A DNA stretch of 64,000 bases, taken from contig NZ_CP100448.1 of the NCBI RefSeq assembly GCF_024227715.1, positions 1,302,001-1,366,000 on the forward strand, read 5' to 3'. The DNA is from Halomarina litorea. GTDB lineage: Archaea; Halobacteriota; Halobacteria; Halobacteriales; Haloarculaceae. Of this stretch, positions 1 through 64,000 are shown piece after piece. Below the pieces are notes generated by a model. That model searched no databases and was not told the origin of the DNA. It saw only the letters and a list, made by a program, of their open reading frames with translations. The translations under genes and the position numbers were made by a program. Position 1 is the stretch's first letter. The number at the start of each line of letters is the position of its first letter.

Positions 1-1215
1 GGAGGCGGTGTCGACCACGTCGCGGGCGGTGCGGAGTTTGGCGATGGGGACGAGCAGGCGCATGAGGCGGAAGGCGTCCGAATCGTGTCTTTCCTCGGAC
101 CGTCGGTACTCGTCGAGCAGCCGACTCGCGGCGAAGACGAACGCGCAGGCCCCCTCGTAGCGGACGCTCGTGTCCGTCAGGTCGCGGCGCACCAGGGGAT
201 ACTGGTCGATGGTGTCGCCGAACGCCTCGCGGTTCGCGGCGTGGACCTTCGATTCGAGGAGACAGCGACCCATGATGCCGACGGAGGCGGAGGCGTTCGA
301 CAGGCGCTCGAAGTTGAGCATCTCCGTCATCTGCCGGAAGCCGTTCTCGGGGTCGCCCACCAGATACCCGGTCGCGCCGCGCAGTTCCACCTCGCCGGTG
401 GGAACCGAGAGCGTCCCGAGTTTGTCCTTCAGCCGGCGGTACAACTGGTCGTTGAGTTCGCCATCGATACTGTGAGGTACGAGGAACAGCGAGAGGCCCT
501 TCGTCCCTTCGGGTGCGCCCTCGCGCCGGGCGAGCACGAGGGTCCCCTCGGCGTCGACGTTCGAGCAGAACCACTTCTCGCCGGTGAGGCGGTAGACGCC
601 GTCCTCGTCGGTGGGTTCCGCGACGGTCTCGTTCGCGCCGACGTCGCTCCCACCCTGTTTCTCCGTGAGGAACATCGCGCCCTCGACGTACACCTCGGGG
701 TCGTCGCTCGTGAGTCGCTCGAAGTACGACTCGAGGACGCCGCCGTCGCGTCCGAACTGGTCGAGGACGAGTGCCGCCCCGACGGTCATCGACGCCGGGC
801 AGACGAACCCGGGGTCGGCGTACGAGAGGAGGGCCTCCATCGTGATGGCGTGTGTGAGACCCAGTGGTTCCTCGCGGTTCTCGGGCGCGTGGAACACGTC
901 GTGGGCGAGGCCGTACTCGCAGTAGGTCGCCCGTTCGGTGTCGAGGAGCGCGGGGTGGTACTCGACGTGGTTCTGCACCTCGCCGTCCCGGTCGTAGGTG
1001 TCGAGTTCCGGCGGGTGGCGCTCGACGGTCTCCGAATTGTCGACGATTCGGGTCCCCGTCTCGGCCCCTAGCGAGTCGAGTCGGTCGTCGGCCCACGAGA
1101 ACTCCCCGTCGGGGTACGCGCGGCGAGCGGCCGCCCGGAGGGTCCGGTCCAGCGACCAGTAGTTGCAGTCCCGGCCCGCCTCCAACGTACCGTAGTCGAT
1201 GGGGTCACGTGACAT
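1..1215 (-). CDS. AidB-like acyl-CoA dehydrogenase (3' end outside window)
   Basis: FAD-dependent acyl-CoA dehydrogenase of the AidB/isovaleryl-CoA branch. The reading frame runs from ATG at 1215 to the window edge without a stop, showing 405 residues; AidB proteins are about 540, so roughly the last quarter is missing. The family-typical segment MFLTEKQGGSDVG (flavin/substrate contact) and the following GEKWFCSN strand are present. The first residues read MSRDPIDYG. Bacterial AidB binds DNA and FAD during alkylation stress; archaeal members are of unknown substrate, so function is inferred only to family level. It is transcribed away from the lipoprotein gene to its right. Confidence 0.85.
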   Translation of the reverse strand, partial: MSRDPIDYGTLEAGRDCNYWSLDRTLRAAARRAYPDGEFSWADDRLDSLGAETGTRIVDNSETVERHPPELDTYDRDGEVQNHVEYHPALLDTERATYCEYGLAHDVFHAPENREEPLGLTHAITMEALLSYADPGFVCPASMTVGAALVLDQFGRDGGVLESYFERLTSDDPEVYVEGAMFLTEKQGGSDVGANETVAEPTDEDGVYRLTGEKWFCSNVDAEGTLVLARREGAPEGTKGLSLFLVPHSIDGELNDQLYRRLKDKLGTLSVPTGEVELRGATGYLVGDPENGFRQMTEMLNFERLSNASASVGIMGRCLLESKVHAANREAFGDTIDQYPLVRRDLTDTSVRYEGACAFVFAASRLLDEYRRSEERHDSDAFRLMRLLVPIAKLRTARDVVDTAS

Positions 1216-1325
1216 GTCACCGCATTTCGCGACGCGGGTCTTAGTTCCGCGGGAACAACGGACGACAACGTCGAAGTCGTTCACGGTTGACAAGAGGTTT
1301 ACCGGTCGAGCGCCGAGGGCCGACG

Positions 1326-2234
1326 ATGCCCTCCACGACACGACGCGCCCTCCTCGCGAGTGCCGCGAGCGGCGGTCTCCTGCTCGCGGGCTGTTCGACG
1401 TCCCCGCTCTCGGAGTCCGAGTCGGGACCGACCTACCAACTCGTCGTCCGGTCGTTCGACGGGACGCTGAGCGAGGCGGCGCTCTGGTCGCCGGGGTCCC
1501 CGTTCGACGACACCCGCGAGCGCGCGCTCGACACGCTCTTCGAGTCCGGGTCGGTCACCGCCACGGGGTACGAACCGGTCCCGGACGGGGTGTACGTCGA
1601 ACGCGACGGGACCTACTACGAAGTCGCCACCGTCCTCACGGGTCGAGAGCGCGTGGAACGACCAGTCGTCCGGTTCGACGCGCTCCCAGAGGAAGAATCG
1701 GAGTCCGTCTCGGCGACGCGGGCCGAGTCTCTCCCCCGCGTCGACGAACGGGTGGCGAAGATACTCCACGTCCACGAGCGAAGCGGCGGGTCCCATCCGA
1801 CCGACCTCCTCGACGACGGGGGCTACGTCCTCCGGTACCCCGCCGAGCGCGAGGGGGCGTACACCGCGTCGGACCCGGTCGAACGGGTCCGTATCCACGG
1901 CCGGGTCTACCGCGTGCGCGTCGCCACCGAGACGCTGGCAGAACCCGTCTACACGGCGCACGCCATCGAGGTAGCGGGGACGGAAGCCGCGTTCGCCGAC
2001 GTCGCCACCGCCTCGATAGTCGACGAGACGGTCGACCCCGCGACGCTCCCCGAGGGGGCGCGCGACCTGTTCCGGCGTGCGCTGGCGGCGGACGGTGTCA
2101 AGGAGACGAGGCCGTTCTCCGACGCGTTCGCGGCGCTCCTCGACGTTCTGGGTCTCGGCGACGAGGCGACGAACGGCCGGCACGTCCTCTACGGCGGGGA
2201 GCCGTACCGGTACGCGCTGTACGTCAACGACTGA
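1326..2234 (+). CDS. Secreted lipoprotein, unknown function
   Basis: A 302-residue protein with a twin-arginine-like start (TTRRALLASAASGG) and a lipobox LLLAGC, so it is probably exported folded and lipid-anchored on the outer face of the membrane. The mature part is acidic and contains no motif I recognise; two stretches with similar layout (around residues 90-110 and 190-215, each with YxxxxVxRVRI-like strands) may be a repeated beta fold. I chose ATG 1326 because it begins the signal peptide directly; an in-frame start 39 bases upstream would add basic residues that do not fit. It stands alone between two oppositely oriented genes. Confidence 0.7.
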   Translation: MPSTTRRALLASAASGGLLLAGCSTSPLSESESGPTYQLVVRSFDGTLSEAALWSPGSPFDDTRERALDTLFESGSVTATGYEPVPDGVYVERDGTYYEVATVLTGRERVERPVVRFDALPEEESESVSATRAESLPRVDERVAKILHVHERSGGSHPTDLLDDGGYVLRYPAEREGAYTASDPVERVRIHGRVYRVRVATETLAEPVYTAHAIEVAGTEAAFADVATASIVDETVDPATLPEGARDLFRRALAADGVKETRPFSDAFAALLDVLGLGDEATNGRHVLYGGEPYRYALYVND

Positions 2235-2238
2235 TGGG

Positions 2239-2424
2239 CTACTCCACCTCCTCAACGCGCGCGTCCGCGGCGTTCGCCTTCACGCTCCTCAGTCCGGTCC
2301 GGGCGTCGGCCTTCCGCGAGTAGCCCTCGCCCGAGTCCGCGAGGATGTTCCCGTTGCGGTGGACGAGTCGCCAGCGCCACTCGCCGGCCTCGTCGCGGTA
2401 GAGTTCGAAGTGCGCGTCGCTCAT
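2239..2424 (-). CDS. Small DUF1508 (YegP/HVO_2922-like) protein
   Basis: A 61-residue protein starting MSDAHFELYRDEAGEWRW and containing the DUF1508 pattern of W-R-W-L-x-x-NG followed by S-GEGY and A-GLRSVK. Members fold as a small beta-beta-beta-alpha unit that dimerises; the biochemical role is unknown. ATG 2424 was chosen because the family normally begins with this strand, whereas an upstream extension is a basic, repeat-like sequence. It lies immediately beside the convergent lipoprotein gene (4-base gap). Confidence 0.8.
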   Translation of the reverse strand: MSDAHFELYRDEAGEWRWRLVHRNGNILADSGEGYSRKADARTGLRSVKANAADARVEEVE

Positions 2425-2489
2425 ACCCGGACGTCGTCGCCGGAGGGGATGACTCTTGGGCGCGGTGGCGTGGGGGTGCCCCGAGACGT

Positions 2490-2984
2490 TCAGTCGTCCC
2501 CGTCCCGACGCTCGTACGTCACGAACGCCAGTTCCCCCTCCTCCTCCCGCGCTACCTCCTTCCACGCCTCGCGGTCGAACGCGGGGAAGTGCGTGTCACC
2601 CTCCGGCGACTCGGGAATCGCCGTCAGGACGAGTCGGTCCGCACGCGGGAGGAACTGCTCGTACACGGTCGCCCCGCCGACCACGTAGACGGTGTCGCTC
2701 CCCGTCTTCGCCGCCAGTTCGAGGGCCGCCTCGACGGAGTCGGCGTGGACCGCCCCCGCGGGCAGGTCCAAGTCGCGGGTGCTGAGGACCACGTTCGTCC
2801 GGTCGGGAAGGGGACCGTCGATGGCGGCGACGATGCTCTCGTAGGTCCGCCGGCCCATGATTACGGGGAACCCCGTCGTCGTCTCCTTGAAGTGCGCGAG
2901 GTCGGCGGGGTAGTGCCACGGCATGTCGCCGTCCGCCCCGATGACGCCGTTCTCGGCGACGGCCGCGACGAGGACCACGTCCAT
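2490..2984 (-). CDS. folA: Dihydrofolate reductase
   Basis: Reduces dihydrofolate to tetrahydrofolate with NADPH, in the cytoplasm. At 164 residues it has the normal family length. The substrate-binding segment reads MPWHYPADLAHFK, with Asp28 in the place of the proton-donating acid. GRRTYESI and YVVGGATVYEQFLP are the NADPH-binding motifs. Its ATG overlaps the stop of thyA by one base (TGATG), so the two are translationally coupled. That is sensible because thymidylate synthase produces the dihydrofolate that this enzyme recycles. The start with MDVVLVAAVAENGVIG matches the family N-terminus. Confidence 0.95.
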   Translation of the reverse strand: MDVVLVAAVAENGVIGADGDMPWHYPADLAHFKETTTGFPVIMGRRTYESIVAAIDGPLPDRTNVVLSTRDLDLPAGAVHADSVEAALELAAKTGSDTVYVVGGATVYEQFLPRADRLVLTAIPESPEGDTHFPAFDREAWKEVAREEEGELAFVTYERRDGDD

Positions 2985-3985
2985 CACTCCGCCACGGCGA
3001 ACCGGATGCCCTCGGCCGCGTCGTACCCCGAGAGCGTGACGTCCTCGTAGGTCAACTCGTCGAGGGGTTTGTCCGCCACCTCGATGGTGGGCTTCTCGCG
3101 CGGTTCGCGCGACAACTGGGTCAACAGACCGGGGACGTGGTCGTAGTCCTCCTCGCCCTCGGCCTCGGCGGGGGCCGCCGATTCGACCCATTCGCGCACC
3201 GCGAGGTAGTCCTCTCGGTCCTCGACGTTCGCGAGGCGGGACTGGAGGTCCGGGAGGGCGTCGGCGTACCACTCGCCGCGCTCTCCCTGCCCGCAGTAGA
3301 CGTGGGCGTCGACGACGGTGTGGGCGAACTCGCCCACCTCGAAGCCGGTCCGCTGGGCGATTGCGTGGGTGAGCAGGGAGTAGGCCGCGATGTTGAACGG
3401 AATCCCGAGGGCGATGTCGCCGGAGCGCTGGGTGAGGTGGCAGTTCAGGCGGTCGCCCTGCACGTTGAAGACGAACGTGTAGTGACAGGGCGGGAGGGTC
3501 GAGACGGTGGCGTTCGCGGGGTGCCACGCGTCGACGACGATGCGCCGCGAGTTGGGGTTCTCGCGGAGCGTGTCGAGGACGTACTGGATCTGGTCGAAGG
3601 TGCGTTCGTCCTCGTTCAGCCAGCGGTGGGCGTCGTCGGGCCACGTCTCGCCGGGCAGGCCCGACTCGGGGACCGGGTAGCGCCGCCAGAACCGCCCGTA
3701 GGCGGTGTCGAGGTGGCCCTCCTCGTCGGCCCACGCGTCCCAGATGCCGGTCTCCTCGCGGAGCGTCCGGATGTGCTCCTCCCCGGAGAGGTACCAGAGC
3801 AGTTCGTGGACCATGGAGTCCCAGCGAAAGCCCGAGAGGTCCTTCGTCGTCAGGAGGGGGAAGCCCTCCTGGAGGTCCACCCGGTAGTGCTGGCTGAACG
3901 ACGAGACGGTGTCCACCCCGGTCCGGTTCGGCTTGTGCGTCCCGGTCCGGAGGGTGTCGGCGACGAGGTCGAGATACTGGTGCAT
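2984..3985 (-). CDS. thyA: Thymidylate synthase (ThyA type)
   Basis: Methylates dUMP to dTMP using methylene-tetrahydrofolate. The 333-residue protein has the catalytic cysteine in LPPCHYTF (Cys167), the dUMP-binding SRRIVVDAWHP and QRSGDIALGIPFNIAAY segments. It is longer than the 264-residue E. coli enzyme because of an insert between about residues 103 and 130 and an acidic insert around 265-290. First gene of a two-gene unit with folA on the minus strand, coupled by a one-base stop/start overlap. This is the classical ThyA, not the flavin-dependent ThyX that some archaea use. Confidence 0.96.
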   Translation of the reverse strand: MHQYLDLVADTLRTGTHKPNRTGVDTVSSFSQHYRVDLQEGFPLLTTKDLSGFRWDSMVHELLWYLSGEEHIRTLREETGIWDAWADEEGHLDTAYGRFWRRYPVPESGLPGETWPDDAHRWLNEDERTFDQIQYVLDTLRENPNSRRIVVDAWHPANATVSTLPPCHYTFVFNVQGDRLNCHLTQRSGDIALGIPFNIAAYSLLTHAIAQRTGFEVGEFAHTVVDAHVYCGQGERGEWYADALPDLQSRLANVEDREDYLAVREWVESAAPAEAEGEEDYDHVPGLLTQLSREPREKPTIEVADKPLDELTYEDVTLSGYDAAEGIRFAVAE

Positions 3986-4086
3986 GTGCCCGAGGTCTAT
4001 CGGACCTCGGGCGAGCGCGGAATAAGAGGTTGCCGAACCAGTCGCCCCGCCACCACGTTGATACTCTCTCCCACGGAGGGTCCCGT

Positions 4087-4422
4087 ATGACCTACCAGAA
4101 GGCGGGTATCGACGACGTCGACTCGGTGGTAGACGAGGAGTGGGGCGGGATGTGGTTCCTGCGCGACGCCCTCGGCTGTGAGACGGTCGGGCTCACGATA
4201 CTGGAACTCGAACCCGGTGGGAAGAGCAAGGAACACGACCACGCCGACAGCGACCACGAGGAGGTGTACCTCGTCGCGGAGGGCGAGGTGGAGGTTGACT
4301 GCGACGGCGAGACGGTCACCCTCCGGGAGAACGAGGCCCTCCGCCTCTCGCCCGACCAGCGCCGACAGATACACAACCGAAGCGACGAGCGCGTGAAACT
4401 CGTGTTGGCCGGCGCGCCCTGA
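4087..4422 (+). CDS. Small cupin-domain protein
   Basis: A 111-residue single cupin. The first cupin motif has His50, His52 and the acid pair near residue 58 (KEHDHADSDHEEVYLVAEG), suitable for binding a divalent metal. The second motif region (LSPDQRRQIHNRS) supplies another His. No substrate can be inferred. ATG 4087 begins MTYQKAGIDDVD; an upstream in-frame start would add 19 residues including untranslated-looking sequence, so I rejected it. It is divergent from thyA and upstream of the propeller protein in the same direction. Confidence 0.75.
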   Translation: MTYQKAGIDDVDSVVDEEWGGMWFLRDALGCETVGLTILELEPGGKSKEHDHADSDHEEVYLVAEGEVEVDCDGETVTLRENEALRLSPDQRRQIHNRSDERVKLVLAGAP

Positions 4423-4488
4423 GTTCCGACGGGCCGGACTCGCGGGCCGAACGCTCTTCTGCCTGTCCCACGTCGGTCGGGACGACTG

Positions 4489-5775
4489 ATGAGCACCGCC
4501 CAGGGCGAACGTCGGGACTTCCTCGCGTTCTACCGCGACTACGCACGGACGGGTATCCACGCCGCCACGACGGCCGCACTGACGGCCTTCGGTCTCCTCT
4601 CGACGGTCCACCCGGGGTTCATCGCGGTCGCTATCGCCGCCTACGTCCTCCCGCTGGTCTACTTCTACCTCAGCGACGACGGGCCGAGCGAGGCCGAGAG
4701 CGACGCGGGCCACGAGGCCGACGGCAGTACCGACACTGCCCCCTGGAGCGGGAGCGACCGGGCCGGGGACACCGCCGACGACCGTGGAGGCCACGGCGAC
4801 GCGTCGGGGGGGACCGCGACGGGCGGTGACGGCGACGCGGACGCCGACAGCGACGGTGATACGGACACGGACGGCGATTCGGACACCGACACCGACACCG
4901 ACTCCGACAACGCGTCGTCAGGCGAGTGGACGCCCGCGAGCGTCCCCTCCGACGCGACGCTCCACGCCGTCGCCGAGGCCGCGGACGGCCCCTACGCCGC
5001 CGGGGCGGACGGCGTCGTCCTCGCGCGACGGGGGACCGACTGGGAGGTGGTCGTTGAGTCGGGACCCGCCGCCGAGTCGAAGACCCTGCGCGGGTGTGCC
5101 GCCACGGACGACGACGAGGCGGTGTGGGTAGCGGGCGACGGCGGCGCGGTCGGCCGGTGGGGCGTCGAGGACGGCCGGATGGCCGACCACTCCGCGCCCG
5201 ACGACGAGACGGGGACGTGGACCGACGTCGCCGTCACGGGCGGGGCGGGGTCGGAACACGTCTACCTCGTGAACGGCTCCGGCGCGGTGCTCCGGGGGCG
5301 CTACGTGGAACGGGAGATGACGTGGGACTCGCCGACCAAACCGGGGAGCGGGTCGAGTCTCTCCGCCGTCGAGTTCGCGGACGAGGTGGGGTACGCCTGT
5401 GACACGAACGCGACGGTCTTCCGGACGGAGGACGCGGGCGACAGCTACGACGTGCTGGGCGTCGAGGACGCCGGGTCGGGGTTCTCCGACGTGGCGGCGA
5501 GTGGCGAGACAGTCGTCGTGACCGACGACGAGGGGGGTGTGACGCGCTACGACGGGTCGGTCTGGACGCCGCGCCCGGTCGCGGACGGCCCCCTCACGGC
5601 GGTCGACCTGCACGGCGGACGGGGACTGGCCTGCGGCGAGGACGGTGCCCTGTACGAACTCGACGGCACCGACTGGGGGGCGCGGTCGGTCTTCTCCGAC
5701 GCGACACTCCGCGACGTCCTCGCCTCGGGCGACCTCGCGGTCGGCGACGACGGGACCGTCCTCCACCGGGACTGA
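4489..5775 (+). CDS. Membrane-anchored beta-propeller protein with acidic linker
   Basis: A 428-residue protein in three parts. Residues about 22-62 form two membrane helices (TGIHAATTAALTAFGLL and PGFIAVAIAAYVLPLVYFYL). Residues about 63-145 are a disordered acidic linker of Asp, Ser, Thr and Gly. Residues about 146-428 contain repeated strands of the kind seen in Ycf48/WD40-like propellers (HAVAEAADGPYAAGADGVVLAR, then ACDTNATVFRTEDAGDSY, then LACGEDGALYELDGTDW). The propeller probably acts as a protein-interaction platform held at the membrane; whether it faces in or out is uncertain. No operon partner is evident. Confidence 0.7.
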   Translation: MSTAQGERRDFLAFYRDYARTGIHAATTAALTAFGLLSTVHPGFIAVAIAAYVLPLVYFYLSDDGPSEAESDAGHEADGSTDTAPWSGSDRAGDTADDRGGHGDASGGTATGGDGDADADSDGDTDTDGDSDTDTDTDSDNASSGEWTPASVPSDATLHAVAEAADGPYAAGADGVVLARRGTDWEVVVESGPAAESKTLRGCAATDDDEAVWVAGDGGAVGRWGVEDGRMADHSAPDDETGTWTDVAVTGGAGSEHVYLVNGSGAVLRGRYVEREMTWDSPTKPGSGSSLSAVEFADEVGYACDTNATVFRTEDAGDSYDVLGVEDAGSGFSDVAASGETVVVTDDEGGVTRYDGSVWTPRPVADGPLTAVDLHGGRGLACGEDGALYELDGTDWGARSVFSDATLRDVLASGDLAVGDDGTVLHRD

Positions 5776-5829
5776 GCCGCCGGAGTGCCGACCGTGGGGC
5801 TTCTTGACGGGTCCCGCCGAACGCCCGGT

Positions 5830-6600
5830 ATGTACCTGGCGGAGCACACGTGGGAGGAGTTGGGCGACTACTTCGCGGAGCACTCACTGGCGCTCGTGCC
5901 GACGGGGAGCACCGAACAGCACGGCCCGCACCTCCCCGAGGCCACCGACCACCTCATCGCCGAGGCGTACGCCCGCGAGGCCGCCGAACGGACGGGCTTC
6001 CTCTGTACCCCGACGGTGAACGTCGGTGTCAGCCCCCACCACCGCCAGTTTCACGGGACGATGTGGGTCGACGCGCCAGTCTTCCGCGACTACATGGAGT
6101 CGCTGGCGCGCAATCTCACCTACCACGGCGTCGACCGCATCGTGTTCGTCAACGCCCACGGTGGGAACATCCAGCACCTCCGGGAGGTGGGCCGCCGCCT
6201 GCGCGACGCGGGCGACGCCTACGCCGTCGAGTGGATGTGGGACGAGTCCATCCCGGACCTCGTGAACGACCTGTTCGTCCAGAACGGCCCCCACGGCGGG
6301 CCGAAGGAGACGGCGATGATCCAGTACCTCCGGCCCGAACTCGTCCGCGAGGACCGCCTCGAAGCGGCGCGAGACGGCGGCGTCGCCTCCGTCGAGGACG
6401 CCGGCACCGTCATCCACGGCTCGCGGACGTTCTACGACGCCATCGACAACACGGGCAACGGCGTCCTCGGCGACCAGACGGACGCCACCGCCGAGAAGGG
6501 CGAGGAACTGTTCGAGGCCGCGACCGACCAGCTCGTCCAGCTCTGCGAGTGGCTCGACGCGCAGGACCGCGAGGACCTGATGGCGAAGCCCCACGTCTGA
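5830..6600 (+). CDS. Creatininase/ArfB-family metal-dependent amidohydrolase
   Basis: Zinc-dependent hydrolase of cyclic or formyl amides, 256 residues. Metal and catalytic residues are visible: PTGSTEQHGPHLP (Glu29, His31), Asp40, NAHGGN (His109) and GGPKETAMI. In archaea this family includes ArfB, which deformylates an intermediate of riboflavin and F420 biosynthesis, and that is the likeliest role here because haloarchaea need both cofactors; creatininase itself would be unexpected. ATG 5830 was preferred over an upstream in-frame start since MYLAEHTWEELGDYF matches the family N-terminus. Confidence 0.75.
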   Translation: MYLAEHTWEELGDYFAEHSLALVPTGSTEQHGPHLPEATDHLIAEAYAREAAERTGFLCTPTVNVGVSPHHRQFHGTMWVDAPVFRDYMESLARNLTYHGVDRIVFVNAHGGNIQHLREVGRRLRDAGDAYAVEWMWDESIPDLVNDLFVQNGPHGGPKETAMIQYLRPELVREDRLEAARDGGVASVEDAGTVIHGSRTFYDAIDNTGNGVLGDQTDATAEKGEELFEAATDQLVQLCEWLDAQDREDLMAKPHV

Positions 6601-6681
6601 GCCGGACACGAGGAGGCTACTCTCGGAAAGGGACTGGTGAAGTAACACCTTAGTCCTCTCACGGGGTTGAATAGTACAGCT

Positions 6682-7347
6682 ATGGGTACGATGGCGGAGG
6701 TGTGCATCCCGGCGGACGAGTTCGCGTTACACCAGACGTTCCTCGACGCGCCCGATGCGCACCTCGACGTCCAGCGAGTCGTCGCGCACGGCCCGGACCG
6801 CGTCATGCCGTTCCTCTGGGCGACGGCCGACGACTTCGACGCGCTCGACCAGGCTCTCGACGCCGACCCGTCCGTCGAGGACGTCACACACGTCTCCGAG
6901 TTCGAGGACGAACGGCTCTACCGAATGGCGTGGGTCGACCGCATCGAACTGGTCTCTCACGCGCTCCTCGAGGAGGACGCGACCGTGTTCGAGGCCGCCG
7001 GTTCCCACGACGAGTGGCACCTCAGGCTCTTCTTCCCCGAACGCGAGGGCCTCTCTCGGACCCACGACATCGCGGAGGAAGGGGGCCTCACCCTGCACGT
7101 GGAGAAAGTCTACGAGTTGAACGAGGAGCGCCGGGACCGCTACGGCCTGACCGACCCGCAACACGAGACGCTCGTGGCGGCGTTCGAGAACGACTACTAC
7201 GACTTCCCGCACGGCGTGACGACCGAGGACCTCGGCGAGCGCTTCGACATCTCCGCGCAGGCCGTCGCCGACCGACTGCGCCGGGGCCACGGCAACCTCG
7301 TCGAGGAGACGCTCATCGTCGGCCGAGGCGCGGACTTCGACGAGTAG
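6682..7347 (+). CDS. Bat-type (HTH_10) transcriptional regulator
   Basis: A 221-residue regulator of the bacterio-opsin activator family that is abundant in haloarchaea. The N-terminal about 150 residues are the ligand or signal domain (MAEVCIPADEFALHQTF). The C-terminus carries the HTH_10 domain, recognisable from LTDPQHETLVAAFENDYYD, GVTTEDLGERFDIS and the recognition helix AQAVADRLRRGHGNL. It probably binds DNA near promoters in the cytoplasm; its target genes cannot be told from the context. It is monocistronic by spacing. Confidence 0.88.
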   Translation: MGTMAEVCIPADEFALHQTFLDAPDAHLDVQRVVAHGPDRVMPFLWATADDFDALDQALDADPSVEDVTHVSEFEDERLYRMAWVDRIELVSHALLEEDATVFEAAGSHDEWHLRLFFPEREGLSRTHDIAEEGGLTLHVEKVYELNEERRDRYGLTDPQHETLVAAFENDYYDFPHGVTTEDLGERFDISAQAVADRLRRGHGNLVEETLIVGRGADFDE

Positions 7348-7393
7348 CGCCGGAGTCGACACCCACAAACACCCGCTGGCCGTAGCCCCGCCC

Positions 7394-7972
7394 ATGATCT
7401 ACAACCTCGCGCAGGGCCAGCAGGTGTTCACGAGCAACGCCTTCCTCGTCACCGGCGAACGCACCGTCGTCGTGGACCCCGGCAACGACTTCGACGTGGT
7501 GAGCGCCATCCGGGAACACGTCGACGCCGTCGACGCCGTCGTCCTCACGCACACCCACCCCGACCACGTGGGCAACCTCGCCGCCGTCAAGGAGGCCTTC
7601 GGCGTCGAGGCGTGGGGCTTCGATACGAGTCAGGAGGGCGTCGACCACGCCATCGCCGACGGCGACACCATCCTGCTGGGCGACGACGAGTACCTCGCAC
7701 TCCACACCCCCGGCCACAAGGACGACCACCTCTGTCTGTACGCCGCCGACCCCGGGGTGCTGTTCGCCGGCGACCTCGTCTTCGCGAACGGGAGTTTCGG
7801 GCGTACCGACCTCGAAGAGGGCCACCGCCCGACGCTCGTCGAGAGCATCGACTCCCTGAAGGGGGCGGTGAGCGAGGACCTCCGCGAGATGCACACCGGC
7901 CACGGGCCGAGCATCACGACGAACCCGTACCACGACATCGACCTCGCGAGCAAAGCGGCACGGATGGGCTGA
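7394..7972 (+). CDS. Metallo-beta-lactamase-fold hydrolase
   Basis: A 192-residue hydrolase of the glyoxalase II-like group. The zinc-binding signature THTHPDHVG lies at residues 52-60 (His53, His55, Asp57, His58), followed by HTPGHKDDH, the bridging Asp in FAGDLVF and HTGHGPS near the C-terminus. The full metal set is therefore present and the enzyme should be active on a thioester or phosphodiester, but the substrate is not identifiable. It is shorter than true glyoxalase II, which has an extra C-terminal substrate-binding domain. Confidence 0.85.
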   Translation: MIYNLAQGQQVFTSNAFLVTGERTVVVDPGNDFDVVSAIREHVDAVDAVVLTHTHPDHVGNLAAVKEAFGVEAWGFDTSQEGVDHAIADGDTILLGDDEYLALHTPGHKDDHLCLYAADPGVLFAGDLVFANGSFGRTDLEEGHRPTLVESIDSLKGAVSEDLREMHTGHGPSITTNPYHDIDLASKAARMG

Positions 7973-8291
7973 CCGGGCGAACCCTCAAGTGCGAGAACGG
8001 GACCACCCGCCCCATGACCTGACGACCCGCCCCGGGGTCGGTCGTGGTCGGTCCGCGAGGACGGCCACGCCGCGGGTGCGCGACGGACCGCCCCGGGACC
8101 GAACCAGTCGCCTGTTCGCTACGACTCGCCACGTTCCCCCACGCCACAGTTCCGAGCGGTGACGCCGCTCCATCGCCGTCACCGCTGGCACGGTCGAACC
8201 GCTCGAACCACCCGCCGAGTTCCGCCAGTCGGTGGACCACCCGGTCGACGGTCGTCAGGTCGCAGAAGGCGTTCGTCGGAGTCTGCTCCAT
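7914..8291 (-). CDS. Doubtful ORF filling a 362-base gap
   Basis: The space between the hydrolase (ends 7972) and the P-loop ATPase (ends 8335) has no recognisable gene. One minus-strand frame of 125 codons opens at 8291. Its first 35 codons (MEQTPTNAFCDLTTVDRVV onwards) have the G/C-ended codons and acidic helix-like composition of a real haloarchaeal protein, but after residue 40 it turns into basic, Pro/Arg-rich sequence and it overlaps the 3' end of the hydrolase gene by 59 bases. It could be a short gene whose end was altered, or chance. No homologue is recognised. Confidence 0.25.
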   Translation of the reverse strand: MEQTPTNAFCDLTTVDRVVHRLAELGGWFERFDRASGDGDGAASPLGTVAWGNVASRSEQATGSVPGRSVAHPRRGRPRGPTTTDPGAGRQVMGRVVPFSHLRVRPVSPSVPLCSRGRCRGTGSS

Positions 8292-8334
8292 CGCGCGTCC
8301 CCTCGCTCCGGCAGCGTACGGTTTCGCGAACGGC

Positions 8335-9144
8335 CTAGTCCAGCGCGGTCGCCACCAGTGCCCGGTAGGCGTGGTCGTTCGCCTCGGCGATGGCCTCGGG
8401 GTCCGACCGGACCTCGTCCGGGAGCGGTGCGAGCGTCGCCCGCGCCGTCGGCTCGATGAGTTCGAGGACGTTCCCGACGCGGACTTCGAGACGTCCCTCG
8501 CGGGCGCTCCCGCTCGCGACCGAACAGGCGTTCGCGTAGCGCCCGCCGTCGTAGAGACGGACGCGCGTCGGTTCCACGACGGCGACGGCGTCGGGGACGA
8601 ACTCGGTCAGCGGCCGGGCGATGTCGGCGTAGGACTCCACGACCACCCGGTCGGCCGCCTCGACCCGGTCGGCCATCGTGTCGAGCGCGGGTCGGTGGAG
8701 TCGCTCCATCACCGCGTTGTACTCGTGGAGCGACGCGACCGTGGTGGCATCGTCGAGCGGGAGGGCGTCGCTGGCGCGCTCGGGGAGGTCGCGCGTCCCG
8801 TTGACGACGTACTCGTGCCCCCCGTCGAGGGTGACGCGGTCACAGAGGACGGCCCGCCCCTCGCGCCCGAGCAAGCCCTTTCCTTCGCCGGGGGCGGGGG
8901 TCCAGAGGCGGTGGACGGGGTTGACGGCCTCGGGCGACTCGCCGGAGACGGCGGCGAGTCGGCGTGCGTCCTTCCCGTAGAGTCGCCCGGCGTCGACGGC
9001 CGCACGGTAGTCGTCGTAGTCGAACCAGTAGTCGTTGCCCGCACGCGGCTTGACCGCGAGCGAGTCGGTGTGTGCGGCGAGCCCGACGGCGAAGGTGGTC
9101 TTGCCGGCGTCGACGCGGTCCGCTCCGGCGACGAGGAGCCTCAT
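8335..9144 (-). CDS. P-loop ATPase, conserved haloarchaeal
   Basis: A 269-residue protein with a Walker A loop GADRVDAGKTT at residues 6-16 at its very N-terminus, as in small SIMIBI-type GTPases/ATPases. Later segments (CDRVTLDGGHEYVVNG, VVVESYADIARP) may carry the switch and Walker B-like acids. No pathway is known to me. Its ATG overlaps the stop of the upstream DUF5827 gene (ATGA), so the two are coupled, and this pairing suggests a common process. Confidence 0.75.
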   Translation of the reverse strand: MRLLVAGADRVDAGKTTFAVGLAAHTDSLAVKPRAGNDYWFDYDDYRAAVDAGRLYGKDARRLAAVSGESPEAVNPVHRLWTPAPGEGKGLLGREGRAVLCDRVTLDGGHEYVVNGTRDLPERASDALPLDDATTVASLHEYNAVMERLHRPALDTMADRVEAADRVVVESYADIARPLTEFVPDAVAVVEPTRVRLYDGGRYANACSVASGSAREGRLEVRVGNVLELIEPTARATLAPLPDEVRSDPEAIAEANDHAYRALVATALD

Positions 9145-9404
9145 GCGAGGCCGTAGTAGCCGGGTTCGTCGTCGGCGTCGGGTTCGGCGAAGACGAACGC
9201 CTCGGCGTTGACCATCATCCACGGGATGGCCCAGTCGAGCAGGACGTTCTCCGTCTCCGCGTCGAGTTCCCGGCCGGGGTCGAGTCCCTGCAGGAGTCGG
9301 GCCACCTCGTAGACGGTGTACATCGTCTCCTCGTCGAGCACTTCGTCTGGGTCGCGGAAGTCGAGCGGGCGGAACTGCTCGAAGTCGGCTTTCGGGCGCG
9401 GCAT
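9141..9404 (-). CDS. DUF5827-like small acidic protein
   Basis: An 87-residue acidic protein (MPRPKADFEQFRPLDF ... PGYYGLA) with no catalytic motif visible; it resembles the haloarchaeal DUF5827 group. ATG 9404 was selected because a TATA-like TTAAT lies about 30 bases upstream and an earlier start would place nine basic residues in front. The stop overlaps the start of the ATPase gene by four bases (ATGA). Confidence 0.7.
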   Translation of the reverse strand: MPRPKADFEQFRPLDFRDPDEVLDEETMYTVYEVARLLQGLDPGRELDAETENVLLDWAIPWMMVNAEAFVFAEPDADDEPGYYGLA

Positions 9405-9429
9405 ACGCCGCGATAGGGCGGACGGGGGC

Positions 9430-9480
9430 ATTAAGTACCACGGAGCGACCGCGCCGGCGAACGAGGGACACTTTTATTCT
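9430..9480. promoter_or_regulatory. Back-to-back TATA elements between divergent genes
   Basis: Two archaeal core promoters share this 95-base divergent interval. On the plus strand CTTTTATTCT (9471-9480) ends 20 bases before the ATG at 9500. On the minus strand the TTAAT around 9430-9436 lies about 26-30 bases from the ATG at 9404. Both distances fit transcription starting at or just before the start codon (leaderless mRNA). Confidence 0.5.
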
Positions 9481-9499
9481 CCCACATCATCGGGTAGGT

Positions 9500-9913
9500 A
9501 TGACCGACAGCGGCGGACCGCTCCTCGGGCCATTTCGCGCCTTCGGCGGCGACGCCCTCCGGGACGTCTGGGTGTTCGACGGCGACACGGAGTCCTGTCT
9601 CTTCATCCGCGACGACGTCACCGACTACCTCGAGGGACACGACCCGGAGCCGTACATCGACAACGAGCGCTACGGCTACATCACGCGCGACACGTACGAG
9701 GACCTCACGTACGCCAGCTACGAGTACACGGTCCGCGGGCTCGACGAGTTTGTCCAGTTCCGCACGTTCCTCGACGACGACACCGGGACGCGCTTCGGCG
9801 TGCTGGCCAGCTTCGACGTCAGGAGGGTCGACGACCGGTTCGGCGACCTCTACGAGCGACTGGCGAGCGTCGGGGAGGACGTGACGTTCGCGTCGCTGGG
9901 CGACCAGTCGTAG
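9500..9913 (+). CDS. Conserved haloarchaeal hypothetical protein
   Basis: A 137-residue soluble acidic protein. The pattern (DVWVFDGDTESCLFIRDDV ... YTVRGLDEFVQFRTFLDDD ... VLASFD) suggests a small alpha/beta sensor-like fold; haloarchaeal genomes carry several similar stand-alone proteins of unknown function. I cannot name the family with certainty. It has its own promoter and is convergent with superoxide dismutase. Confidence 0.65.
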   Translation: MTDSGGPLLGPFRAFGGDALRDVWVFDGDTESCLFIRDDVTDYLEGHDPEPYIDNERYGYITRDTYEDLTYASYEYTVRGLDEFVQFRTFLDDDTGTRFGVLASFDVRRVDDRFGDLYERLASVGEDVTFASLGDQS

Positions 9914-9951
9914 CGCGCAAAAAAACGGGAAGGTTCGCCTGCTGACTCGAC

Positions 9952-10563
9952 TTACTCGAAGTGCTCGACGGACTTCTGGTACTGCTCCTCGGCGCTGTCC
10001 CAGTTGACGACCTCGAAGAACGCGTCGATGAAGTCGCCGCGAGACGGACCGTAGTCGTAGTAGTACGAGTGCTCCCAGACGTCGAGCGCGAGGATGGGGT
10101 GACTGCCCCAGAGCGCACCCTGGTCGTGCTTGTCGACGACGAGGTTGCGCAGTTGCTTGGCGACGGGGTCGTAGACGAGCAGCGCCCAGCCACCGGCGGC
10201 CGAGGCAGCGGCCTCGAACTCGCCCTTCCAGCCCTCGTAGGAGCCGAAGTCCTCCTCGATGCGGTCGGCGAGTTCGCCCGACGGCTCACCACCGCCGTCC
10301 TGGGACATGTTCTCCCAGAACAGCGTGTGGAGATAGTGCCCACTGCCGTTGTGGGTCACGTTGCGCATCGCACCGCCCGAGGAGCCGAAGTCACCGGACT
10401 CGCGGTTCTCGGCGAGCGTCTTCTCCGCGCTCTCGAGGCCGTTCACGTAGCCCTGGTGGTGGGTGTCGTGATGCCACGTGAGTACCTGCTCGGAGAGGTG
10501 CGGTTCGAGCGCGTCGTAGTCGTACGGTAGCGGCGGCAGTTCGGGGTTGGAATGTTCGGACAT
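9952..10563 (-). CDS. sod: Superoxide dismutase (Mn/Fe family)
   Basis: Dismutates superoxide to oxygen and hydrogen peroxide. The 203-residue protein has all four metal ligands: His31 (LTWHHDTHH), His79 (GHYLHTLFW), Asp161 and His165 (LDVWEHSYYYDY). Haloarchaeal relatives use manganese, which I infer here from family membership, not from a sequence feature. ATG 10563 is preceded by a GGAGGT ribosome-binding sequence 7 bases upstream, unusual in a genome with many leaderless starts. Confidence 0.95.
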   Translation of the reverse strand: MSEHSNPELPPLPYDYDALEPHLSEQVLTWHHDTHHQGYVNGLESAEKTLAENRESGDFGSSGGAMRNVTHNGSGHYLHTLFWENMSQDGGGEPSGELADRIEEDFGSYEGWKGEFEAAASAAGGWALLVYDPVAKQLRNLVVDKHDQGALWGSHPILALDVWEHSYYYDYGPSRGDFIDAFFEVVNWDSAEEQYQKSVEHFE

Positions 10564-10685
10564 AAGTTGTACCTCCACCGGGTAGTTGGTCGGACGCCTG
10601 AAAAAGATTGAGGAGGAGGCGGTTCGGTCCCCCGAACTCGATTTACGTTGGAATTTCGATACGTTTCCTCCGGTTCCTCCTCTCG

Positions 10686-12101
10686 CTACTCCTCCGGGTC
10701 TTCCCCGCGGGCGCGCTTGAACATCGCCAGCGCCTGCTCCCGCCGTTTCGAGGGGTCCACGATGGGCGCGGGGTAGTCGGGGGCGAGTTCCTCGCGGCGT
10801 TCGTCGCTCAGTTCGTGCCACGAGTGGACGTCCTCGGGGTCGACATCGGCGAGTTCGGGGACGTACCGCTTGATGTACTCGGCGTCCGGGTCGTGGTCCT
10901 CGCCCTGCGTCGTCGGGTTGAAGATGCGGAAGTAGGGTTGGGCGTCGGTCCCGGTGGAGGCGGCCCACTGCCACCCGCCGTTGTCGTTGGCGGTGTCGTG
11001 GTCGGTGAGATGCTCGCGGAAGTGGTCGTACCCCTCGCGCCAGTCGAGCATGAGGTCCTTCGTGAGGAAGGAGGCGACGACCATCCGGAGGCGGTTGTGC
11101 ACGAACGCCTCCTCGCGCAGTTGGCGCATCCCTGCGTCGACGAAGGGGTAGCCCGTCTCGCCGTCTTTCCACGCCCGCAACTCCTCGTCGTCCTCGCGCC
11201 AGTCGATTCCCTCCTCGTACTCCCGGTAGTTCTCCGTTACCACGCGCGGGTGGAAGTAGAGGACGTGGGTGTAGAACTCCCGCCACGCCAACTGGGACTG
11301 GAACTCCTCGACGGAGTCCTCGCTGTCGCCGTCGGGGGCGTCGTCCATCGCCCGTTCGGTGGCGGCGTACACCTCCCGGACGCCGACGGTGCCCCACTTG
11401 AGGTGTGCCGAGAGCCGCGAGGTACAGCGTTCCGCCGCCCGGTCGCGCTTCTCGGCGTAGTCGTAGATATCGGACTCGCAGAACGCCTCCAGACGCTCGC
11501 GGGCGGCCTCGTGGCCGGCGTCCTCGACGGTGGCCGCCGGTTGCTCGAACCCGAGGTCCTCGACGGACGGGAGGTCCTCGAACTCACCCGCCTCGGCGAC
11601 GAGACGCCCGGATTCGGGCGGGTCGACCGGGGCGGCCTTCTCCCGGTCGCTCCACTTCTTCCAGAAGTAGGTGTACACCGAGTAGGGGTCGCCGTCGTTC
11701 GTCGTGATGGACCCCGGTTCGTGGTGGAGGGCGTCGTGGAACTGGCGGTGGTCCAGACCCGCTTCCGAGAGGGACTCGCGGACGGCCTCGTCGCGTTCCC
11801 GTGCCAGCCCCGAGTAGTCGTGGTTCCAGTACACGCCCTCGGCGTCGTGGGCCTCGGCGATTCTGGGTACGACCTCCGTCGGGTTCCCCCGCGCGAGCAA
11901 GAGGTCGCCGCCGCGGTCGCGGTACCACTCCCTGAGTCGCCCGAGGGCGTCCAGCATGTAGGCGACGCGCGGGGGGGCGGCGTGTGCCAGCACCGCGTCG
12001 TCGAAGACGAACACGGGGAGGACCTTCCCCTCGCTGGCGGCCTCGGCCAGCCCCACGTTGTCGTGTGCCCGCAGGTCGGCGCGGTGCCAGTGGAGCAACA
12101 T
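10686..12101 (-). CDS. phr: Deoxyribodipyrimidine photolyase
   Basis: Light-driven repair of cyclobutane pyrimidine dimers in DNA. The 471-residue length fits class I CPD photolyases. The N-terminal antenna domain starts MLLHWHRADLRAHDN. The C-terminal FAD-binding half contains GYPFVDAGMRQL, HNRLRMVVASFLTKDL, GGWQWAASTGTDAQPYFRIF and the Trp residues of the electron-transfer path. ATG 12101 was chosen since MLLHWHRADLR is the family start; an upstream extension of 20 residues lacks support. Photolyase is expected in sun-exposed brine organisms. Confidence 0.95.
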   Translation of the reverse strand: MLLHWHRADLRAHDNVGLAEAASEGKVLPVFVFDDAVLAHAAPPRVAYMLDALGRLREWYRDRGGDLLLARGNPTEVVPRIAEAHDAEGVYWNHDYSGLARERDEAVRESLSEAGLDHRQFHDALHHEPGSITTNDGDPYSVYTYFWKKWSDREKAAPVDPPESGRLVAEAGEFEDLPSVEDLGFEQPAATVEDAGHEAARERLEAFCESDIYDYAEKRDRAAERCTSRLSAHLKWGTVGVREVYAATERAMDDAPDGDSEDSVEEFQSQLAWREFYTHVLYFHPRVVTENYREYEEGIDWREDDEELRAWKDGETGYPFVDAGMRQLREEAFVHNRLRMVVASFLTKDLMLDWREGYDHFREHLTDHDTANDNGGWQWAASTGTDAQPYFRIFNPTTQGEDHDPDAEYIKRYVPELADVDPEDVHSWHELSDERREELAPDYPAPIVDPSKRREQALAMFKRARGEDPEE

Positions 12102-12172
12102 GCCTCGTGGGAGGTCCGCGAGGGTCCTATAGGTCGGGATACCCGTATCCGTCTGCCGCACCTCTGGTCGGT

Positions 12173-12592
12173 ATGTTCGACGCGTGTGAACGAGAGGTCC
12201 GGGGGTTCCACCGGTTCCTCGAGTCGTGGCTCGCGGGCGACTGTCCCGACACCGCAGCGCGGTTCGCCCGGACCGACGCGCTGGGTGCGCCCTTCGAACT
12301 CGTCTCGCCGGACGGCGGGCGTCGCGACCGGGAGACGCTCCTCGCTGACCTGCGGGCGGGCCACGGCAGTCTCCCCGGCCTCGCCATCGAGGTCCGGGAC
12401 GTACGCTCCCGGGTGCAGACCGGTGACCTCGCGCTGATCACCTACGAGGAACACCAGCGTCGGGGGAGCGAGCGGACGGCCCGCCTGAGCAGTGCGCTGT
12501 TCGCCCCCGCCCCCGACGCGCCGGAGGGGGTGTCGTGGGTCCACCTCCACGAGACGTGGCTCCCGGACGGCGAAAACTCCCACGACGCGTAG
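12173..12592 (+). CDS. DUF4440/NTF2-like protein
   Basis: A 139-residue protein with the SnoaL/DUF4440 layout: an N-terminal amphipathic helix (REVRGFHRFLESWLAG), a central strand pair (SRVQTGDLALITYEEHQ) and a C-terminal strand ending VSWVHLHETWLP. The fold makes a small cone-shaped pocket and is used for binding or isomerising small molecules; no active-site residues can be assigned. It is divergent from phr and 30 bases upstream of the SDR gene, so the two may be cotranscribed. Confidence 0.65.
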   Translation: MFDACEREVRGFHRFLESWLAGDCPDTAARFARTDALGAPFELVSPDGGRRDRETLLADLRAGHGSLPGLAIEVRDVRSRVQTGDLALITYEEHQRRGSERTARLSSALFAPAPDAPEGVSWVHLHETWLPDGENSHDA

Positions 12593-12622
12593 TCTTATGT
12601 GAGCGTGGGTGCCACGGCGGCC

Positions 12623-13390
12623 ATGGTCACCGACATGTTCGACCTGAGCGGGCGCGTCGCCGTCGTCACGGGCGGGAGCCGCGGCATCGGGCGGGCCATC
12701 GCACTCGGTCTCGCGGACGCCGGCGCGACAGTCGTCCCCACTGCCCGGAGCGCCGACGACGTGCAGGAGACGGTCGACCGCATCGAGGACGCGGGCGGGG
12801 AGGGCCTCGCCGAGACGGTGGACGTCGCCGACGTCGAGAGCGTCGAGTCGCTGTTCGACCGGGTGGGCGAGGAACTCGGCGGGGCGGACGTCGTTGTGAA
12901 CAACGCGGGCATCAACCCCGGGAACGCGCTGGGGACGCCCGACCGGGTGGACCCGGAGGGCTTCGACACGGTGATGGACGTGAACCTGCGCGGGGCGTTC
13001 CTCTGTGCGCGGGCGGCGACCGAACACCTCCAGAAGGACGGCGGGTCCGTCGTCAACGTCGCCTCCGTGGGCGGCCTCGTCGGCCTCCCCCGCCAGCACC
13101 CCTACGTCGCCTCGAAACACGGGCTGGTGGGCATCACGAAGAGTCTCGCGCTCGACTGGGCCCCCGACGTCCGGGTGAACTGCCTCGCGCCGGGGTACGT
13201 CGCCACCGACCTCACGGAGGACCTCACGTCCGACGACGACCTGCGGGCGGCCATCCTCCGCCAGACGCCGCTGGACCGCTTCGCGGACCCCGAGGAGATC
13301 GCCGGTCCCGCCGTCTTCCTCGCCAGCGACGCGGCGAGTTACGTCACCGGGTCGGTACTCACCGCGGACGGCGGGTGGACGGCGCGCTAA
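12623..13390 (+). CDS. Short-chain dehydrogenase/reductase
   Basis: NAD(P)-dependent oxidoreductase, 255 residues, classical SDR. Motifs in order: cofactor loop TGGSRGIGRA, DVAD acidic turn, NNAG, catalytic Ser in VNVASVGG, and YVASKHG (Tyr and Lys). The segment FLASDAASYVTGSVLTADGG is typical of FabG-like enzymes. The Arg at the end of the second strand (TARSA) suggests NADPH use. The start is uncertain: ATG 12623 gives MVTDMFDLSGRVAVVTG, while an in-frame start at 12599 would add eight residues. Confidence 0.9.
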   Translation: MVTDMFDLSGRVAVVTGGSRGIGRAIALGLADAGATVVPTARSADDVQETVDRIEDAGGEGLAETVDVADVESVESLFDRVGEELGGADVVVNNAGINPGNALGTPDRVDPEGFDTVMDVNLRGAFLCARAATEHLQKDGGSVVNVASVGGLVGLPRQHPYVASKHGLVGITKSLALDWAPDVRVNCLAPGYVATDLTEDLTSDDDLRAAILRQTPLDRFADPEEIAGPAVFLASDAASYVTGSVLTADGGWTAR

Positions 13391-13470
13391 CGCCAATTAT
13401 TGCTAGCACCCGACACTCTCTGGTAATATTTGCGTAAATTGCTACGTCGTCACGTGGTATCTTTCCTCAA

Positions 13471-13480
13471 CATTTATGCC
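13471..13480 (+). promoter_or_regulatory. TATA element for the liv-type operon
   Basis: CATTTATGCC sits about 27-36 bases before ATG 13507 in a locally AT-rich intergenic stretch (13391-13506), at archaeal TATA spacing for a start site close to the initiator codon. A second AT-rich word (GGTAATATTTGCG around 13431) could bind a regulator. Confidence 0.45.
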
Positions 13481-13506
13481 TGTTGTCTGGTAAGAACCGA
13501 CGCGCA

Positions 13507-14892
13507 ATGGTTAACGATGGAAACAGTCGCAGGGACGTGTCGAACGACGGGAACGAGTCTTCTGGACGGGGTGTGCGGCGGCGGGCCTTCCTCCGCGCCT
13601 CGGGTGCCGGCGTTGCGGGCGTCACACTCGCGGGCTGTGTGAGCACGGGCGGCGGAGACGGCGACGGCGGCAGTGACGGTAGCGGCAACGGTGGCGGTGA
13701 CGGCAACACCACGGGGACGACGACCGGGTCCTCGGGCGGCGGGAGCCTCCCCAGTACGGTGAAGCTCGGCGTCCTCGCGCCCGAACCCTCCAACAACCCC
13801 ATCGGAGCGTCCATCGCCAACGGGGCGAAACTCGCCGCGATGCAACTCAACGAGGAGGGGTCGGGGCCCGAGTTCGAAGTCGTCGTCAAGGACACGAAGG
13901 AGCAACCCGACACGGGCCGCTCGAAGTACCGGGAACTCACCATCGGCGAGGAGGTGGACATGACGACGGGCATCTTCACGAGCGAGGTGTTGCTCGCGGT
14001 CCTCGGCGATATCGCCGAGCAACAGACTGTCCACATGACCACCGGGGCGGCGACGCCGGAGGCGAGCTCTCGCGTCAACGAGAACTACGATCAGTACAAG
14101 TACCACTTCCGAACCGGTCCGCTCAACGCGTACCAACTGGGCGTGAACATGGTGGATTTCCTCACGGCGAAACAGCAGTCCCTCGGCTGGGAGTCCGTCG
14201 CCGTCCTCGTCGAGGACTACGAGTGGACGAAACCCGTCTCGAAGGCACTCGACGAGCGACTGGGCGACACGGGCGTCGAAATCGCCATGCGCCAGCGCTA
14301 CGCCTCGGGCACGCAGAACTTCACGCCCATCTTCGACCAGGTGGAGAGTTCCGGCGCGGACGCCGCGTTCATCGCGATGGCTCACACCGGCACGCCCGCC
14401 GTCGTCTCGTGGGCACAGGAGCAGCGACCGTTCCACTTCGGCGGCATCCACGTCCCGATGCAACTGCCGCAGTACTACCAGTTGACCGACGGGGCCTGCA
14501 ACTTCGGCGTCACGCAGAACTCCGCGACGCCCAAGAGCGAGGTGACCAAAAAGACGGTCCCGTTCGCCAACGCCTACAACGAGGAGTTCGGGAGCTACCC
14601 GGTGTACACCGGCTACATCACCTTCGACGCGGTCAAGCAGTACGCCGAGGTCATCAGCCAGGCCGGGAGCGTCGAGGCCGACCCGGTCATCCAGGGACTC
14701 GAAGGGTCCTCGTACACGGGGACGACGGGCACTGTCGAGTACTACCCGAAGGACGACGAGTTCGCCCACGACGTCGTCTACGCCGACGGGAAGGTCGACC
14801 CCGTCTACATGCAGTGGCAAGACGGCGACCAGGAGGTCATCTACCCGGACGCCCTCGCGACGGCGGACTACAAAGCCCCGTCGTGGCTGTAG
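13507..14892 (+). CDS. ABC importer substrate-binding lipoprotein (LivJ type)
   Basis: Extracytoplasmic solute receptor, 461 residues. It has a twin-arginine signal (RRRAFLR, residues 24-30), a lipobox ending at Cys44 (LAGC) and a flexible Gly/Asp/Ser/Thr tether to about residue 85. A type I periplasmic-binding fold follows (VKLGVLAPEPSNNP, GVTQNS). It opens a five-gene import operon whose next genes are two LivH/LivM permeases and two ATPases. LivJ-like receptors bind branched-chain amino acids, aromatic acids or amides. The acyl-CoA ligase at the end of this set argues for a carboxylic acid rather than an amino acid (inference). Confidence 0.88.
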   Translation: MVNDGNSRRDVSNDGNESSGRGVRRRAFLRASGAGVAGVTLAGCVSTGGGDGDGGSDGSGNGGGDGNTTGTTTGSSGGGSLPSTVKLGVLAPEPSNNPIGASIANGAKLAAMQLNEEGSGPEFEVVVKDTKEQPDTGRSKYRELTIGEEVDMTTGIFTSEVLLAVLGDIAEQQTVHMTTGAATPEASSRVNENYDQYKYHFRTGPLNAYQLGVNMVDFLTAKQQSLGWESVAVLVEDYEWTKPVSKALDERLGDTGVEIAMRQRYASGTQNFTPIFDQVESSGADAAFIAMAHTGTPAVVSWAQEQRPFHFGGIHVPMQLPQYYQLTDGACNFGVTQNSATPKSEVTKKTVPFANAYNEEFGSYPVYTGYITFDAVKQYAEVISQAGSVEADPVIQGLEGSSYTGTTGTVEYYPKDDEFAHDVVYADGKVDPVYMQWQDGDQEVIYPDALATADYKAPSWL

Positions 14893-15780
14893 ATGTCCGG
14901 ACTGCTCGTCCCGCTTCAGGCCGACGCTACCACGGTGCTGGTACAGATCGTCACCATCAGCGCCCTGTACGCGCTGGTGGCCCTCGGGTTCACCCTCATC
15001 TTCGGGGTCGGTGGCGTCCTGAACCTCGCGCACGGCGCGAACATCACCATTGGGGCGTTCGCCGCGTTCGTCGTCTCCTCCCAGTGGGGTCTGGGCGGCG
15101 TCGCGGGCCTGTTGGCGGCGTTCGTCGTCACGGGCGTTCTGAGCGGGGTCTACTACCTCGGACTCATCAAGCGTATTCAGGACGAACCCATCATGGTGAT
15201 GATCATCACGCTCGTCACCGCCGTCGCCGTCGAGGAGGTCATCCGATTCATCTACGGCTCCCAGCCGAAGGTACTCCCCCTCGTCGACGGCCGGTTCATC
15301 ATCGGAGGGTCGACCGTGACCTCCGCGACGCTGGTGGCGTTCGTCCTCTCGGCGCTACTCATCGCCGCCCTGTTCGCGTTCGTCAACTACACGCGACAGG
15401 GAAAGGCGCTGCTGGCGACGAGCATGACCCGGAAGGGCGCGGCACTGGTCGGCATCGAGGCCGACCGCATCAACCTGCTCGTCTGGGTCGCCGCGGGTGC
15501 ACTCGCGGGCGTCGCCGGGGTGTTCCTCGGCGCGACACAGGGTGCCTCCTATGCGATGGGCCGCGGACCGCTAGTGCTCTCGTTCACCATCGTCGTCCTC
15601 GGCGGTATCGGCTCCATCCGAGGGAGCGTCCTCGGGGCGTTCATCGTGGGCACACTGGAGATTCTGACCGTCCAGTACATCGATTCGAGCCTCACGGGAC
15701 TGACGCCGCTGCTGGTGCTGGTCGCCGTGTTGCTGCTCAGACCCGAGGGATTGTTCGGTCGCGAACTGGTGGAAGCATGA
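14893..15780 (+). CDS. ABC importer permease (LivH type)
   Basis: Inner-membrane channel subunit, 295 residues, with about eight hydrophobic segments. Family landmarks are GFTLIFGVGGVLNLAHG near the N-terminus, the coupling-helix region RKGAALVGIEADRIN and GGIGSIRGSVLGAFIVG. The ATG follows the stop of the receptor gene with no gap, so translation is coupled. It pairs with the LivM-like protein next to it to form the translocation path. Confidence 0.9.
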   Translation: MSGLLVPLQADATTVLVQIVTISALYALVALGFTLIFGVGGVLNLAHGANITIGAFAAFVVSSQWGLGGVAGLLAAFVVTGVLSGVYYLGLIKRIQDEPIMVMIITLVTAVAVEEVIRFIYGSQPKVLPLVDGRFIIGGSTVTSATLVAFVLSALLIAALFAFVNYTRQGKALLATSMTRKGAALVGIEADRINLLVWVAAGALAGVAGVFLGATQGASYAMGRGPLVLSFTIVVLGGIGSIRGSVLGAFIVGTLEILTVQYIDSSLTGLTPLLVLVAVLLLRPEGLFGRELVEA

Positions 15781-15811
15781 CAACGACGCACACGAACGAC
15801 GGGAGGTCCGT

Positions 15812-17002
15812 ATGAGCGAGGACACCGCCTCGGAACGCGTCGCGGACGACCAGAGCGGGCGCTCGCTCCCGTCGATACCCGGCCGGTACGTCGCCGGCGT
15901 CGTCGGACTGCTCGTCCTCGCGGCTATGCCGGTGCTGGCGGACATGGAAATCGGCCTCGGCGTGCCGGGCGTGTTCGTCTTCACCGTCGACCAACTGTTC
16001 CTGCTCGACCTGACCGCCGCGCTGTACTTCGGCATGTTCGCGATGAGCTGGGACACCGTCTCGGGGTACACCGGGCAGATATCGTTCGGCCACGGCCTGT
16101 TCTTCGCCGTCGGCGGCTACACGTCGGCGCTGTTGAACCTCGGCTTCGGCATCGACCCACTGCTGTCGATACCGGTGGGAATCGTGCTCGCGGCCGTCGC
16201 GGGAATCCTCATCGGCGTGCCAGCCCTGCGGCTGCGCGGGCCGTACCTCTCGCTGGTGACGCTGGTCGCGCCGCTCATCCTGCTCCAGTTGTTCATCTTC
16301 CGGAGCGACGTGTTCGGCGGCGAACTCGGCCTGCGCGATCCCGAACCGTTCCTCGGCTTCGGCGTCTCGCAGGCGAGCACGGTGTTCTACATCGCACTCG
16401 CCCTGTTCGTCCTCATCATGGCGCTGTTGCTCCTCGTGACACGGTCGGATGCCGGGCGAGTGTTCACAGCCATCCGCGAGGACGAGGACGCCGTGGCGAG
16501 CGTCGGGCTGAACCCGGCGAAGTTCAAGATATTCGCGTTCGTCCTCAGCGCGGCCGTCGGCGGCCTCGCGGGGGCGATGTACGTCCACACTCCCATCGGC
16601 GGGCCGACGCCGTCGGAACTGTTCTCGACGACGGTCAACGTCGAGGTCATCATCGCAGCCGTCCTCGGCGGGATGGGCACCATCGTCGGTGCCGCCATCG
16701 GGGGTATCTTCGTCGGCCTCGTCCCGATTCTGCTGGACGAGGTGGGGGTCGTCATCCCCGTCCTCGGCGTGCCCGTCGGCGAGATAGACTTCCTGCTGTT
16801 CGCCGTCATCACGCTGTTCTTACTGTTCGTCCTGCCGGGGGGAATCCTGCGGAGCGTGCTCAACGCGGGCAGTCGGGTCCGCGGCTGGCGGCGCGGCGAC
16901 GAGGTGGCGACCGACGGCGGCCGCCCCGAACGCGTCGTGACGCGCGTCGCCCGTCGCTGGTACGACGGCCTGCGGGAGGAGGGAGGTGACGACGATGAGT
17001 AG
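15812..17002 (+). CDS. ABC importer permease (LivM type)
   Basis: Second channel subunit, 396 residues, with a hydrophilic N-terminal tail of about 28 residues and roughly ten membrane segments. LivM features are SWDTVSGYTGQISFGHGLFF, the coupling segment REDEDAVASVGLNPAKFK and GGMGTIVGAAIGGIFVG. The C-terminal 40 residues are basic and cytoplasmic. Its end overlaps the start of the LivG gene by eight bases. Confidence 0.9.
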   Translation: MSEDTASERVADDQSGRSLPSIPGRYVAGVVGLLVLAAMPVLADMEIGLGVPGVFVFTVDQLFLLDLTAALYFGMFAMSWDTVSGYTGQISFGHGLFFAVGGYTSALLNLGFGIDPLLSIPVGIVLAAVAGILIGVPALRLRGPYLSLVTLVAPLILLQLFIFRSDVFGGELGLRDPEPFLGFGVSQASTVFYIALALFVLIMALLLLVTRSDAGRVFTAIREDEDAVASVGLNPAKFKIFAFVLSAAVGGLAGAMYVHTPIGGPTPSELFSTTVNVEVIIAAVLGGMGTIVGAAIGGIFVGLVPILLDEVGVVIPVLGVPVGEIDFLLFAVITLFLLFVLPGGILRSVLNAGSRVRGWRRGDEVATDGGRPERVVTRVARRWYDGLREEGGDDDE

Positions 17003-17792
17003 CGAGCCACGACAGCCCGAAACTGCGGGCACCGACGGTACGGAGTCGTACGGCCCTGACGACGGGGTGCTGGTCGTCGACAACCTGCGAAAGGAGTTCG
17101 GCGGTCTCGTCGCGGTGGAGGACTTCTCCTTCGCCGTCGCCGAACAGGAGATTCTCGGGTTTATCGGCCCGAACGGGGCCGGGAAGTCCACGACGTTCAA
17201 CTGCGTGACGGGCTTCTACGAACCGACCGGCGGGACCGTCTGGTACCACGGCGAGGACGTCACCGGGCGGCCGTCCTACGAGATGGTCAACAAGGGCCTC
17301 GCCCGGACGTTCCAGCACTTCCGGCCGCTCCACGACCGCTCGGTGGTCGACAACGTCGCACTGGGGCTCGTCCCGGACAAACTGTTCTCGTTCGGCGGGT
17401 TGCGCGGCGAGACGCGCGAACGTGCCGCACAGCTCTGTGAACGCGTCGGCCTCGGTGATGACTTACACCGGACGCCGGACGAACTGCCCCACGCGGGGCT
17501 GTTGCGCCTCGAACTGGGGCGCGCACTGGCGACCGACCCATCGCTGTTGCTCGTCGACGAGCCGTTTGCGGGGCTGGCGGGGAGCGAAGTCGAGAGCGTC
17601 TCGAACCTCCTACGTGAACTCCGCGAGGAGGGGCTGACGCTCGTCGTCGTCGACCACAACATGCGCGGTCTGCTGTCGCTTATCGACCGCGCGGTGGTCA
17701 TCAACTTCGGCTCGAAACTCGCCGAGGGGACGCCCGACGAGATACGCAACGATCCGGAGGTTCAGCGTGCGTACCTCGGGGGTGACCTGTGA
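16995..17792 (+). CDS. ABC importer ATPase (LivG type)
   Basis: ATP-hydrolysing subunit, 265 residues. Walker A is GPNGAGKST at residues 58-66 and Walker B is SLLLVDEP followed by FAGL. The signature motif is the degenerate LPHAGLLRLELGRAL, a Liv-specific variant rather than LSGGQ. ATG 16995 is chosen over GTG 16986 because a strong GGAGGTGA ribosome-binding sequence (16982-16989) ends five bases before it. The gene overlaps the end of livM and in turn the LivF start, so the whole set is one translationally coupled operon. Confidence 0.92.
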   Translation: MSSEPRQPETAGTDGTESYGPDDGVLVVDNLRKEFGGLVAVEDFSFAVAEQEILGFIGPNGAGKSTTFNCVTGFYEPTGGTVWYHGEDVTGRPSYEMVNKGLARTFQHFRPLHDRSVVDNVALGLVPDKLFSFGGLRGETRERAAQLCERVGLGDDLHRTPDELPHAGLLRLELGRALATDPSLLLVDEPFAGLAGSEVESVSNLLRELREEGLTLVVVDHNMRGLLSLIDRAVVINFGSKLAEGTPDEIRNDPEVQRAYLGGDL

Positions 17793-18577
17793 ACGCCCCC
17801 TTCGGCGTCGCGTCGGTGCTCGCTAGTGCGAGCGACGAGACGACCACGACCGGGACTGACGCGGCCGCGGGCGGCGACCGACTGCTGGCCGTCGAGGACT
17901 GTTCGGTCTCCTACGGGAAGGTGGCGGCACTCCGTGGCGTCGATATCCACGTAGACAGCGGGGAGTTCGTCGCCGCCATCGGCCCGAACGGGGCCGGGAA
18001 GTCGACGCTCTGTAACACCGTTTCCGGGTTCCGGGAGTACGGCGGGTCCGTCCAGTACCGCGGCGACGAGGTGCGCGGGCAGCGTCCGCGCCAACTCGTC
18101 CAGAACGGCCTCGTCCACTGTACGGAGTCCCGTGACCTGTTCGGACACATGTCCGTCGAGGACAACCTCAAACTGGGGGCCTACCGCGCTCAGACGGACG
18201 CCGACGAGCGACTCCGGTTCGTCTACGACCTGTTCCCGGCGCTCGAAGAGCGGACGGAACAGGACGCCCGGACGATGAGCGGGGGCGAACAGCAGATGCT
18301 CGCCATCGGGCGAGCGCTGATGGGCGACCCGGACCTCCTCGTCCTCGACGAACCGACGCTCGGTCTCGCGCCGGTCATCCTCGAGGACATCTCCGAGGGT
18401 ATCGACGAGATACGCGAGTCGGGGGTCACCATCCTGCTCTGCGAGCAGAACGTGACCTTCGCGATGAAGCACGCCGACCGCATCTACCTGCTGGAGCAGG
18501 GCGATGTCGTCCGCGAGGGGACGCCCGAAGACCTCCGCGACGACGACTACATCCGCGAATCGTACCTCGGCGGGTAG
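17789..18577 (+). CDS. ABC importer ATPase (LivF type)
   Basis: Second ATPase of the importer, 262 residues. Walker A GPNGAGKST is at residues 65-73, the signature is MSGGEQQMLAIGRAL and Walker B is LLVLDEPTLGLAP, all intact. It starts with GTG overlapping the LivG stop (GTGA). The N-terminal 30 residues are a Thr/Ala/Ser-rich extension not present in most LivF proteins. It is followed after 52 bases by the acyl-CoA ligase in the same direction. Confidence 0.92.
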   Translation: MNAPFGVASVLASASDETTTTGTDAAAGGDRLLAVEDCSVSYGKVAALRGVDIHVDSGEFVAAIGPNGAGKSTLCNTVSGFREYGGSVQYRGDEVRGQRPRQLVQNGLVHCTESRDLFGHMSVEDNLKLGAYRAQTDADERLRFVYDLFPALEERTEQDARTMSGGEQQMLAIGRALMGDPDLLVLDEPTLGLAPVILEDISEGIDEIRESGVTILLCEQNVTFAMKHADRIYLLEQGDVVREGTPEDLRDDDYIRESYLGG

Positions 18578-18629
18578 CTGAGTCGGAACGGAAACGCTCA
18601 TCACTCCTTCGTGGCTGATTTTCGCACGC

Positions 18630-20198
18630 ATGGTCAACCTCGTTTCCGACGTCGCAGAGACCGCCGCGGAGTTCCCCGACCGGACGGCCATCGGGTTCCG
18701 CGGCGAGCAGGTGAGTTACGAACAGTTCTGGAGTGAGGCAGGACGGTTCGCCGCCGCCCTCGACGAACGGGGCGTCGGCGCGGGCGACCGGGTCGGCATC
18801 TACCTCCCGAACCTCCCGCAGTTCGTCACGGCGTTCCACGGGACGCTCCGGGCGGGCGGCATCGTCGTCCCGATGAACCCGCAGTACAAGGCCCGCGAGA
18901 TATCCCACCTTCTCTCTGACAGCGGGGCGGCGGTCGTCGTCACCCTCGCGGACCTCGTGCCCGTCGTCAACGAGGTGGTCGAGGAGACGGACGTCGAACA
19001 CGTCGTGAGCGTCGGTGGCGAAGCGGAGGGGGCCACCTCCTTCGACGCGTTCCTCGCGGACGACGAACTCGATGTCGTGGACCGCGACCCGGACGACGTG
19101 GCCTGCCAGCCCTACACCTCGGGGACCACCGGCCAGCCGAAGGGCGTCCTCCTGACCCACGAGAACCTCGGGTCGAACGCCCGGTCGACGGGCGCACTGA
19201 TGCCGGGCGGGTTCCGGGCGGACGACCGGATGCTCGGCGTCCTCCCCCTGTTCCACATCTACGGGATGACGGTGACGATGCTTGGGACGCTGTTCAACGG
19301 CGCGGCGTACTACCCCCTGCCCTCGTGGGACGCACAGGAGGCCGTCTCGCTCGTCGAGGAGGCGGACATCACCATCCTCCACGGCGTTCCCGCGATGTAC
19401 AACGACCTCATCAACCAGCCCAACGTCGAGGAGTTCGACCTCTCATCGGTGCGGTTCGCCAACTCCGGGGGCAGTAGCCTCCCCATCGAGGTGATGCGCC
19501 GCTTCGAGGAACTGTTCAGCGTGGAACTGTTCGAGGGCTACGGCCTGACCGAGACCAGCCCCGTCACGCACGCCAACCGTCCCGACGACCGGCGCGCCGG
19601 GTCCATCGGCCGGCCCATCGACGGCGTCCAGTCGAAGATCGTCGACCACGAGTTCGAGGAGGTGCCGCCGGTCGAACGCGGCCCGGTCGACGAGGAGGAA
19701 GTGAACCTCGACGACATCACGGGTGAACTCGTCGTCGCCGGGCCGAACGTGATGAAGGGGTACTACGGTCTCCCCGAAGCGAACGAGGCCGCCTTCACCG
19801 AGGAGGACGGCACGCGCTGGTTCCACACGGGCGACGTGGGCTACCACGACGAGGACGGCTACTTCTACGTCGTGGACCGCGAGAAGCACATGATCAACAC
19901 CGCAGGCTACAACGTCTACCCCCGCGAGGTGGAGGAACTGCTCTTCGAGCACCCCGACATCGCGGACGCCGCCGTCGTCGGCATCCCGGACGACCGCCGC
20001 GGCGAGACGGTCAAGACGTTCGTCGTCCCCGCGGACGCCGGTCCGTCGGACACCGACCTGACCGAGGAGGCGGTCCGCGAGTACTGTCTGGAGAACCTCG
20101 CGGAGTACAAGCACCCGCGCGAGGTGGCGTTCGTTGAGGAACTGCCCCGGACGACGACGGGGAAGGTCCAGAAGTTCGAGTTGCGAGATTCGGAGTGA
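18630..20198 (+). CDS. Acyl-CoA ligase (AMP-forming)
   Basis: Activates a carboxylic acid to its CoA thioester through an acyl-adenylate, 522 residues. Motifs: ATP loop YTSGTTGQPKGVLLTH, adenine motif FEGYGLTETSP, hinge TGDVGYHDEDGYFYVVDR, and the catalytic Lys in TTTGKVQKFEL close to the C-terminus. It lies directly downstream of the five-gene importer and is likely to trap the imported acid as CoA ester. Its last 20 bases recur after the stop (see the repeat entry), and it shares 3' flanking sequence with the ligase at 31283-32854. Confidence 0.92.
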   Translation: MVNLVSDVAETAAEFPDRTAIGFRGEQVSYEQFWSEAGRFAAALDERGVGAGDRVGIYLPNLPQFVTAFHGTLRAGGIVVPMNPQYKAREISHLLSDSGAAVVVTLADLVPVVNEVVEETDVEHVVSVGGEAEGATSFDAFLADDELDVVDRDPDDVACQPYTSGTTGQPKGVLLTHENLGSNARSTGALMPGGFRADDRMLGVLPLFHIYGMTVTMLGTLFNGAAYYPLPSWDAQEAVSLVEEADITILHGVPAMYNDLINQPNVEEFDLSSVRFANSGGSSLPIEVMRRFEELFSVELFEGYGLTETSPVTHANRPDDRRAGSIGRPIDGVQSKIVDHEFEEVPPVERGPVDEEEVNLDDITGELVVAGPNVMKGYYGLPEANEAAFTEEDGTRWFHTGDVGYHDEDGYFYVVDREKHMINTAGYNVYPREVEELLFEHPDIADAAVVGIPDDRRGETVKTFVVPADAGPSDTDLTEEAVREYCLENLAEYKHPREVAFVEELPRTTTGKVQKFELRDSE

Positions 20199-20283
20199 GC
20201 GGTGACCGGAGGGAGCCGCGAACGAGAATCTCGGGACGGCGAGCGGGGAACGAACGTGACCCGCGAGTTGCGAGATTCGGAGT
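20177..20283 (+). repeat. 20-bp direct repeat of the ligase gene end
   Basis: The sequence CGAGTTGCGAGATTCGGAGT at 20177-20196, which encodes the ligase C-terminus, recurs without mismatch at 20264-20283, 87 bases (29 codons) later and therefore in the same frame, again followed by a stop (TAG). The space between the copies is not itself obviously duplicated. It may come from a tail duplication or from a mobile 3'-end element. Confidence 0.8.
20223..20249 (+). repeat. 27-bp 3'-flank element, copy 1
   Basis: A 27-base element just after the ligase stop, with an internal inverted core (CGAGAATCTCG). It matches 26 of 27 bases with the minus strand at 31250-31276, just after the stop of the other acyl-CoA ligase. 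Downstream, 20285-20345 contains further hairpin-forming sequence including GCGGCGAAGCCGC. Confidence 0.75.
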
Positions 20284-20407
20284 AGCGCGGGTCAGAGCGA
20301 ACGAAGTGAGCGAGATCCGCGCTACGCGAGCGGCGAAGCCGCGAGCCAGCGTGCGAACGAACGTCCTCCGCCCCAACCTATTCGTCCGGTCGAACACACC
20401 GCCGAGC

Positions 20408-20866
20408 ATGGGTCCCACGAACGAAGCCGACGTCGAACCCGTCGAACACGAGGGCGTGGAGGGGCGCTTCACGCAGAAGCAGTTGGGCGCGGCGGCGGGC
20501 GAGCGACTCGGCTGTAGCCTGTACGAACTCCCGCCGGGATGCCAGCCGTGGTCGTACCACTACCACGCGGCCAACGAGGAGGCGCTGTACGTCCTCTCGG
20601 GCGAGGGCACCGTCCGCCTCGACGGCGAGACGTACCGGGTTCGGGAGGGCGACTACGTGGCCTGTCCGGCCGACGAGTCGGGCGCGCACTGCGTCGTCAA
20701 CGACTCCGACGACCCCCTACGATACCTCGCCGTCTCGACGATGCGCGACCCGGACGTAACGATGCACCCCGACATCGGGAAGGTGGGCGTCTACGTCGGG
20801 TCGCCGCCCGGCAGCGAGGCCGAGCGGGCGTTCTCGGAGTTCTTCGACACCGAAGATCGGGAGTGA
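20408..20866 (+). CDS. Cupin-domain protein
   Basis: A 152-residue cupin with the metal motif HYHAANEEALYVLSGEG and a second motif DYVACPADESGAHC. It resembles mannose-6-phosphate-isomerase-type cupins found as stand-alone proteins in haloarchaea; the substrate is unknown. ATG 20408 is chosen since the in-frame sequence before it is the repeat-rich flank of the ligase gene. It sits between the import/ligase operon and the crotonase. Confidence 0.75.
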   Translation: MGPTNEADVEPVEHEGVEGRFTQKQLGAAAGERLGCSLYELPPGCQPWSYHYHAANEEALYVLSGEGTVRLDGETYRVREGDYVACPADESGAHCVVNDSDDPLRYLAVSTMRDPDVTMHPDIGKVGVYVGSPPGSEAERAFSEFFDTEDRE

Positions 20867-20908
20867 GGCAGGCGAACATATTTCACCCCACGCTCCGGTG
20901 TCCGATTC

Positions 20909-21706
20909 ATGAGTGAGAGTACCACTGACGACGCCGTCCTCCTCGACATCGACGACGAGATTGCCACGATTACGCTCAACCGCCCGGACATGCGAAACGC
21001 CCTCACCCACGAGGTGTCGATGGCGCTCATCGACACCCTCGACGAGGTGGAGGAGAGCGACGCCCGCGCGCTGGTCGTGACGGGCGCTGGCGGGGCCTTC
21101 TCCGCCGGCGGCGACATCAACTCGATGACCGAGCGACTGAGCGGCGACATGCCGACCCACGAGGCGGTCCGGCACATCCGGCAAGCGACGAGTCGCGCCA
21201 TCGCCCGCGTGGCGACGTTCTACCTGCCGACGTTCGCCAAGATAGACGGCGTCGCCTTCGGCGCGGGCGCGAACCTCGCGCTGGCCTGCGACATCCAGCT
21301 GGCGAGCGCGGACTCGAAGATATCGTTCGGGTTCAAGCAGGTCGGTCTCGCCGTGGACACGGGCACGTCGTACTTCCTCCCGCGAATCGTGGGGATGAAC
21401 ACCGCGAAGGAACTCGTCTTCACGGGCGAACTCGTCGACGCCGACCGGGCGGAGGACCTCGGCCTGTTCAACCGCGTCTACGACGACATCGGCGAGGCAG
21501 ACGAGTTCATCGGCGAGATAGCGAACGGGCCGACGGTGGCGCTGGCCCACTCGAAGGAGACGCTCGCGCAGGGCTTCGAGCAGTCGCTCGACCAGGCGAT
21601 GACCCGCGAGGCACAGCACCAGGCGGCCGTCTTCGAGACGCACGACCACCGCGAGGGCGCGGAGGCGTTCATGGGCAAGCGCGAACCGGAGTTCGAGGGC
21701 CGATAG
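20909..21706 (+). CDS. Crotonase-family protein, PaaG-like
   Basis: Enoyl-CoA hydratase/isomerase superfamily, 265 residues. The oxyanion-hole segments FSAGGDINSM and VAFGAGANLAL are present. At the catalytic loop the hydratase glutamates are absent: the sequence reads FKQVGLAVDTGTSYFLPR. This matches PaaG-type isomerases, which use the Asp of a GLxxDxG motif. It may therefore isomerise an enoyl- or epoxyphenylacetyl-CoA rather than hydrate a double bond. No other phenylacetate-pathway gene is recognised here, so the substrate is open. It lies at the start of the beta-oxidation part of the block. Confidence 0.8.
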   Translation: MSESTTDDAVLLDIDDEIATITLNRPDMRNALTHEVSMALIDTLDEVEESDARALVVTGAGGAFSAGGDINSMTERLSGDMPTHEAVRHIRQATSRAIARVATFYLPTFAKIDGVAFGAGANLALACDIQLASADSKISFGFKQVGLAVDTGTSYFLPRIVGMNTAKELVFTGELVDADRAEDLGLFNRVYDDIGEADEFIGEIANGPTVALAHSKETLAQGFEQSLDQAMTREAQHQAAVFETHDHREGAEAFMGKREPEFEGR

Positions 21707-21783
21707 GGCGAACACGGGAACGCGCCGAGCGACCCCGCGACCCGCGCAACGTTCTTGTTCGTTGGCACCAACCCTCTAGGGTT

Positions 21784-22677
21784 ATGCAGCACGACGCGAC
21801 CGCACCCCACCAGTTGGACCGCTCGGCGCGCCCGTTCCGGTACTACCGCAACGCGGTCGAGCGACACTGGGACCCCGCGGACATCGACCTCTCGACGGAC
21901 GCCGAGCGACTGCTCGACGTCGAGGAAGAAGTCTTCGACGGCCTCCGTGCCGCCGTCGCGAAGTTCGGCGCGGGCGAACTCGCAGTGACGACGGACCTCG
22001 CACCGCTGGGGGTCGTCCTCGACGACCCCGAATCACAGCTGTTCGTCACCACCCAACTGTACGAGGAGGCCAAGCACACCGACTTCTTCGACCGCTACTG
22101 GCGCGAGGTCGTTCATCGAGTCGAGGACGAACGCGGGATGGCGCCCACCTCGCCGAACGACGGGCGGTGGTTCAACGAGGCGTACGACGAACTGTTCGCG
22201 CGCAACGAGGCGGCGATGGCGCGTCTGCTGTCGGAGGACACCCCCGAGACGCGGGCGCAGGCGTTCTGTCACTACCACCTCGTGGTGGAGGGCATCCTCG
22301 CGCAGACGGGCTACTACGGCCTCCAGCGGGCCTACGGCGGCGAGACGGAGGGACTACCACGCCTCCCGGGACTCGTCGAGGGGCTCGACTTCATCCGGCG
22401 CGACGAGGGGCGACACGTCGGCTTCGGGATGGCGCAGTTGAAGGAGTTGCTCGCGGCGGGCGTCGACCCGGCCCTCCTCCACGAGACGGTGGGCGAACTC
22501 CTCCCCCTCGTCGACGGCATCACGACCGACCGACTGGACGAGGAGCGACCGGGCCCCTCCGCCGACGACCTGCGGACGTACGCGGCGGGCAAGCACACCC
22601 AGCGCATGAAGCAGATAACGGTCCCGACGGAGCCGATTCCGGACGTCGACGCGCTGACGAGTCTGGAGAGCGACTGA
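21784..22677 (+). CDS. R2-like ligand-binding oxidase (R2lox) homologue
   Basis: A 297-residue ferritin-like di-metal protein related to the ribonucleotide reductase R2 subunit. The six metal ligands can be placed: Glu65, Glu95-x-x-His98 ([10 protein letters not shown]), Glu169, and Glu208-x-x-His211 ([11 protein letters not shown]). The two residues that form the Tyr-Val ether cross-link in R2lox are also in register: Val68 (Glu65+3) and Tyr164 (Glu169-5). R2lox proteins bind a long-chain fatty acid at a Mn/Fe site. Its location among acyl-CoA genes agrees with a lipid substrate. It is often mis-labelled as ribonucleotide reductase beta subunit; no alpha subunit is nearby. Confidence 0.82.
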
Positions 22678-22754
22678 CCAGAGACGGCCCCGTGGGGTTA
22701 CTGTTGTTTGCCTCCATCCGGAGACTACTTTTCGGTGGAAACCAAGGCCCGGGT

Positions 22755-23894
22755 ATGGCGTTCCAGCTGACGGCAGAACAGGAGGCGATTCGCGACGCCG
22801 TTCGAGAGTTCGGCGAGAACGAGATCACCCCCGTCGCGCGCGAGCACGACGAGGAGAAGAAGTATCCCGCGGACCTGCGCAAGAAGGCCGCACAGTACGA
22901 CCTCGTCGCGCCGACCATCGAGGAGGAGTACGGCGGCGCTGGCATGAGCCTGCTCGAAGGCATCATCGTGACGGAGGAACTCTGGCGCGCGGACCCCGGT
23001 ATCGGGTCGGCCATCGGGAGCGCCGGCTTCGGCACCTCGATGATCCAGAAGTTCGGCGACGAGTGGATGAAAGAGGAGTGGCTGCCCGCCGTCGCGGCCG
23101 GCGATGCCGTCTCCTGCTCGTGCATCTCGGAGCCCGCCCACGGGTCGAACGTGGCGGGCATCGAGACGACCGCCGAGAAGGACGGTGACGACTACGTCAT
23201 CAACGGGAACAAGATGTGGATCACCAACGGCACCGTCGCGGACGTCGGCGTCGTCATGGCCAAGACGACCCCCGACGCGGGCCGCAAGGGCATCTCGGCC
23301 ATCCTCGTCCCCACGGACACCGAGGGCTTCGAGCCGTCGAAGATCGACAACAAACTCGGCATCCGCGCGAGCGACCTCGCCGAGATCACCCTCGACGACG
23401 TGCGTGTCCCGCAGGAGAACCTCATCGGCGAGGAGGACAAGGGCTTCTACCAGCTCATGAACTTCTTCGCCGGCGGACGCGCGAGCGTCGCTTCCCAGGC
23501 GGTCGGTGCCGCGCAGGGCGCCCTCGACGCCGCCATCGAGTACGCGGGCGAGCGCGACCAGTTCGGCCAGAAGATCGGCGAGTTCCAGGCCATCCAGCAC
23601 AAACTCGCGGAGATGGCGACGAAGGTCGAGGCCGCCCGGTCGCTGACATACCGCGCGGCCGGCTACGCCGCGGAGGGCGACCGCGAACTCGGCATGAAGT
23701 ACGCTAGCATGGCGAAGCTGTTCGCCTCCGAGCGGAGCGTCGAGGTGGCTGACGACGCCATCCAGGTGTTCGGCGGCTCTGGGTACGTCTCCGACTACCC
23801 CGTCGAGCGGTTCTACCGCGACGCGCGCATCACGAAGATCTACGAGGGGACCAGCGAGATCCAGAAGAACATCATCGCAGACCGCCTGCTCTGA
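22755..23894 (+). CDS. Acyl-CoA dehydrogenase
   Basis: FAD enzyme that introduces the alpha-beta double bond in acyl-CoA, 379 residues (usual length). Signatures: [30 protein letters not shown] for FAD and substrate, the arginine-rich subunit contact [17 protein letters not shown], and the catalytic base Glu in IYEGTSEIQ near the C-terminus. Its TGA overlaps the ATG of the following hydrolase by one base, showing tight coupling. Electrons would pass to ETF, not encoded here. Confidence 0.93.
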
Positions 23895-24754
23895 TGTCGA
23901 ACACGGACACCGCACCGGACCACGAGGCGTGGAGCGACCGGCAGGAGGAGACGATGGTCTCCGTCGACGGCCACAACGTCTCGATGGCCTACCGGGACCG
24001 CGGGGAGGGCGACGCCGTCGTCTTCCTGCACGGCATCCCGACGTGGTCGTTCCTCTGGCGGCGCATCACGCCTCCCCTCGAATCGGAGTTCCGCACCGTC
24101 GTCCCGGACCTCATCGGCTACGGGACGAGCGCGTCCCACGACGGCTTCGACCGCTCCATCCGGGCACAGGAGGAGGCGCTCGCGGACCTCGTGGACGCCC
24201 TCTCGCTGGAGACGTTCTCCATCGTCGCCCACGACATCGGCGGCGGGGTGGCGCTCCGCTACGCGGCGCACAACCCCGAGCGAGTGGACAAACTCGTCCT
24301 CTCGAACGCCGTCTGTTACGACTCGTGGCCGGTCCAGTTCATCAGCGACCTCGGCCTGCCGAAGACGGCCGAGGTGGACCCCGAGGAGTTCGAGGCGAAA
24401 CTCGACGGTGCGTTCGTGAAGGGCCTCCACGGCGACGAGGAGGACGTCGACCGCTCGTTCGTCGAGGGCATCAAGGCGCCGTGGCTGGCCGAGGACGGCC
24501 GGCGGGCGCTCGCGCGGGCCGCCGTCGCCACCAACACCAACCACACGACCGAGATAGACTACGAGGCCATCAACGCCGACGTGCTCTGTCTGTGGGGCGA
24601 GGACGACGTGATGCAACCCGTCGAGTACGGCGAGCGACTGGCTGAGGACCTCGACGGCGAGGTCCACCGCCTGTCGGACGCCTACCACTGGGTCGTCGAG
24701 GACCGCCCCGACGAGTACCGCGAGGTCTGTCGGGAGTTCCTGCTGGCGGAGTAG
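23894..24754 (+). CDS. Alpha/beta hydrolase with Asp nucleophile
   Basis: A 286-residue hydrolase of the haloalkane dehalogenase/epoxide hydrolase branch. The oxyanion segment is FLHGIPTWSFLWR. The nucleophile elbow is VAHDIGGG, with Asp114 in place of the usual Ser; a possible charge-relay acid is in WGEDDVMQPV and the His is in AYHWVVEDRPDE. The second halide-binding Trp that normally follows the nucleophile Asp in dehalogenases is replaced by Ile, so epoxide or C-F/C-halogen hydrolysis cannot be decided. Coupled to the acyl-CoA dehydrogenase by TGATG. Confidence 0.82.
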   Translation: MSNTDTAPDHEAWSDRQEETMVSVDGHNVSMAYRDRGEGDAVVFLHGIPTWSFLWRRITPPLESEFRTVVPDLIGYGTSASHDGFDRSIRAQEEALADLVDALSLETFSIVAHDIGGGVALRYAAHNPERVDKLVLSNAVCYDSWPVQFISDLGLPKTAEVDPEEFEAKLDGAFVKGLHGDEEDVDRSFVEGIKAPWLAEDGRRALARAAVATNTNHTTEIDYEAINADVLCLWGEDDVMQPVEYGERLAEDLDGEVHRLSDAYHWVVEDRPDEYREVCREFLLAE

Positions 24755-24826
24755 ACCGTCGAGTCCTGTTTTTTCGGCAACGGTTCGACCGAAACAGGCA
24801 GGTGGACCCCCACACATGTCCCGCCC

Positions 24827-25357
24827 ATGAGTACCACCAACACCGACCCCGAGAACGCTCCGGAGTGGGAGTTCAAGGAACGGGACGTCTACATCCTGCA
24901 GGAATTGTCGGACGACCCACAGCTCTCCTCGCGGGAACTGGCGCGCATCCTCGACGAGGAGTACGACATCGACGTCTCGCACGTCACGGTCAGCGAGTCC
25001 ATCCGCGGGATGCGCGAACAGGGGGTGTTCCGCGAGGCCATCGTCCCCAACGAGGAGTACTTCATCTTCGGGATGTTCGAGTTCAAACTCGACCCCGAGC
25101 ACTTCGACGAGACGTGGCGCGACGCCCTCGAAGCCATCCGCGGGTCGCCCAACACCCTGTTCATGTTCCTCTCGGACGGCGAGTACCAGTGGAAGTCCAT
25201 CATGATGTTCCCGAACCGTCGCGCCGAGTCACGCTGGATCCACCAGTTCTACAAGGACCACGGGAAGTCCGTCCAGAACATCCGCAACAGTGTCGTCCAC
25301 AACGTCCTGAAGTTCCGCACCGACCCGGAACTGCTCGGGACGCTCTACGAGGACTGA
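24827..25357 (+). CDS. Lrp/AsnC-like winged-helix regulator
   Basis: A 176-residue DNA-binding protein. The N-terminal winged helix is visible in RDVYILQELSDDPQLSSREL, ARILDEEYDIDVSHVTVSES and IRGMREQGVF. The C-terminal about 110 residues (FGMFEFKLDPEHF ... GEYQWKSIMMFPNRR) resemble a ligand-sensing RAM-like fold but are divergent. A regulator at the end of the dehydrogenase/hydrolase unit is a reasonable candidate for controlling the fatty-acid block (inference from position). Confidence 0.78.
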   Translation: MSTTNTDPENAPEWEFKERDVYILQELSDDPQLSSRELARILDEEYDIDVSHVTVSESIRGMREQGVFREAIVPNEEYFIFGMFEFKLDPEHFDETWRDALEAIRGSPNTLFMFLSDGEYQWKSIMMFPNRRAESRWIHQFYKDHGKSVQNIRNSVVHNVLKFRTDPELLGTLYED

Positions 25358-25414
25358 CTGCCGGGACTGACCGCCGGGGGAGGGCTTTTGCGCGTCCCGC
25401 CCGAACAGTCCCGT

Positions 25415-26191
25415 ATGGCTACCACTTCGCGCCTGAAGGGCGTCGACTCGCGGGTCGTCGCGGTCCTCGCCGCCACTGGTCTCTCCGTCGCCGGTCTCGG
25501 CACCGGTATCCTCCTCGTCGTCGTTGCGGCGCAGGTCCTCACCGCCGCGTCGGTCACCATCACGGAGACGCTGTCGCTCGTCCTCTCGCTCGTCCTCGTC
25601 CAGGGAGTCGGCGTTCTCCTCGTCGCGGCCATCTACTTCGCGGTCACCGACCGGTCGTTCGGGTTCGTCGGCCTGCGGACGCCGACGCTCGGCGACTTCG
25701 CGTGGGTCGGCGGCGGCTTCCTGCTCTCGGTGCTCGGCTACGTCGCCGTCGCCGTCGTGATGGCCTCGACCGGAACCCAGTCGGCCCAGAACGAGGTCGT
25801 CGGCATCGTCGAGGGGAACCCGGACCTGCTGCTGTGGCTCGTCCCCCTCTCCTTTCTCCTCATCGGCCCCGGCGAGGAACTGCTCTTCCGGGGCATCGTG
25901 CAGGGTCGCCTCCGCGAGGCGTTCGGCCCCGCTCTCGCCATCGGCGTGGCGACGTTCATCTTCGTCGCCCTCCACTACTTCTCGCTGTCGGGGAGCGCTA
26001 CCCAGCGGCTGGTCTACATCACGGCGCTGGTCCCGCCGGCTCTCGTCTTCGCCGTCAGCTACGAGCGGACGAACAACATCCTCGTCCCCTCCCTCATCCA
26101 CGGGGCGTACAACGCCCTCCAGTTCGGCCTGCTCTACGTCGCGCTGAAGTACGGTCCGGAACTGCAGGAGACGGCCGCCGGCCTGCTCTGA
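25415..26191 (+). CDS. CPBP-family intramembrane protease
   Basis: A 258-residue integral membrane protein with about seven hydrophobic segments. The glutamate motif GPGEELLFRGIVQG carries the paired Glu and Arg of the CAAX-protease/bacteriocin-processing (Abi, CPBP) family. The His motif is FIFVALHYFS and the third motif is PSLIHGAYNAL. Members cleave prenylated or other membrane proteins or peptides; the haloarchaeal target is unknown. ATG 25415 is preferred to an upstream GTG. Confidence 0.87.
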   Translation: MATTSRLKGVDSRVVAVLAATGLSVAGLGTGILLVVVAAQVLTAASVTITETLSLVLSLVLVQGVGVLLVAAIYFAVTDRSFGFVGLRTPTLGDFAWVGGGFLLSVLGYVAVAVVMASTGTQSAQNEVVGIVEGNPDLLLWLVPLSFLLIGPGEELLFRGIVQGRLREAFGPALAIGVATFIFVALHYFSLSGSATQRLVYITALVPPALVFAVSYERTNNILVPSLIHGAYNALQFGLLYVALKYGPELQETAAGLL

Positions 26192-26242
26192 GTCCGAACT
26201 CGTCGGGAAGAACTTTTCCCCACCTGTCACGTATGCCCCGCC

Positions 26243-26833
26243 ATGACTGACGTCATCGTGGTCGGCGGCGGACCGGCCGGACTGAGCGCGGCGCTGTTCG
26301 CCTCGAAGAACGGCCTCGACACCGTTTGTTTCGACACCGACGGGACGTGGATGCACAAGGCCCACCTGTTCAACTACCTCGGGGTCGGGTCCATCGGCGG
26401 CGACTCGTTCATGACCACCGCCCGCCAGCAGGCCGACGACTTCGGCGTCGACCGCAGGCAGGGCGAGGAGGTCACCGGGGTCGACCAGTCGGACGACGGC
26501 TTCACCGTCACGAGCGAGGGGAGCGAGGCGTCCGCGCCCTATCTCGTCCTCGCGACGGGCGCGAACCGTGACCTCGCCGAGTCGCTCGGCTGTGACTTCA
26601 CCGACGAGGACGTCGTGGAGGTGGACGTGACGATGGAGACGAGCGTCGAGAACGCCTACGCGACGGGCGCGATGGTCCGCGCCGAGGAGTGGCAGGCGGT
26701 CATCTCGGCGGGCGACGGCGCGGCCGCCGCGCTGAACATCCTCACGAAGGAGAAGGGCGACCACTTCCACGACTTCGACACGCCCGGGGACGCAGACGAG
26801 ATGTTCGGAGAGATGCGAGATTCGAGCGAGTAG
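26243..26833 (+). CDS. Short thioredoxin-reductase-like FAD protein
   Basis: A 196-residue flavoprotein starting with the FAD-binding motif VIVVGGGPAGLSAALFA and containing a second nucleotide-contact segment LVLATGANR and a C-terminal ATGAM FAD motif. Compared with thioredoxin reductase (about 310) it lacks the NADPH domain and the redox CxxC pair. It cannot reduce thioredoxin by the standard mechanism and may act with a separate reductase. The gene ends with codons for RDSSE and a hairpin follows the stop. Confidence 0.78.
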   Translation: MTDVIVVGGGPAGLSAALFASKNGLDTVCFDTDGTWMHKAHLFNYLGVGSIGGDSFMTTARQQADDFGVDRRQGEEVTGVDQSDDGFTVTSEGSEASAPYLVLATGANRDLAESLGCDFTDEDVVEVDVTMETSVENAYATGAMVRAEEWQAVISAGDGAAAALNILTKEKGDHFHDFDTPGDADEMFGEMRDSSE

Positions 26834-26869
26834 CGCGGTTCGGAGGACGCGTAGCGTCCGAGAACCGCG
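26834..26869 (+). terminator. Hairpin directly after stop codon
   Basis: Immediately after the TAG stop (26831-26833) an inverted repeat forms a two-part stem: CGCGGTTC pairs with GAACCGCG, and inside it GGACGC pairs with GCGTCC around a GTA loop. No U-run follows, so it is not a classical intrinsic terminator. It may stabilise the 3' end or belong to the repeat type seen after the ligase genes. Confidence 0.6.
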
Positions 26870-26943
26870 GAGTGGCGAACGGCGACCGCAGGGGACCGTG
26901 ACCCGGTCGGTATCGCTTTACCGACACTCCATCACCACGCGGT

Positions 26944-27858
26944 ATGGACCTCCCCGACGGCTGGACCGCCGGAACCGTCCACCTGGGCGGTGTCGAACTC
27001 CGGTACTATCGTACCGGCGACGGCCCGCCGCTGGTCATGGCACACGGGTTCTACGAGAACGGGCGATGCTGGGAACGACTGGTGTCCGACCTCGCCACCG
27101 ACTACGACGTGGTGACGTACGACGCCCGCGGCCACGGCCGGTCGGACGCGCCGGCGTCGGGGTACGACGTTGGGAGCCGCATCGCGGACCTCGTCGGGCT
27201 CGTCGAGGCCCTGTCGCTCGCCGACCCGATTCTGCTCGGCCACTCGATGGGTGGGTCGACCGCCGCGTGGACTGCGGCGACCCACCCCGACCTCCCGCGT
27301 GCACTGGTCCTCGAAGACCCCGCCGGGATGTACGGCGACCCGGAGTTGGGACCCGCAGAGCGGGCGCGGTTCGTCCGCGAGACCCTCCGTGAGTGGGCCG
27401 ACGAGTCGACAGTGGAAGAGTCGTCCACAAACGACACCGCCGACGAGGCCGGGTGGGAACGGCGGGTCGCCGTCGCGAACGCCGAGTGCAGTCCGGAAAT
27501 CGCCGAAATCGCACGCGAGGGCTACCCCCTCCTGGGGGACGCGTTCGAGCGAATCACCTGCCCGACGCTCGTCCTGAAGGCCGACGCCGACACCGAGCGG
27601 AGGGTGACGGACCTCGACATCGCCGACGCACTCGGGGACGGACGACTCGTCCACGTCCCCGGCGCGGGCCACGGTGTGTTCCGGAGCGAGTACGACGCCG
27701 CGTTCGCCGAGATGCGCGCGTTTCTCCGGCGGGTGTGCGTCGTCGAGACGGAAGAAGGGCGACGCGGAGTGGGGCGCCGACTCAGACCACCAGCGACCGC
27801 AACTGACAGGAGAGGACGACGTCGTCGTCCTGATTCAGCACCTCGGCGTCGTAGGTGA
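26944..27858 (+). CDS. Alpha/beta hydrolase with antisense C-terminal tail
   Basis: A 304-residue alpha/beta hydrolase: oxyanion loop MAHGFYENGRCW, DARGHGRSD, Ser nucleophile elbow LLGHSMGGST, acid in LVLKADAD and the His in GAGHGVF. The fold is complete by about residue 265. The last 25-30 residues (RGVGRRLRPPATATDRRGRR onward) are strongly basic, unlike the rest of this acidic protein, and are encoded antisense to the MaoC gene, overlapping it by 77 bases. The original stop was probably lost and the frame now runs on. The substrate is not identifiable. Confidence 0.8.
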   Translation: MDLPDGWTAGTVHLGGVELRYYRTGDGPPLVMAHGFYENGRCWERLVSDLATDYDVVTYDARGHGRSDAPASGYDVGSRIADLVGLVEALSLADPILLGHSMGGSTAAWTAATHPDLPRALVLEDPAGMYGDPELGPAERARFVRETLREWADESTVEESSTNDTADEAGWERRVAVANAECSPEIAEIAREGYPLLGDAFERITCPTLVLKADADTERRVTDLDIADALGDGRLVHVPGAGHGVFRSEYDAAFAEMRAFLRRVCVVETEEGRRGVGRRLRPPATATDRRGRRRRPDSAPRRRR

Positions 27859-28255
27859 TGACGCCGTTCCCCACCGGGTGGTCGCGTTCGGTCTTCTCCA
27901 CGACTTCGAGTTCGACGTGGACCGTGTCGCCGACGAACGTGGGCGCGCGGAACCGGAGGCGGTCGACGCCGTAGAAGGCGACGACGGCGTCGCGTTCCGC
28001 CTCGCTTCTGGACTGCCAGAGCAGACCCGTCATGACCGAGAAGACGAGCGCGCCGTGGGCGATTCGCTCGCCGAAGTCCGACTCGGCCATCGCCTCGGCG
28101 TCGGTGTGGAGGTGGTTGAAGTCGCCGCTGACGCCCGCGAAGTTCTCCACCGTCGCCCCCGTGATGGTCCGGCCCTGCGTGGTGACGGTCATTCCCACCT
28201 CGCAGTCCGCGAAGTAGCTGTAGTCACTCTCTCCGGTGGCGTCGTCGGCGCTCAC
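27782..28255 (-). CDS. MaoC-like hot-dog dehydratase
   Basis: A 157-residue (R)-specific enoyl-CoA hydratase-like protein. The hydratase-2 motif is SGDFNHLHTDAEAM, supplying the catalytic Asp and His, followed by HGALVFSVMTGL. It could hydrate enoyl-CoA with R stereochemistry, in contrast to the S-type domain of the fused protein upstream. Its start overlaps the end of the thioesterase gene by four bases (ATGA), and it is last in a three-gene minus-strand operon. Confidence 0.88.
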   Translation of the reverse strand: MSADDATGESDYSYFADCEVGMTVTTQGRTITGATVENFAGVSGDFNHLHTDAEAMAESDFGERIAHGALVFSVMTGLLWQSRSEAERDAVVAFYGVDRLRFRAPTFVGDTVHVELEVVEKTERDHPVGNGVITYDAEVLNQDDDVVLSCQLRSLVV

Positions 28256-28731
28256 GCCGAGTCACCCCGGAACAGGCGGTAGGTTGTCCCCCCCGTCGCG
28301 ACCACCTTCCGGTCGCCGTCGGGGGCGACGCTCGTCACCTCGCACTCGGTGACGCCTACCGACGTGCCCGCGCGGACGACGTGCGCCTCGGCGCGCAGGT
28401 CGGCCGTCGCCGGCCGGACGTAGCGCACGTTCATGTCCGTCGTCGTCAGGCCCACGCCGGACCCGAACGTCGACCGGAGGGCGAACCCGCTGGCCGTGTC
28501 GATGAGTGCGGCCGTGACGCCGCCGTGCATCGAGTCGTTCGGGAGGTTGGTGAACGTCTCGTCGAACGGGACGGTCAGCACGGCGCGGCCCTCGCGGGCG
28601 GACTCGACGTCCAGTCCGAGCAACCCGAACAGGCCGTGCTGGGCGGCCTCCTCCCGCAGGCGGCGCTCGCGGGCCTCGACCGTCTCCTCGGCGTCGTCCT
28701 CGCGTCTCGAACTCGCGTCCGACTCGCCCAT
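28252..28731 (-). CDS. PaaI-type hot-dog thioesterase
   Basis: A 159-residue acyl-CoA thioesterase. The family motif NDSMHGGVTAALIDTASG (His-Gly-Gly, and Asp in ALID) is intact, with TTTDMNVRYVRPA as the second conserved strand. An N-terminal charged helix (residues 5-30) precedes the fold. PaaI-type enzymes clear dead-end CoA esters, fitting the surrounding beta-oxidation genes. Its ATG lies directly next to the stop of the large fused enzyme. Confidence 0.88.
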   Translation of the reverse strand: MGESDASSRREDDAEETVEARERRLREEAAQHGLFGLLGLDVESAREGRAVLTVPFDETFTNLPNDSMHGGVTAALIDTASGFALRSTFGSGVGLTTTDMNVRYVRPATADLRAEAHVVRAGTSVGVTECEVTSVAPDGDRKVVATGGTTYRLFRGDSA

Positions 28732-30690
28732 CTACCTGCCCTCGAACTCGGCGTCGCGTTTCTCCATGAACGCGCTGGTGCCCTCCTTCATGTCCTCGGT
28801 GGTGAGCAGGAGGCCGAACGCCTGGGACTCCAGTTCGAGGCCCGCCGAGAGGTCCTGGTCGCGACCGGCGTTCATCACTTGCTTCGCCTTCCCCAGTGCG
28901 ATGGGCGCGCCGTGGACGAGGTCGTCGAGGAACTCCTCGACCGTGTCGTCGAACTCGCTCTCGGGGACGGCCCGGTTGATGAGACCCCACTCCTCTGCGG
29001 TCTCGGCGTCGATGCGGTTCCCGCGGAAGACGAGTTCCTTCGCGCGAGCGTCGGTGAGCATCCGCATCGCACGCTGGGTGCCGCCGCCGCCGGGGATGAG
29101 GCCGAGGTTGATTTCGGGGAAGCCGAACTCCGAGTCCTCGGTGGCGATTCGCAGGTCGCAGGCGAGAGCGAGTTCGTGACCCCCGCCGAGACAGAAGCCC
29201 TGAATCTTCGCCAGCGTGGGCCGGGGGTACTCTGCGACGACCTCGAAGAACTCCGTGACGCCCGCCTCGTGCGGTTCCATCCCGGAGAAGCCGGTGATGT
29301 CCGCCCCGGCGGAGAACGCCCGGTCGCCGGTCCCCTCGAAGGTGACACAGCGCACGTCCTCGGTCGGCGTCGTCTCCAGCAGGTGGACCACCTCGTCCAT
29401 CAGATCGCCGTTGAGCGCGTTCAGGCGTTCGGGACGGTCGAGTTCGACTTCGAGGAGGCCGTCCTCGTTCAGGTCGGCGTTGATGGTCGTGTAGTGGCGC
29501 TCGCCTCCCTCGCCGCCGTAGTTGTAGAAGCCCTCGCTGGCGTCCTCGCCGGTCTTGCCCGCCTCGACGAGGTCTTCGAGGTACGCGGCGGGGTCGTAGC
29601 GGTCCTCGCCGGTCGCCTCGTGGCGCTCGCGGAGCTTCTCGAGGACGGTGTCGAGGCCGAGCTTGTCTGCTCGGCGACACGGGCCCTCGGGGAAGCCGGC
29701 ACCGAGGCGCATCCCGATGTCGATGGCCTCCGCGGTGGCGACGTCGTCCCCGATGAGCTTCGCCGCCTCGTTTATCATGCGTGCCTCGATACGCAACCAG
29801 TCGAACTCGCCGTCGGCGTCCTCCGGCTGGTAGTCCGCGCCGTCGCCCGACTCGTAGTCGTAGTAGCCCTTGCCGGTCTTCTGGCCGAGTTCCTCGGCGT
29901 CGACCTTCTCTTGGACGACGGGCGGGATGGGTTTCCCCGCCTCCTTGCGTACGCTGTAGCCGATGTCGATGCCCGTCAGGTCCGAGAGTTCGAACGGTCC
30001 CATCGGGTAACCCCGTTCGTGGACCATCGTGGCGTCGGCCTGCCGCACCGACGCCTCCTCGCCCGAGACCATCCACGCCGCCTCGTCGCCGAACGGGCCG
30101 AGCACGGAGTTGACGACGAAGCCGTTGACGTCCTTGCGGACGTAGATGGGCGTCTTGCCGATGGCCTCGACGAACGCGTAGGCCGTCTCCGCCGTCTCGT
30201 CCGCCGTTTCCGCGCCGTAGATGACCTCGACGAGGTCCATCTTCACGGGCGGGTTGAAGAAGTGCGTCCCGACGACGCTCTCGGGCCGGTCGGTGGCGCT
30301 CGCTATCTCGGTGATGGACAGCGAAGAGGTGTTCGTCGCGAGGATGGCCCCCTCGGGCGCGAGGTCGTCGAGCTCGCCGAAGATGTCCTTCTTCAGGCTC
30401 ATCTGCTCGGGCGCGGCCTCGATGACGAGGTCGGCGTCGGAGACGGCCTCCCCGAGGTCGACCGCCGTCTCGATGCGGTTCAGGACCTCCTCGGGCGTCT
30501 GGTCGACGATGCCCTTCTCCGCGAGTTTCTCCAGCGACCACTTGATGGAGTCGTAGCCGTCGTCGACGTACTCCTGTTCGATGTCGCGCATCGTGACTTG
30601 GTAGCCCGCCAGCGCGACGACTTCCGTGATGCCGTGACCCATGCTCCCCGCACCGAGGACGGTGACGCGGTCGATGTCGTCTAGCTCCAT
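28732..30690 (-). CDS. Fused 3-hydroxyacyl-CoA dehydrogenase / enoyl-CoA hydratase
   Basis: A 652-residue bifunctional beta-oxidation enzyme. Residues 1-about 380 are 3-hydroxyacyl-CoA dehydrogenase: NAD loop VLGAGSMGHGITEVVALAG, catalytic His region VGTHFFNPPVKMDLVEV, and GRGYYDYE-like KTGKGYYDYESGDG. Residues about 395-652 are enoyl-CoA hydratase with FSAGADI, CLGGGHELALACDL and the catalytic-loop FGFPEINLGLIPGGGG, where the Glu is retained. The domain order (dehydrogenase first) is the reverse of bacterial FadB and is the usual archaeal arrangement. It heads an operon with the thioesterase and MaoC. Confidence 0.93.
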   Translation of the reverse strand: MELDDIDRVTVLGAGSMGHGITEVVALAGYQVTMRDIEQEYVDDGYDSIKWSLEKLAEKGIVDQTPEEVLNRIETAVDLGEAVSDADLVIEAAPEQMSLKKDIFGELDDLAPEGAILATNTSSLSITEIASATDRPESVVGTHFFNPPVKMDLVEVIYGAETADETAETAYAFVEAIGKTPIYVRKDVNGFVVNSVLGPFGDEAAWMVSGEEASVRQADATMVHERGYPMGPFELSDLTGIDIGYSVRKEAGKPIPPVVQEKVDAEELGQKTGKGYYDYESGDGADYQPEDADGEFDWLRIEARMINEAAKLIGDDVATAEAIDIGMRLGAGFPEGPCRRADKLGLDTVLEKLRERHEATGEDRYDPAAYLEDLVEAGKTGEDASEGFYNYGGEGGERHYTTINADLNEDGLLEVELDRPERLNALNGDLMDEVVHLLETTPTEDVRCVTFEGTGDRAFSAGADITGFSGMEPHEAGVTEFFEVVAEYPRPTLAKIQGFCLGGGHELALACDLRIATEDSEFGFPEINLGLIPGGGGTQRAMRMLTDARAKELVFRGNRIDAETAEEWGLINRAVPESEFDDTVEEFLDDLVHGAPIALGKAKQVMNAGRDQDLSAGLELESQAFGLLLTTEDMKEGTSAFMEKRDAEFEGR

Positions 30691-30831
30691 GGGTCGAAGG
30701 CAGTCGCGGACGGCTTAATTCCACCGGGGGCGGTTACCATTGACCACCTTCCTCGCGACTGGGCGTACACTGGCAACTCAGTTCGAGAGTCGTCGAACAG
30801 CGTTAGCAACTGCCCGGGTCGTGACTCCCGA

Positions 30832-30980
30832 TCAGGACACACCGTCCGACCGCCCCTCGCGTGGCGGGACGACCGTGACAGTCTCGGCATCGGTTGTATC
30901 TGGATGTCCGGATGGTCCCAGAGGAGCGTCCCGAGAGCGAAAGAGTCGCCGGGAAGGGTTAACTCGGTAACCGTTGGCAT
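30832..30980 (-). pseudogene. Remnant of a Bat-type regulator N-terminus
   Basis: ATG at 30980 opens MPTVTELTLPGDSFALGT and continues to LLWDHPDIQIQ, which is the characteristic beginning of HTH_10/Bat regulators. The frame then changes. After a single-base loss the neighbouring frame gives DAETVTVVPPREGRSDGVS and a stop at 30832-30834. The remaining about 170 residues, including the HTH, are missing. In the first frame the ORF runs on with no family likeness to the ligase-block gene start. The rest of the gap between 30691 and 30831 shows no other gene. Confidence 0.6.
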
Positions 30981-31282
30981 GGTTCTTGTATCTCCGGTCT
31001 GCCCTCGTGTCGGACGCTGATCGTCGTTCCCTATCGACGCTCTCCCGGGCAGAACAGTCCTGTCTCTCCCGCATCCCGAACGAACCGACCGCCGCCTTCC
31101 ACCCCGACGCCCACCGGTCGGGACTGTCCGGTGAGCGGGTTCGAGTCGTCGCTCCGCGGCTCTCACTCATTGCGCTCGTCACCCCGACTCCCCGAGGCGG
31201 TGAGTGACCGACGGGAACGAACCGCCTCGAAACTCACGGGTCGTTCCACTCCCCGCTCGCCTTCCCGAGATTCTCGCTCGTT
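30981..31282. other. Repeat-rich intergenic stretch, no gene
   Basis: About 300 bases upstream of the Bat remnant and downstream of the ligase at 31283. I find no coding signal. It contains the second copy of the 27-base ligase 3'-flank element (minus strand, 31250-31276, 26/27 identity to 20223-20249) and GC-rich inverted sequence (for example CCGCCTCG near 31222 and CGAGGCGG near 31193). Confidence 0.6.
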
Positions 31283-32854
31283 TCACTCGCTCGAATCCCG
31301 CAGCTTGAACTTCTGGACCTTCCCGCTCGGGTTCTTCGGCAGTTCCTCGACGAACTCGTACTCGCGCGGGCGCTTGAAGTCCGCCAGATCGTCCGATGCC
31401 AGCAGGAACTCGTCCAGTTCCTGTCCCGTCGTGTCGCCCACGACGTACGCCATCACCAGTTCGCCCCACTCGTCGTCCGGTTGGCCCACGACGGCGGCCT
31501 CGACCACGTCGGGGTGCGAGAACAGGACGTCCTCCACCTCCGTCGGGTAGATGTTCTCGCCGCCGGAGATGATCATGTCGTCCTTGCGGTCCACGACGAA
31601 CAGGTAGCCGTCCTCGTCGCGGTAGCCGAGGTCGCCCGAGTAGTACCACGTCTTGCCGTCGGCCTCACGCAGGGACTCCGCGGTGGCGTCCGGCCGGTTC
31701 CAGTACTCGCGCATCGTACACGGCCCGGCGAACAGAATCTCCCCGATGTCGCCCTGTTCGACCGTCTGGTCGGGGGCGGCGTCGGGTTCGACGATGCGCA
31801 TGTCGTGGTTGAGCGCCGGGAGGCCCGCCGACCCCTGCTTGCTCACCTGCTCGTCGGGGTGCTGGAACGTGCCGCAGGGGCCGATTTCGGTCATCCCGTA
31901 GGCCTGCAGGTAGTCTTCACAGAACTGCTCGCGGCAGGCGTCGAGGACGCGCTTGGGCATCGGTGCGGCGCCGTAGAACCCGATTTCGAGCGTGGAGGTG
32001 TCTGCGTCCACGTCGGGGGCGACCTGTGCCAGCGCGTTCCACGCCGTCGGCGCGGCGAACAACTGGGTCACGCCGTGTTCCTCGATGGCCTGCAGGACTG
32101 CGACGGGGTCGAACTCGTGGTGGACGACGCTCGTCGCGCCGACGTGCACCCGCGGGAAGAGGTTGGCGTGGAGTTCCGCGCAGTGATACAGGGGAAGCGC
32201 CGACAGACCCACCGCGTCCTTGCCGATGCCGCTCTCGGCCAGACAGACGAGGTTGTGCTCGACCATGTCGCGGTGTTCGTGGACGACGCCCTTCGGGCGG
32301 CCCGTCGTCCCCGAGGTGTAGATGAAGGCGTAGACGTCGTCCTCGGCGACGGTGACGTCGGGGCGCTCGGCGTCGCCCGATTCGAGGACGGCGTAGAAGT
32401 CGCGGGCGAACTCGGGGAGGTCGTTGCCGCCCGCCTCGCCCGGCGAGTCGGGGCCGTCGACGTAGAGGTACTCCTCGACGGTGTCGAGGTTTCCACGGGC
32501 GCCCTCGGTCGCCTCGCGGGTGTCCTCCTCGAAGACGAGGACGCTCGACTCGGCGTCGTCGAGGATGAACTCCACCTCGCCGGCGGGCAGGCGGTAGTTT
32601 AGCGGGTTGAACACCGCGCCGAGTTTCGCGCAGGCGTACACCGTCACGACGAGTTCCGACCCGTTGAACAGCATCGTGGAGACCCGGTCGCCCTTCCCGA
32701 CGCCGAGGTCGGAGAGGGCGTTCGCCAGTCGATTGGCTCGCTCGTCGAACTCGCGGAACGTCCACCACTGGTCCTTGCGTGGGTAGACGAGGGCGTCGCG
32801 GTCGGGGTACTTCTCCGCGCTCAGTTCGAGGGTGTCCGCTATCGTGGGATGCAT
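31283..32854 (-). CDS. Acyl-CoA ligase (AMP-forming)
   Basis: A 523-residue adenylate-forming enzyme. ATP loop IYTSGTTGRPKGVVHEH, adenine motif LQAYGMTEIGP, hinge SGDLGYRDEDGYLFVVDRKD, and catalytic Lys in PSGKVQKFKLRD at the end. It belongs to the same broad family as the ligase at 18630 but is only distantly similar along its length. The 3' flanks of the two genes, however, are nearly identical. ATG 32854 is chosen because MHPTIADTLELSAEKYPD is the family N-terminus. Substrate chain length is not predictable. Confidence 0.92.
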   Translation of the reverse strand: MHPTIADTLELSAEKYPDRDALVYPRKDQWWTFREFDERANRLANALSDLGVGKGDRVSTMLFNGSELVVTVYACAKLGAVFNPLNYRLPAGEVEFILDDAESSVLVFEEDTREATEGARGNLDTVEEYLYVDGPDSPGEAGGNDLPEFARDFYAVLESGDAERPDVTVAEDDVYAFIYTSGTTGRPKGVVHEHRDMVEHNLVCLAESGIGKDAVGLSALPLYHCAELHANLFPRVHVGATSVVHHEFDPVAVLQAIEEHGVTQLFAAPTAWNALAQVAPDVDADTSTLEIGFYGAAPMPKRVLDACREQFCEDYLQAYGMTEIGPCGTFQHPDEQVSKQGSAGLPALNHDMRIVEPDAAPDQTVEQGDIGEILFAGPCTMREYWNRPDATAESLREADGKTWYYSGDLGYRDEDGYLFVVDRKDDMIISGGENIYPTEVEDVLFSHPDVVEAAVVGQPDDEWGELVMAYVVGDTTGQELDEFLLASDDLADFKRPREYEFVEELPKNPSGKVQKFKLRDSSE

Positions 32855-32947
32855 ACACCTGACACGATACGCCGCGGGTTGTAGTTCTATCGCCGCCGCG
32901 GGTCCCACGTTCGAAACGTTGAAACGCGTTATGCGACACTGTCCGGT

Positions 32948-33232
32948 ATGGAACTACGGGTCATCGAGAACGAGCCGACCGAACTCTCGATAGAGATCGC
33001 CGGCGAGGACCACACGTTCATGAACGTGCTGAAGGGGGCACTGCTGGAGACCGAGGGCGTCGCGGCCGCGACCTACGACATGAACCCCGAGCAGTCGGGC
33101 GGGCAGACGGACCCCATCCTCACCGTCAAGACCGAGGAGGGGACCGAACCGCTCGACGCACTCGCCGCCGCCGCGGGAAACGTCAAGGAGAAGGCGACCG
33201 ACTTCCGCGACGCGTTCGAGGCCGCCGCGTAA
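32948..33232 (+). CDS. rpoL: DNA-directed RNA polymerase subunit L
   Basis: Small Rpo11/Rpb11 homologue of 94 residues that dimerises with subunit D in polymerase assembly. The N-terminal [17 protein letters not shown] and the conserved [15 protein letters not shown] segment are diagnostic. The gene is complete and monocistronic; an AT-rich CGTTATGCG about 15-25 bases before the ATG is the probable promoter. Confidence 0.96.
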
Positions 33233-33289
33233 CCCCGCTCTCTCGCATCTCTCGTCTCCACACCGGACCCGGGAGCGGCGCGTCCCGCC

Positions 33290-33475
33290 TCACCCGACGG
33301 CCGCCTGTTCCCACGTCCCGTGGGTCGGACACCAGAACGTCTGCCCGTGGAGGCGCGGGGAGTCACCGCCGCAGTCCGGGCAGTCGAGACTGTCGGCCTC
33401 GAAGCGCGTCGAGACGCCCATCTCCCGGTACACCTCCCGCCACCCACCACTGGGCGAGGAGCGCTCGTCAGGCAT
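33290..33475 (-). CDS. Micro zinc-finger protein
   Basis: A 61-residue protein starting MPDERSSPSGGWREVYREMG. It has two zinc-ligand pairs, CPDCGG and CPTHG (three Cys plus a His in the second knuckle), 16 residues apart, making a single zinc ribbon. Its start codon lies eight bases inside the end of the upstream zinc-ribbon gene. Haloarchaea encode many such one-domain proteins of under 70 residues, some linked to motility and stress; this one has no known function. Confidence 0.7.
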   Translation of the reverse strand: MPDERSSPSGGWREVYREMGVSTRFEADSLDCPDCGGDSPRLHGQTFWCPTHGTWEQAAVG

Positions 33476-33662
33476 CGTCCTCGCAGCGCCAGCACCCCGA
33501 TTCGAGGGTGTGGTCGGTCGCTTCGAGGCCGCACCGCTCACAGCGCCAGTAGTAGTGGTCAAGGCGGCCGTGGCGGTCGTAGCCCGCGTGCGGTCCGGTG
33601 ACCCTCGCCCGTCGTGACGCGGGACCGGTCGCCTCGGGGTGGTGTGCGGTGTTGGTGTGCAT
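33468..33662 (-). CDS. Micro zinc-ribbon protein
   Basis: A 64-residue protein, MHTNTAHHPEATGPASRR onward, with RCERCGLEATDH and SGCWRCEDDA giving two CxxC knuckles 14 residues apart. The N-terminal half is His/Arg-rich. It overlaps the start of the second zinc-finger gene by eight bases, so the pair is cotranscribed and likely to function together. ATG 33662 is the first start that avoids a long basic extension. Confidence 0.65.
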   Translation of the reverse strand: MHTNTAHHPEATGPASRRARVTGPHAGYDRHGRLDHYYWRCERCGLEATDHTLESGCWRCEDDA

Positions 33663-33987
33663 CGGGTGTGGTGTAGCTGCGGCTTCCGGGTCTCCTCGAA
33701 CGCGGCGTCCGGGTGCCGTCTGCACCCGCGTTCGGTCCGCGACGCCGGGTTCACTCTGCGCCATCCGTCTCCCTCGACACCACACGGTGAGAACCGACCA
33801 CAGTTCGTCCGGTCTCCGTGGTGTGTTCGGGGGGAGACAGTAGAATACAGGAGCTACAGCGGCTAAAGGGGCCGCCTAGCTCGGTGAAAGTGAAGAATCC
33901 GACCGGTTCTTCGGGTCGTCTTCGAGGCCCTCGACGCGTGGGAACGCAGTTCCGCCCGACGGTCGAGGACTGGTCTGGACGGGGGCG
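33663..33987. other. 325-base gap without recognisable gene
   Basis: Upstream region of the zinc-ribbon pair and downstream of hisF. No frame has protein-like composition. A small inverted repeat (GAAGAA at about 33894 with TTCTTC at about 33909) could be a hairpin downstream of hisF. No RNA gene is recognised. Confidence 0.4.
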
Positions 33988-34803
33988 CTACAGACGAACG
34001 GGGAGGTCCCGCTCCGCAAGGTACTCCTTGACCTCCCGAATGGAGTACTCGTCGAAGTGGAAGATGCTGGCGGCGAGGGCGGCGTCGGCGTTCGCCTCGG
34101 TGAACACCTCGTAGGCGTCCTCGGGGCCGCCACACCCCGAGGAGGCGATGACGGGCGTCGAGACGGCGTCGCAGACGGCCCGCGTGAGGGGGATGTCGTA
34201 GCCGTCTTTCGTCCCGTCCGAATCGATGGAGTTGACGAACAGTTCGCCCGCGCCGCGTTCTTCGGCCTCCCGCGCCCACTCGATGACGTCGACGCCGGTG
34301 CCCTCTCGGCCGCCCTTCTTCGTGCACTCGAACCAGACCGACTCGCCGTCGACCCGTTCGTAGTGTTCGCCCTGCTCGTCGTAGCGCCGGCGCGCGTCCA
34401 CGCTGATGACGATGCACTGGTTGCCGAAGGCGCGCGCGCCCTCCGTGATGAGTTCCGGGCGTTCGAGTGCGCCCGTGGTGATGGACACCTTGTCCGCGCC
34501 GGCGCGCAGGGTCTCCTTGATGTCCTCGCGGGTGCGGATGCCCCCGCCGACGGTCAGGGGGATGAACACCTCGTCCGCGACGTTCTCGACGACGGTGAGC
34601 ATCGTCTCGCGGCCGTCGGCGCTCGCGGTGATGTCGAGGAAGACGAACTCGTCGGCCCCCGCCTCGTTGTACCGTTTGGCCATCTCGACGGGGTCGCCGG
34701 TGTACTTCAGGTCCTCGAAGTTGACCCCGGTGTAGACGGCGGCGTCCCCGTCGTCATCGAGTGCCACGTCGATGCACGGGATGATACGCTTGGTGAGCGT
34801 CAT
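33988..34803 (-). CDS. hisF: Imidazole glycerol phosphate synthase, cyclase subunit
   Basis: Forms imidazole glycerol phosphate and AICAR in histidine biosynthesis, with HisH supplying ammonia. A (beta/alpha)8 barrel of 271 residues. The catalytic acids are in [12 protein letters not shown] and [11 protein letters not shown]; phosphate-binding loops are LTVGGGIRT and [15 protein letters not shown] 34803 ([13 protein letters not shown]) is the family start; a GTG six bases upstream is less likely. It stands apart from other his genes, as is common in haloarchaea. Confidence 0.96.
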
Positions 34804-34858
34804 TGCCACTAGGTAGGTCGGGGGGTACTCAAAAGGGACGCGACTGCGGCGCTATCGA

Positions 34859-35047
34859 CTACCCGCCGGCCTTTCGCGTTCCGAGGAGTTCGCTCGCCGT
34901 CTCCTCGTCCATGACGTCCACGAGGCTCTCGCCCGCCTCGTAGCGCGCGAGCTGTTCCGCCGTCAGCACGTCCGAGAGGCCCCTGTCGCCGAGTCGCTCC
35001 AGCAGTATCCGGTCGAGGTCCTCGAGGTCGTAACCGGGGATGGACAT
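34859..35047 (-). CDS. Small acidic hypothetical protein
   Basis: A 62-residue helical protein (MSIPGYDLEDLDRILLERLG ... LLGTRKAGG). It has two predicted helices rich in Leu, Asp and Glu, suggestive of a dimerisation or protein-contact role. No family is recognised. The gene is divergent from the small membrane protein at 35135; the G/C-ended codon use and acidic charge support it being real. Confidence 0.55.
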   Translation of the reverse strand: MSIPGYDLEDLDRILLERLGDRGLSDVLTAEQLARYEAGESLVDVMDEETASELLGTRKAGG

Positions 35048-35134
35048 ACGCGACCTATGCCCACTGGTAGCAAGTACCTTTGGACCCTCCCGAACTCCGA
35101 CAGGGCAAAGTACGCTCCCCTGTCTGTACGAGGT

Positions 35135-35335
35135 ATGAGCGACCGCGACACCGACGACACGCTCGCGCCGGACGAACACGACCACCACGACAGCGACACG
35201 CCCGAACCCCGGCCCGACCACCGGACGACAGCACCCCAGTCGCCCTACACGAACCGGGACGTCGGCGTCGGGTTCGTCGTCGCCCTCGTCGGGATGCTCG
35301 TCGTCTTCGTCGTCCCGATACTGCTCACGCTCTGA
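35135..35335 (+). CDS. Small single-span membrane protein
   Basis: A 66-residue protein with a His/Asp-rich hydrophilic N-terminus (about 40 residues) and one C-terminal membrane helix (VGVGFVVALVGMLVVFVVPI). It resembles small haloarchaeal tail-anchored proteins of unknown function. ATG 35135 follows a GAGGT sequence by one base; the upstream in-frame start would be inside the neighbour's promoter area. Confidence 0.6.
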   Translation: MSDRDTDDTLAPDEHDHHDSDTPEPRPDHRTTAPQSPYTNRDVGVGFVVALVGMLVVFVVPILLTL

Positions 35336-35360
35336 ACGGACGCCCTCTGCCGGCGAGAAC

Positions 35361-35368
35361 CTATATAC
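35361..35368 (+). promoter_or_regulatory. TATA element
   Basis: CTATATAC lies 28-35 bases before the ATG at 35396, matching archaeal TATA spacing for an almost leaderless transcript of the membrane protein that follows. Confidence 0.55.
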
Positions 35369-35395
35369 CGGAACCGTCCGTACCTGGGGACTTGC

Positions 35396-36655
35396 ATGGC
35401 AGAGGACGGGGCGCTACGCGTCGTCGGCGTACTGGTCGTCGTTCTCCTCGCGGGAGCGACGGTCGTCGACGACATCGGGGCCCAGCAGGAACGCGAACGG
35501 GTCGAACGAACGGGGAGTTCCCCCCTCGTCGAACTGTGGCCCGACGGCGACCGACTGTGGCCGTACACGAGCAAGCGCCAGGCCTTCTCCTCGCGTACCC
35601 TCGCGGTCAACGTCGTGGTCTACGCCGACCCGGTGACGGTCCGCGCGGCGATGACGCGCGGCACCGCCGCCAACTGGCAGGTGAACGAGACGGCCGACAG
35701 TCCGGTCGACGAGAGCGTCGTCCCCGAGAACGATACCAACGACACCCTCGCGGACGCGCCCTTCGAGGTGGTCGACGACCGCCTCGTCTGGCGCGACGCC
35801 CACGGCGCGAGGCGCTACACGTACGTCGAACGCGTCGACGACGACCCGGAGGGCGACGGCGAGTGGCTCCGCGAGTACTACCAGCTCCACGACGGGTCGT
35901 ACCTCGGCGCGCGCGACCACGTCCGGGTCTACGCGCCGCCCGACGCCGACTGGACGGCGATGCAGGCCCACAGCGAGCACTGGGACTGGTTCAGGCTGCG
36001 CCACACCGTCTCGGGTATCACCGCTGCTCAGCGGCGCGTCGAGGCCGACTTCATGGGCAAGCCGTACGTCCACGACGTCGTCCGCGTCTACTTCGACAAC
36101 GGGGGGATGTCCGACGGCGACGGGTGGGTCACCGCGGTGCGGTTCGTCGCCGGAGCGACCGTCCCCGCGGCCGCCCTGCTGGTCGTCCCCTTCGGTCGCG
36201 ACGTCCGACGGTGGCTCGACGGCCGCGACCCGCGCTCGCTCGTTCGGACGTTCGCCCCGGCCGTCGGGCCGGCGGGATTGTACCTCGGCGTCCGGGTGGG
36301 CGGTGTCGCACTGGAGGGACTGCTCGGCGGCGTCACGCCGAAGGTAGCGGCGGCCCTCCTCTACCCCGTCCTCGCGTTCGGTGTGCCCGTCGCGGCGGTG
36401 GTCGCCTCGCGCGTCCACGACCGCGAGTTCGCGTTCACGCTCGTCGCGACCGGTCTCGGGGCGGCCGTCGTCCTCGACTACGCGTTCCTCGGGGTCGCGA
36501 CGCTCCCGATTCCGGTGGTTCTCCACCGCGGCGCGGTGCTCCTCTCGGCGGGCGTCCTCGCCGCGGGCGGGGCCGACTCGGACCGGAGGACCGTCGCGTT
36601 CGGTGCAGCCTGCTGGGTGACGACGCTCGTCCTCCCGCTCGCCGGACTGGTCTGA
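35396..36655 (+). CDS. Haloarchaeal multi-pass membrane protein
   Basis: A 419-residue protein of unknown function. An N-terminal membrane anchor (RVVGVLVVVLLAGATVV, residues 8-24) is followed by a large extracytoplasmic soluble domain to about residue 245 with conserved aromatic pairs (HSEHWDWFRLRH). About five further membrane segments follow, beginning WVTAVRFVAGATVPAAALLV. The soluble domain resembles nothing I can name. It could be an envelope assembly factor; that is speculation. It precedes the peptide-binding protein by 89 bases in the same direction. Confidence 0.65.
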   Translation: MAEDGALRVVGVLVVVLLAGATVVDDIGAQQERERVERTGSSPLVELWPDGDRLWPYTSKRQAFSSRTLAVNVVVYADPVTVRAAMTRGTAANWQVNETADSPVDESVVPENDTNDTLADAPFEVVDDRLVWRDAHGARRYTYVERVDDDPEGDGEWLREYYQLHDGSYLGARDHVRVYAPPDADWTAMQAHSEHWDWFRLRHTVSGITAAQRRVEADFMGKPYVHDVVRVYFDNGGMSDGDGWVTAVRFVAGATVPAAALLVVPFGRDVRRWLDGRDPRSLVRTFAPAVGPAGLYLGVRVGGVALEGLLGGVTPKVAAALLYPVLAFGVPVAAVVASRVHDREFAFTLVATGLGAAVVLDYAFLGVATLPIPVVLHRGAVLLSAGVLAAGGADSDRRTVAFGAACWVTTLVLPLAGLV

Positions 36656-36744
36656 CCGGGTCGCTTCGGTCGGGGGCCTACATCGGACCAGTTATCCCTC
36701 CGGAGAGTTACGTACTGTAGACGAACTCCCGACGTACGCAACGG

Positions 36745-38523
36745 ATGTCCCCCACACGAACCGACCGACTGCGCAGGCGACAGATACTCTCCGGTGCCAG
36801 TGTGGCGCTCGCCGCCACGGCCGGCTGCCTGCAGCAGATTCGGAACCTCGCGGGGCGCGAGCGCTCCTCACCGCTCTCGCTCTCCATCAAGACCCTCCCG
36901 ACCGACGCGGACCCCTACGCCATCCGCATCGCCCGCACGCTCGCGGACGCACTCGAAACCGTCGGCGTCGAGACGCAGCTCCACCCGATGGCGCGCGAGG
37001 AACTGTACCGGCAGTTGCTCGTCACCCACGACTTCGACCTCTACGTCGCTCCGCTCCTCGGGCAGACCGACCCCGACTTCCTCCGACCGCTCCTCCACTC
37101 GCAGTTCGTCGGCGAGCGTGGCAACCAGAACCCCTTCGGCTACGTCGACCTCGCGACGGACGACCTCCTCGACGCACAGCGGCGGGCCAGCCGGAGGGAC
37201 CGCCAGTCCCCCGTCGTCGACCTGCAGGAGGCGGTCGCCCAGGCACAGCCGTTCACCGTCCTCGCGTACCCGGACGACGTCATCGCGGGCCGGACGGACC
37301 GGTTCTCGGGGTGGAGCGAGCACCCGCCGACGACCGCCATCGCCTACCTCGCGGCCACCCGCGAACGACCCGATGCGGACGTCCTCACGGCGGCACTCCG
37401 CGACCCGCGACCGACGCGGAACCTCAACCCCATCGCTGCGGAGTACCGGGGCCGGGGGACGGTGACGGACCTCCTCTACGACTCGCTCGCCCGGGAGCAC
37501 GGCGAGGCCGTCTCCCCCTGGCTCGCGACTCGCTGGGAGTGGGTCGACGGCACCGACGGCGGTCTGAGGGCGACGGTCCACCTCCGCGAGGCGACGTGGC
37601 ACGACGGGCGTGCGCTCACCGCTGCCGACGTCGCGTTCACCTACCGCTTCCTCCGAGATACGTCACTCGGGGAGGCGGACGCGCCGGTCCCGGCCGAGCG
37701 GTTCCGCGGGCGCGGGTCGCTCGTGACCGACGCCTCGGTGGTCGACGACCGGACCGTCGAACTCGCCTTCGGTGACACCGCTCGGGGCGTCGCCCGTCGC
37801 GCGCTCACCGTCCCGATACTGCCGCGTCACGTCTGGCGCTCCCGGACCGGGGCGGCGACGGTCGCCGGGGTGTCCGTCTCCGAGGAGACGACGCGCGCCC
37901 TCGTCTGGAGCAACACGAACCCCATCGGGAGCGGTCCGCTGCGTCTGCACGCACTCGAAGAGGACCGCCGGGTCGTCCTCACTCCCGTCCGGGACCACTT
38001 CTCCGGGTCTCTCGACGGGGAAATCGGTGAGGTCGTCGGCGACGGTCCCGCGTTCGACCGACTGGTGTTCGAGGTGGTCCCGTCGGACGCCGTCGCTGTC
38101 CAGGCGGTCCGTGAGGGGCAGGTAGACGTGACCGCCACACCGCTCGGCGCACCCGTCGTCTCCGAACTGGAGGCCGCCGTCGCGGACGACCCGATCGAGA
38201 TGGTCGTCGACCCCTCCCCCGTGTTCTACCACGTCGGCTACAACGTGCGGCGAGCGCCGCTGTCGAACCCCCGGTTCCGCCGGGCCGTCGCTCGCCTCCT
38301 CGACAAGCGACACGTCGTCGAGTCCGTGTTCGACGGCTACGCGATGCCAGCCACCAGTCCCCTCGCGACGACGGACTGGCTCTCATCGGCTCTGGCGTGG
38401 GACGGAACCGACCCCGTGCTCCCCTACTTCGGGAGCGACGGCGAACTCGACGTCGAACGCGCACGCGCCGCGTTCGTCGAGGCGGGCTATCGCTTCCGTG
38501 ACGGGGCACTCCACCAGCGGTGA
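36745..38523 (+). CDS. Family 5 solute-binding lipoprotein (DppA/OppA type)
   Basis: A 592-residue extracytoplasmic binding protein for oligopeptides or similar solutes. It has a Tat-like start (RLRRRQILSGA) with lipobox ATAGC at about residue 28. The family signature is ATWHDGRALTAADVAFTYRF. Unusually, residues about 50-190 form a long extra domain before the canonical fold, itself resembling part of a family 5 protein. No permease or ATPase genes follow, so it is an orphan receptor or works with a transporter encoded elsewhere. Confidence 0.8.
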   Translation: MSPTRTDRLRRRQILSGASVALAATAGCLQQIRNLAGRERSSPLSLSIKTLPTDADPYAIRIARTLADALETVGVETQLHPMAREELYRQLLVTHDFDLYVAPLLGQTDPDFLRPLLHSQFVGERGNQNPFGYVDLATDDLLDAQRRASRRDRQSPVVDLQEAVAQAQPFTVLAYPDDVIAGRTDRFSGWSEHPPTTAIAYLAATRERPDADVLTAALRDPRPTRNLNPIAAEYRGRGTVTDLLYDSLAREHGEAVSPWLATRWEWVDGTDGGLRATVHLREATWHDGRALTAADVAFTYRFLRDTSLGEADAPVPAERFRGRGSLVTDASVVDDRTVELAFGDTARGVARRALTVPILPRHVWRSRTGAATVAGVSVSEETTRALVWSNTNPIGSGPLRLHALEEDRRVVLTPVRDHFSGSLDGEIGEVVGDGPAFDRLVFEVVPSDAVAVQAVREGQVDVTATPLGAPVVSELEAAVADDPIEMVVDPSPVFYHVGYNVRRAPLSNPRFRRAVARLLDKRHVVESVFDGYAMPATSPLATTDWLSSALAWDGTDPVLPYFGSDGELDVERARAAFVEAGYRFRDGALHQR

Positions 38524-38530
38524 ATCGGCC

Positions 38531-39388
38531 ATGAGTCTCACGTCCGTCCTCGTCAGTCTCGTCCTCGTCTGTGGGTGCATGCTCGTCGTGGCCACACTCG
38601 GCATCGTCGGCGTCGGTCGCCTCCGCGGAACGTACGGCGACGCCCGCCGCCGTCTCCGGGTCGCAGCCCCCTCCCTCGCGGTCCTCGCCGGGAGCCTGGT
38701 CGTGAGCAAGCTCGCACGGGACTACGGCCCCGAGGTATCGTGGCTCGTCGGGATCAACGTGACCGCCGCTATCCTCGAGTTCGAGGGGACGTTCGTCGCG
38801 AGCGTCCAGTCGTTCGCGACGCCGCCGCTCACGGCGTACCTCTCGTTCGTCTACGTCTACGGCTACGTCTTCCTGCTGGTCTTCCCACTCGTCGCGTACT
38901 TCGCGCTGGAACGGACCGACGCGCTCCAGCGTACCGCCGTCGCCTACAGCGTCAACTACGGCGTCGGTCTCGTCTGCTACACGCTGTTCATCTCCTACGG
39001 CCCGCGCAACGTCATGCCGGAACTGGTCGACGCGCTGCTGTACACCACCTACCCCAGTTCGCAGTTGCTCACGAGCGAGGTGAACGCCAACACGAACGTC
39101 TTCCCCTCGCTCCACACCTCGTTGTCGGTGACCGTCGCGTTGCTCGCGTGGGAGACCCGCGAGACGTACCCGCGGTGGGTTCCGGTCGCCGGTCTCCTCG
39201 CCGCGAGCGTCGTCGTCTCGACGATGTATCTCGGTATCCACTGGGGAATCGACGTCCTGGCGGGCGTGGTCCTCGCCGTCGCGAGCGTCAGGGTCGCACC
39301 GCAACTCGTCGAGCACTACGGGTGGGCCGACGGGGGACGGCCCCCCACGGACGAGACGAAGGACGCTACGCGAGTTCGCGGTCGATGA
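38531..39388 (+). CDS. PAP2-superfamily membrane phosphatase
   Basis: A 285-residue integral membrane protein with about seven hydrophobic segments. The phosphatase core motifs are [18 protein letters not shown] (motif 2, Ser and His) and [13 protein letters not shown] (motif 3, His and Asp). The first motif (KxxxxxxRP) is not obvious, as in the inositol-phosphoceramide-synthase-like branch, so phosphotransfer on a lipid is possible. It starts seven bases after the receptor gene and its last 23 bases overlap the 3' end of purL on the other strand. Confidence 0.78.
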
Positions 39389-41522
39389 CCGCCCGCAGTG
39401 CCTCGATCTCCGCCGCGTCGTAGCGAAGCGTCTCCCTCCCGACGGTCAGGTCGAGCGCCCCCGACCCGTCAGCCTTGCCGACCTCGTGGACTGGCGCGAC
39501 CCCCTCGAAGGCCGTGCGGGCGGTCTCCGGGTCCGTCGTCTCCACGACGGCGCGTCCGGGTTGCTCGTGGAAGAGGAGTTCGGCGGCACTCGCCCCGCCC
39601 TTCAGGGCGACTGTCGCGCCCGCCTCGCCGACCATTTCGGCGAGCGTCACCGTCAGTCCGCCGTGACTGGCGTCGTGGACCGCGAGCGTCGACTCGTCGT
39701 CGGCCACGCTCGCGAGCGCCTCGACGAACGCCGGACCGTCCTCGGGGAGTGTCGGGAACCCGTCGCCCCCGCCGAACTGCGCGAGGTACTCGGACCCGCC
39801 GAGGCCCGCCGCTTCCCCGGCGAGAACCCCGTCGCCGACGACCAGCAGGGTTCCCTCGCCCGAGAGGGCCATCGGCGGGGCGTCGTAACCCAATTTCGTC
39901 CCGACCATCGCCAGCGTCGGCGTCGGCGGGATGGGTCCCGAGACGGAGTCGTTGTACAGTGAGACGTTCCCGCCGACGACGGGCACCGAGAGGTCGGCGC
40001 ACATGTCCGCGAGGCCGTCGACGATACCCCGGAAGCCGCCGTACACCTCGGGCTTCTCCGGGTTGCCCCCGTTGAGGCAGTCCACGGCGGCGAGGGGGCG
40101 TGCGCCCTTCGCCGCGAGGTTGGTCGCGTTCTCCAGTGCGACGGCGCGGGCACCCTCGTAGGGGGCGGCACTCGTCCAGTTGGGATCCGCGCCGGAGGTG
40201 AACGCCAGTCCGGTCCCGGTCTCCTGGATGGACATGACGGCCGCGTCGTCGCCGGGCCTGAGCGCCGTCCGGGCACCGACCTCGTGGTCGTACTGGCGGT
40301 AGACCCAGCGTTTGCTCGCGGTGTTCGGACTGCCGACGACGGCCTCGAAGGCCGCGGCGAGGTCTGTCTCGGGCAGGTCACGCTCTGGTTCGTCGGGTTC
40401 GACGGACGCGAGGTCGTTCATCGGCGCGCCGTCCGCCAGGTACTCGGCGGGAACGTCCACGACCGTCTCCCCCTCGAACGTGCAGACGTAGTTCCCATCG
40501 ACTACCTCGCCGATGACCGAACAGCCGAGGTCGAAGCGGTCGGCGAGTTCACGGACCCGGTCGACGTTCTCGGGGCGCACCTCGTAGCACATGCGCTCCT
40601 GCGACTCGGCGAGCAGTATCTCGAGGGCGTTCATGTTCGGTTCGCGCTGGTGGACTGCTTCGAGGTCGATTCGCGCCCCGAGACCGCCCTTGGCGACGAG
40701 TTCGCTCGACGCGCCGCCGAGGCCGGCGGCACCGAGGTCACGCGCCGCCTCGACCAGCGACTCGTCGAGGAGGGCCTCGTTGCACTCGACGAGCAGTTTC
40801 TCGGCGTAGGGGTCGCCGACCTGTACGGCGGGTCGGTCCTCGGTCTCGGCGTCCTCCGCGAGGTCCTCGCTCGCGAAACTCGCCCCGCCGAGGCCGTCGC
40901 GCCCCGTCGCGTTGCCGACGAGGACTAGCTTGTTTCCGGCGCGCTTCGCGTCCGCCGTGACGAGGCGGTCGGCGCGCAGGAGGCCGACGCAGGCGACGTT
41001 CACCAGCGGGTTGCCCTCGTAGTCGTCGTGGAACGCGACGCTTCCCGCCACCGTCGGGACGCCGATGGAGTTGCCGTAGTCCGCGATGCCCTCCACGACA
41101 CCCTCGAAGAGGTACCGCGAGTGTTCGTCGTCGAACGGGCCGAAGTACAGCGAGTCGGCCAGCGCGATGGGGTAGGCACCCATCGAGAGCGTGTCGCGGA
41201 CGATGCCGCCGACGCCCGTCGCCGCGCCGTCGTACGGGTCGACGTAGGAGGGGTGGTTGTGGCTCTCGATGCCGAGCGTGACGTACCACCGGTCGTCCTC
41301 CTCCACCCCTCCCTGTTCGGGAAGGGCGACGACGGCGGCGTCGTCGCCCGGCCCCACGACCACCTGTTCGCCCTCGCTCTCGAACGCCGAGAGGAGGGGG
41401 CGCGAGGAGCGGTAGGCGCAGTGTTCGCTCCAGAGGTTCTCGAAGAGCGCTTCCTCCGCGGGCGTCGGGTCCCGACCGAGTTCGTCGACGACGAGTTCGC
41501 GGTCCGCGGGCGCGAGAGTCAT
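39366..41522 (-). CDS. purL: Phosphoribosylformylglycinamidine synthase subunit PurL
   Basis: Catalyses the ATP-dependent conversion of FGAR to FGAM in purine biosynthesis, with PurQ and PurS. At 718 residues it is the small, three-subunit-type PurL. Motifs: [15 protein letters not shown], the Mg/ATP segment [32 protein letters not shown], and a second half beginning near [17 protein letters not shown] with [13 protein letters not shown]. The gene is complete with a normal start ([19 protein letters not shown]) and is convergent with the PAP2 gene. Confidence 0.96.
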
Positions 41523-41664
41523 TCATCCATGTGCTGGGGCAGGCGGGATTAGAGCGTTTCTATGTGCACGTTCGTGCAATCGAGCGCGAGAGGGTGTCGC
41601 GGCGAACCCCCGGTGGACCGCCGATACCGGACTGCTTTTTTCGTCGCCGCGCCAGATACCGGAT

Positions 41665-42348
41665 GTGCTATCGGTCGAGCTTCACGCCCACTCCGACCTC
41701 TCGTACGACGGCCGCGACCCCGTCGAACTACTCTTGGAGCAGGCGGCCGCCGTGGGCCTCGACGCCCTCGCCGTGACGGACCACGACGAGATAGACGAGA
41801 GCCTGCGGATGGCGGAGATCGCTCCCGAGTACGGGCTGGTCGGCATCACGGGCATGGAGATAACCAGCGAGGCGGGTCACGTCCTCGGCCTCGGTCTCTC
41901 CGAGCGCATCCCCGCCGGTTTGTCGTTCACGGAGACTCTCGACCGCATCTGGGAGCAGGACGGCGTCGCCGTCGTCCCCCACCCGTTCCAGCGGGCGCGC
42001 CACGGCGTCGCCCCCCACATCAGCCAGGAGGAACTCGCCAGCGCCGACGCCATCGAGGTGTACAACTCCAGACTGTTCACGGGCCGGTCGAACCGGCGGG
42101 CCGAACGGTTCGCGGAACGACGCGACCTGCCACAGACCGCGGGGAGCGACGCCCACATCGCCGAGATGGTCGGGCAGGCGGTGACGCAGGTGGCGACCGA
42201 CGACCGCTCGCCTGCGGGTATCCTCGACGCCCTCACGGACGGGCGGACCACCGTCGTCGGCCAGCGGACGCCGTGGCGCATCAGCATGCGCCAGTTCGGC
42301 GGCGGCGTCAAGCGTCGCATCGGACGGGCCGCGACGAGCGTCCTCTGA
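41665..42348 (+). CDS. PHP-domain phosphoesterase
   Basis: A 227-residue metal-dependent phosphoesterase. The four PHP motifs are present: ELHAHSDLSYDGRD, VTDHDEID, VPHPFQRARHG and TAGSDAHIAEMVG. Relatives hydrolyse AMP or nucleotide phosphates. It starts with GTG; an ATG two bases earlier is out of frame. It is followed after two bases by a membrane protein gene, so the two are an operon. Confidence 0.85.
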   Translation: MLSVELHAHSDLSYDGRDPVELLLEQAAAVGLDALAVTDHDEIDESLRMAEIAPEYGLVGITGMEITSEAGHVLGLGLSERIPAGLSFTETLDRIWEQDGVAVVPHPFQRARHGVAPHISQEELASADAIEVYNSRLFTGRSNRRAERFAERRDLPQTAGSDAHIAEMVGQAVTQVATDDRSPAGILDALTDGRTTVVGQRTPWRISMRQFGGGVKRRIGRAATSVL

Positions 42349-42350
42349 CC

Positions 42351-43082
42351 GTGTCCGGCGAGGGCGAGACGGACATCTACGGGTCGGCGTGGACCTACGA
42401 GAGCATCGTCGGCGCGTTCCCCCTCCCCGGAATCGACCTCTCGGAGCGGGCGCTCGCGCCCATCCAGTTCGCCGTCTTCGAGGCCGGCGTCCTCCTGTTC
42501 GCCGCCCTCACCGACGCCTGGGGGGCGGTGCTGCCGGGGACCGCAGCCGTCCTCGTCGCCACGGGCGGGAGCGTCCTCATGACGCGCATCGCCACCGACG
42601 TGCGCTCGCGGGACCTCCCGGACACCTACCGCCGCCTGCTGTTCGGCGCGAACATCGAGACGGTGCTCGCGGTGTTCGCGTTCGTCTCGATGGTCGTCTA
42701 CCTGTTCAGCTACGACCCCGCCCGGCGGACGCCGGGGCTCCTCACGGAACTGGTCGGTCCCGACCCGGGCATGGTCGTCCTCTTCTTCGCGCTCCTCCTC
42801 CTCTGGGACGTCTGTTACCGCATCGCGGCCGGGTGGTGGATAGCGGCCACCTCGCTGTGGCGGTCGTGGCGCTACGACTACGGTTCGACCACGGCCCGGA
42901 CGCTCCGCCGGGCGGACGCCGCGACGGCCGCCTTCGGCGGCCTGCAACTCGTCCTCGTCCCGTTCGCCTCGGGTCACCCGGAGGTGGTCGCCTCGCTCGT
43001 GGCGCACGCAGTGGCGCTGGCGCTGTTCACGGGCGGGTCGGCGCTGTTGCTGACGAGGCAGGTTCGCGCCGCGGAGAACTGA
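42351..43082 (+). CDS. Multi-pass membrane protein, haloarchaeal
   Basis: A 243-residue protein beginning with GTG two bases after the PHP stop (MSGEGETDIYGSAWTYES). It has about six membrane segments (VLLFAALTDAWGAVLPG, TVLAVFAFVSMVVYLFS, MVVLFFALLLLWDVCYRIAAG, others). The cytoplasmic loop WRSWRYDYGSTTARTLRRAD is basic. No family name can be given. Confidence 0.65.
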   Translation: MSGEGETDIYGSAWTYESIVGAFPLPGIDLSERALAPIQFAVFEAGVLLFAALTDAWGAVLPGTAAVLVATGGSVLMTRIATDVRSRDLPDTYRRLLFGANIETVLAVFAFVSMVVYLFSYDPARRTPGLLTELVGPDPGMVVLFFALLLLWDVCYRIAAGWWIAATSLWRSWRYDYGSTTARTLRRADAATAAFGGLQLVLVPFASGHPEVVASLVAHAVALALFTGGSALLLTRQVRAAEN

Positions 43083-43083
43083 C

Positions 43084-43329
43084 CTAGAGGTCGCTTCGCG
43101 AGACGACGCCCGCCCGCATCGCGACGAACAGCCGTTCTTTCACCGACAGTTCGGCCCAGTCGTCGGGTCGCTCGGACGCGGGGACGTCCTCGATTCGCGC
43201 CAGCAGGTCCTCGCGGACGTGGTGGTCGAAGGCACAGCCGTTCTCGCAGGTGCGCATCACCGACGCGGTGCGGAAGGGTCGTTCGACGGTCGCCCCGCAC
43301 TCGGGGCAGACGTACCTCGCCGTCGCCAT
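43084..43329 (-). CDS. Zinc-ribbon protein coupled to TFB
   Basis: An 81-residue protein with CPECG near the start and CENGC further on, forming a probable zinc ribbon in the first 32 residues, followed by a helical tail (LLARIEDVPASERPDDWAEL). Its ATG overlaps the TFB stop by one base (TGATG), so it is cotranslated with a general transcription factor. A nucleic-acid or polymerase-related role is possible but unproven. Confidence 0.7.
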   Translation of the reverse strand: MATARYVCPECGATVERPFRTASVMRTCENGCAFDHHVREDLLARIEDVPASERPDDWAELSVKERLFVAMRAGVVSRSDL

Positions 43330-44306
43330 CAGAGCGCCGCGGTCCCGCTCTCCGTCTCCAGCAGTTCGTGGTAGCGGTTGCGGATGGTCACTTCGCTGAT
43401 GTTGGCCACGTCGCTGACCTCACTCTGGGTCACCTTCTCGTTGGTGAGCAGGGAGGCGGCGTAGACGGCGGCGGCGGCGAGGCCCACCGGCGACTTGCCC
43501 GAGTGGATGCCGGCCTCCTTCGCGCCCTTCAGCAGGTCGCGGGCGCGCCGTTCGGCCTCGTCGGACATTCCGAGGTCGCTGGCGAACCGGGGGACGTAGC
43601 TCTCGGGGTCGGCGGGCTGAATCTCGAGGTTCAACTGGCGGACCACGTAGCGGTAGGTGCGCGCGATCTCGTCCTTGTCGACCCGGGAGACGCCCGTAAT
43701 CTCGTCGAGGCTTCGGGGGGTGCCGGCCTGTCGCGCGGCGGCGTACAGCGCACTCGTCGCGACACCCTCGATGGACCGCCCCGGGAGCAGGTCCTCTGCG
43801 AGCGCGCGGCGGTAGATAACGCTGGCCGTCTCGCGGACGTTCTCGGGCAGGCCGAGCGCACTCGCCATGCGGTCGATCTCACCGAGCGCCTGCTTGAGGT
43901 TGCGCTCCTTGGAGTCGCGCGTCCGGAAGCGCTCGTTCCACGTGCGCAGGCGCTGCATCTTTTCGCGCTGGCGACTGGACAGGGAGTTGCCGTAGGCGTC
44001 CTTGTTCTGCCAGCCGATGTTCGTCGAGAGCCCCTTGTCGTGCATCATGTTCGTGGTGGGGGCACCGACTCGCGACTTGTTGTCCTTCTCGCTGGCGTCG
44101 AAGGCTCGCCACTCGGGGCCGTGGTCGATCTCGTCTTCCTCGACGACGAGTCCGCACTCGCCACAGACCGTCTCACCCCGTTTGCTGTCGCTCTCGAGTC
44201 GGCTGCCACACTCGGGGCAGACCAGTTCGTCCTCGCTCTCCTCCTCCGCGGTGTGTTCGTCCTCGCGCTCCTCGCCCGTCGGTCGGCGGATACTCATGTC
44301 TGACAT
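43329..44306 (-). CDS. tfb: Transcription initiation factor IIB
   Basis: Archaeal TFB, 325 residues, which bridges TBP-DNA and RNA polymerase. N-terminal zinc ribbon: CPECGS and CGECG around residues 30-52. Then the B-finger/linker region (DHGPEWRAFDASEKDNKSR) and two cyclin-like repeats, the first containing VIYRRALAEDLLPGRSIEGV and the second GLAAAAVYAASLLTNEKVTQ with the BRE-reading helix SEVTIRNRYHEL. The acidic N-terminal extension is typical of haloarchaea, which carry several TFBs. Confidence 0.96.
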   Translation of the reverse strand: MSDMSIRRPTGEEREDEHTAEEESEDELVCPECGSRLESDSKRGETVCGECGLVVEEDEIDHGPEWRAFDASEKDNKSRVGAPTTNMMHDKGLSTNIGWQNKDAYGNSLSSRQREKMQRLRTWNERFRTRDSKERNLKQALGEIDRMASALGLPENVRETASVIYRRALAEDLLPGRSIEGVATSALYAAARQAGTPRSLDEITGVSRVDKDEIARTYRYVVRQLNLEIQPADPESYVPRFASDLGMSDEAERRARDLLKGAKEAGIHSGKSPVGLAAAAVYAASLLTNEKVTQSEVSDVANISEVTIRNRYHELLETESGTAAL

Positions 44307-44473
44307 TGTGGGGAGGTTGGGGGTGGGCGCGCGGCCCAGAATCCGTTTCCGTGTTCATCTGTTGGACAGCGAGCGACTTAAATCTGATGAACCCGGAGAA
44401 CGTCCGAGCGGCCCGCAGTCGGTCGATTTCCGGCTATCGAAACCCTTAGTGTCGGGCCGGGGCAGGTCCGGGT

Positions 44474-44752
44474 ATGAGCGACGCAGCCGTCGACGCAGAG
44501 GAGGTCCGCCACGTCGCGGCCCTCGCGCGCGTCGACCTCGACGACGAGGAGGTGGACCGCTTCGCCGGGCAGTTCGCCGACATCCTCGCGTACTTCGACT
44601 CGCTGGACGAGGTCCCCGAGGTGGACCGCGAGGCCGACCTCGCGAACGTGATGCGCGCCGACGAGGCCCGCGACTGCCTCTCACAGGAGGAGGCGCTGGC
44701 GAACGCCCCCGAGACCGAGGACGGCTACTTCAAGGGACCGCGGGTGTCGTGA
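44474..44752 (+). CDS. gatC: Glutamyl-tRNA(Gln) amidotransferase subunit C
   Basis: A 92-residue subunit that stabilises GatA in the GatCAB amidotransferase converting Glu-tRNA(Gln) (and Asp-tRNA(Asn)) to the amide form. Typical features are EEVRHVAALARVDLDDEEV, FADILAYFDSLDEV and the C-terminal YFKGPRVS. One base separates its stop from the gatA start, so the two are cotranslated. Confidence 0.93.
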   Translation: MSDAAVDAEEVRHVAALARVDLDDEEVDRFAGQFADILAYFDSLDEVPEVDREADLANVMRADEARDCLSQEEALANAPETEDGYFKGPRVS

Positions 44753-44753
44753 G

Positions 44754-46028
44754 ATGAGCTCCGACCTCAACGCCTTTGTCACCCGCGAGACCATCGAGGG
44801 GGCCGAGGACGGCCCCCTCGCCGGGCGGACCGTCGCCGTCAAGGACAACATCTCCACGAAGGGCGTCCGGACCACCTGCGGGTCGGCGATGCTCGAAGAG
44901 TACGTCCCGCCCTACGACGCGACGGTCGTCGAACGCCTGAAAGACGCCGGGGCGACCATCGTCGGGAAGGCCAACATGGACGAGTTCGGGATGGGGTCGA
45001 CCACCGAGACGTCGGCGTTCGGTCCCACCGAGAATCCCGCCGCACCGGGGCGGGTCCCCGGTGGCTCCTCGGGCGGCAGCGCGGCCGCCGTCGCCGCGGG
45101 GGAGGCCGACCTCGCCCTCGGGAGCGACACGGGCGGGTCCATCCGCAATCCCGCCGCGTTCTGCGGCGTCGTCGGCATCAAGCCCACCTACGGGCTGGTC
45201 TCGCGGTACGGCCTCGTCGCCTACGCCAACTCGCTGGAACAGATCGGACCGCTCGCGCCCACCGTCGAGGAAGCCGCCGAACTCCTCGACGTCGTTGCGG
45301 GCCCGGACCCGAACGACGCGACCACCCGCACTGAGGGCGAGAACTCGGACTACGCGAGCGCCGCCGACGGCGACGTGTCGGGCATGACCGTCGGCGTCCC
45401 CACGGAACTCGTCGAGGGGGCCGACGAGGGCGTCGTCGCGCAGTTCGAGGCCGCACTCGACGAGTTGCGCTCGCAGGGCGTCGAGACCACGGAGGTCTCG
45501 CTCCCCTCCGTCGAGCGCGCCGTCGAGGCGTACTACGTCATCGCGATGAGCGAGGCGTCCTCGAACCTCGCGCGCTTCGACGGCGTGCGCTACGGCGTCT
45601 CCGGAGGCTACGAGGGCAACTGGAACGACGCCTTCGCCCGCGCCCGCGAGGCGGGCTTCGGCGAGGAGGTCAAGCGCCGCGTCCTCCTCGGGACGTACGC
45701 GCTCTCGGCGGGCTACCACGACAAGTACTACGCGAAGGCACAGGACGCCCGCGCGTGGCTCCAGCAGGACGTCGACGAGGCCCTCGGCGAGGCCGACGTG
45801 CTCGCCTCCCCGACGATGCCCGTCCCGCCGTTCGAACGGGGCGAGCGTCTCGACGACCCCCTCCAACTGTACCTCTCGGACGCCAACACCGTCCCCGCGA
45901 ACCTCGCGAACCTCCCGGCTATCTCCGTCCCGGCCGGCGAGACGGATGGCCTCCCGGTCGGTATCCAGTTCGTCGGTCCCTCCTTCGGCGAACGCGACAT
46001 CGTCCGGATGGGGAGCGCGCTGGCCTGA
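44754..46028 (+). CDS. gatA: Glutamyl-tRNA(Gln) amidotransferase subunit A
   Basis: Amidase subunit, 424 residues, which hydrolyses glutamine to deliver ammonia to GatB. The Ser-cisSer-Lys triad is in VKDNISTKG (Lys) and GGSSGGSAAAVAAG with SDTGGSIRNPAAFCG (Ser pair). The channel region PVPPFERGERLDDPLQLYLSD is near the end. It is shorter than the bacterial subunit (about 485) as usual in haloarchaea. GatB is not in the window. Confidence 0.95.
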   Translation: MSSDLNAFVTRETIEGAEDGPLAGRTVAVKDNISTKGVRTTCGSAMLEEYVPPYDATVVERLKDAGATIVGKANMDEFGMGSTTETSAFGPTENPAAPGRVPGGSSGGSAAAVAAGEADLALGSDTGGSIRNPAAFCGVVGIKPTYGLVSRYGLVAYANSLEQIGPLAPTVEEAAELLDVVAGPDPNDATTRTEGENSDYASAADGDVSGMTVGVPTELVEGADEGVVAQFEAALDELRSQGVETTEVSLPSVERAVEAYYVIAMSEASSNLARFDGVRYGVSGGYEGNWNDAFARAREAGFGEEVKRRVLLGTYALSAGYHDKYYAKAQDARAWLQQDVDEALGEADVLASPTMPVPPFERGERLDDPLQLYLSDANTVPANLANLPAISVPAGETDGLPVGIQFVGPSFGERDIVRMGSALA

Positions 46029-46083
46029 CCGGTCCGGGCTAGCACACCGATAGCGGTTTGTTCCCGGAAGGTGGGCCTCCCGC

Positions 46084-46589
46084 ATGGACCTCGTGGAGGA
46101 CTCGCTGGGCGTCCCGCTCGACGCCTTCCTCTCGCGACCGCTGTTCGCCCACCTGGCGACGCAGTCGCCGGACGGCCCCCGCGAGTCGCCCCTCTGGTTC
46201 CACTGGGACGGCGAGGCGCTCTGGTTCATCGGCCACGAGACGGCCACGTTCCCCGAACGCGTCGCGTCGTACCCGCGGACCGCCGTCGGCGTCGTGGACT
46301 TCGACCGGACGTCGGGCGTCGTCCAGCACGTCGGGCTCCGGGGGCGGGCGACGGTCGAACCGTTCGACGGGGCGCGGGCGGTCAGCCTGCTCGACCGGTA
46401 CCTCGACGGCGAACCCGCGACGTGGCCGGACCGCTTTCGCCACCCCCTCGACACCCCGACGAGTACGCGTTCGTCCGATTCGACCCCGAGACGGTCGTCG
46501 CGCGCGATCAGTCGTACGACCCCCGGCCCGACCCGGGACCCACCGCCCACTTCTGTAGCCCACCGTCGGACTCCCGATTCGGCGAGTGA
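46084..46589 (+). pseudogene. PPOX-family flavin-binding protein, frameshifted
   Basis: Pyridoxamine 5'-phosphate oxidase-like protein. From ATG 46084 the first about 124 residues are normal (HLATQSPDGPRESPLWFHWD, HVGLRGRATVEPF) up to PDRFRHPLDTP at about 46455. The original frame then becomes Ser/Arg/Thr-rich nonsense to 46644. The adjacent frame continues the protein sensibly as PDEYAFVRFDPETVVARD and ends at 46589 after GPTAHFCSP. A one-base deletion explains this. Restored, the protein would be about 168 residues, a usual PPOX length. It could be real decay or a sequencing error. Confidence 0.75.
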
Positions 46590-46705
46590 CTCACTCTTAC
46601 TGACCTGTTCTACGGGCGACTGCTTCGGCACTCGAATCGGCTGAAAGAAACGCGCTCGGTCGAAACGGCTTAGTCGTCGCCCCCGAAACCACCGGCCGAA
46701 AGTTC

Positions 46706-48298
46706 ATGAAGGTTGAGATGCGAACGACGGACTTCCTCGACCGGGCGCTCGACCTGTACGACGACGTCGTGGGAGTCGTCGCGCACGACGGGACCGAGTA
46801 CACCTACGCCGAGTTCGGCGAGCGGGTCAACCGACTGTCGAACGCACTGGCCGACCACGGCGTCGAACAGGGCGACAGGGTGGCGTTGCTCGCGCCGAAC
46901 ACCCACTACTTCCTGGAGACGCTGTACGCGACGAACCAACTGGGTGCGGTGTTCGTGCCGATGAACTACCGCCTCATCCCCGAGGAGTTCGAGTACATCC
47001 TCAACGACTGTGCGGCGGACACGGTCATCGCCGACTACGACTACGCCGAGAACATCGAGGCGGTCCGCGATTCGGTGCCCGCAGAGAACTACATCGGCTA
47101 CCGGGCCGACGACATCGAGGGCGACTGGACGGACTACGAGGACCTCCTCGCGGACCACTCCGCCGAGGCGCCCGAACGGCCCGATATCTCCGAGGACGAC
47201 GACGCGTCCATCAACTACACCTCCGGGACGACAGGCGACCCGAAGGGCGTCGTCCGGACCCACCGGACGGAGCACTACCACTCGCTCGTGCTCAACCAGC
47301 ACCACGAGATAGAGGACGACGACGTCTACCTCTGGACGCTGCCGATGTTCCACTGCAACGGCTGGGGGCACACCTACTCCATCACGGGGACGGGCGGCAC
47401 CCACGTCTGCCAGCGCACCTTCGACGCCGAGGGCACGTTCCGGCGGGTGCGGGAGTACGACGTGTCGTTCCTCTGTGGCGCGCCCACTGTCCTCAACCGC
47501 CTCATCCAGTTCCACGAGAACAACCCGGACACCGTGACGACCGGCGACAACGAGGTGCGCCTCGCCACCGCCGGGAGCGCACCGCCGAAGGCCTCCCTCG
47601 AAGCCATCGAGGACGACATCGGGTGGCGCATCATCCACCTCTACGGCCTGACCGAGACGGCCCCCATCATCACCTCCTCGAACTCCCCCCGGCGACTGGC
47701 CGAACACGGTCGCGAACTCAAGACGTTCCAGGGTGCGGAGACGCTCTGTACCGACGTGCGCGTCGTCGACGAGGACGGCAACGACGTGCCCCGGAACAAC
47801 CGCGCGATGGGCGAAATCGTCGTCAAGGGCAACCAGGTGATGGACCGCTACCTCAACAAGGAAGAGGAGACCCACGAGGCGTTCAACGCCCGCAAGCCGG
47901 GGTACTTCCACACCGGTGACCTCGCGACGTGGAACGAGGACGGGATGATATCCATCCAGGACCGCAAGAAGGACATCATCATCTCCGGCGGGGAGAACGT
48001 CTCCTCCATCGAGGTGGAGGACGTCCTCTACGACCACCCCGACATCGCGAAGGCCGCGGTCATCCCCACCCCGAGCGACGAGTGGGGCGAACTCGTGACG
48101 GCCCTCATCGTCACCAAGGAGGGTGCGGACCTCACCGCCGAGGACATCGAGGCGTTCACGCGCGAACACCTCGCGGCGTACAAGATTCCCCGCCGGATCG
48201 AGTTCGTCGACGACCTGCCCGAGACGGCCACCGGCAAGGTCCAGAAGTACCAGCTCAGGGAGGAGTACTGGGAGGACGAGGAGCGCCTCGTCGGCTGA
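46706..48298 (+). CDS. Acyl-CoA ligase (AMP-forming)
   Basis: Third complete adenylate-forming ligase in the window, 530 residues. ATP loop NYTSGTTGDPKGVVRTH, adenine motif LYGLTETAPIIT, hinge TGDLATWNEDGMISIQDRKKD and catalytic Lys in ATGKVQKYQLREE. The active-site run LWTLPMFHCNGWGHTY is characteristic of medium-chain/aryl ligases. The start MKVEMRTTDFLDRALDLYD places an AT-rich promoter region at 46640-46690. It is not linked to an importer, unlike the first ligase. Confidence 0.92.
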   Translation: MKVEMRTTDFLDRALDLYDDVVGVVAHDGTEYTYAEFGERVNRLSNALADHGVEQGDRVALLAPNTHYFLETLYATNQLGAVFVPMNYRLIPEEFEYILNDCAADTVIADYDYAENIEAVRDSVPAENYIGYRADDIEGDWTDYEDLLADHSAEAPERPDISEDDDASINYTSGTTGDPKGVVRTHRTEHYHSLVLNQHHEIEDDDVYLWTLPMFHCNGWGHTYSITGTGGTHVCQRTFDAEGTFRRVREYDVSFLCGAPTVLNRLIQFHENNPDTVTTGDNEVRLATAGSAPPKASLEAIEDDIGWRIIHLYGLTETAPIITSSNSPRRLAEHGRELKTFQGAETLCTDVRVVDEDGNDVPRNNRAMGEIVVKGNQVMDRYLNKEEETHEAFNARKPGYFHTGDLATWNEDGMISIQDRKKDIIISGGENVSSIEVEDVLYDHPDIAKAAVIPTPSDEWGELVTALIVTKEGADLTAEDIEAFTREHLAAYKIPRRIEFVDDLPETATGKVQKYQLREEYWEDEERLVG

Positions 48299-48343
48299 AC
48301 CCCGCCACGGGATTTTTCACCGCCGCGCCGACAGTCCGTGTAC

Positions 48344-48517
48344 GTGCCCTCCACGTCCACTCTGCTCACCGTCGTCGGCGCCCTCGCGTTCGTCTGCGGC
48401 CTCGTCGGCCACACCGTCTTCGGGTGGCAATTCGGCGGCGAGAGGCACCCCGTCGCGCTCGCAATCGCCCTCGGCTGTGTCGCCGTCGCCCTCCTCTCGT
48501 TCGTCCGGGAGTCCTGA
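48344..48517 (+). CDS. 57-residue membrane protein
   Basis: A short gene starting with GTG (MPSTSTLLTVVGALAFV) and ending TGA at 48515-48517. It encodes two hydrophobic segments, about residues 5-22 and 37-53, joined by a loop with GWQFGGERHPV. An AT-rich GATTTTTCAC 25-35 bases upstream is a plausible promoter. Another GTG two codons upstream is possible. G/C-ended codons and the helix pattern support a real small membrane protein; function unknown. It lies between the convergent carbamoylase and the ligase. Confidence 0.6.
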   Translation: MPSTSTLLTVVGALAFVCGLVGHTVFGWQFGGERHPVALAIALGCVAVALLSFVRES

Positions 48518-48522
48518 CTCCC

Positions 48523-49764
48523 CTACTCCGTCGCCAGTCCCAGCGTCGCGTTGGCGAACGCCTCCGCGCCCGCGACGCAGTCGGCCCACTCGGTGAACTC
48601 CGACTCGGCGTGGGTGATGCCGTCGACGCTCGGGACGAACAGCATCCCCGACTCCGTCACCTGCGCCATGTAGTTCGCGTCGTGGCCCGCTCCACTCACG
48701 AGGCGTCGGTGGGACGCGCCCGCGGCTTCGGCCCCCGCCGCCACCGCGTCGCGGACCACCGGCGAGAACGTCAGCGGGTCGATGGACCAGAGGCGGTCGA
48801 ACTCGTAGGTCGTCCCCTCGCGCTCGCAGGCCGTCGCCACCTCGAACTCGACGGCGTCGGGGGCGGCGGCGACCACCCTCTCGTCGTACGAGCGCACGTC
48901 GACGGTGAACGTCACCTCGTCGGGGACGACGTTGATGGAGTTCGGCGAGACGTCCATCCGGCCGACGGTGGCGACGGCGTCCTCCGAGAGTCGGTTCGGC
49001 AGGTCGTGTATCTCGCCCGCGGCCGTCGTCGCGGCCACGAGGGCGTCCTGCCGGTCGTGCATCGCGGTCGGTCCCGCGTGGTTCGCCTGTCCCTCCACCC
49101 GCACCTCCATCCACGAGAGGCCGAAGACGCCGTCGACGACGCCGACGCTGTCGCCGCTCGACTCCAGTTTCGGTCCCTGTTCGACGTGGAGTTCGAGATA
49201 GGCGTGGACGTCGCCGGGGTCGATGGTGGGCGACTCGTCGCCGTCGTACCCGATACGTTCCAGCGCCTCGCCGACGGTGACGCCCTCGGCGTCCTCCATG
49301 GCGAGGGCGTCCGCGAGGTCTGTCGCGCCCACGGCGACGCTCGACCCGAGCATCGCCTGCTGGAAGCGCGACCCCTCCTCGTTCGTCCAGTTGACGAGTT
49401 CGACGGGCCGGTCCGTCTCGACGCCTGCGTCCTCGAACGCCCGCAGGGTCTCCAGCGCCGTCAGCACGCCCAACTGGCCGTCGAAGCGCCCGCCGTTCGG
49501 CTGTGAGTCGAGGTGGCTCCCGACGAGGACCGGCGCGGCGTCGGGGTCCCGCCCGGGCCGGCGGGCGAACGTGTTCCCGAGTTCGTCCACCCGGACGGTC
49601 AGGCCGAGGTCGTCAAGGTCCTCTGCCAACAGGTCGCGCGCCTCGCGGTCCTCGTCGGTCAGCGCCAGTCGGTGCAGTCCGCCCGCGTCGGTCGCGCCGA
49701 TGGCGGAGTACGCCTCGAACGACTCGCGGAACCGGTCGGCGTCGATGTCGACGGTCGTGGCCAT
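48523..49764 (-). CDS. M20-family carbamoylase / beta-ureidopropionase-like hydrolase
   Basis: Zinc-dependent hydrolase of N-carbamoyl amino acids, 413 residues, of the AmaB/HyuC group. Metal and catalytic segments: VGSHLDSQPNGGRFDGQLGV (His, Asp), NEEGSRF (Glu pair), ELHVEQGPKLE and, near the end, VSGAGHDANYMA (His). The dimerisation domain lies between about residues 200 and 320. It is divergent from a class III aminotransferase 147 bases away. Together they could degrade ureidopropionate to beta-alanine and then transaminate it (inference). Confidence 0.87.
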   Translation of the reverse strand: MATTVDIDADRFRESFEAYSAIGATDAGGLHRLALTDEDREARDLLAEDLDDLGLTVRVDELGNTFARRPGRDPDAAPVLVGSHLDSQPNGGRFDGQLGVLTALETLRAFEDAGVETDRPVELVNWTNEEGSRFQQAMLGSSVAVGATDLADALAMEDAEGVTVGEALERIGYDGDESPTIDPGDVHAYLELHVEQGPKLESSGDSVGVVDGVFGLSWMEVRVEGQANHAGPTAMHDRQDALVAATTAAGEIHDLPNRLSEDAVATVGRMDVSPNSINVVPDEVTFTVDVRSYDERVVAAAPDAVEFEVATACEREGTTYEFDRLWSIDPLTFSPVVRDAVAAGAEAAGASHRRLVSGAGHDANYMAQVTESGMLFVPSVDGITHAESEFTEWADCVAGAEAFANATLGLATE

Positions 49765-49911
49765 ACGTTCGAGGGAGAGGCCGGTCCCATAGCTCTACCC
49801 CCGGCCGGGGACGGCCGACAGCCGATGTGTGCCGGGTCGGTGGCCGACTGACGCGACCGCCGAGTCGGTGTGCCAGTAAGGTACAAGGGGGGCCTCCCCC
49901 TGTGACGAGCC

Positions 49912-51240
49912 ATGTCAGGCCAGCAGCCCACGGGTCGGTCGGCCGCCGGGTCGCGGACCCTCACCCACTGGTACGACCCGGAGCGCGAACCGCTCGATAT
50001 CGTGGACGGCGACGGCTCGTACGTCACGACCGCCGACGGCGAGGAGTATCTCGACTTCATCGCACAGCTCTACTGTGTCAACGCGGGCCACGGGAACCGC
50101 GCCATCGTCGAGGCAATCGAGGCCCAGTTGGAGAAGGTCCAGTACGTCTCCGCCGCGAAGCACAACGACGCCCGCTCGGAACTCGCCGAGCGACTGGTCG
50201 AGGTCACGCCCGACTCGCTCACGGACGTCTGTTTCTCCGTCTCGGGCAGCGAGGCGAACGAACTCGCCGCGGGGTTCGCCCGCGAGCACACGGGAGGGAA
50301 CAAGGTCCTCACCCGCTGGCGCTCCTATCACGGGTCCACGGCGGGCGCGGGGTCGTTCACCGGCGACCCGGAGACGCGCGCGCCACTCGAACGCCACGCC
50401 GCGACGACGGGCGCGGGCAAGTTCCTCCCGCCCCTCCCGCGGGCGTTCGGCGGTGTCGAGGACCCGCAGGAACTCGCCGACAGGGCCATCGAGCATCTCC
50501 GGTTCGTGATTCACAACGAGGGGCCCGACAGCATCGCCGCCGTCCTCATGGAACCCGTCGGCGGGACCAGCGGGGCGTACCCCGCGCCCGCCGACTACTT
50601 TCAGCAGTTGCGGGACCTCTGTGACGAGTACGGCATCCTCCTGATAGCGGACGAGGTCATCACCGGGTTCGGCCGCTGTGGCGACTGGTTCGGCGTCCAG
50701 GGCGAGGGCGTCGACCCGGACCTGCTCACCTTCGCCAAGGGTGTCACCTCGGCGTACGTCCCGCTGGCGGGCGTCGCCGTGAGCGCTGACATCGCCGAGG
50801 AGTTCCGCGAGGAGGGATTCCCCCTCGGACAGACCTTCTCGGGACACCCCGTCGCCTGCGCCGCCGGTGTCGCCGCCCTCGACCAGTACGGCGAGGGCGG
50901 TGGCCTCATCGAGAACGTCCGGGAGCACGCCGGACACTTCGAGTCGCGCGTCCGCGAACTGGAGGCCCACGACGTGGTCCACGACGTCCACGGCCGGGGC
51001 TACCTCTGGGGCGTGGAGTTCGCCGATCCCGACACCGGAGAACCGTTCGCCGACCCGCGCGTCTCGGACGACCACAACCCCGTCGACGACGTCCTCGCGG
51101 CCGCCAGCGACGGTGGCGTCCTCCTCGGAAGCGGCCGGCCCAACGTGCAGGTCATCTGTTCGCCCCCGCTGGTCGCCGGTCCCGAGGAGATCGACCGGGG
51201 CGTGGACGCTCTCGACGCCGCCATCGAGGCGGTGTTCTGA
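49912..51240 (+). CDS. Class III PLP-dependent aminotransferase
   Basis: A 442-residue omega-aminotransferase related to taurine/beta-alanine-pyruvate and diaminobutyrate enzymes. PLP-binding segments are SGSEANELAAGF, ADEVITGFGRCG (Asp binding the pyridine N) and the Schiff-base Lys in LTFAKGVTSAYVPL. SGHPVACAAGVAAL follows as in the family. ATG 49912 is preceded by a GC-rich palindrome-like run (AGGGGGG then TCCCCCT at about 49886-49901), a possible operator shared with the divergent carbamoylase. Confidence 0.9.
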   Translation: MSGQQPTGRSAAGSRTLTHWYDPEREPLDIVDGDGSYVTTADGEEYLDFIAQLYCVNAGHGNRAIVEAIEAQLEKVQYVSAAKHNDARSELAERLVEVTPDSLTDVCFSVSGSEANELAAGFAREHTGGNKVLTRWRSYHGSTAGAGSFTGDPETRAPLERHAATTGAGKFLPPLPRAFGGVEDPQELADRAIEHLRFVIHNEGPDSIAAVLMEPVGGTSGAYPAPADYFQQLRDLCDEYGILLIADEVITGFGRCGDWFGVQGEGVDPDLLTFAKGVTSAYVPLAGVAVSADIAEEFREEGFPLGQTFSGHPVACAAGVAALDQYGEGGGLIENVREHAGHFESRVRELEAHDVVHDVHGRGYLWGVEFADPDTGEPFADPRVSDDHNPVDDVLAAASDGGVLLGSGRPNVQVICSPPLVAGPEEIDRGVDALDAAIEAVF

Positions 51241-51381
51241 CCGTGTCGAGGGGGGTGCGCGTTCGACGGGGCCGCCTTCGACAGTAAAAATCAGACGGGT
51301 ACCGCGCGTGGAGCGTTCGTGGGAGGGGTCCCCGATAGCAGGTGCCGGACGGGCAGTTCCTGTTCGAGATGGCGACGACAG

Positions 51382-52362
51382 TCACTCCGGTCCCGAATCG
51401 GACCGAGTCGTATCCCTGATGTGGAGTCCGAGTGCGTAGAACATCGGGGCGAACAGCACAGCCGTCAGGCCACCGCCGACGGCCAGTCCTGTCCGCGAGA
51501 TGACCGCGTCAGGGCCGTCGCCGACCACGATTACACCACGCATCCCGAGGTGGCCGTACTCAGAGCACTCGTAGGTGCTCCAGCCTCGGCCGTCGAACTC
51601 GACGGCGAAGCGGTGGCCCGCGCCGGAAACGGCCTCGCTGCGGAACTCGAGGTCGGTATCGACAACGTCGTAGCGCTTGTCCCCAACCCACTCCCAGACG
51701 ACGGTCGTGCCGGGGTCGACACGGACTGCTGCCGGGGCGAACGCGAACTGGCCGCCGTTGCCCTCCGCACCGACCTCGACGGTCACGCGGTCCTGTCCCC
51801 GGGCGTCGACGACGCCGTCGTAGTTGTCCGTCCCTTCGAGCCATCCGTCGAACGTCTCTGTCGGTTCGGACTCCGGTGTCGGTTGCGTACCCGCGCCGAG
51901 GGAGACGGCGACGTCGCCGACGAGGAGTGCGCCCTTCATCCCCATCGCTTCGTGGGGCGCACAGACATACCGGAGTACGCCGGTCGACTCTGGTGTGTAC
52001 TCGAAGGTGGCACCCGCGGCGTTCTGGTACTCTGACTCGAACGAGCCGTCCTTCGCGACGACGTTGTGCGTGCCGCCGTCGCCCGTCCACTCCCAGACGA
52101 CGGTCGTGCCGGGGTCGACACGGACCGCCGCCGGAGCGAACGCGACCGCACCGCCGTTACCCTGCGCGCCCACCTCGACGACCACCTGGGACTCGCCGCG
52201 TTTGTCGACGACCTCGCTTACGCCGTCGGTGTTCGCGAACCACTCCGAGAGGTCCACGCCGCCCGACTGGGCCCCGACTGAGTCGGTGAGGACGCTGGCG
52301 CCGACCGCCGTGCCCGCCGTCGTGGCGAGGAACTGCCGTCGAGTGCTGGTGGTGACGGTCAT
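51382..52362 (-). CDS. Tandem halocyanin with one degenerate copper site
   Basis: A 326-residue exported blue-copper protein with a Tat signal (STRRQFLATT), two halocyanin domains and a C-terminal membrane helix (residues about 291-315). Domain 1 (about 35-150) has all four ligands: His99, Cys134, His137 and Met142. Domain 2 (about 170-282) keeps Cys266 and Met274, but the first His is Tyr231 and the second is Tyr269, so it should not bind copper normally; His271 is nearby. It follows the multicopper oxidase gene by three bases, so it probably shuttles electrons to it. Confidence 0.88.
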   Translation of the reverse strand: MTVTTSTRRQFLATTAGTAVGASVLTDSVGAQSGGVDLSEWFANTDGVSEVVDKRGESQVVVEVGAQGNGGAVAFAPAAVRVDPGTTVVWEWTGDGGTHNVVAKDGSFESEYQNAAGATFEYTPESTGVLRYVCAPHEAMGMKGALLVGDVAVSLGAGTQPTPESEPTETFDGWLEGTDNYDGVVDARGQDRVTVEVGAEGNGGQFAFAPAAVRVDPGTTVVWEWVGDKRYDVVDTDLEFRSEAVSGAGHRFAVEFDGRGWSTYECSEYGHLGMRGVIVVGDGPDAVISRTGLAVGGGLTAVLFAPMFYALGLHIRDTTRSDSGPE

Positions 52363-52365
52363 CGA

Positions 52366-53511
52366 TCAGGCCTCGTAGCCCGCGTAGTCCATCAACGTCC
52401 GGAAGATGTCCGTGTCCATCGCTTCCGTGTAGACGACGGCGCTGAGCATCCCGCCGGGGTACGACGAGCCGTTACGGACGTGGTCGACCTTGTGGCAGTG
52501 CATGAGGTAGATGCCGGGGTCGGCGTCGGCCTCGAACTCGACGGTGTAGCGTTCCGCGGGCGCGATGTTCAACACGTCCTGTTCGAACTGGAGGGCTTCG
52601 GGCATCGGGCTGCCGTCCTTCTCGACGACCCGGAAGCGGTGGTTGTGGACGTGCAGCGGGTGGCTCATGAACCCCGCGTTGACCCAGTGGACGCGGACGG
52701 TGTCACCCGATTCGACGATAATCGGCGAGCCCGTCTCGGGGTGGAGTGTCGCGGGCGCGGCCTTCCCGTTGAGCGTGAACGCGTCGGCACGACGATTCGT
52801 CAGGTCGTACTGGACGTTCTGGCCGCCGTGCTGGCGGGAGAGACGCGTATCCCACTCCTTCGCCGTCATGAAGTACTCCTTGTCGGCCTCCTCGTAGCCC
52901 TCGGGGTCGACCCGGAGGATGCCGTACATCCCCATGTCCATGTGCATCGGCGTCTGGTAGTGGCAGTGATACAGGTGCGTCCCGGCGACGTTCGCGGGAA
53001 TCGTGTAGGTGTGTGTCTCGCCGGGGTTGACGGTGATACCAGTCGTCGTCGGGACGCCGTCGTTCTCCCACGTCTTGCGCACGCCGTGGAAGTGCAGCGT
53101 GTGTGGGACCTGCATCTCGGTGTTGTCGAGGGTGATCTTCAGTTCGGCTCCCTCGGTACACCGGAGGATGGGCCCGGGCACGCTCGGCGTGCCGTCGTCG
53201 GCCTGGAACGCCCAGACGACGGGCAAGTTAACCGGCCCACCCATCGTCTCGCCGGGGTGGATAGCGTGACGCGCCATCACCGACTTGATCGTGACCTCGT
53301 GGCCGCGTTCGTCGAGGTCGACCACTTCCGGGCGGCCGGTCGGGGGGAGGTTCGACTGAACCCCGGTCGTACCGCCGAGATCGACGACGCTCGCCGTGGG
53401 CTCGGAGAGCGTCGTGCATCCTGCGGTCGCGAAGAGGCCGGCACTGCCGGTCGCGGCGAGGAACTGTCGACGGGAGATTCCGGTTCCAGGGGCGCCAATC
53501 GAGTTCGTCAT
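52366..53511 (-). CDS. Two-domain multicopper oxidase
   Basis: A 381-residue exported oxidase with a Tat signal and a lipobox-like ATAGC (residues 28-32). Copper motifs: PHTLHFHG (137-143) and YHCHYQTPMHMDMGM (181-195) in domain 1; SHPLHVHNH (283-291) and MHCHKVDH (337-344) with Met355 in domain 2. Each domain has a His, a Cys, a His and a Met that could form a type 1 site, plus HxH pairs for the inter-domain cluster. It is related to two-domain laccases and copper nitrite reductases; the substrate is undecided. ATG 53511 follows a TATA box at 53540. Confidence 0.85.
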   Translation of the reverse strand: MTNSIGAPGTGISRRQFLAATGSAGLFATAGCTTLSEPTASVVDLGGTTGVQSNLPPTGRPEVVDLDERGHEVTIKSVMARHAIHPGETMGGPVNLPVVWAFQADDGTPSVPGPILRCTEGAELKITLDNTEMQVPHTLHFHGVRKTWENDGVPTTTGITVNPGETHTYTIPANVAGTHLYHCHYQTPMHMDMGMYGILRVDPEGYEEADKEYFMTAKEWDTRLSRQHGGQNVQYDLTNRRADAFTLNGKAAPATLHPETGSPIIVESGDTVRVHWVNAGFMSHPLHVHNHRFRVVEKDGSPMPEALQFEQDVLNIAPAERYTVEFEADADPGIYLMHCHKVDHVRNGSSYPGGMLSAVVYTEAMDTDIFRTLMDYAGYEA

Positions 53512-53539
53512 TGTACAGTTGATCGTTCGAGGGTAGCTG

Positions 53540-53546
53540 ATATAAC
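53540..53546 (-). promoter_or_regulatory. TATA element for the oxidase-halocyanin operon
   Basis: On the minus strand GGTTATATCAGC ends about 28 bases before ATG 53511, with GC-rich sequence just upstream as expected for a BRE. This fits a nearly leaderless transcript covering both copper proteins. Confidence 0.5.
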
Positions 53547-53748
53547 CGGGGAAACCGATTCTCACTCCCTTGGAATCGGCACAATGCGAGGTCCGGGCAC
53601 GCTCCGGGCCCTCGTCGACACCAATCGGGTCGAGGTGTTCCGCTGTCTTCGTCACACGAACACCCGACAGAACCCTCGAAGACTCGCGGTGCGGAACGGA
53701 CTCCTGATTGGAGACGGACTGCGAACGAGTCTCGGGCCCGACAGGGAA

Positions 53749-54024
53749 CTACTCGACGTACAGCGAGTAGACGATGACGCCGAAGCCGGCTGTCGTGAGT
53801 GCGCTCTCGATGACGAGGACGACGTCGGTGTTCATGCCGAAGGCCTGATGGGCGGCGCCTGCGAGCAGTGCCCCGAAGGTGACGATAGCGAATCCGAGTG
53901 CGAGAGCGCCAAGCGCCTGTGCGTTCGTGCGTCGATAGGCCCGATAGGCGAAGAACGTGATGAGGCCACCGAGACCCAGCGTAATCGTCTTCAGCGCGAC
54001 GAGGACCGTTGTGACGTGCGTCAT
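53749..54024 (-). CDS. Small three-helix membrane protein
   Basis: A 91-residue integral membrane protein (MTHVTTVLVALKTITLGLGG onward) with three hydrophobic segments at about residues 5-27, 37-58 and 67-88. It resembles a haloarchaeal family commonly encoded next to winged-helix regulators. Its ATG overlaps the regulator's stop by four bases (ATGA), so the two are coupled and may form a membrane-sensor and repressor pair. Confidence 0.7.
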   Translation of the reverse strand: MTHVTTVLVALKTITLGLGGLITFFAYRAYRRTNAQALGALALGFAIVTFGALLAGAAHQAFGMNTDVVLVIESALTTAGFGVIVYSLYVE

Positions 54025-54419
54025 GTTTCCTTTCGAACCTCCGACCAGAGCGACGCGAGGCGCTCGTCGGCGCCCCGTGGCGGGCGCTCGACGGACACCT
54101 CGAACTCGCGATGCTCGTCGAGGGCGACGGCGACCCGCTCGAAATCCACCCGGTAGTGGCTCGTGTGATGACCGTCGCGACGAATTTCCGTCCGGGTCGT
54201 CAACAGCGACGCCTCCTCGAGGCGGTCGAGCTTCCTGTAGGTCGTCGATAGAGGGACGCCCGCACGCTCCGACAGGTCGCTCGCGGTCGCGGTTCCCTCG
54301 AGGTGTTTGACGAGATCTCGACACACCGGATCGTCGAGTGCGTCGAGGACGTCCTGGAGAGCCGGCGTGTCCGTTCGGGGCCACGCGTTCGCCATATCGA
54401 GGAGTTCGCAGCGTGGCAT
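54021..54419 (-). CDS. ArsR-like winged-helix regulator
   Basis: A 132-residue DNA-binding protein. The winged helix is seen in VLDALDDPVCRDLVKHLEG, TASDLSERAGVPLSTTYRKL and DRLEEASLL with a wing TTRTEIRRDGHHTSHYRVD. No metal-binding cysteine motif of true ArsR sensors is visible. The start at ATG 54419 is tentative; in-frame starts exist at 54458 and 54395. Coupled to the membrane protein downstream. It could regulate the adjacent copper or DoxX genes. Confidence 0.8.
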   Translation of the reverse strand: MPRCELLDMANAWPRTDTPALQDVLDALDDPVCRDLVKHLEGTATASDLSERAGVPLSTTYRKLDRLEEASLLTTRTEIRRDGHHTSHYRVDFERVAVALDEHREFEVSVERPPRGADERLASLWSEVRKET

Positions 54420-54517
54420 ATCAGTGTAGGGGTTCCGTTCGGAGTTGAGAGGGTGCATTCACCGGACAGCGAGAACAGAAACGCGACGGGGAGAAGCCGG
54501 TGAGATCAGTCGGCCAC

Positions 54518-55075
54518 TCAGCCGAGGACGTAGCTGAGGGCGGGGTACTTCTCGACGAGGGGTTGCCCGCCGAGTTCGTATCGTTCGACGATGGTGTCGA
54601 GGCCGAGGATGCGGCCCGCACCGAAGGCGGCGACGGCGAGGAACACCAGCATGTACATGAAGTCCGAGTTGATGAAGCCGTGGGCCATGTCCCAGTTGCC
54701 GAAGTAGAACAACAGCATCATACTGGCGCCGAAGAACGCCGCGAGGCGGGTCATGAGGCCGACCATGATGCCGAGGCCGATGGCGACTTCACCGTAGGGG
54801 ACGGCGACGTTGACGATGTCGACGAACCACGGTGTCGAGCCCATCCACGCGAACAGCCCGGCGAGGGGGTTGCCGTTGGTCGCGGCGACGTTGTTCAGGT
54901 ACCCACCAGCGGCGAAGCCGTTGAGGACCTTGTCCACGCCGGAGTAGAGGAACGCGAACCCGATGGTCAGGCGGAGCGCGAGGACGAACCAGGCGCTGAG
55001 GCTGTGCGCGCGGCCGGTGACGGTGATGCCACCGAGGCGGCTTTCGAACGTGTTGGCAGTCGGGTTGGGGGTCAT
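54518..55075 (-). CDS. DoxX-family membrane protein
   Basis: A 185-residue protein with four membrane segments, starting WFVLALRLTIGFAFLYSGVDK. The DoxX pattern continues with PYGEVAIGLGIMVGLMTRLAAFFGA and MLLFYFGNWD. DoxX/DoxD proteins act in thiosulfate:quinone oxidation or in sulfur-related membrane redox reactions in some archaea and bacteria. The neighbouring rhodanese and copper oxidase make a redox role attractive but unproven. ATG 55075 lies about 40 bases after a TATA box. Confidence 0.85.
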   Translation of the reverse strand: MTPNPTANTFESRLGGITVTGRAHSLSAWFVLALRLTIGFAFLYSGVDKVLNGFAAGGYLNNVAATNGNPLAGLFAWMGSTPWFVDIVNVAVPYGEVAIGLGIMVGLMTRLAAFFGASMMLLFYFGNWDMAHGFINSDFMYMLVFLAVAAFGAGRILGLDTIVERYELGGQPLVEKYPALSYVLG

Positions 55076-55113
55076 TGTCTTCACCTTACGGTTGAACGAA
55101 CGACTGACAGGAG

Positions 55114-55122
55114 TATATAAAT
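55114..55122 (-). promoter_or_regulatory. TATA element for DoxX
   Basis: Minus-strand ATTTATATA at 39-47 bases before ATG 55075; the match to the archaeal TATA consensus is strong and the predicted leader is about 15 bases. Confidence 0.5.
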
Positions 55123-55370
55123 GGAGGCTGGTTCTCACCGCCCGAGAACCGAGAGACGCGACCGACCCACCTCCAGAATCACGGCAAGGCGGACTACGCG
55201 TCAGGACGGACTATTGGGCGGTCGCTGTGTGTGTCGGTTCGTGGTCCGACCACGGACGAAGTGTCGATGATCGTACAACCGGGCGGTGGACGCCCTCGCC
55301 GCCGAGGCGGTGTTCTGACGTCGACTACAGCGAGGAGGTCGCGTCCTCGACCGGCCTGTCGGGCCCCCTG

Positions 55371-55772
55371 CTACGCGTCGAACCCGCCCGCGACGCTGGC
55401 GACGTTGTGCAGGCCCATCTCCTGTGCGCACTGTACCGCGAGCGCAGAGCGTCCGCTGACCGCACAGCGGAAGACGAGTCCGGACCCGTCCCCGAGTTCC
55501 TCGACGAAGGAAGGGCTCTCGGGGTCGGGGTGGAACTCCAGCATCCCGCGCGAGGCGTGGACCACCGGACGCGATATCTGTCCGTTCTTCCGGAGCTCCG
55601 GAGCGTCGAGCACGTCGACGAACACCGCGTCGCCCTTCTCGTACCGCTCGACGGCCTCCTCGATGGGATACGTGTGAATCGCCTCGTTCGCCTCCGCGAG
55701 TATCTGCTCGTAGCCCTTCGTAATCGCGCCGCTGTCGGCGGGTTCGATGGACTGTGACACGACAATCGCCAC
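55371..55772 (-). CDS. Rhodanese-like sulfurtransferase
   Basis: A 133-residue single rhodanese domain. The active-site loop is FRCAVSGRSAL with Cys103, and the family strands AVFVDVLDAPEL and HASRGMLEFHPD are present. It could carry persulfide sulfur. It begins with GTG (MAIVVSQSIEPADSG); an ATG two bases upstream is out of frame. It lies upstream of doxX in the same direction with a 295-base interval, too far to be sure of cotranscription. Confidence 0.82.
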   Translation of the reverse strand: MAIVVSQSIEPADSGAITKGYEQILAEANEAIHTYPIEEAVERYEKGDAVFVDVLDAPELRKNGQISRPVVHASRGMLEFHPDPESPSFVEELGDGSGLVFRCAVSGRSALAVQCAQEMGLHNVASVAGGFDA

Positions 55773-56021
55773 ATATCAGAGTGACAGAACATAACGGTTG
55801 TTGACGACCGGCGGGACAGTCTGCGTCGCCGGGGAGTGGAACGAAGTGGAGCGCAGTCCAGTGTCCGTCTGAGCGATCGCGGGGAATCGGCGGCTTTTCG
55901 CGGGGGCTGCGCCTCCGGCGGCGAACCCAACGGAGATATTTTCGGCCTCGATTGGAGTGAGCCAGCTGTTAGACACGTGTCGCGTGTGTATCAACGAGTT
56001 CAGGTCCGGTTATCCCGAAAA

Positions 56022-56030
56022 CATATATTA
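56022..56030 (+). promoter_or_regulatory. TATA element
   Basis: CATATATTA begins 30 bases before ATG 56052 in an AT-rich patch, giving a leaderless or near-leaderless start for the lipoprotein gene. This AT-rich change marks the left edge of the accessory island. Confidence 0.5.
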
Positions 56031-56051
56031 ATCAGAATTTGAATTATTGTT

Positions 56052-56603
56052 ATGCCTCGCCCTTGGTCCCGGCGTTCGGTCCTCTGCTCGATAGGTACTG
56101 GAATCACGCTCTTGAGTGGCTGTACCTCCGTCGGGTTTGAGCAATCCACAGACCAAACGGCCACGCCAGTATCGGCAGAGGAAATTGAGAGCTTCGAGTG
56201 TCCTCCATCCGGGGATGGGGACGCTACTGTGTGTTCGCAGACGGTTGAGACCGATACAGCCTCGGTGTACCTCCTCCCATCGCCGACAGTCGGTGACGCG
56301 CCCGACTCGCTCGAACTGACCCTCACAAACGAGTCAGAAGCCGACCTCACATTCAACCCGTACTCGTGGTCGGTGTGGAAAAAGAGTGCATCCGGCTGGT
56401 CCGAGATTGAACAGGAGAGTTCTGGTGGCGGGAAGCTGACGGTCGCACCCGGTGACTCGGAGACGTGGACCGCCAAAACGGTCGTCGGATACATCAACGA
56501 GTCGGCCACGCTCAACTCAGGAGCGTACTCAGCGGCAATCAACGTCCCAAACCCGGACGGAGACGACTGGATAACGTGCCTCGCCGTCTTCGGGATTCGA
56601 TGA
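56052..56603 (+). CDS. Lipoprotein with beta-sandwich domain
   Basis: A 183-residue exported protein: signal RRSVLCSIGTGITLL and lipobox SGC with Cys24. The mature part is beta-rich with the order LELTLTNESEADLTFNP, SWSVWKKSASGWSE, LTVAPGDSETWTA and GAYSAAINV, like an immunoglobulin-type domain seen in many haloarchaeal envelope lipoproteins. Codon use is less G/C-ended than in neighbours to the left, in keeping with transfer into the island. Function unknown. Confidence 0.7.
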   Translation: MPRPWSRRSVLCSIGTGITLLSGCTSVGFEQSTDQTATPVSAEEIESFECPPSGDGDATVCSQTVETDTASVYLLPSPTVGDAPDSLELTLTNESEADLTFNPYSWSVWKKSASGWSEIEQESSGGGKLTVAPGDSETWTAKTVVGYINESATLNSGAYSAAINVPNPDGDDWITCLAVFGIR

Positions 56604-56650
56604 CGGCGGGGACGCAACGGTAGTCCATCACCAATCGATAGACGTACGCT

Positions 56651-56697
56651 CTCAGTCTATCGCTCGGCGCGTGCCACGAGTCTTACAGGTATCAGAA
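56651..56697 (-). repeat. Island 3' repeat, copy A
   Basis: About 45 bases read on the minus strand as CTGATACC then ACTCGTGGCACGCGCCGAGC. It begins at the stop codon of the small membrane gene ending at 56692. It is similar to copies at 57070-57113 and 57437-57482. Confidence 0.6.
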
Positions 56698-56979
56698 TAA
56701 TCGATTGCACTCAGAAGCGTGACGGTTCGAGTTCGTCCAGTATCGCGGTTGCAACATCGGAGGCGACCGGTAGAGAGCGGTCACACCAGTAGCCACTAAC
56801 GCCTTCCCTGCCTGTCGCATCGGACGCTCTCCGAAGACCGTGAGAACGACACCAATACCGAAAAATAGTAGTGCGACGATTCCTGTTCCGACAGAGAGGC
56901 TTGACCCTGCAGTCCAGATACCCAGTCCGAGAAGCAACCCGGTGAGAGCGGGCTGCTGCCGAAACGACTCGATATTCAT
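56692..56979 (-). CDS. Small membrane protein with frameshifted C-terminus
   Basis: From ATG 56979 the protein has two membrane segments (residues 11-30 and 33-52) and the loop FGERPMRQAGKALVATGVTA. After that the frame gives an atypical tail (SPPMLQPRYWTNS). The neighbouring frame instead reads VASDVATAILDELEPSRF and a stop at about 56711, which looks like the genuine haloarchaeal C-terminus. One missing base near 56772 would join them. A TATA box 22-29 bases upstream supports expression. Decay or sequencing error are both possible. Confidence 0.55.
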   Translation of the reverse strand: MNIESFRQQPALTGLLLGLGIWTAGSSLSVGTGIVALLFFGIGVVLTVFGERPMRQAGKALVATGVTALYRSPPMLQPRYWTNSNRHASECNRLF

Positions 56980-57000
56980 CAGTGAATAATAGATTGCAGA

Positions 57001-57008
57001 TATAATAA
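57001..57008 (-). promoter_or_regulatory. TATA element
   Basis: Minus-strand TTATTATA (57001-57008), 22-29 bases from ATG 56979, giving a leaderless start for the small membrane protein. Confidence 0.55.
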
Positions 57009-57069
57009 GTCAATCGAAGAACAGTAGTGGACAGAATACCTCGGCTACAGTCAGCTCACGGTGCAAAAC

Positions 57070-57113
57070 AGACCCTCTGTATCGTTCGACCCGTGCCGCG
57101 AGTGTATCAGCTG
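57070..57113 (-). repeat. Island 3' repeat, copy B
   Basis: Minus strand CTGATACACTCGCGGCACGG then GTCGAACGATACAGAGG. The TGA inside CTGATAC is the stop codon of the gene ending at 57107, so copies A and B stand in the same place relative to their genes. Confidence 0.6.
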
Positions 57114-57367
57114 GTGAATTCGAATGGAGCCCTCGACCACTTCGAATAGTACCAGAGCGCAATCCAGATACTGCCGATTCCGAGGAAGGCTCCGACCACA
57201 GCCCATCCCAGCCATGGGGGAACGGGTTCTGGACCGACCACTGAACTGCTCTCACCCACGAACACGCCCGGACTCCACGGAGGTGGATGGCCACTGACGA
57301 CCAGTGCGAGACTCCCGACGACGGCGATGAGGACATTGAGCAGCCCCCGACGAAGACGGTCGTCCAT
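57107..57367 (-). CDS. Small membrane protein
   Basis: An 86-residue protein (MDDRLRRGLLNVLIAVVGSL) with two membrane segments (about 8-25 and 51-72) separated by a Pro/Ser-rich loop (GHPPPWSPGVF). The C-terminus is basic-aromatic (YYSKWSRAPFEFTS). A TATA box is 158 bases upstream, so there is a long leader that includes one copy of the island repeat and a short ORF starting at 57479. Function unknown. Confidence 0.5.
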   Translation of the reverse strand: MDDRLRRGLLNVLIAVVGSLALVVSGHPPPWSPGVFVGESSSVVGPEPVPPWLGWAVVGAFLGIGSIWIALWYYSKWSRAPFEFTS

Positions 57368-57436
57368 ACGGTGAATCGGAAAGTATCTGACAAACCGATT
57401 GTGGGTGACTGTCAAGAAGGGCTGAGACACCCACGC

Positions 57437-57482
57437 TCTGCGTGTAGCGTTCGACGCGTACCGCAAGTGCAACAGCCATTGA
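57437..57482 (-). repeat. Island 3' repeat, copy C
   Basis: Minus strand CTGTTGCACTTGCGGTACGC then GTCGAACGCTACACGCAGAG. No gene ends here; the copy lies in the leader of the gene starting at 57367 and may mark the end of a lost gene unit. A short frame (MAVALAVRVERYTQSV) passes through it. Confidence 0.55.
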
Positions 57483-57524
57483 GCAGAAAACTACTTATTC
57501 TCTGAATGACCTTATCCCACACTT

Positions 57525-57530
57525 ATATAA
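57525..57530 (-). promoter_or_regulatory. TATA element
   Basis: Minus-strand TTATATAAG, a perfect TATA-like word in a locally AT-rich region between the convergent-free ends of the deacetylase gene and the small membrane genes. Transcription would begin near 57500. Confidence 0.45.
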
Positions 57531-57553
57531 TACTTCGCGTGGCTCTCAGCCTC

Positions 57554-58858
57554 TCAGGGAGTGCCCGATAGAACCTCCGACCAATACCGCGTCGGGGTCG
57601 TCACATTGAGCTCTAGTTCCTCGATGAGGTCAAGCAACTCGACGAATTTGGGCGTCGAGATACGGTCGTCTTTCGGATTGCCGACCGTGTGGACCGTGAG
57701 GATAACCAACTGATTGTATGTGGCTGCGCGTCGAATCTGTGCTTTCGCTTGTTCGGACCTATCGACATTGACTCGCTCCATCGTTAGTGGATCACGGGGC
57801 GGGGTCCCACTCAAGAGACCTTCACCGACATAGTTGGTCGCGTGGTAGTCGGCGATAATCGACAGCGTCTGCTTGTTGGCGATGCCGAACGGTGTTACAA
57901 TGTGGTTTGCGCCCTCGGTGAAGCCATTGGCGACAAGCCATGACTTCGTCCGCCGGATGAGTCGTCGCTGCTCGTCGGGCGAATACGCTGGGAGTGGCTT
58001 CTCGACTTGCGGGTGAGCAACGGCGTCCCAGCCAGCTGTGGTCCACTCATCGAGTTGTTCACGAGTAATTTGACTCGGCGCATTCAACAGCCAGGGGATG
58101 ACCGCAATCGCCCCAGGCATGTTGCGCTTACCCATCTCCTCGTAGGCGTTCTCGATAGAGGCACGGCCGTCGTCGAAGATAATCATCGCACTCCCCGTGC
58201 GGTAATTCGGCGTACTCCAGATGTCGTCGAGCACCACTGGTTCAACCTGTGGCGTCTCGTTGGTCGCGTCGGTAGAGATCTCGAGTTGCACCCGCTCTAT
58301 CTGCTGGAGATTCGGGTCACCAACTTCACCAGTTGGTCCCCACTCCATCGCTCGCCAGAACTCGGTGAGGTGTCCGTCGGTGTACTGTGAGATGATGACC
58401 TGATTGTCTCTGTCCGGCGCTAGTAAGCGGACGCGGACGACTGGTGTGTTCTGCGTGGTGTGGCGGAACCACATCGAGAGGTTCTGCTGAGTGATGTCGA
58501 GTGGCTCGTCGAACGCTCGTTCGATAAGAACTGCCGGGTCGTCCTCCGTCGTGAGGCGAATGGCTGGTCCTTGCCCATGTGTCTCATCGGTCTCGGGAGT
58601 GAGTGCACCTGCCAGCACCTTCCACTGGTCAGGATTTGCGAAGTCGTCGACGAGCGTTCCGCTCTTCGCGACGAGCTCGCGACTCTGCTGTTGTAAGACC
58701 GGATTGAGCTGGTAATCTGCCTCGGAGTTATCTATCGCGTCATAGGCGGCTTGGTAGATGTCAGGGCCGACCGCTTCGGCCCCCCACCACGACCCAAGGC
58801 TCGCGGTGATAGTTCCGCCCATCGTGAGCAACGCCTTTCGGCGCGGTATATCAGTCAC
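57554..58858 (-). CDS. Exported polysaccharide deacetylase (NodB-fold) with N-terminal beta domain
   Basis: A 434-residue protein with a Tat-like start (PRRKALLTMGG). Residues about 65-215 look like a carbohydrate-binding beta-sandwich (DDFANPDQWKVLAGALTPE). Residues about 225-430 are a NodB-type barrel with the catalytic/metal Asp pair in MIIFDDGRAS, one His in DAVAHPQ and a later TPFG strand. The second metal His of the usual HxxxH is not evident. It should remove N-acetyl groups from an extracellular polymer. Its start lies within the end of the glycosyltransferase gene (GTG 58858, or GTG 58867), so they are coupled, as in pga/ica-type operons. Confidence 0.78.
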   Translation of the reverse strand: MTDIPRRKALLTMGGTITASLGSWWGAEAVGPDIYQAAYDAIDNSEADYQLNPVLQQQSRELVAKSGTLVDDFANPDQWKVLAGALTPETDETHGQGPAIRLTTEDDPAVLIERAFDEPLDITQQNLSMWFRHTTQNTPVVRVRLLAPDRDNQVIISQYTDGHLTEFWRAMEWGPTGEVGDPNLQQIERVQLEISTDATNETPQVEPVVLDDIWSTPNYRTGSAMIIFDDGRASIENAYEEMGKRNMPGAIAVIPWLLNAPSQITREQLDEWTTAGWDAVAHPQVEKPLPAYSPDEQRRLIRRTKSWLVANGFTEGANHIVTPFGIANKQTLSIIADYHATNYVGEGLLSGTPPRDPLTMERVNVDRSEQAKAQIRRAATYNQLVILTVHTVGNPKDDRISTPKFVELLDLIEELELNVTTPTRYWSEVLSGTP

Positions 58859-60347
58859 CGCGACCACCTGTCTGCTCGGTCTGTGCGGTGGGCTGGCGTT
58901 GGCGCTGTCGGTCGGCCGTTGTCCACGACAGGTCGCTCAGTGTGGCCACCTCGAACATCGCTTTGAGGGTGACGATGTCGATGAAGTACTTGAAGAACGT
59001 CGCATATATTGGCACGAAGCCGATGAGGAGCAAGGTTTCATCGTCGAGAAGTAGCACGAACAGGATAGCGAACGTCTGCAGCAACAGGAAGGAGACGATG
59101 AGTGCGACTAAAAACACGTACGCTTCGATGAGATAGAGGTGGACGAGGACGCCCAGTGCGACGAGACTCGGGAATGGCAACAACAGCCGTGAGAACATCA
59201 TGTACGGGTAGACGATGCTCGTGAAGTTGTCTATCTGCGGGGCGAACAGCACATCGCGGTGTTTGAGAAGCGTCTGGACGGTTCCGCGCCGCCAGCGAAG
59301 CCGTTGCTTGTAGAGGCTCCGAAGTGTATCCGGTGCTTCCGTGTAGACGGTCGCATTGGACGCTCGGACCTGCCAGCCGTGGCGGAGAATCTGTACGGTG
59401 ATTTCGAAGTCTTCCGTGAGCGTATCACCGGCGTATCCACCAGCCTCTTCGAGTGCCGTGCGGCGGAAGCCACCGAGACACCCGGGGACAACATTGACTG
59501 CGCCCCAGATATCGAACGCTCGACGGAACGAATTGATACCGAAGACGTACTCCAGCGACTGGAGTTTTTCGAGGAATGACTCGCGAGTCAGCAATCGGAC
59601 GGTGCCGGCGACAGCACCAACGTCAGGGCTCTCGACGAGCTTTGCGACCATTTTCCCGATGGCATCCTCTGCAACCAGTGAGTCCGCATCGACAGTCAGG
59701 ATGAGTTCTGCTGTTGTGTGTTCCAGCCCGTAATTCAGTGCCGAGAACTTCCCACCGTTCTCTTTCTGAAGGATGCGCATGCGGTCGCTGTCGATGGCCA
59801 GTGCTTCCTCGTACGTTCCATCAGTACTCCCATCGTCGATGACAACGATTTCGACCTCGCCAGGATACGTTGTCTTGGCGAGACTCTCGACACAGCGACC
59901 GATATACTGCTCTTCGTTGTACGCGGGGACGAGCACCGCCACGGGCGGTGCTGGGTCGGGGAGTGCACTCGAATCGTCGTGTGATTCGGCGGCATGGAGC
60001 CACGCCAGTGGTAGGACGAACCACACGTCGAAGAAGACGAACGTGAGTGCGTACGCAAGAACGTAGCTCACGGGGTTTCGAATCCCACTGACGGCATAGA
60101 GGTACATGAATAGCAGAATGCCTGCGATGAACAACACCCCCCAGACAGGGATTGGTGTCGTCGCCCTAGGCCAGCGCTCTTGAATCGTCGCTGTACCCAC
60201 TTGATAGATGAATCCCAGGACTGCGACGGCGGCACAGACGATGACGACTTGCCAATCAAGAACATACAGCAAGAGCGTCAGCGAGAAAATAGTTGCAATT
60301 GATACAGCAATAAGCTGTCTTCGGTCAGTAGCGTTTTCTCTTCTCAT
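58851..60347 (-). CDS. Processive family-2 glycosyltransferase (polysaccharide synthase)
   Basis: A 498-residue membrane synthase that polymerises a beta-linked polysaccharide from UDP-sugar. About four N-terminal and four or five C-terminal membrane helices flank a cytoplasmic GT-A domain. Catalytic motifs are DDGSTDGT (171-178), DADS (220-223), TEDFE (311-315, catalytic base) and QRLRWRRG (348-355). This set is that of NodC, IcaA/PgaC, hyaluronan and cellulose synthases. With the deacetylase, a partly de-N-acetylated GlcNAc polymer is the simplest idea. ATG 60347 is preferred to a TTG upstream. Confidence 0.87.
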   Translation of the reverse strand: MRRENATDRRQLIAVSIATIFSLTLLLYVLDWQVVIVCAAVAVLGFIYQVGTATIQERWPRATTPIPVWGVLFIAGILLFMYLYAVSGIRNPVSYVLAYALTFVFFDVWFVLPLAWLHAAESHDDSSALPDPAPPVAVLVPAYNEEQYIGRCVESLAKTTYPGEVEIVVIDDGSTDGTYEEALAIDSDRMRILQKENGGKFSALNYGLEHTTAELILTVDADSLVAEDAIGKMVAKLVESPDVGAVAGTVRLLTRESFLEKLQSLEYVFGINSFRRAFDIWGAVNVVPGCLGGFRRTALEEAGGYAGDTLTEDFEITVQILRHGWQVRASNATVYTEAPDTLRSLYKQRLRWRRGTVQTLLKHRDVLFAPQIDNFTSIVYPYMMFSRLLLPFPSLVALGVLVHLYLIEAYVFLVALIVSFLLLQTFAILFVLLLDDETLLLIGFVPIYATFFKYFIDIVTLKAMFEVATLSDLSWTTADRQRQRQPTAQTEQTGGRGD

Positions 60348-60624
60348 TTGGTTGACAGCCAATCCGAACCCCGCCAAATATGTCAATATATCTTAATATA
60401 CCGTGATAGAGCGGGTGACTATTTTCGTCGAATCTTCGCGGGCTCATGGGGTTTCCACTAAGGGATTATCTGGAATTGACAGTTGAATGAGCAACCGAAC
60501 CGATATATACGCGCCAGCAACCACTTCGTATATATGTACAACTGATAAAATCTAATTTCTGAATATCGAGAATCCGTGTTGCCAGTTCCGGCAGAAAGCG
60601 TTCGCTGCCGCACAGTCTACCGAC

Positions 60625-61701
60625 CTATGGTGTTATCATGCCTCTGAAAACGGCCTCGGTGTGCTCTGTCGGCTGCCCACCAACACGAGCAGTCGTAAGT
60701 TCCACTTTGTAGGCTGGGTAGACGCGGGTTCCCCGTTCGTTGATGACGGTTGGGGCTGTCGGTGTGTCGAAGACGGCCCAGTCGGTTTCCTTGTCGATGT
60801 CGAAGTAACACGCGAACTGGACGTTGAGGTCGGCGAAGAGGTCGAACGCGCTGTGGAGCCAGCCAGTCTTTCGTGCCGGGTCGAACCGACCAGCAATCTG
60901 TGAAGACGAACCGAATTCGGGGATGCACAGCGGTACGTCAGTGAGGGCACGGCAGCGCTCGACCATCGGTCGGAACACATCAGTGGGTGGCCGCCAGCCG
61001 TGGGCACCGACGTCGCCCCAGTTGTACCCGTCGATACCAACCCAGTCGATAACATCAGCACCGGGGAAGTACGCCTCTGCAGGTGTCGGTCCGAAATCGC
61101 GCGCTATCGGGTTCCAGACCCATTGAACATCGGCTGCTGTGAGCGGACTGTTGTTCATCACGTATGAATAGACGTGCCGCCAGGCAGCGACGAATTCACT
61201 GCTCGTGCCAGTCGTTCCATCGACAGAGTACGGTGCCCAGTTCCCGTTCATCTCAGGGAACGGGCGAAAGTAGAATCGGCGGCTACCATTACCCTCCGCT
61301 ACCCACCGAGCGAGGCGTTCAGCCCATCTCGACAGCAGTGCGTCGTACTCGCCTGCAGCAATCGCTGCGAGAAACGACGCTTCGGTCGATTGGGGTGGAG
61401 ATGTCGGGTGGGGCTGCCAGGTTACCATCGGGATTCGCCCCTCTGCGGCGGTCGTACTCAGTGTCTGGAAGAACTCTTCACGGACGGCCGTCGTCGTCGG
61501 CGGAGACGCATAGTGAACACTAACAAAATATGGCACGCCCGTCCACGCTTCGGCCGCTCGGTAGTGCGCAAGCGTTGGTGCTGTCGCCCCGACGCGAAGC
61601 GACGGCTGCGTGGACTGAGGTGCCAAAGCTGCACTGGCTCCAAAGAGCGCGCTGCTCCCAGCCCCTGCGGCTACTGCCAGGTAGGTACGGCGTGTCGGCA
61701 T
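60625..61701 (-). CDS. Exported GH26-like glycoside hydrolase
   Basis: A 358-residue secreted (beta/alpha)8 enzyme with a twin-arginine-like start (MPTRRTYLAVAAGAG). The acid/base Glu150 is in YFRPFPEMNGNW and the nucleophile Glu262 in PLCIPEFGSSS, the arrangement of family 26 (beta-mannanase-like) and related clan GH-A enzymes. GIDGYNWGD is the conserved barrel strand between them. It lies upstream of the synthase in the same direction, separated by 277 AT-rich bases. It probably trims or releases the polymer made by the synthase, or degrades another. Confidence 0.8.
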   Translation of the reverse strand: MPTRRTYLAVAAGAGSSALFGASAALAPQSTQPSLRVGATAPTLAHYRAAEAWTGVPYFVSVHYASPPTTTAVREEFFQTLSTTAAEGRIPMVTWQPHPTSPPQSTEASFLAAIAAGEYDALLSRWAERLARWVAEGNGSRRFYFRPFPEMNGNWAPYSVDGTTGTSSEFVAAWRHVYSYVMNNSPLTAADVQWVWNPIARDFGPTPAEAYFPGADVIDWVGIDGYNWGDVGAHGWRPPTDVFRPMVERCRALTDVPLCIPEFGSSSQIAGRFDPARKTGWLHSAFDLFADLNVQFACYFDIDKETDWAVFDTPTAPTVINERGTRVYPAYKVELTTARVGGQPTEHTEAVFRGMITP

Positions 61702-61924
61702 TAGGTGGCGAGAGATAAGACCGTACTTCGTATAGAAATAGTGGTGTATTTCAAATGATATATTCGCTGAGACAAGCAGATAAGCGAGTGTACCACCCCG
61801 TTCGACTCGTTCGCTGCTATCCACTCTATGGGAAGGGGGCGTAGCGTTGTCAGTTCAGTCGAGAAGGTGCGCGTGGTCGGTAATGCGAGAGCGGTGAGAG
61901 CACCGTCGATGTTGAACGCTTCGA

Positions 61925-62279
61925 GCAACAGACCATGCCGTTACGTATGTTCAAACCCGCCTCCAAGAACGGTCACTTCTCGAAGCAGGCGTCAGTGTCT
62001 GGAGTGGTGGCAGTACCCTCGCCGACGTGACCGAGTCCTCGGAAAACCCACTGTCCGAATCGATGTTCAAACGCGCCCGGACAATCGGGGCCACTCATCA
62101 GCCACACTGCAACGTACGACTGTGCTGGGACACTCATTGCAGTACCAGAGGTCGAGTTCGATGCGCTTGTCGAAGCTACACCACGGAAGATGGAGGTAAC
62201 GATGAAGTTCCCCGAGCGGAGCTATACTGCGGTTCTCCCTGCTTTCTGTAGTAAGCTATGGCGTCAGTACGAGTAACCT
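61925..62279 (+). pseudogene. Decayed coding sequence, family unknown
   Basis: The 914-base gap 61702-62615 lacks an intact gene but holds two protein-like fragments in different plus-strand frames. One reads ATDHAVTYVQTRLQERSLLE and continues LADVTESSENPLSES to about 62100. The other reads TLIAVPEVEFDALVEATPRK and MEVTMKFPERSYTAVLPAF before a TAA stop at 62277-62279. Both are acidic and haloarchaeal in style. They look like two parts of one gene broken by at least one frameshift, with its start lost. I cannot name the family. Confidence 0.5.
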
Positions 62280-62306
62280 GTTCCGAGACCGGACCTCCCC
62301 AGTAGC

Positions 62307-62331
62307 GTTAGACAGACGCTCTCTGTCTAAC
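62307..62331. repeat. Perfect 9-bp hairpin
   Basis: GTTAGACAG (62307-62315) and CTGTCTAAC (62323-62331) are exact complements around a seven-base loop. It lies 30 bases after the decayed gene's stop and could be its terminator or the outer end of a lost mobile element. Confidence 0.6.
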
Positions 62332-62480
62332 AGCGAGTCGTCTGTATGTCGGGGACGCACTTCGGGTGCGCCTCGGATGTCGTACGGTCCCGATGGACGA
62401 ACCCATCCTGTGTCCGCGCGAGTGGAACGAACGCGGTTCTCCGATTCCGAGCGCGAGCGAGGAACCGGCCCTTTTTATCG

Positions 62481-62596
62481 CCGAAAGTCACTGACTTTCG
62501 GCTGTTAACCAGAACGCTGTGCGTTCTGGTGATAGCGTAGATTTTTGCGAGGAGGGGTGCCCGGAGCGAGCGCCGAAGGCGCGAGCGAGGACACCC
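62481..62596. repeat. Cluster of three hairpins
   Basis: Within 116 bases: CCGAAAGTCA/TGACTTTCGG (62481-62501), CCAGAACGC-TGT-GCGTTCTGG (62509-62529), and a longer GC-rich stem from GGGTG (62555) to CACCC (62596) with GCGCC-GAA-GGCGC at its tip. A TTTTTAT run (62472-62478) precedes them. The cluster separates the accessory island from the conserved genes to the right. Confidence 0.65.
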
Positions 62597-62615
62597 GACG
62601 AGTAAAAAGGTACGG

Positions 62616-62960
62616 CTATTGGTAGGCCAGCCGCATGATCCACTGCGAGAAGGCGTCGCTCTGGACACCGAGTTCGTCGTCCGCGACGAACGGCGAGAGC
62701 ATGTCGCCGGCCATCAACAGTGAGAAGTCGAGGTCCTTCGCGGCCGGGGTGATGAAGTAGGTGTTGTGGCCGTTGTAGACGGTGTCCTCGCGCTGGACCA
62801 TGCCCTTCTCGACGAGCGATTCGACGATGCGACTGCCCTTGCGCGAGGAGACGTCGAGGGCCTTCCAGAACTCGCTCTGGTGGATGCCGCCGCTCTCCCG
62901 GACGAGTTCGAGGCCCGCCAACTCGTCCTCGGAGAGGTCGGCCTCCGCGGTAGCGCTCAT
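62616..62960 (-). CDS. Winged-helix transcriptional regulator
   Basis: A 114-residue protein with an N-terminal winged helix (LSEDELAGLELVRESGGIHQ, SEFWKALDVSSRKGSRIVES, LVEKGMVQREDT) and a C-terminal helical extension (ITPAAKDLDFSLLMAGDML) ending SQWIMRLAYQ. It resembles MarR-like one-domain regulators of haloarchaea. Its targets are unknown; it is 25 bases from the downstream end of the NRDE gene in the same direction, so it may be cotranscribed. Confidence 0.78.
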   Translation of the reverse strand: MSATAEADLSEDELAGLELVRESGGIHQSEFWKALDVSSRKGSRIVESLVEKGMVQREDTVYNGHNTYFITPAAKDLDFSLLMAGDMLSPFVADDELGVQSDAFSQWIMRLAYQ

Positions 62961-62985
62961 ACGGTCAATACGGGGGCTCCCCGGG

Positions 62986-63768
62986 TTAAGTCTGACTGTC
63001 CGTTCGGGCCTCCGCGCCCACCCGCTCGAAGGCCGTCTCGCACGGCGGGCCGTCCGCGAAGTGGAACTCCCCCCGCCCGTCGTCGTCGATGGTCACGAGC
63101 GAGGAAGAGACGGTGCCGAAGCCGGCCGTCTCACCGGACTCGCCCTCGTTGTGGATGCAGACGCCGTAGCGGTGGTCGCCGAGCGCCGACCCGGCCCGGT
63201 CGCGCCACTCGACTGCCGACTCGCCGGGGTCCGGCTGGAGCGCGTCGTACAGTCGGCGGCCGTTCTCGGCCTGTCGCTCCGCCGGTTCGGGGCGGAACTC
63301 GGGGACGAAGTACGCGGTGTCGTAGCCGACGTTCATCACGACGTGGACGCCGGGGTCGAGGTGGGTGACGTGCGTGCCGCCGTCGTTCGAGACGAGGATG
63401 CAGGCGTTCGCGTCCGCCAGCAGGAGGTAGAACCCCTCGTAGCGCGTCGCGTCGAGTTCGCGTTCGACCAGTCGGGCGGCGTCCTCGGCGCTCTCACACC
63501 CCAGAACGTCCCGGACGAGCAATCCCCGCGAGCGTTCGCCCTCGGGAACCTGTACCCAGCGGTTCGTCAGCGCGACGAACAGGCCCGCGTCGTTGTACCC
63601 CATCCACGTCCCGCCGGCCTCGTCGTCGGTCGGCGCGACGACCCGCCGTCCCTCGACGTCGAAGGCATGTGGCGGTGTGGAGGGGCGGTCGTAGCGTTCG
63701 TCGCGGTTCGCCGCGACGACGACGGGGTGCGAGGGGAACGTCTGCCAGGCAACGGTGAGGGTACACAC
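62986..63768 (-). CDS. TANGO2/NRDE-family protein
   Basis: A 260-residue protein of the NRDE superfamily, an Ntn-hydrolase-like fold whose eukaryotic member TANGO2 is linked to haem or lipid handling. The family begins with Met-Cys, and here the GTG start gives MCTLTVAWQ, placing Cys2 as the presumed nucleophile. The name-giving motif is AANRDERYDRPS, followed by GGTWMGYNDAGLFVALTNR and NDGGTHV. Complete and typical in length; the archaeal substrate is unknown. Confidence 0.87.
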   Translation of the reverse strand: MCTLTVAWQTFPSHPVVVAANRDERYDRPSTPPHAFDVEGRRVVAPTDDEAGGTWMGYNDAGLFVALTNRWVQVPEGERSRGLLVRDVLGCESAEDAARLVERELDATRYEGFYLLLADANACILVSNDGGTHVTHLDPGVHVVMNVGYDTAYFVPEFRPEPAERQAENGRRLYDALQPDPGESAVEWRDRAGSALGDHRYGVCIHNEGESGETAGFGTVSSSLVTIDDDGRGEFHFADGPPCETAFERVGAEARTDSQT

Positions 63769-63800
63769 GGACCGGGGTAGGGCGACCCGACAGTTAACAG

Positions 63801-63998
63801 TTACACGCCCGGTTCGTCGGGCGTCTCCGAGTCCTCGGCCTCCCGGACCGGACGGAGTCGCGTCCGGACGGCCTCGCGGTCGGCGGTCCCCGACTCCGTC
63901 CGGGGGATGGTGCCGAACGCGACGACGCGCGGGAGTTTGTAGCCCGCCAGACGCTCGCGGCAGTGTGCCTCGACGGCGTCCGAATCGGGGTCGGCACC
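63801..63998 (-). CDS. C-terminus of an AMP-binding enzyme (5' part outside window)
   Basis: The last 65 codons of a gene entering from the right, ending TAA at 63801-63803. The segment RERLAGYKLPRVVAFGTIPR then TESGTADREAVRTRL matches the C-terminal lid of acyl-CoA/o-succinylbenzoate ligases. The catalytic Lys position (usually TxxGKxxR) reads TESGTADR here, so the Lys is replaced by Thr. Either a non-canonical member or one with a different lid residue. The substrate cannot be inferred from this fragment. Confidence 0.65.
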   Translation of the reverse strand, partial: GADPDSDAVEAHCRERLAGYKLPRVVAFGTIPRTESGTADREAVRTRLRPVREAEDSETPDEPGV

Positions 63999-64000
63999 GG

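Follow-up and report, generated by a model that had tools for sequence, protein, structure and literature searches.

Genes at the locus

The window analysed is a stretch of 64,000 nucleotides from Halomarina litorea (contig NZ_CP100448.1, positions 1,302,001 to 1,366,000). Three open reading frames lie on its minus strand in the order GH26-like glycosidase, membrane GT2 synthase and NodB-type protein (Table 1). As the preliminary description had it, a GH26-like ORF (PF02156 above cut-off) lies upstream of a synthase gene whose end overlaps the start of the NodB-type gene. The overlap was corrected to 8 nt, with the conserved start of the NodB-type protein probably at GTG 58858 (GTGACTGA), because homologues begin with MT(D/E) and have the 8-nt overlap. 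Its length is equal in three other genomes (G190, G242 and G450; loci L108, L109 and L111), and at the sequence level it implies translational coupling of the two genes. The GH26 gene may have its own transcript, since 238 nt of AT-rich sequence separate it from the GT2 gene; this stretch possibly holds a separate promoter for the synthase-NodB pair.

Table 1. Positions of the features in the window.
Feature	Position	Strand	Remarks
GH26-like glycosidase ORF	60625..61701	(-)	upstream GTG would extend to 61824
Membrane GT2 synthase	58851..60386	(-)	annotated start TTG; ATG 13 codons downstream
NodB-type protein	57554..58858	(-)	longest ORF start 58867 (57554-58867)
Gene overlap, 8 nt, GTGACTGA	58851..58858	(-)	synthase stop / NodB-type start
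AT-rich intergenic stretch, GH26 to synthase	60387..60624	(-)	sequence, 238 nt
Low-GC accessory segment holding the module	55200..62590		GC profile, GC3, blastn against congeners

The genes lie in a segment that is a recent gain of this genome. The GC3 of the segment genes is 0.65–0.69 versus 0.86–0.93 in flanking genes, and synteny with four congeneric genomes (blastn) resumes at ∼62.59–62.62 kb. One congener has ∼1.7 kb where the window genome has 14 kb (48.3–62.6 kb), and the segment is therefore accessory. The horizontal acquisition proposed earlier from the lower GC is thus supported by GC3 and by the missing synteny in congeners. The right edge was set where genus synteny resumes (∼62.59 kb), and the left edge is approximate, being drawn from composition only. 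An empty insertion site between the DoxX and TANGO2 genes was not definable; the two genes are non-adjacent in congeners.

The NodB-type protein

The NodB-type protein matches PF01522 above the cut-off (E = 1.1e-5). Its N-terminal part resembles the galactose-binding-like domain of the HFTV1 turret head protein, and its C-terminal domain has the NodB/CE4 fold. A phmmer comparison with the turret head protein (8qpg) covered residues 58–397 (E = 3.8e-15); the likeness extends over nearly the full length, including the N-terminal sugar-binding-like part (PMC12494034), but the viral protein is a virion component with an intact HGYNH zinc site. AlphaFold modelling of the NodB-type protein alone gave a mean pLDDT of 35. 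An RR signal motif, seen by eye at the N-terminus, recurs in homologues, and the protein is predicted to be exported. Viral-contig scans with the NodB-type alignments yielded no usable pattern or no relative.

Active CE4 enzymes are defined by three metal ligands (PMC5855634). The site of the NodB-type protein is non-canonical (FDDG, HPQVE, VHTVGN). The Asp-Asp of motif 1 (base and metal ligand) is present as FDD in all synthase-linked copies, and the general-acid His of motif 5 is conserved in them within HTVG. Motif 2, canonically H(S/T)xxH, reads HPQ[VL][DE] in 5/5 synthase-linked copies, the second metal-binding His being replaced by Glu or Asp. A BLAST comparison with NodB placed the window His as this second residue; this was rejected, as gapless alignment within the family and the alignment with 8qpg place it first. 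The His in NHIVTP, four positions ahead of the Pro of motif 3, might compensate for the loss. In the tree, the five synthase-linked proteins form one group (SH-aLRT 100), and the GT2 and NodB trees agree in placing the window copy outermost and the L109 copy next.

The exported deacetylase of the preliminary description thus stands as regards NodB fold, RR signal motif and linkage, but one of the three CE4 metal ligands is missing. Deacetylation is only putative, because motif 2 lacks its second metal-binding His. Instead, the protein could have no catalytic activity and serve the synthase by binding carbohydrate, as a chaperone or anchor of the chain, a reading that we regard as plausible without preferring it. 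CE4-fold proteins without the motif-2 His residues have been reported inactive (PMC5855634), several lineages of the wider haloarchaeal NodB-type family lack still more of the metal site, and the sugar-binding-like N-terminal part would suit such a role. On the other hand, the motif-1 Asp pair, the first His of motif 2 and the His of motif 5 are retained; in every synthase-linked copy an acidic residue (Glu or Asp) takes the place of the lost His, suggesting a changed mode of ligation more than decay; and the commoner DUF2334 partner of these synthases (see below) retains an intact HGYxH motif.

The synthase and the GH26-like glycosidase

The synthase matches PF00535 (3.7e-32) and PF13641 (1.5e-31) above their cut-offs. 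All four motifs named in the preliminary description of a processive GT2 are present (DDG 184–186, DAD 233–235, TED 324–326 and QRLRW 361–365) and, in an alignment of 8 sequences, invariant except for the Leu of QRLRW. Hydropathy indicates about four N-terminal hydrophobic segments, the GT2 domain and a C-terminal hydrophobic cluster; the protein thus has the D, DxD, TED and QxxRW signature with flanking membrane segments that is general for processive membrane GT2 synthases. The best NCBIfam model was TIGR03937 (PgaC_IcaA) with 203.4 bits, which is below its equivalog cut-off of 422.3 bits. In the GT2 tree, the window synthase groups with three other NodB-linked synthases (SH-aLRT 99), and all main haloarchaeal synthases are separate from the group formed by PgaC (E. 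coli) and IcaA (M. sciuri). Clustering with cellulose- or hyaluronan-type synthases, which would have spoken against the preliminary description, was not observed: in the tree, which included no hyaluronan synthase, the window synthase and cellulose synthase fall into separate groups, and solved hyaluronan synthases are weak matches. No PgaD/IcaD-like ORF lies between or beside the three genes. A genome-contig scan with the synthase gave just three distant bacterial matches, viral-contig scans with the synthase and GH26 gave distant GT2 and GH26 proteins only, and the viral synthase matches checked had no clear partner gene alongside.

The GH26-like enzyme matches PF02156 with E = 2e-8 (34.4 bits, gathering score 20.2). 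Its catalytic Glu pair, E191 and E303 (numbered in the 399-aa ORF from 61824), is invariant across 8 homologues including that of Deinococcus. The best solved relatives are entries of C. thermocellum lichenase (endoglucanase H; E = 4e-19). The acid/base Glu is preceded by Pro in 8/8 aligned proteins (PEMNGxW) and not by His as in the lichenase, so membership of GH26 does not reveal the specificity. The N-terminus (MPTRRTYLAV...) has a visible RR motif that recurs in homologues, and export via a twin-arginine-type signal is predicted.

The likeness to PNAG (pga/ica) systems proposed earlier is borne out by the linkage of a GT2 with a deacetylase fold but not by the synthase score or by any PgaD/IcaD-like ORF. 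A PNAG-like polymer would be only one option, because the score is 203 against 422 bits, the accessory ORF is absent and mannan or glucan is the usual substrate of GH26 enzymes. The polymer might instead be a neutral β-glucan or mannan that the NodB-fold protein strips of O-acetyl groups or just binds; in that case, the module would be akin to systems for cellulose or mixed-linkage glucan, GH26 standing in for BcsZ. We think this rather unlikely. It agrees with β-1,4-mannan as the primary target of GH26 enzymes (PMC13390465), with the lichenase as best solved relative, with cellulose synthase leading the PDB matches of the synthase, and with the presence of acetylxylan esterases in the CE4 family (PMC5855634). 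It sits less well with the order of the synthase NCBIfam scores (PgaC/IcaA 203, NodC 117, CelA 86 bits), with near bacterial relatives of the synthase being fused to CE4 and GH18 domains, and with the lack of a BcsB-like gene adjoining the module; the Pro in PEMNGxW also makes the family name a poor guide.

Occurrence and gene linkage in haloarchaea

Homologous synthases were found in 49/391 sampled haloarchaeal genomes (about one in eight), and linkage was counted by six-frame profile search at 48 synthase loci. A partner gene (deacetylase-fold and/or GH26) lies near the synthase at 37 of the 48, all three parts occur together at 11, and another 11 have no partner. The search for conserved synteny that the preliminary description suggested thus showed linkage in other haloarchaea, where the genes are not dispersed and unlinked. 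The GT-NodB pair recurs in four other genomes, the fifth pair overall being that of G495, and no GH26 gene adjoins these four loci within the stretch read. In the widespread form of the module, which is sometimes plasmid-borne, DUF2334 replaces the NodB-type protein. When the alignments of NodB-type and DUF2334 proteins were compared as profiles, the match was not significant; we therefore claim no more than that Pfam detects a polysaccharide deacetylase domain in each. No DUF2334 gene exists in the window genome, which leaves its NodB-type protein without such back-up. We found no description of the module in the open-access literature searched.

That the three genes are chance neighbours in a surface-gene-rich DNA segment, with no joint action, is highly improbable: although the exact GH26-GT2-NodB order was seen in the window genome only, GH26 may be separately transcribed and the synthase stands alone in some relatives, a GH26 neighbour is found at 18/48 loci (several differing in orientation and spacing), against a rough expectation of <1 locus inferred from ∼1–5 GH26 copies per 4-Mb genome, and a deacetylase-fold neighbour at 30/48 (NodB-type 4, DUF2334 26).

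Comparison with known systems

Like Pga and Ica (PgaC-PgaB, IcaA-IcaB), the module has a processive-type GT2 synthase gene beside that of an exported CE4-fold protein; PgaB is also annotated with a glycoside hydrolase, so that Pga similarly combines synthesis, deacetylation and cutting. The archaeal module differs in a synthase that scores less than the PgaC_IcaA cut-off and falls outside the group of PgaC and IcaA in the tree, in the missing PgaD/IcaD-like ORF, in the altered CE4 motif 2, in a hydrolase that is a separate GH26 rather than the C-terminal domain of PgaB, and in having no outer-membrane porin. In Streptomyces, the CE4-GT2 protein MatB is needed for PNAG production, and MatAB resembles the module in joining a GT2 to an extracellular CE4 domain for an adhesive polymer in cells without an outer membrane (PMC5972031). 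CE4 and GT2 are fused in MatB and encoded by separate overlapping genes here; relatives of MatA and IcaC were not seen at the module, and GH26 is not part of Mat.

GH18-CE4-GT2 fusion proteins and the GT2 of a Deinococcus GT2-GH26 operon are among the bacterial synthases nearest to that of the window. The CE4-GT2 proteins of Prevotella and Sphingomonas carry an N-terminal GH18 domain, that of Kocuria is a CE4-GT2 fusion, and Sulfitobacter has a same-sized protein of the CE4-GT2 type in which GH18 was not detected; in Deinococcus taeanensis the GT2 and GH26 genes overlap. The GH18-CE4-GT2 fusions (Bacteroidota, Alphaproteobacteria) likewise unite hydrolase, deacetylase fold and synthase, but as a single polypeptide with GH18 and a strong PF01522 match, and not as separate genes with GH26. 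The haloarchaeal DUF2334-GT2(-GH26) loci, for example those on Natrinema thermotolerans and Halorubrum lacusprofundi plasmids, have the same synthase family and often GH26; their partner is a membrane-anchored DUF2334 protein with intact HGYxH, where the window has an exported NodB-type protein.

Proposed mechanism and significance

Conserved linkage and the bacterial fusions and operon disfavour scattered genes and support a synthase-dependent exopolysaccharide module. We consider it probable that the GT2 makes, the NodB-type protein edits and the GH26-like enzyme cuts one polymer. The membrane GT2 would polymerise a nucleotide-sugar, probably into a β-linked hexose or N-acetylhexosamine chain, and export this chain by way of its own membrane domain. 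The exported NodB-fold protein, translated together with the synthase, would hold the emerging chain via its N-terminal sugar-binding-like domain and take off acetyl groups using the altered (Asp-His-Asp/Glu) metal site, and the exported GH26-like enzyme would cut the chain, thereby setting its length or releasing it. In most haloarchaea with synthase and partner, the membrane-anchored DUF2334 protein would occupy the deacetylase position. Gene content, family assignments, conserved linkage, overlap, matching trees and accessory location are observed; from them we infer catalysis, the identity of the polymer, the direction in which it is trimmed and any part played in a biofilm or capsule. Observations that weigh against the mechanism are the loss of the second motif-2 His in every synthase-linked NodB protein, the gap between GH26 and synthase together with the absence of adjoining GH26 at the other four NodB-linked loci, and the partnerless synthase loci. 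A bolder version is doubtful, namely an undescribed, widespread haloarchaeal system with two interchangeable deacetylase-fold proteins, one having a working Asp-His-Asp/Glu site, and a GH26-group enzyme trimming a hexosamine-type polymer; we know of no hexosamine-polymer specificity for GH26.

Only a handful of archaeal genes for exopolysaccharides have been connected with a polymer, and the haloarchaeal exopolysaccharide reports that we found (Haloarcula, Haloferax) concern other glycosyltransferase clusters. Should the NodB-type protein be active with its altered site, known CE4 chemistry would be extended. The compact module would offer a direct genetic handle on the making and editing of a surface polymer in cells without an outer membrane.

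Linkage of the synthase with its partners

The occurrence of the GT2 synthase and the GH26-like glycosidase was assessed in a sample of 391 genomes of the class, with relatives of the former present in 49 (E < 1e-50) and of the latter in 35 (E < 1e-10). Sixty stretches were read, mostly ~17 kb long; 49 have a synthase at their centre and the rest a GH26 or NodB-type match. All six frames were searched with profiles of four protein groups, and partners were counted over 48 main-family synthase loci, window included. A DUF2334 protein (matching PF10096 and also PF01522) adjoins the synthase in 26 loci, GH26 is present at 18 and a NodB-type protein at 4. Synthase, deacetylase fold and GH26 occur together at 11 of the 48 loci; another 11 carry none of the three partners. 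Genome G495 holds a fifth synthase-NodB pair. The partners differ between loci in orientation and spacing, and the tree implies at least 4 changes of the DUF2334 state and at least 6 of the GH26 state. More distant synthase relatives elsewhere in the same phylum (31–35% identity) had no partner within ~1.5 kb.

Many DUF2334 genes, including those in stretches L122, L124, L134 and L125, encode N-terminal CxxC pairs ahead of a membrane segment. These pairs are zinc-ribbon-like, with a TackOD1 match in one, which suggests a cytoplasmic sensing or docking part. In another haloarchaeal stretch (L117, 7242-10233), the 3' end of a partnerless synthase gene overlaps the gene of a PAS histidine kinase.

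Partner linkage extends across the domain boundary from archaea to bacteria: GT2 and GH26 genes overlap on a plasmid of Deinococcus taeanensis, and GH18-CE4-GT2 fusions and a CE4-GT2 fusion are among the bacterial synthases nearest to the haloarchaeal ones. On the plasmid (L168, 6666-9696) the genes for a hypothetical protein, the GT2 synthase and GH26 overlap end to end, the first protein matching no Pfam family. Three of the closest bacterial relatives (L175, L176, L177) are single polypeptides of 1100–1135 aa with CE4 and GT2; GH18 was detected in two of them.

Proteins of the module

Genes of the module in the window
Gene	Position	Strand	Transcription order	Assignment
GH26-like glycosidase	60625-61701	minus	first	Pfam
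GT2 synthase	58851-60386	minus	second	Pfam
NodB-fold protein	57554-58858 (58867 by longest ORF)	minus	third	Pfam

All three proteins exceed their Pfam gathering scores. The GT2 polymerase motif set of the synthase is complete and kept in an alignment of eight haloarchaeal relatives, and its catalytic domain is flanked on both sides by hydrophobic segments. The other two proteins, like their homologues, carry twin-arginine-type N-terminal sequences and are predicted to be exported. When called by longest ORF, the NodB gene probably starts nine bases too early, because NodB-type proteins of other pairs start with MT(D/E) at an 8-nt overlap with the synthase gene, and the window reads GTGACTGA at the matching site.

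Window synthase and other NodB-linked synthases group together (SH-aLRT 99), and so do the five NodB-linked proteins when placed among 34 haloarchaeal relatives (SH-aLRT 100). In both trees the window copy is outermost, followed by L109 (another pair) and then the rest. As both are short-search trees, their agreement is suggestive of coherent inheritance rather than a test of it. The simplest reading would be that one lineage swapped its DUF2334 partner for a NodB-type protein, the pair then moving as a unit.

Metal site of the NodB-fold protein

The metal ligands that CE4 enzymes require are an Asp and the two His of motif 2, H(S/T)xxH (PMC5855634). In all synthase-linked NodB proteins motif 2 reads HPQ, then Val/Leu, then Glu/Asp, the acid always replacing the second His; Haloferax relatives have Ser at this position. 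The proposed NodB-type deacetylase keeps the motif-1 Asp pair, the first motif-2 His and the motif-5 His, but lacks one metal ligand; its metal site may be modified, or the protein may be a relic that only binds.

The haloarchaeal NodB-type family (L023-L051, L163-L167) is large, a single genome holding as many as nine copies, and its CE4 ligands vary: in some members HTxxH is intact, in some one or both His are lost, and in some the motif-1 Asp is lost. In lineages that lack the second His, a His is often found four residues ahead of the motif-3 Pro. Most of the window protein can be aligned with the turret head protein of HFTV1 (Haloferax tailed virus 1), which has a galactose-binding-like domain as its N-terminal part and binds zinc through its C-terminal part (PMC12494034).

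Accessory location

The GC3 of the module genes is 0.65–0.69, versus 0.86–0.93 in neighbours, and alignment of the window with each of four congeneric genomes runs onward from ~62.59 kb and does not span the module; the earlier proposal of an acquired segment is therefore supported. The interval 48.3–62.6 kb corresponds to ~1.7 kb in one of the four congeners. The left edge is approximate, and a search for tRNA across the window found none. Genes at 51372-55138 encode proteins named by eye as two-domain cupredoxin-like, multicopper-oxidase-like and DoxX-like (membrane); their order is kept in one congener (G055:C14), where the block is separated from the genes that border the module in the window.

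Polymer and relation to known systems

The earlier proposal likened the synthase-deacetylase pair to the core of bacterial PNAG (pga/ica) and chitooligosaccharide systems. The PgaC/IcaA model gives the synthase its best score, but at half of the cut-off, and the synthase tree gives no firm deep placement. GH26 members cut mostly mannan (PMC13390465); the closest solved relative of the module GH26 is a lichenase, but in the group of the module GH26 Pro, not His, precedes the acid/base Glu. Given the deacetylase-fold partners and the fusions, a hexosamine polymer is somewhat favoured over a neutral one.

Searches of open-access papers on DUF2334, on deacetylase-synthase systems of haloarchaea and on a role of GH26 in making exopolysaccharide gave no description of the module. 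It would work in the manner of known synthase-dependent systems, and its partners are new.
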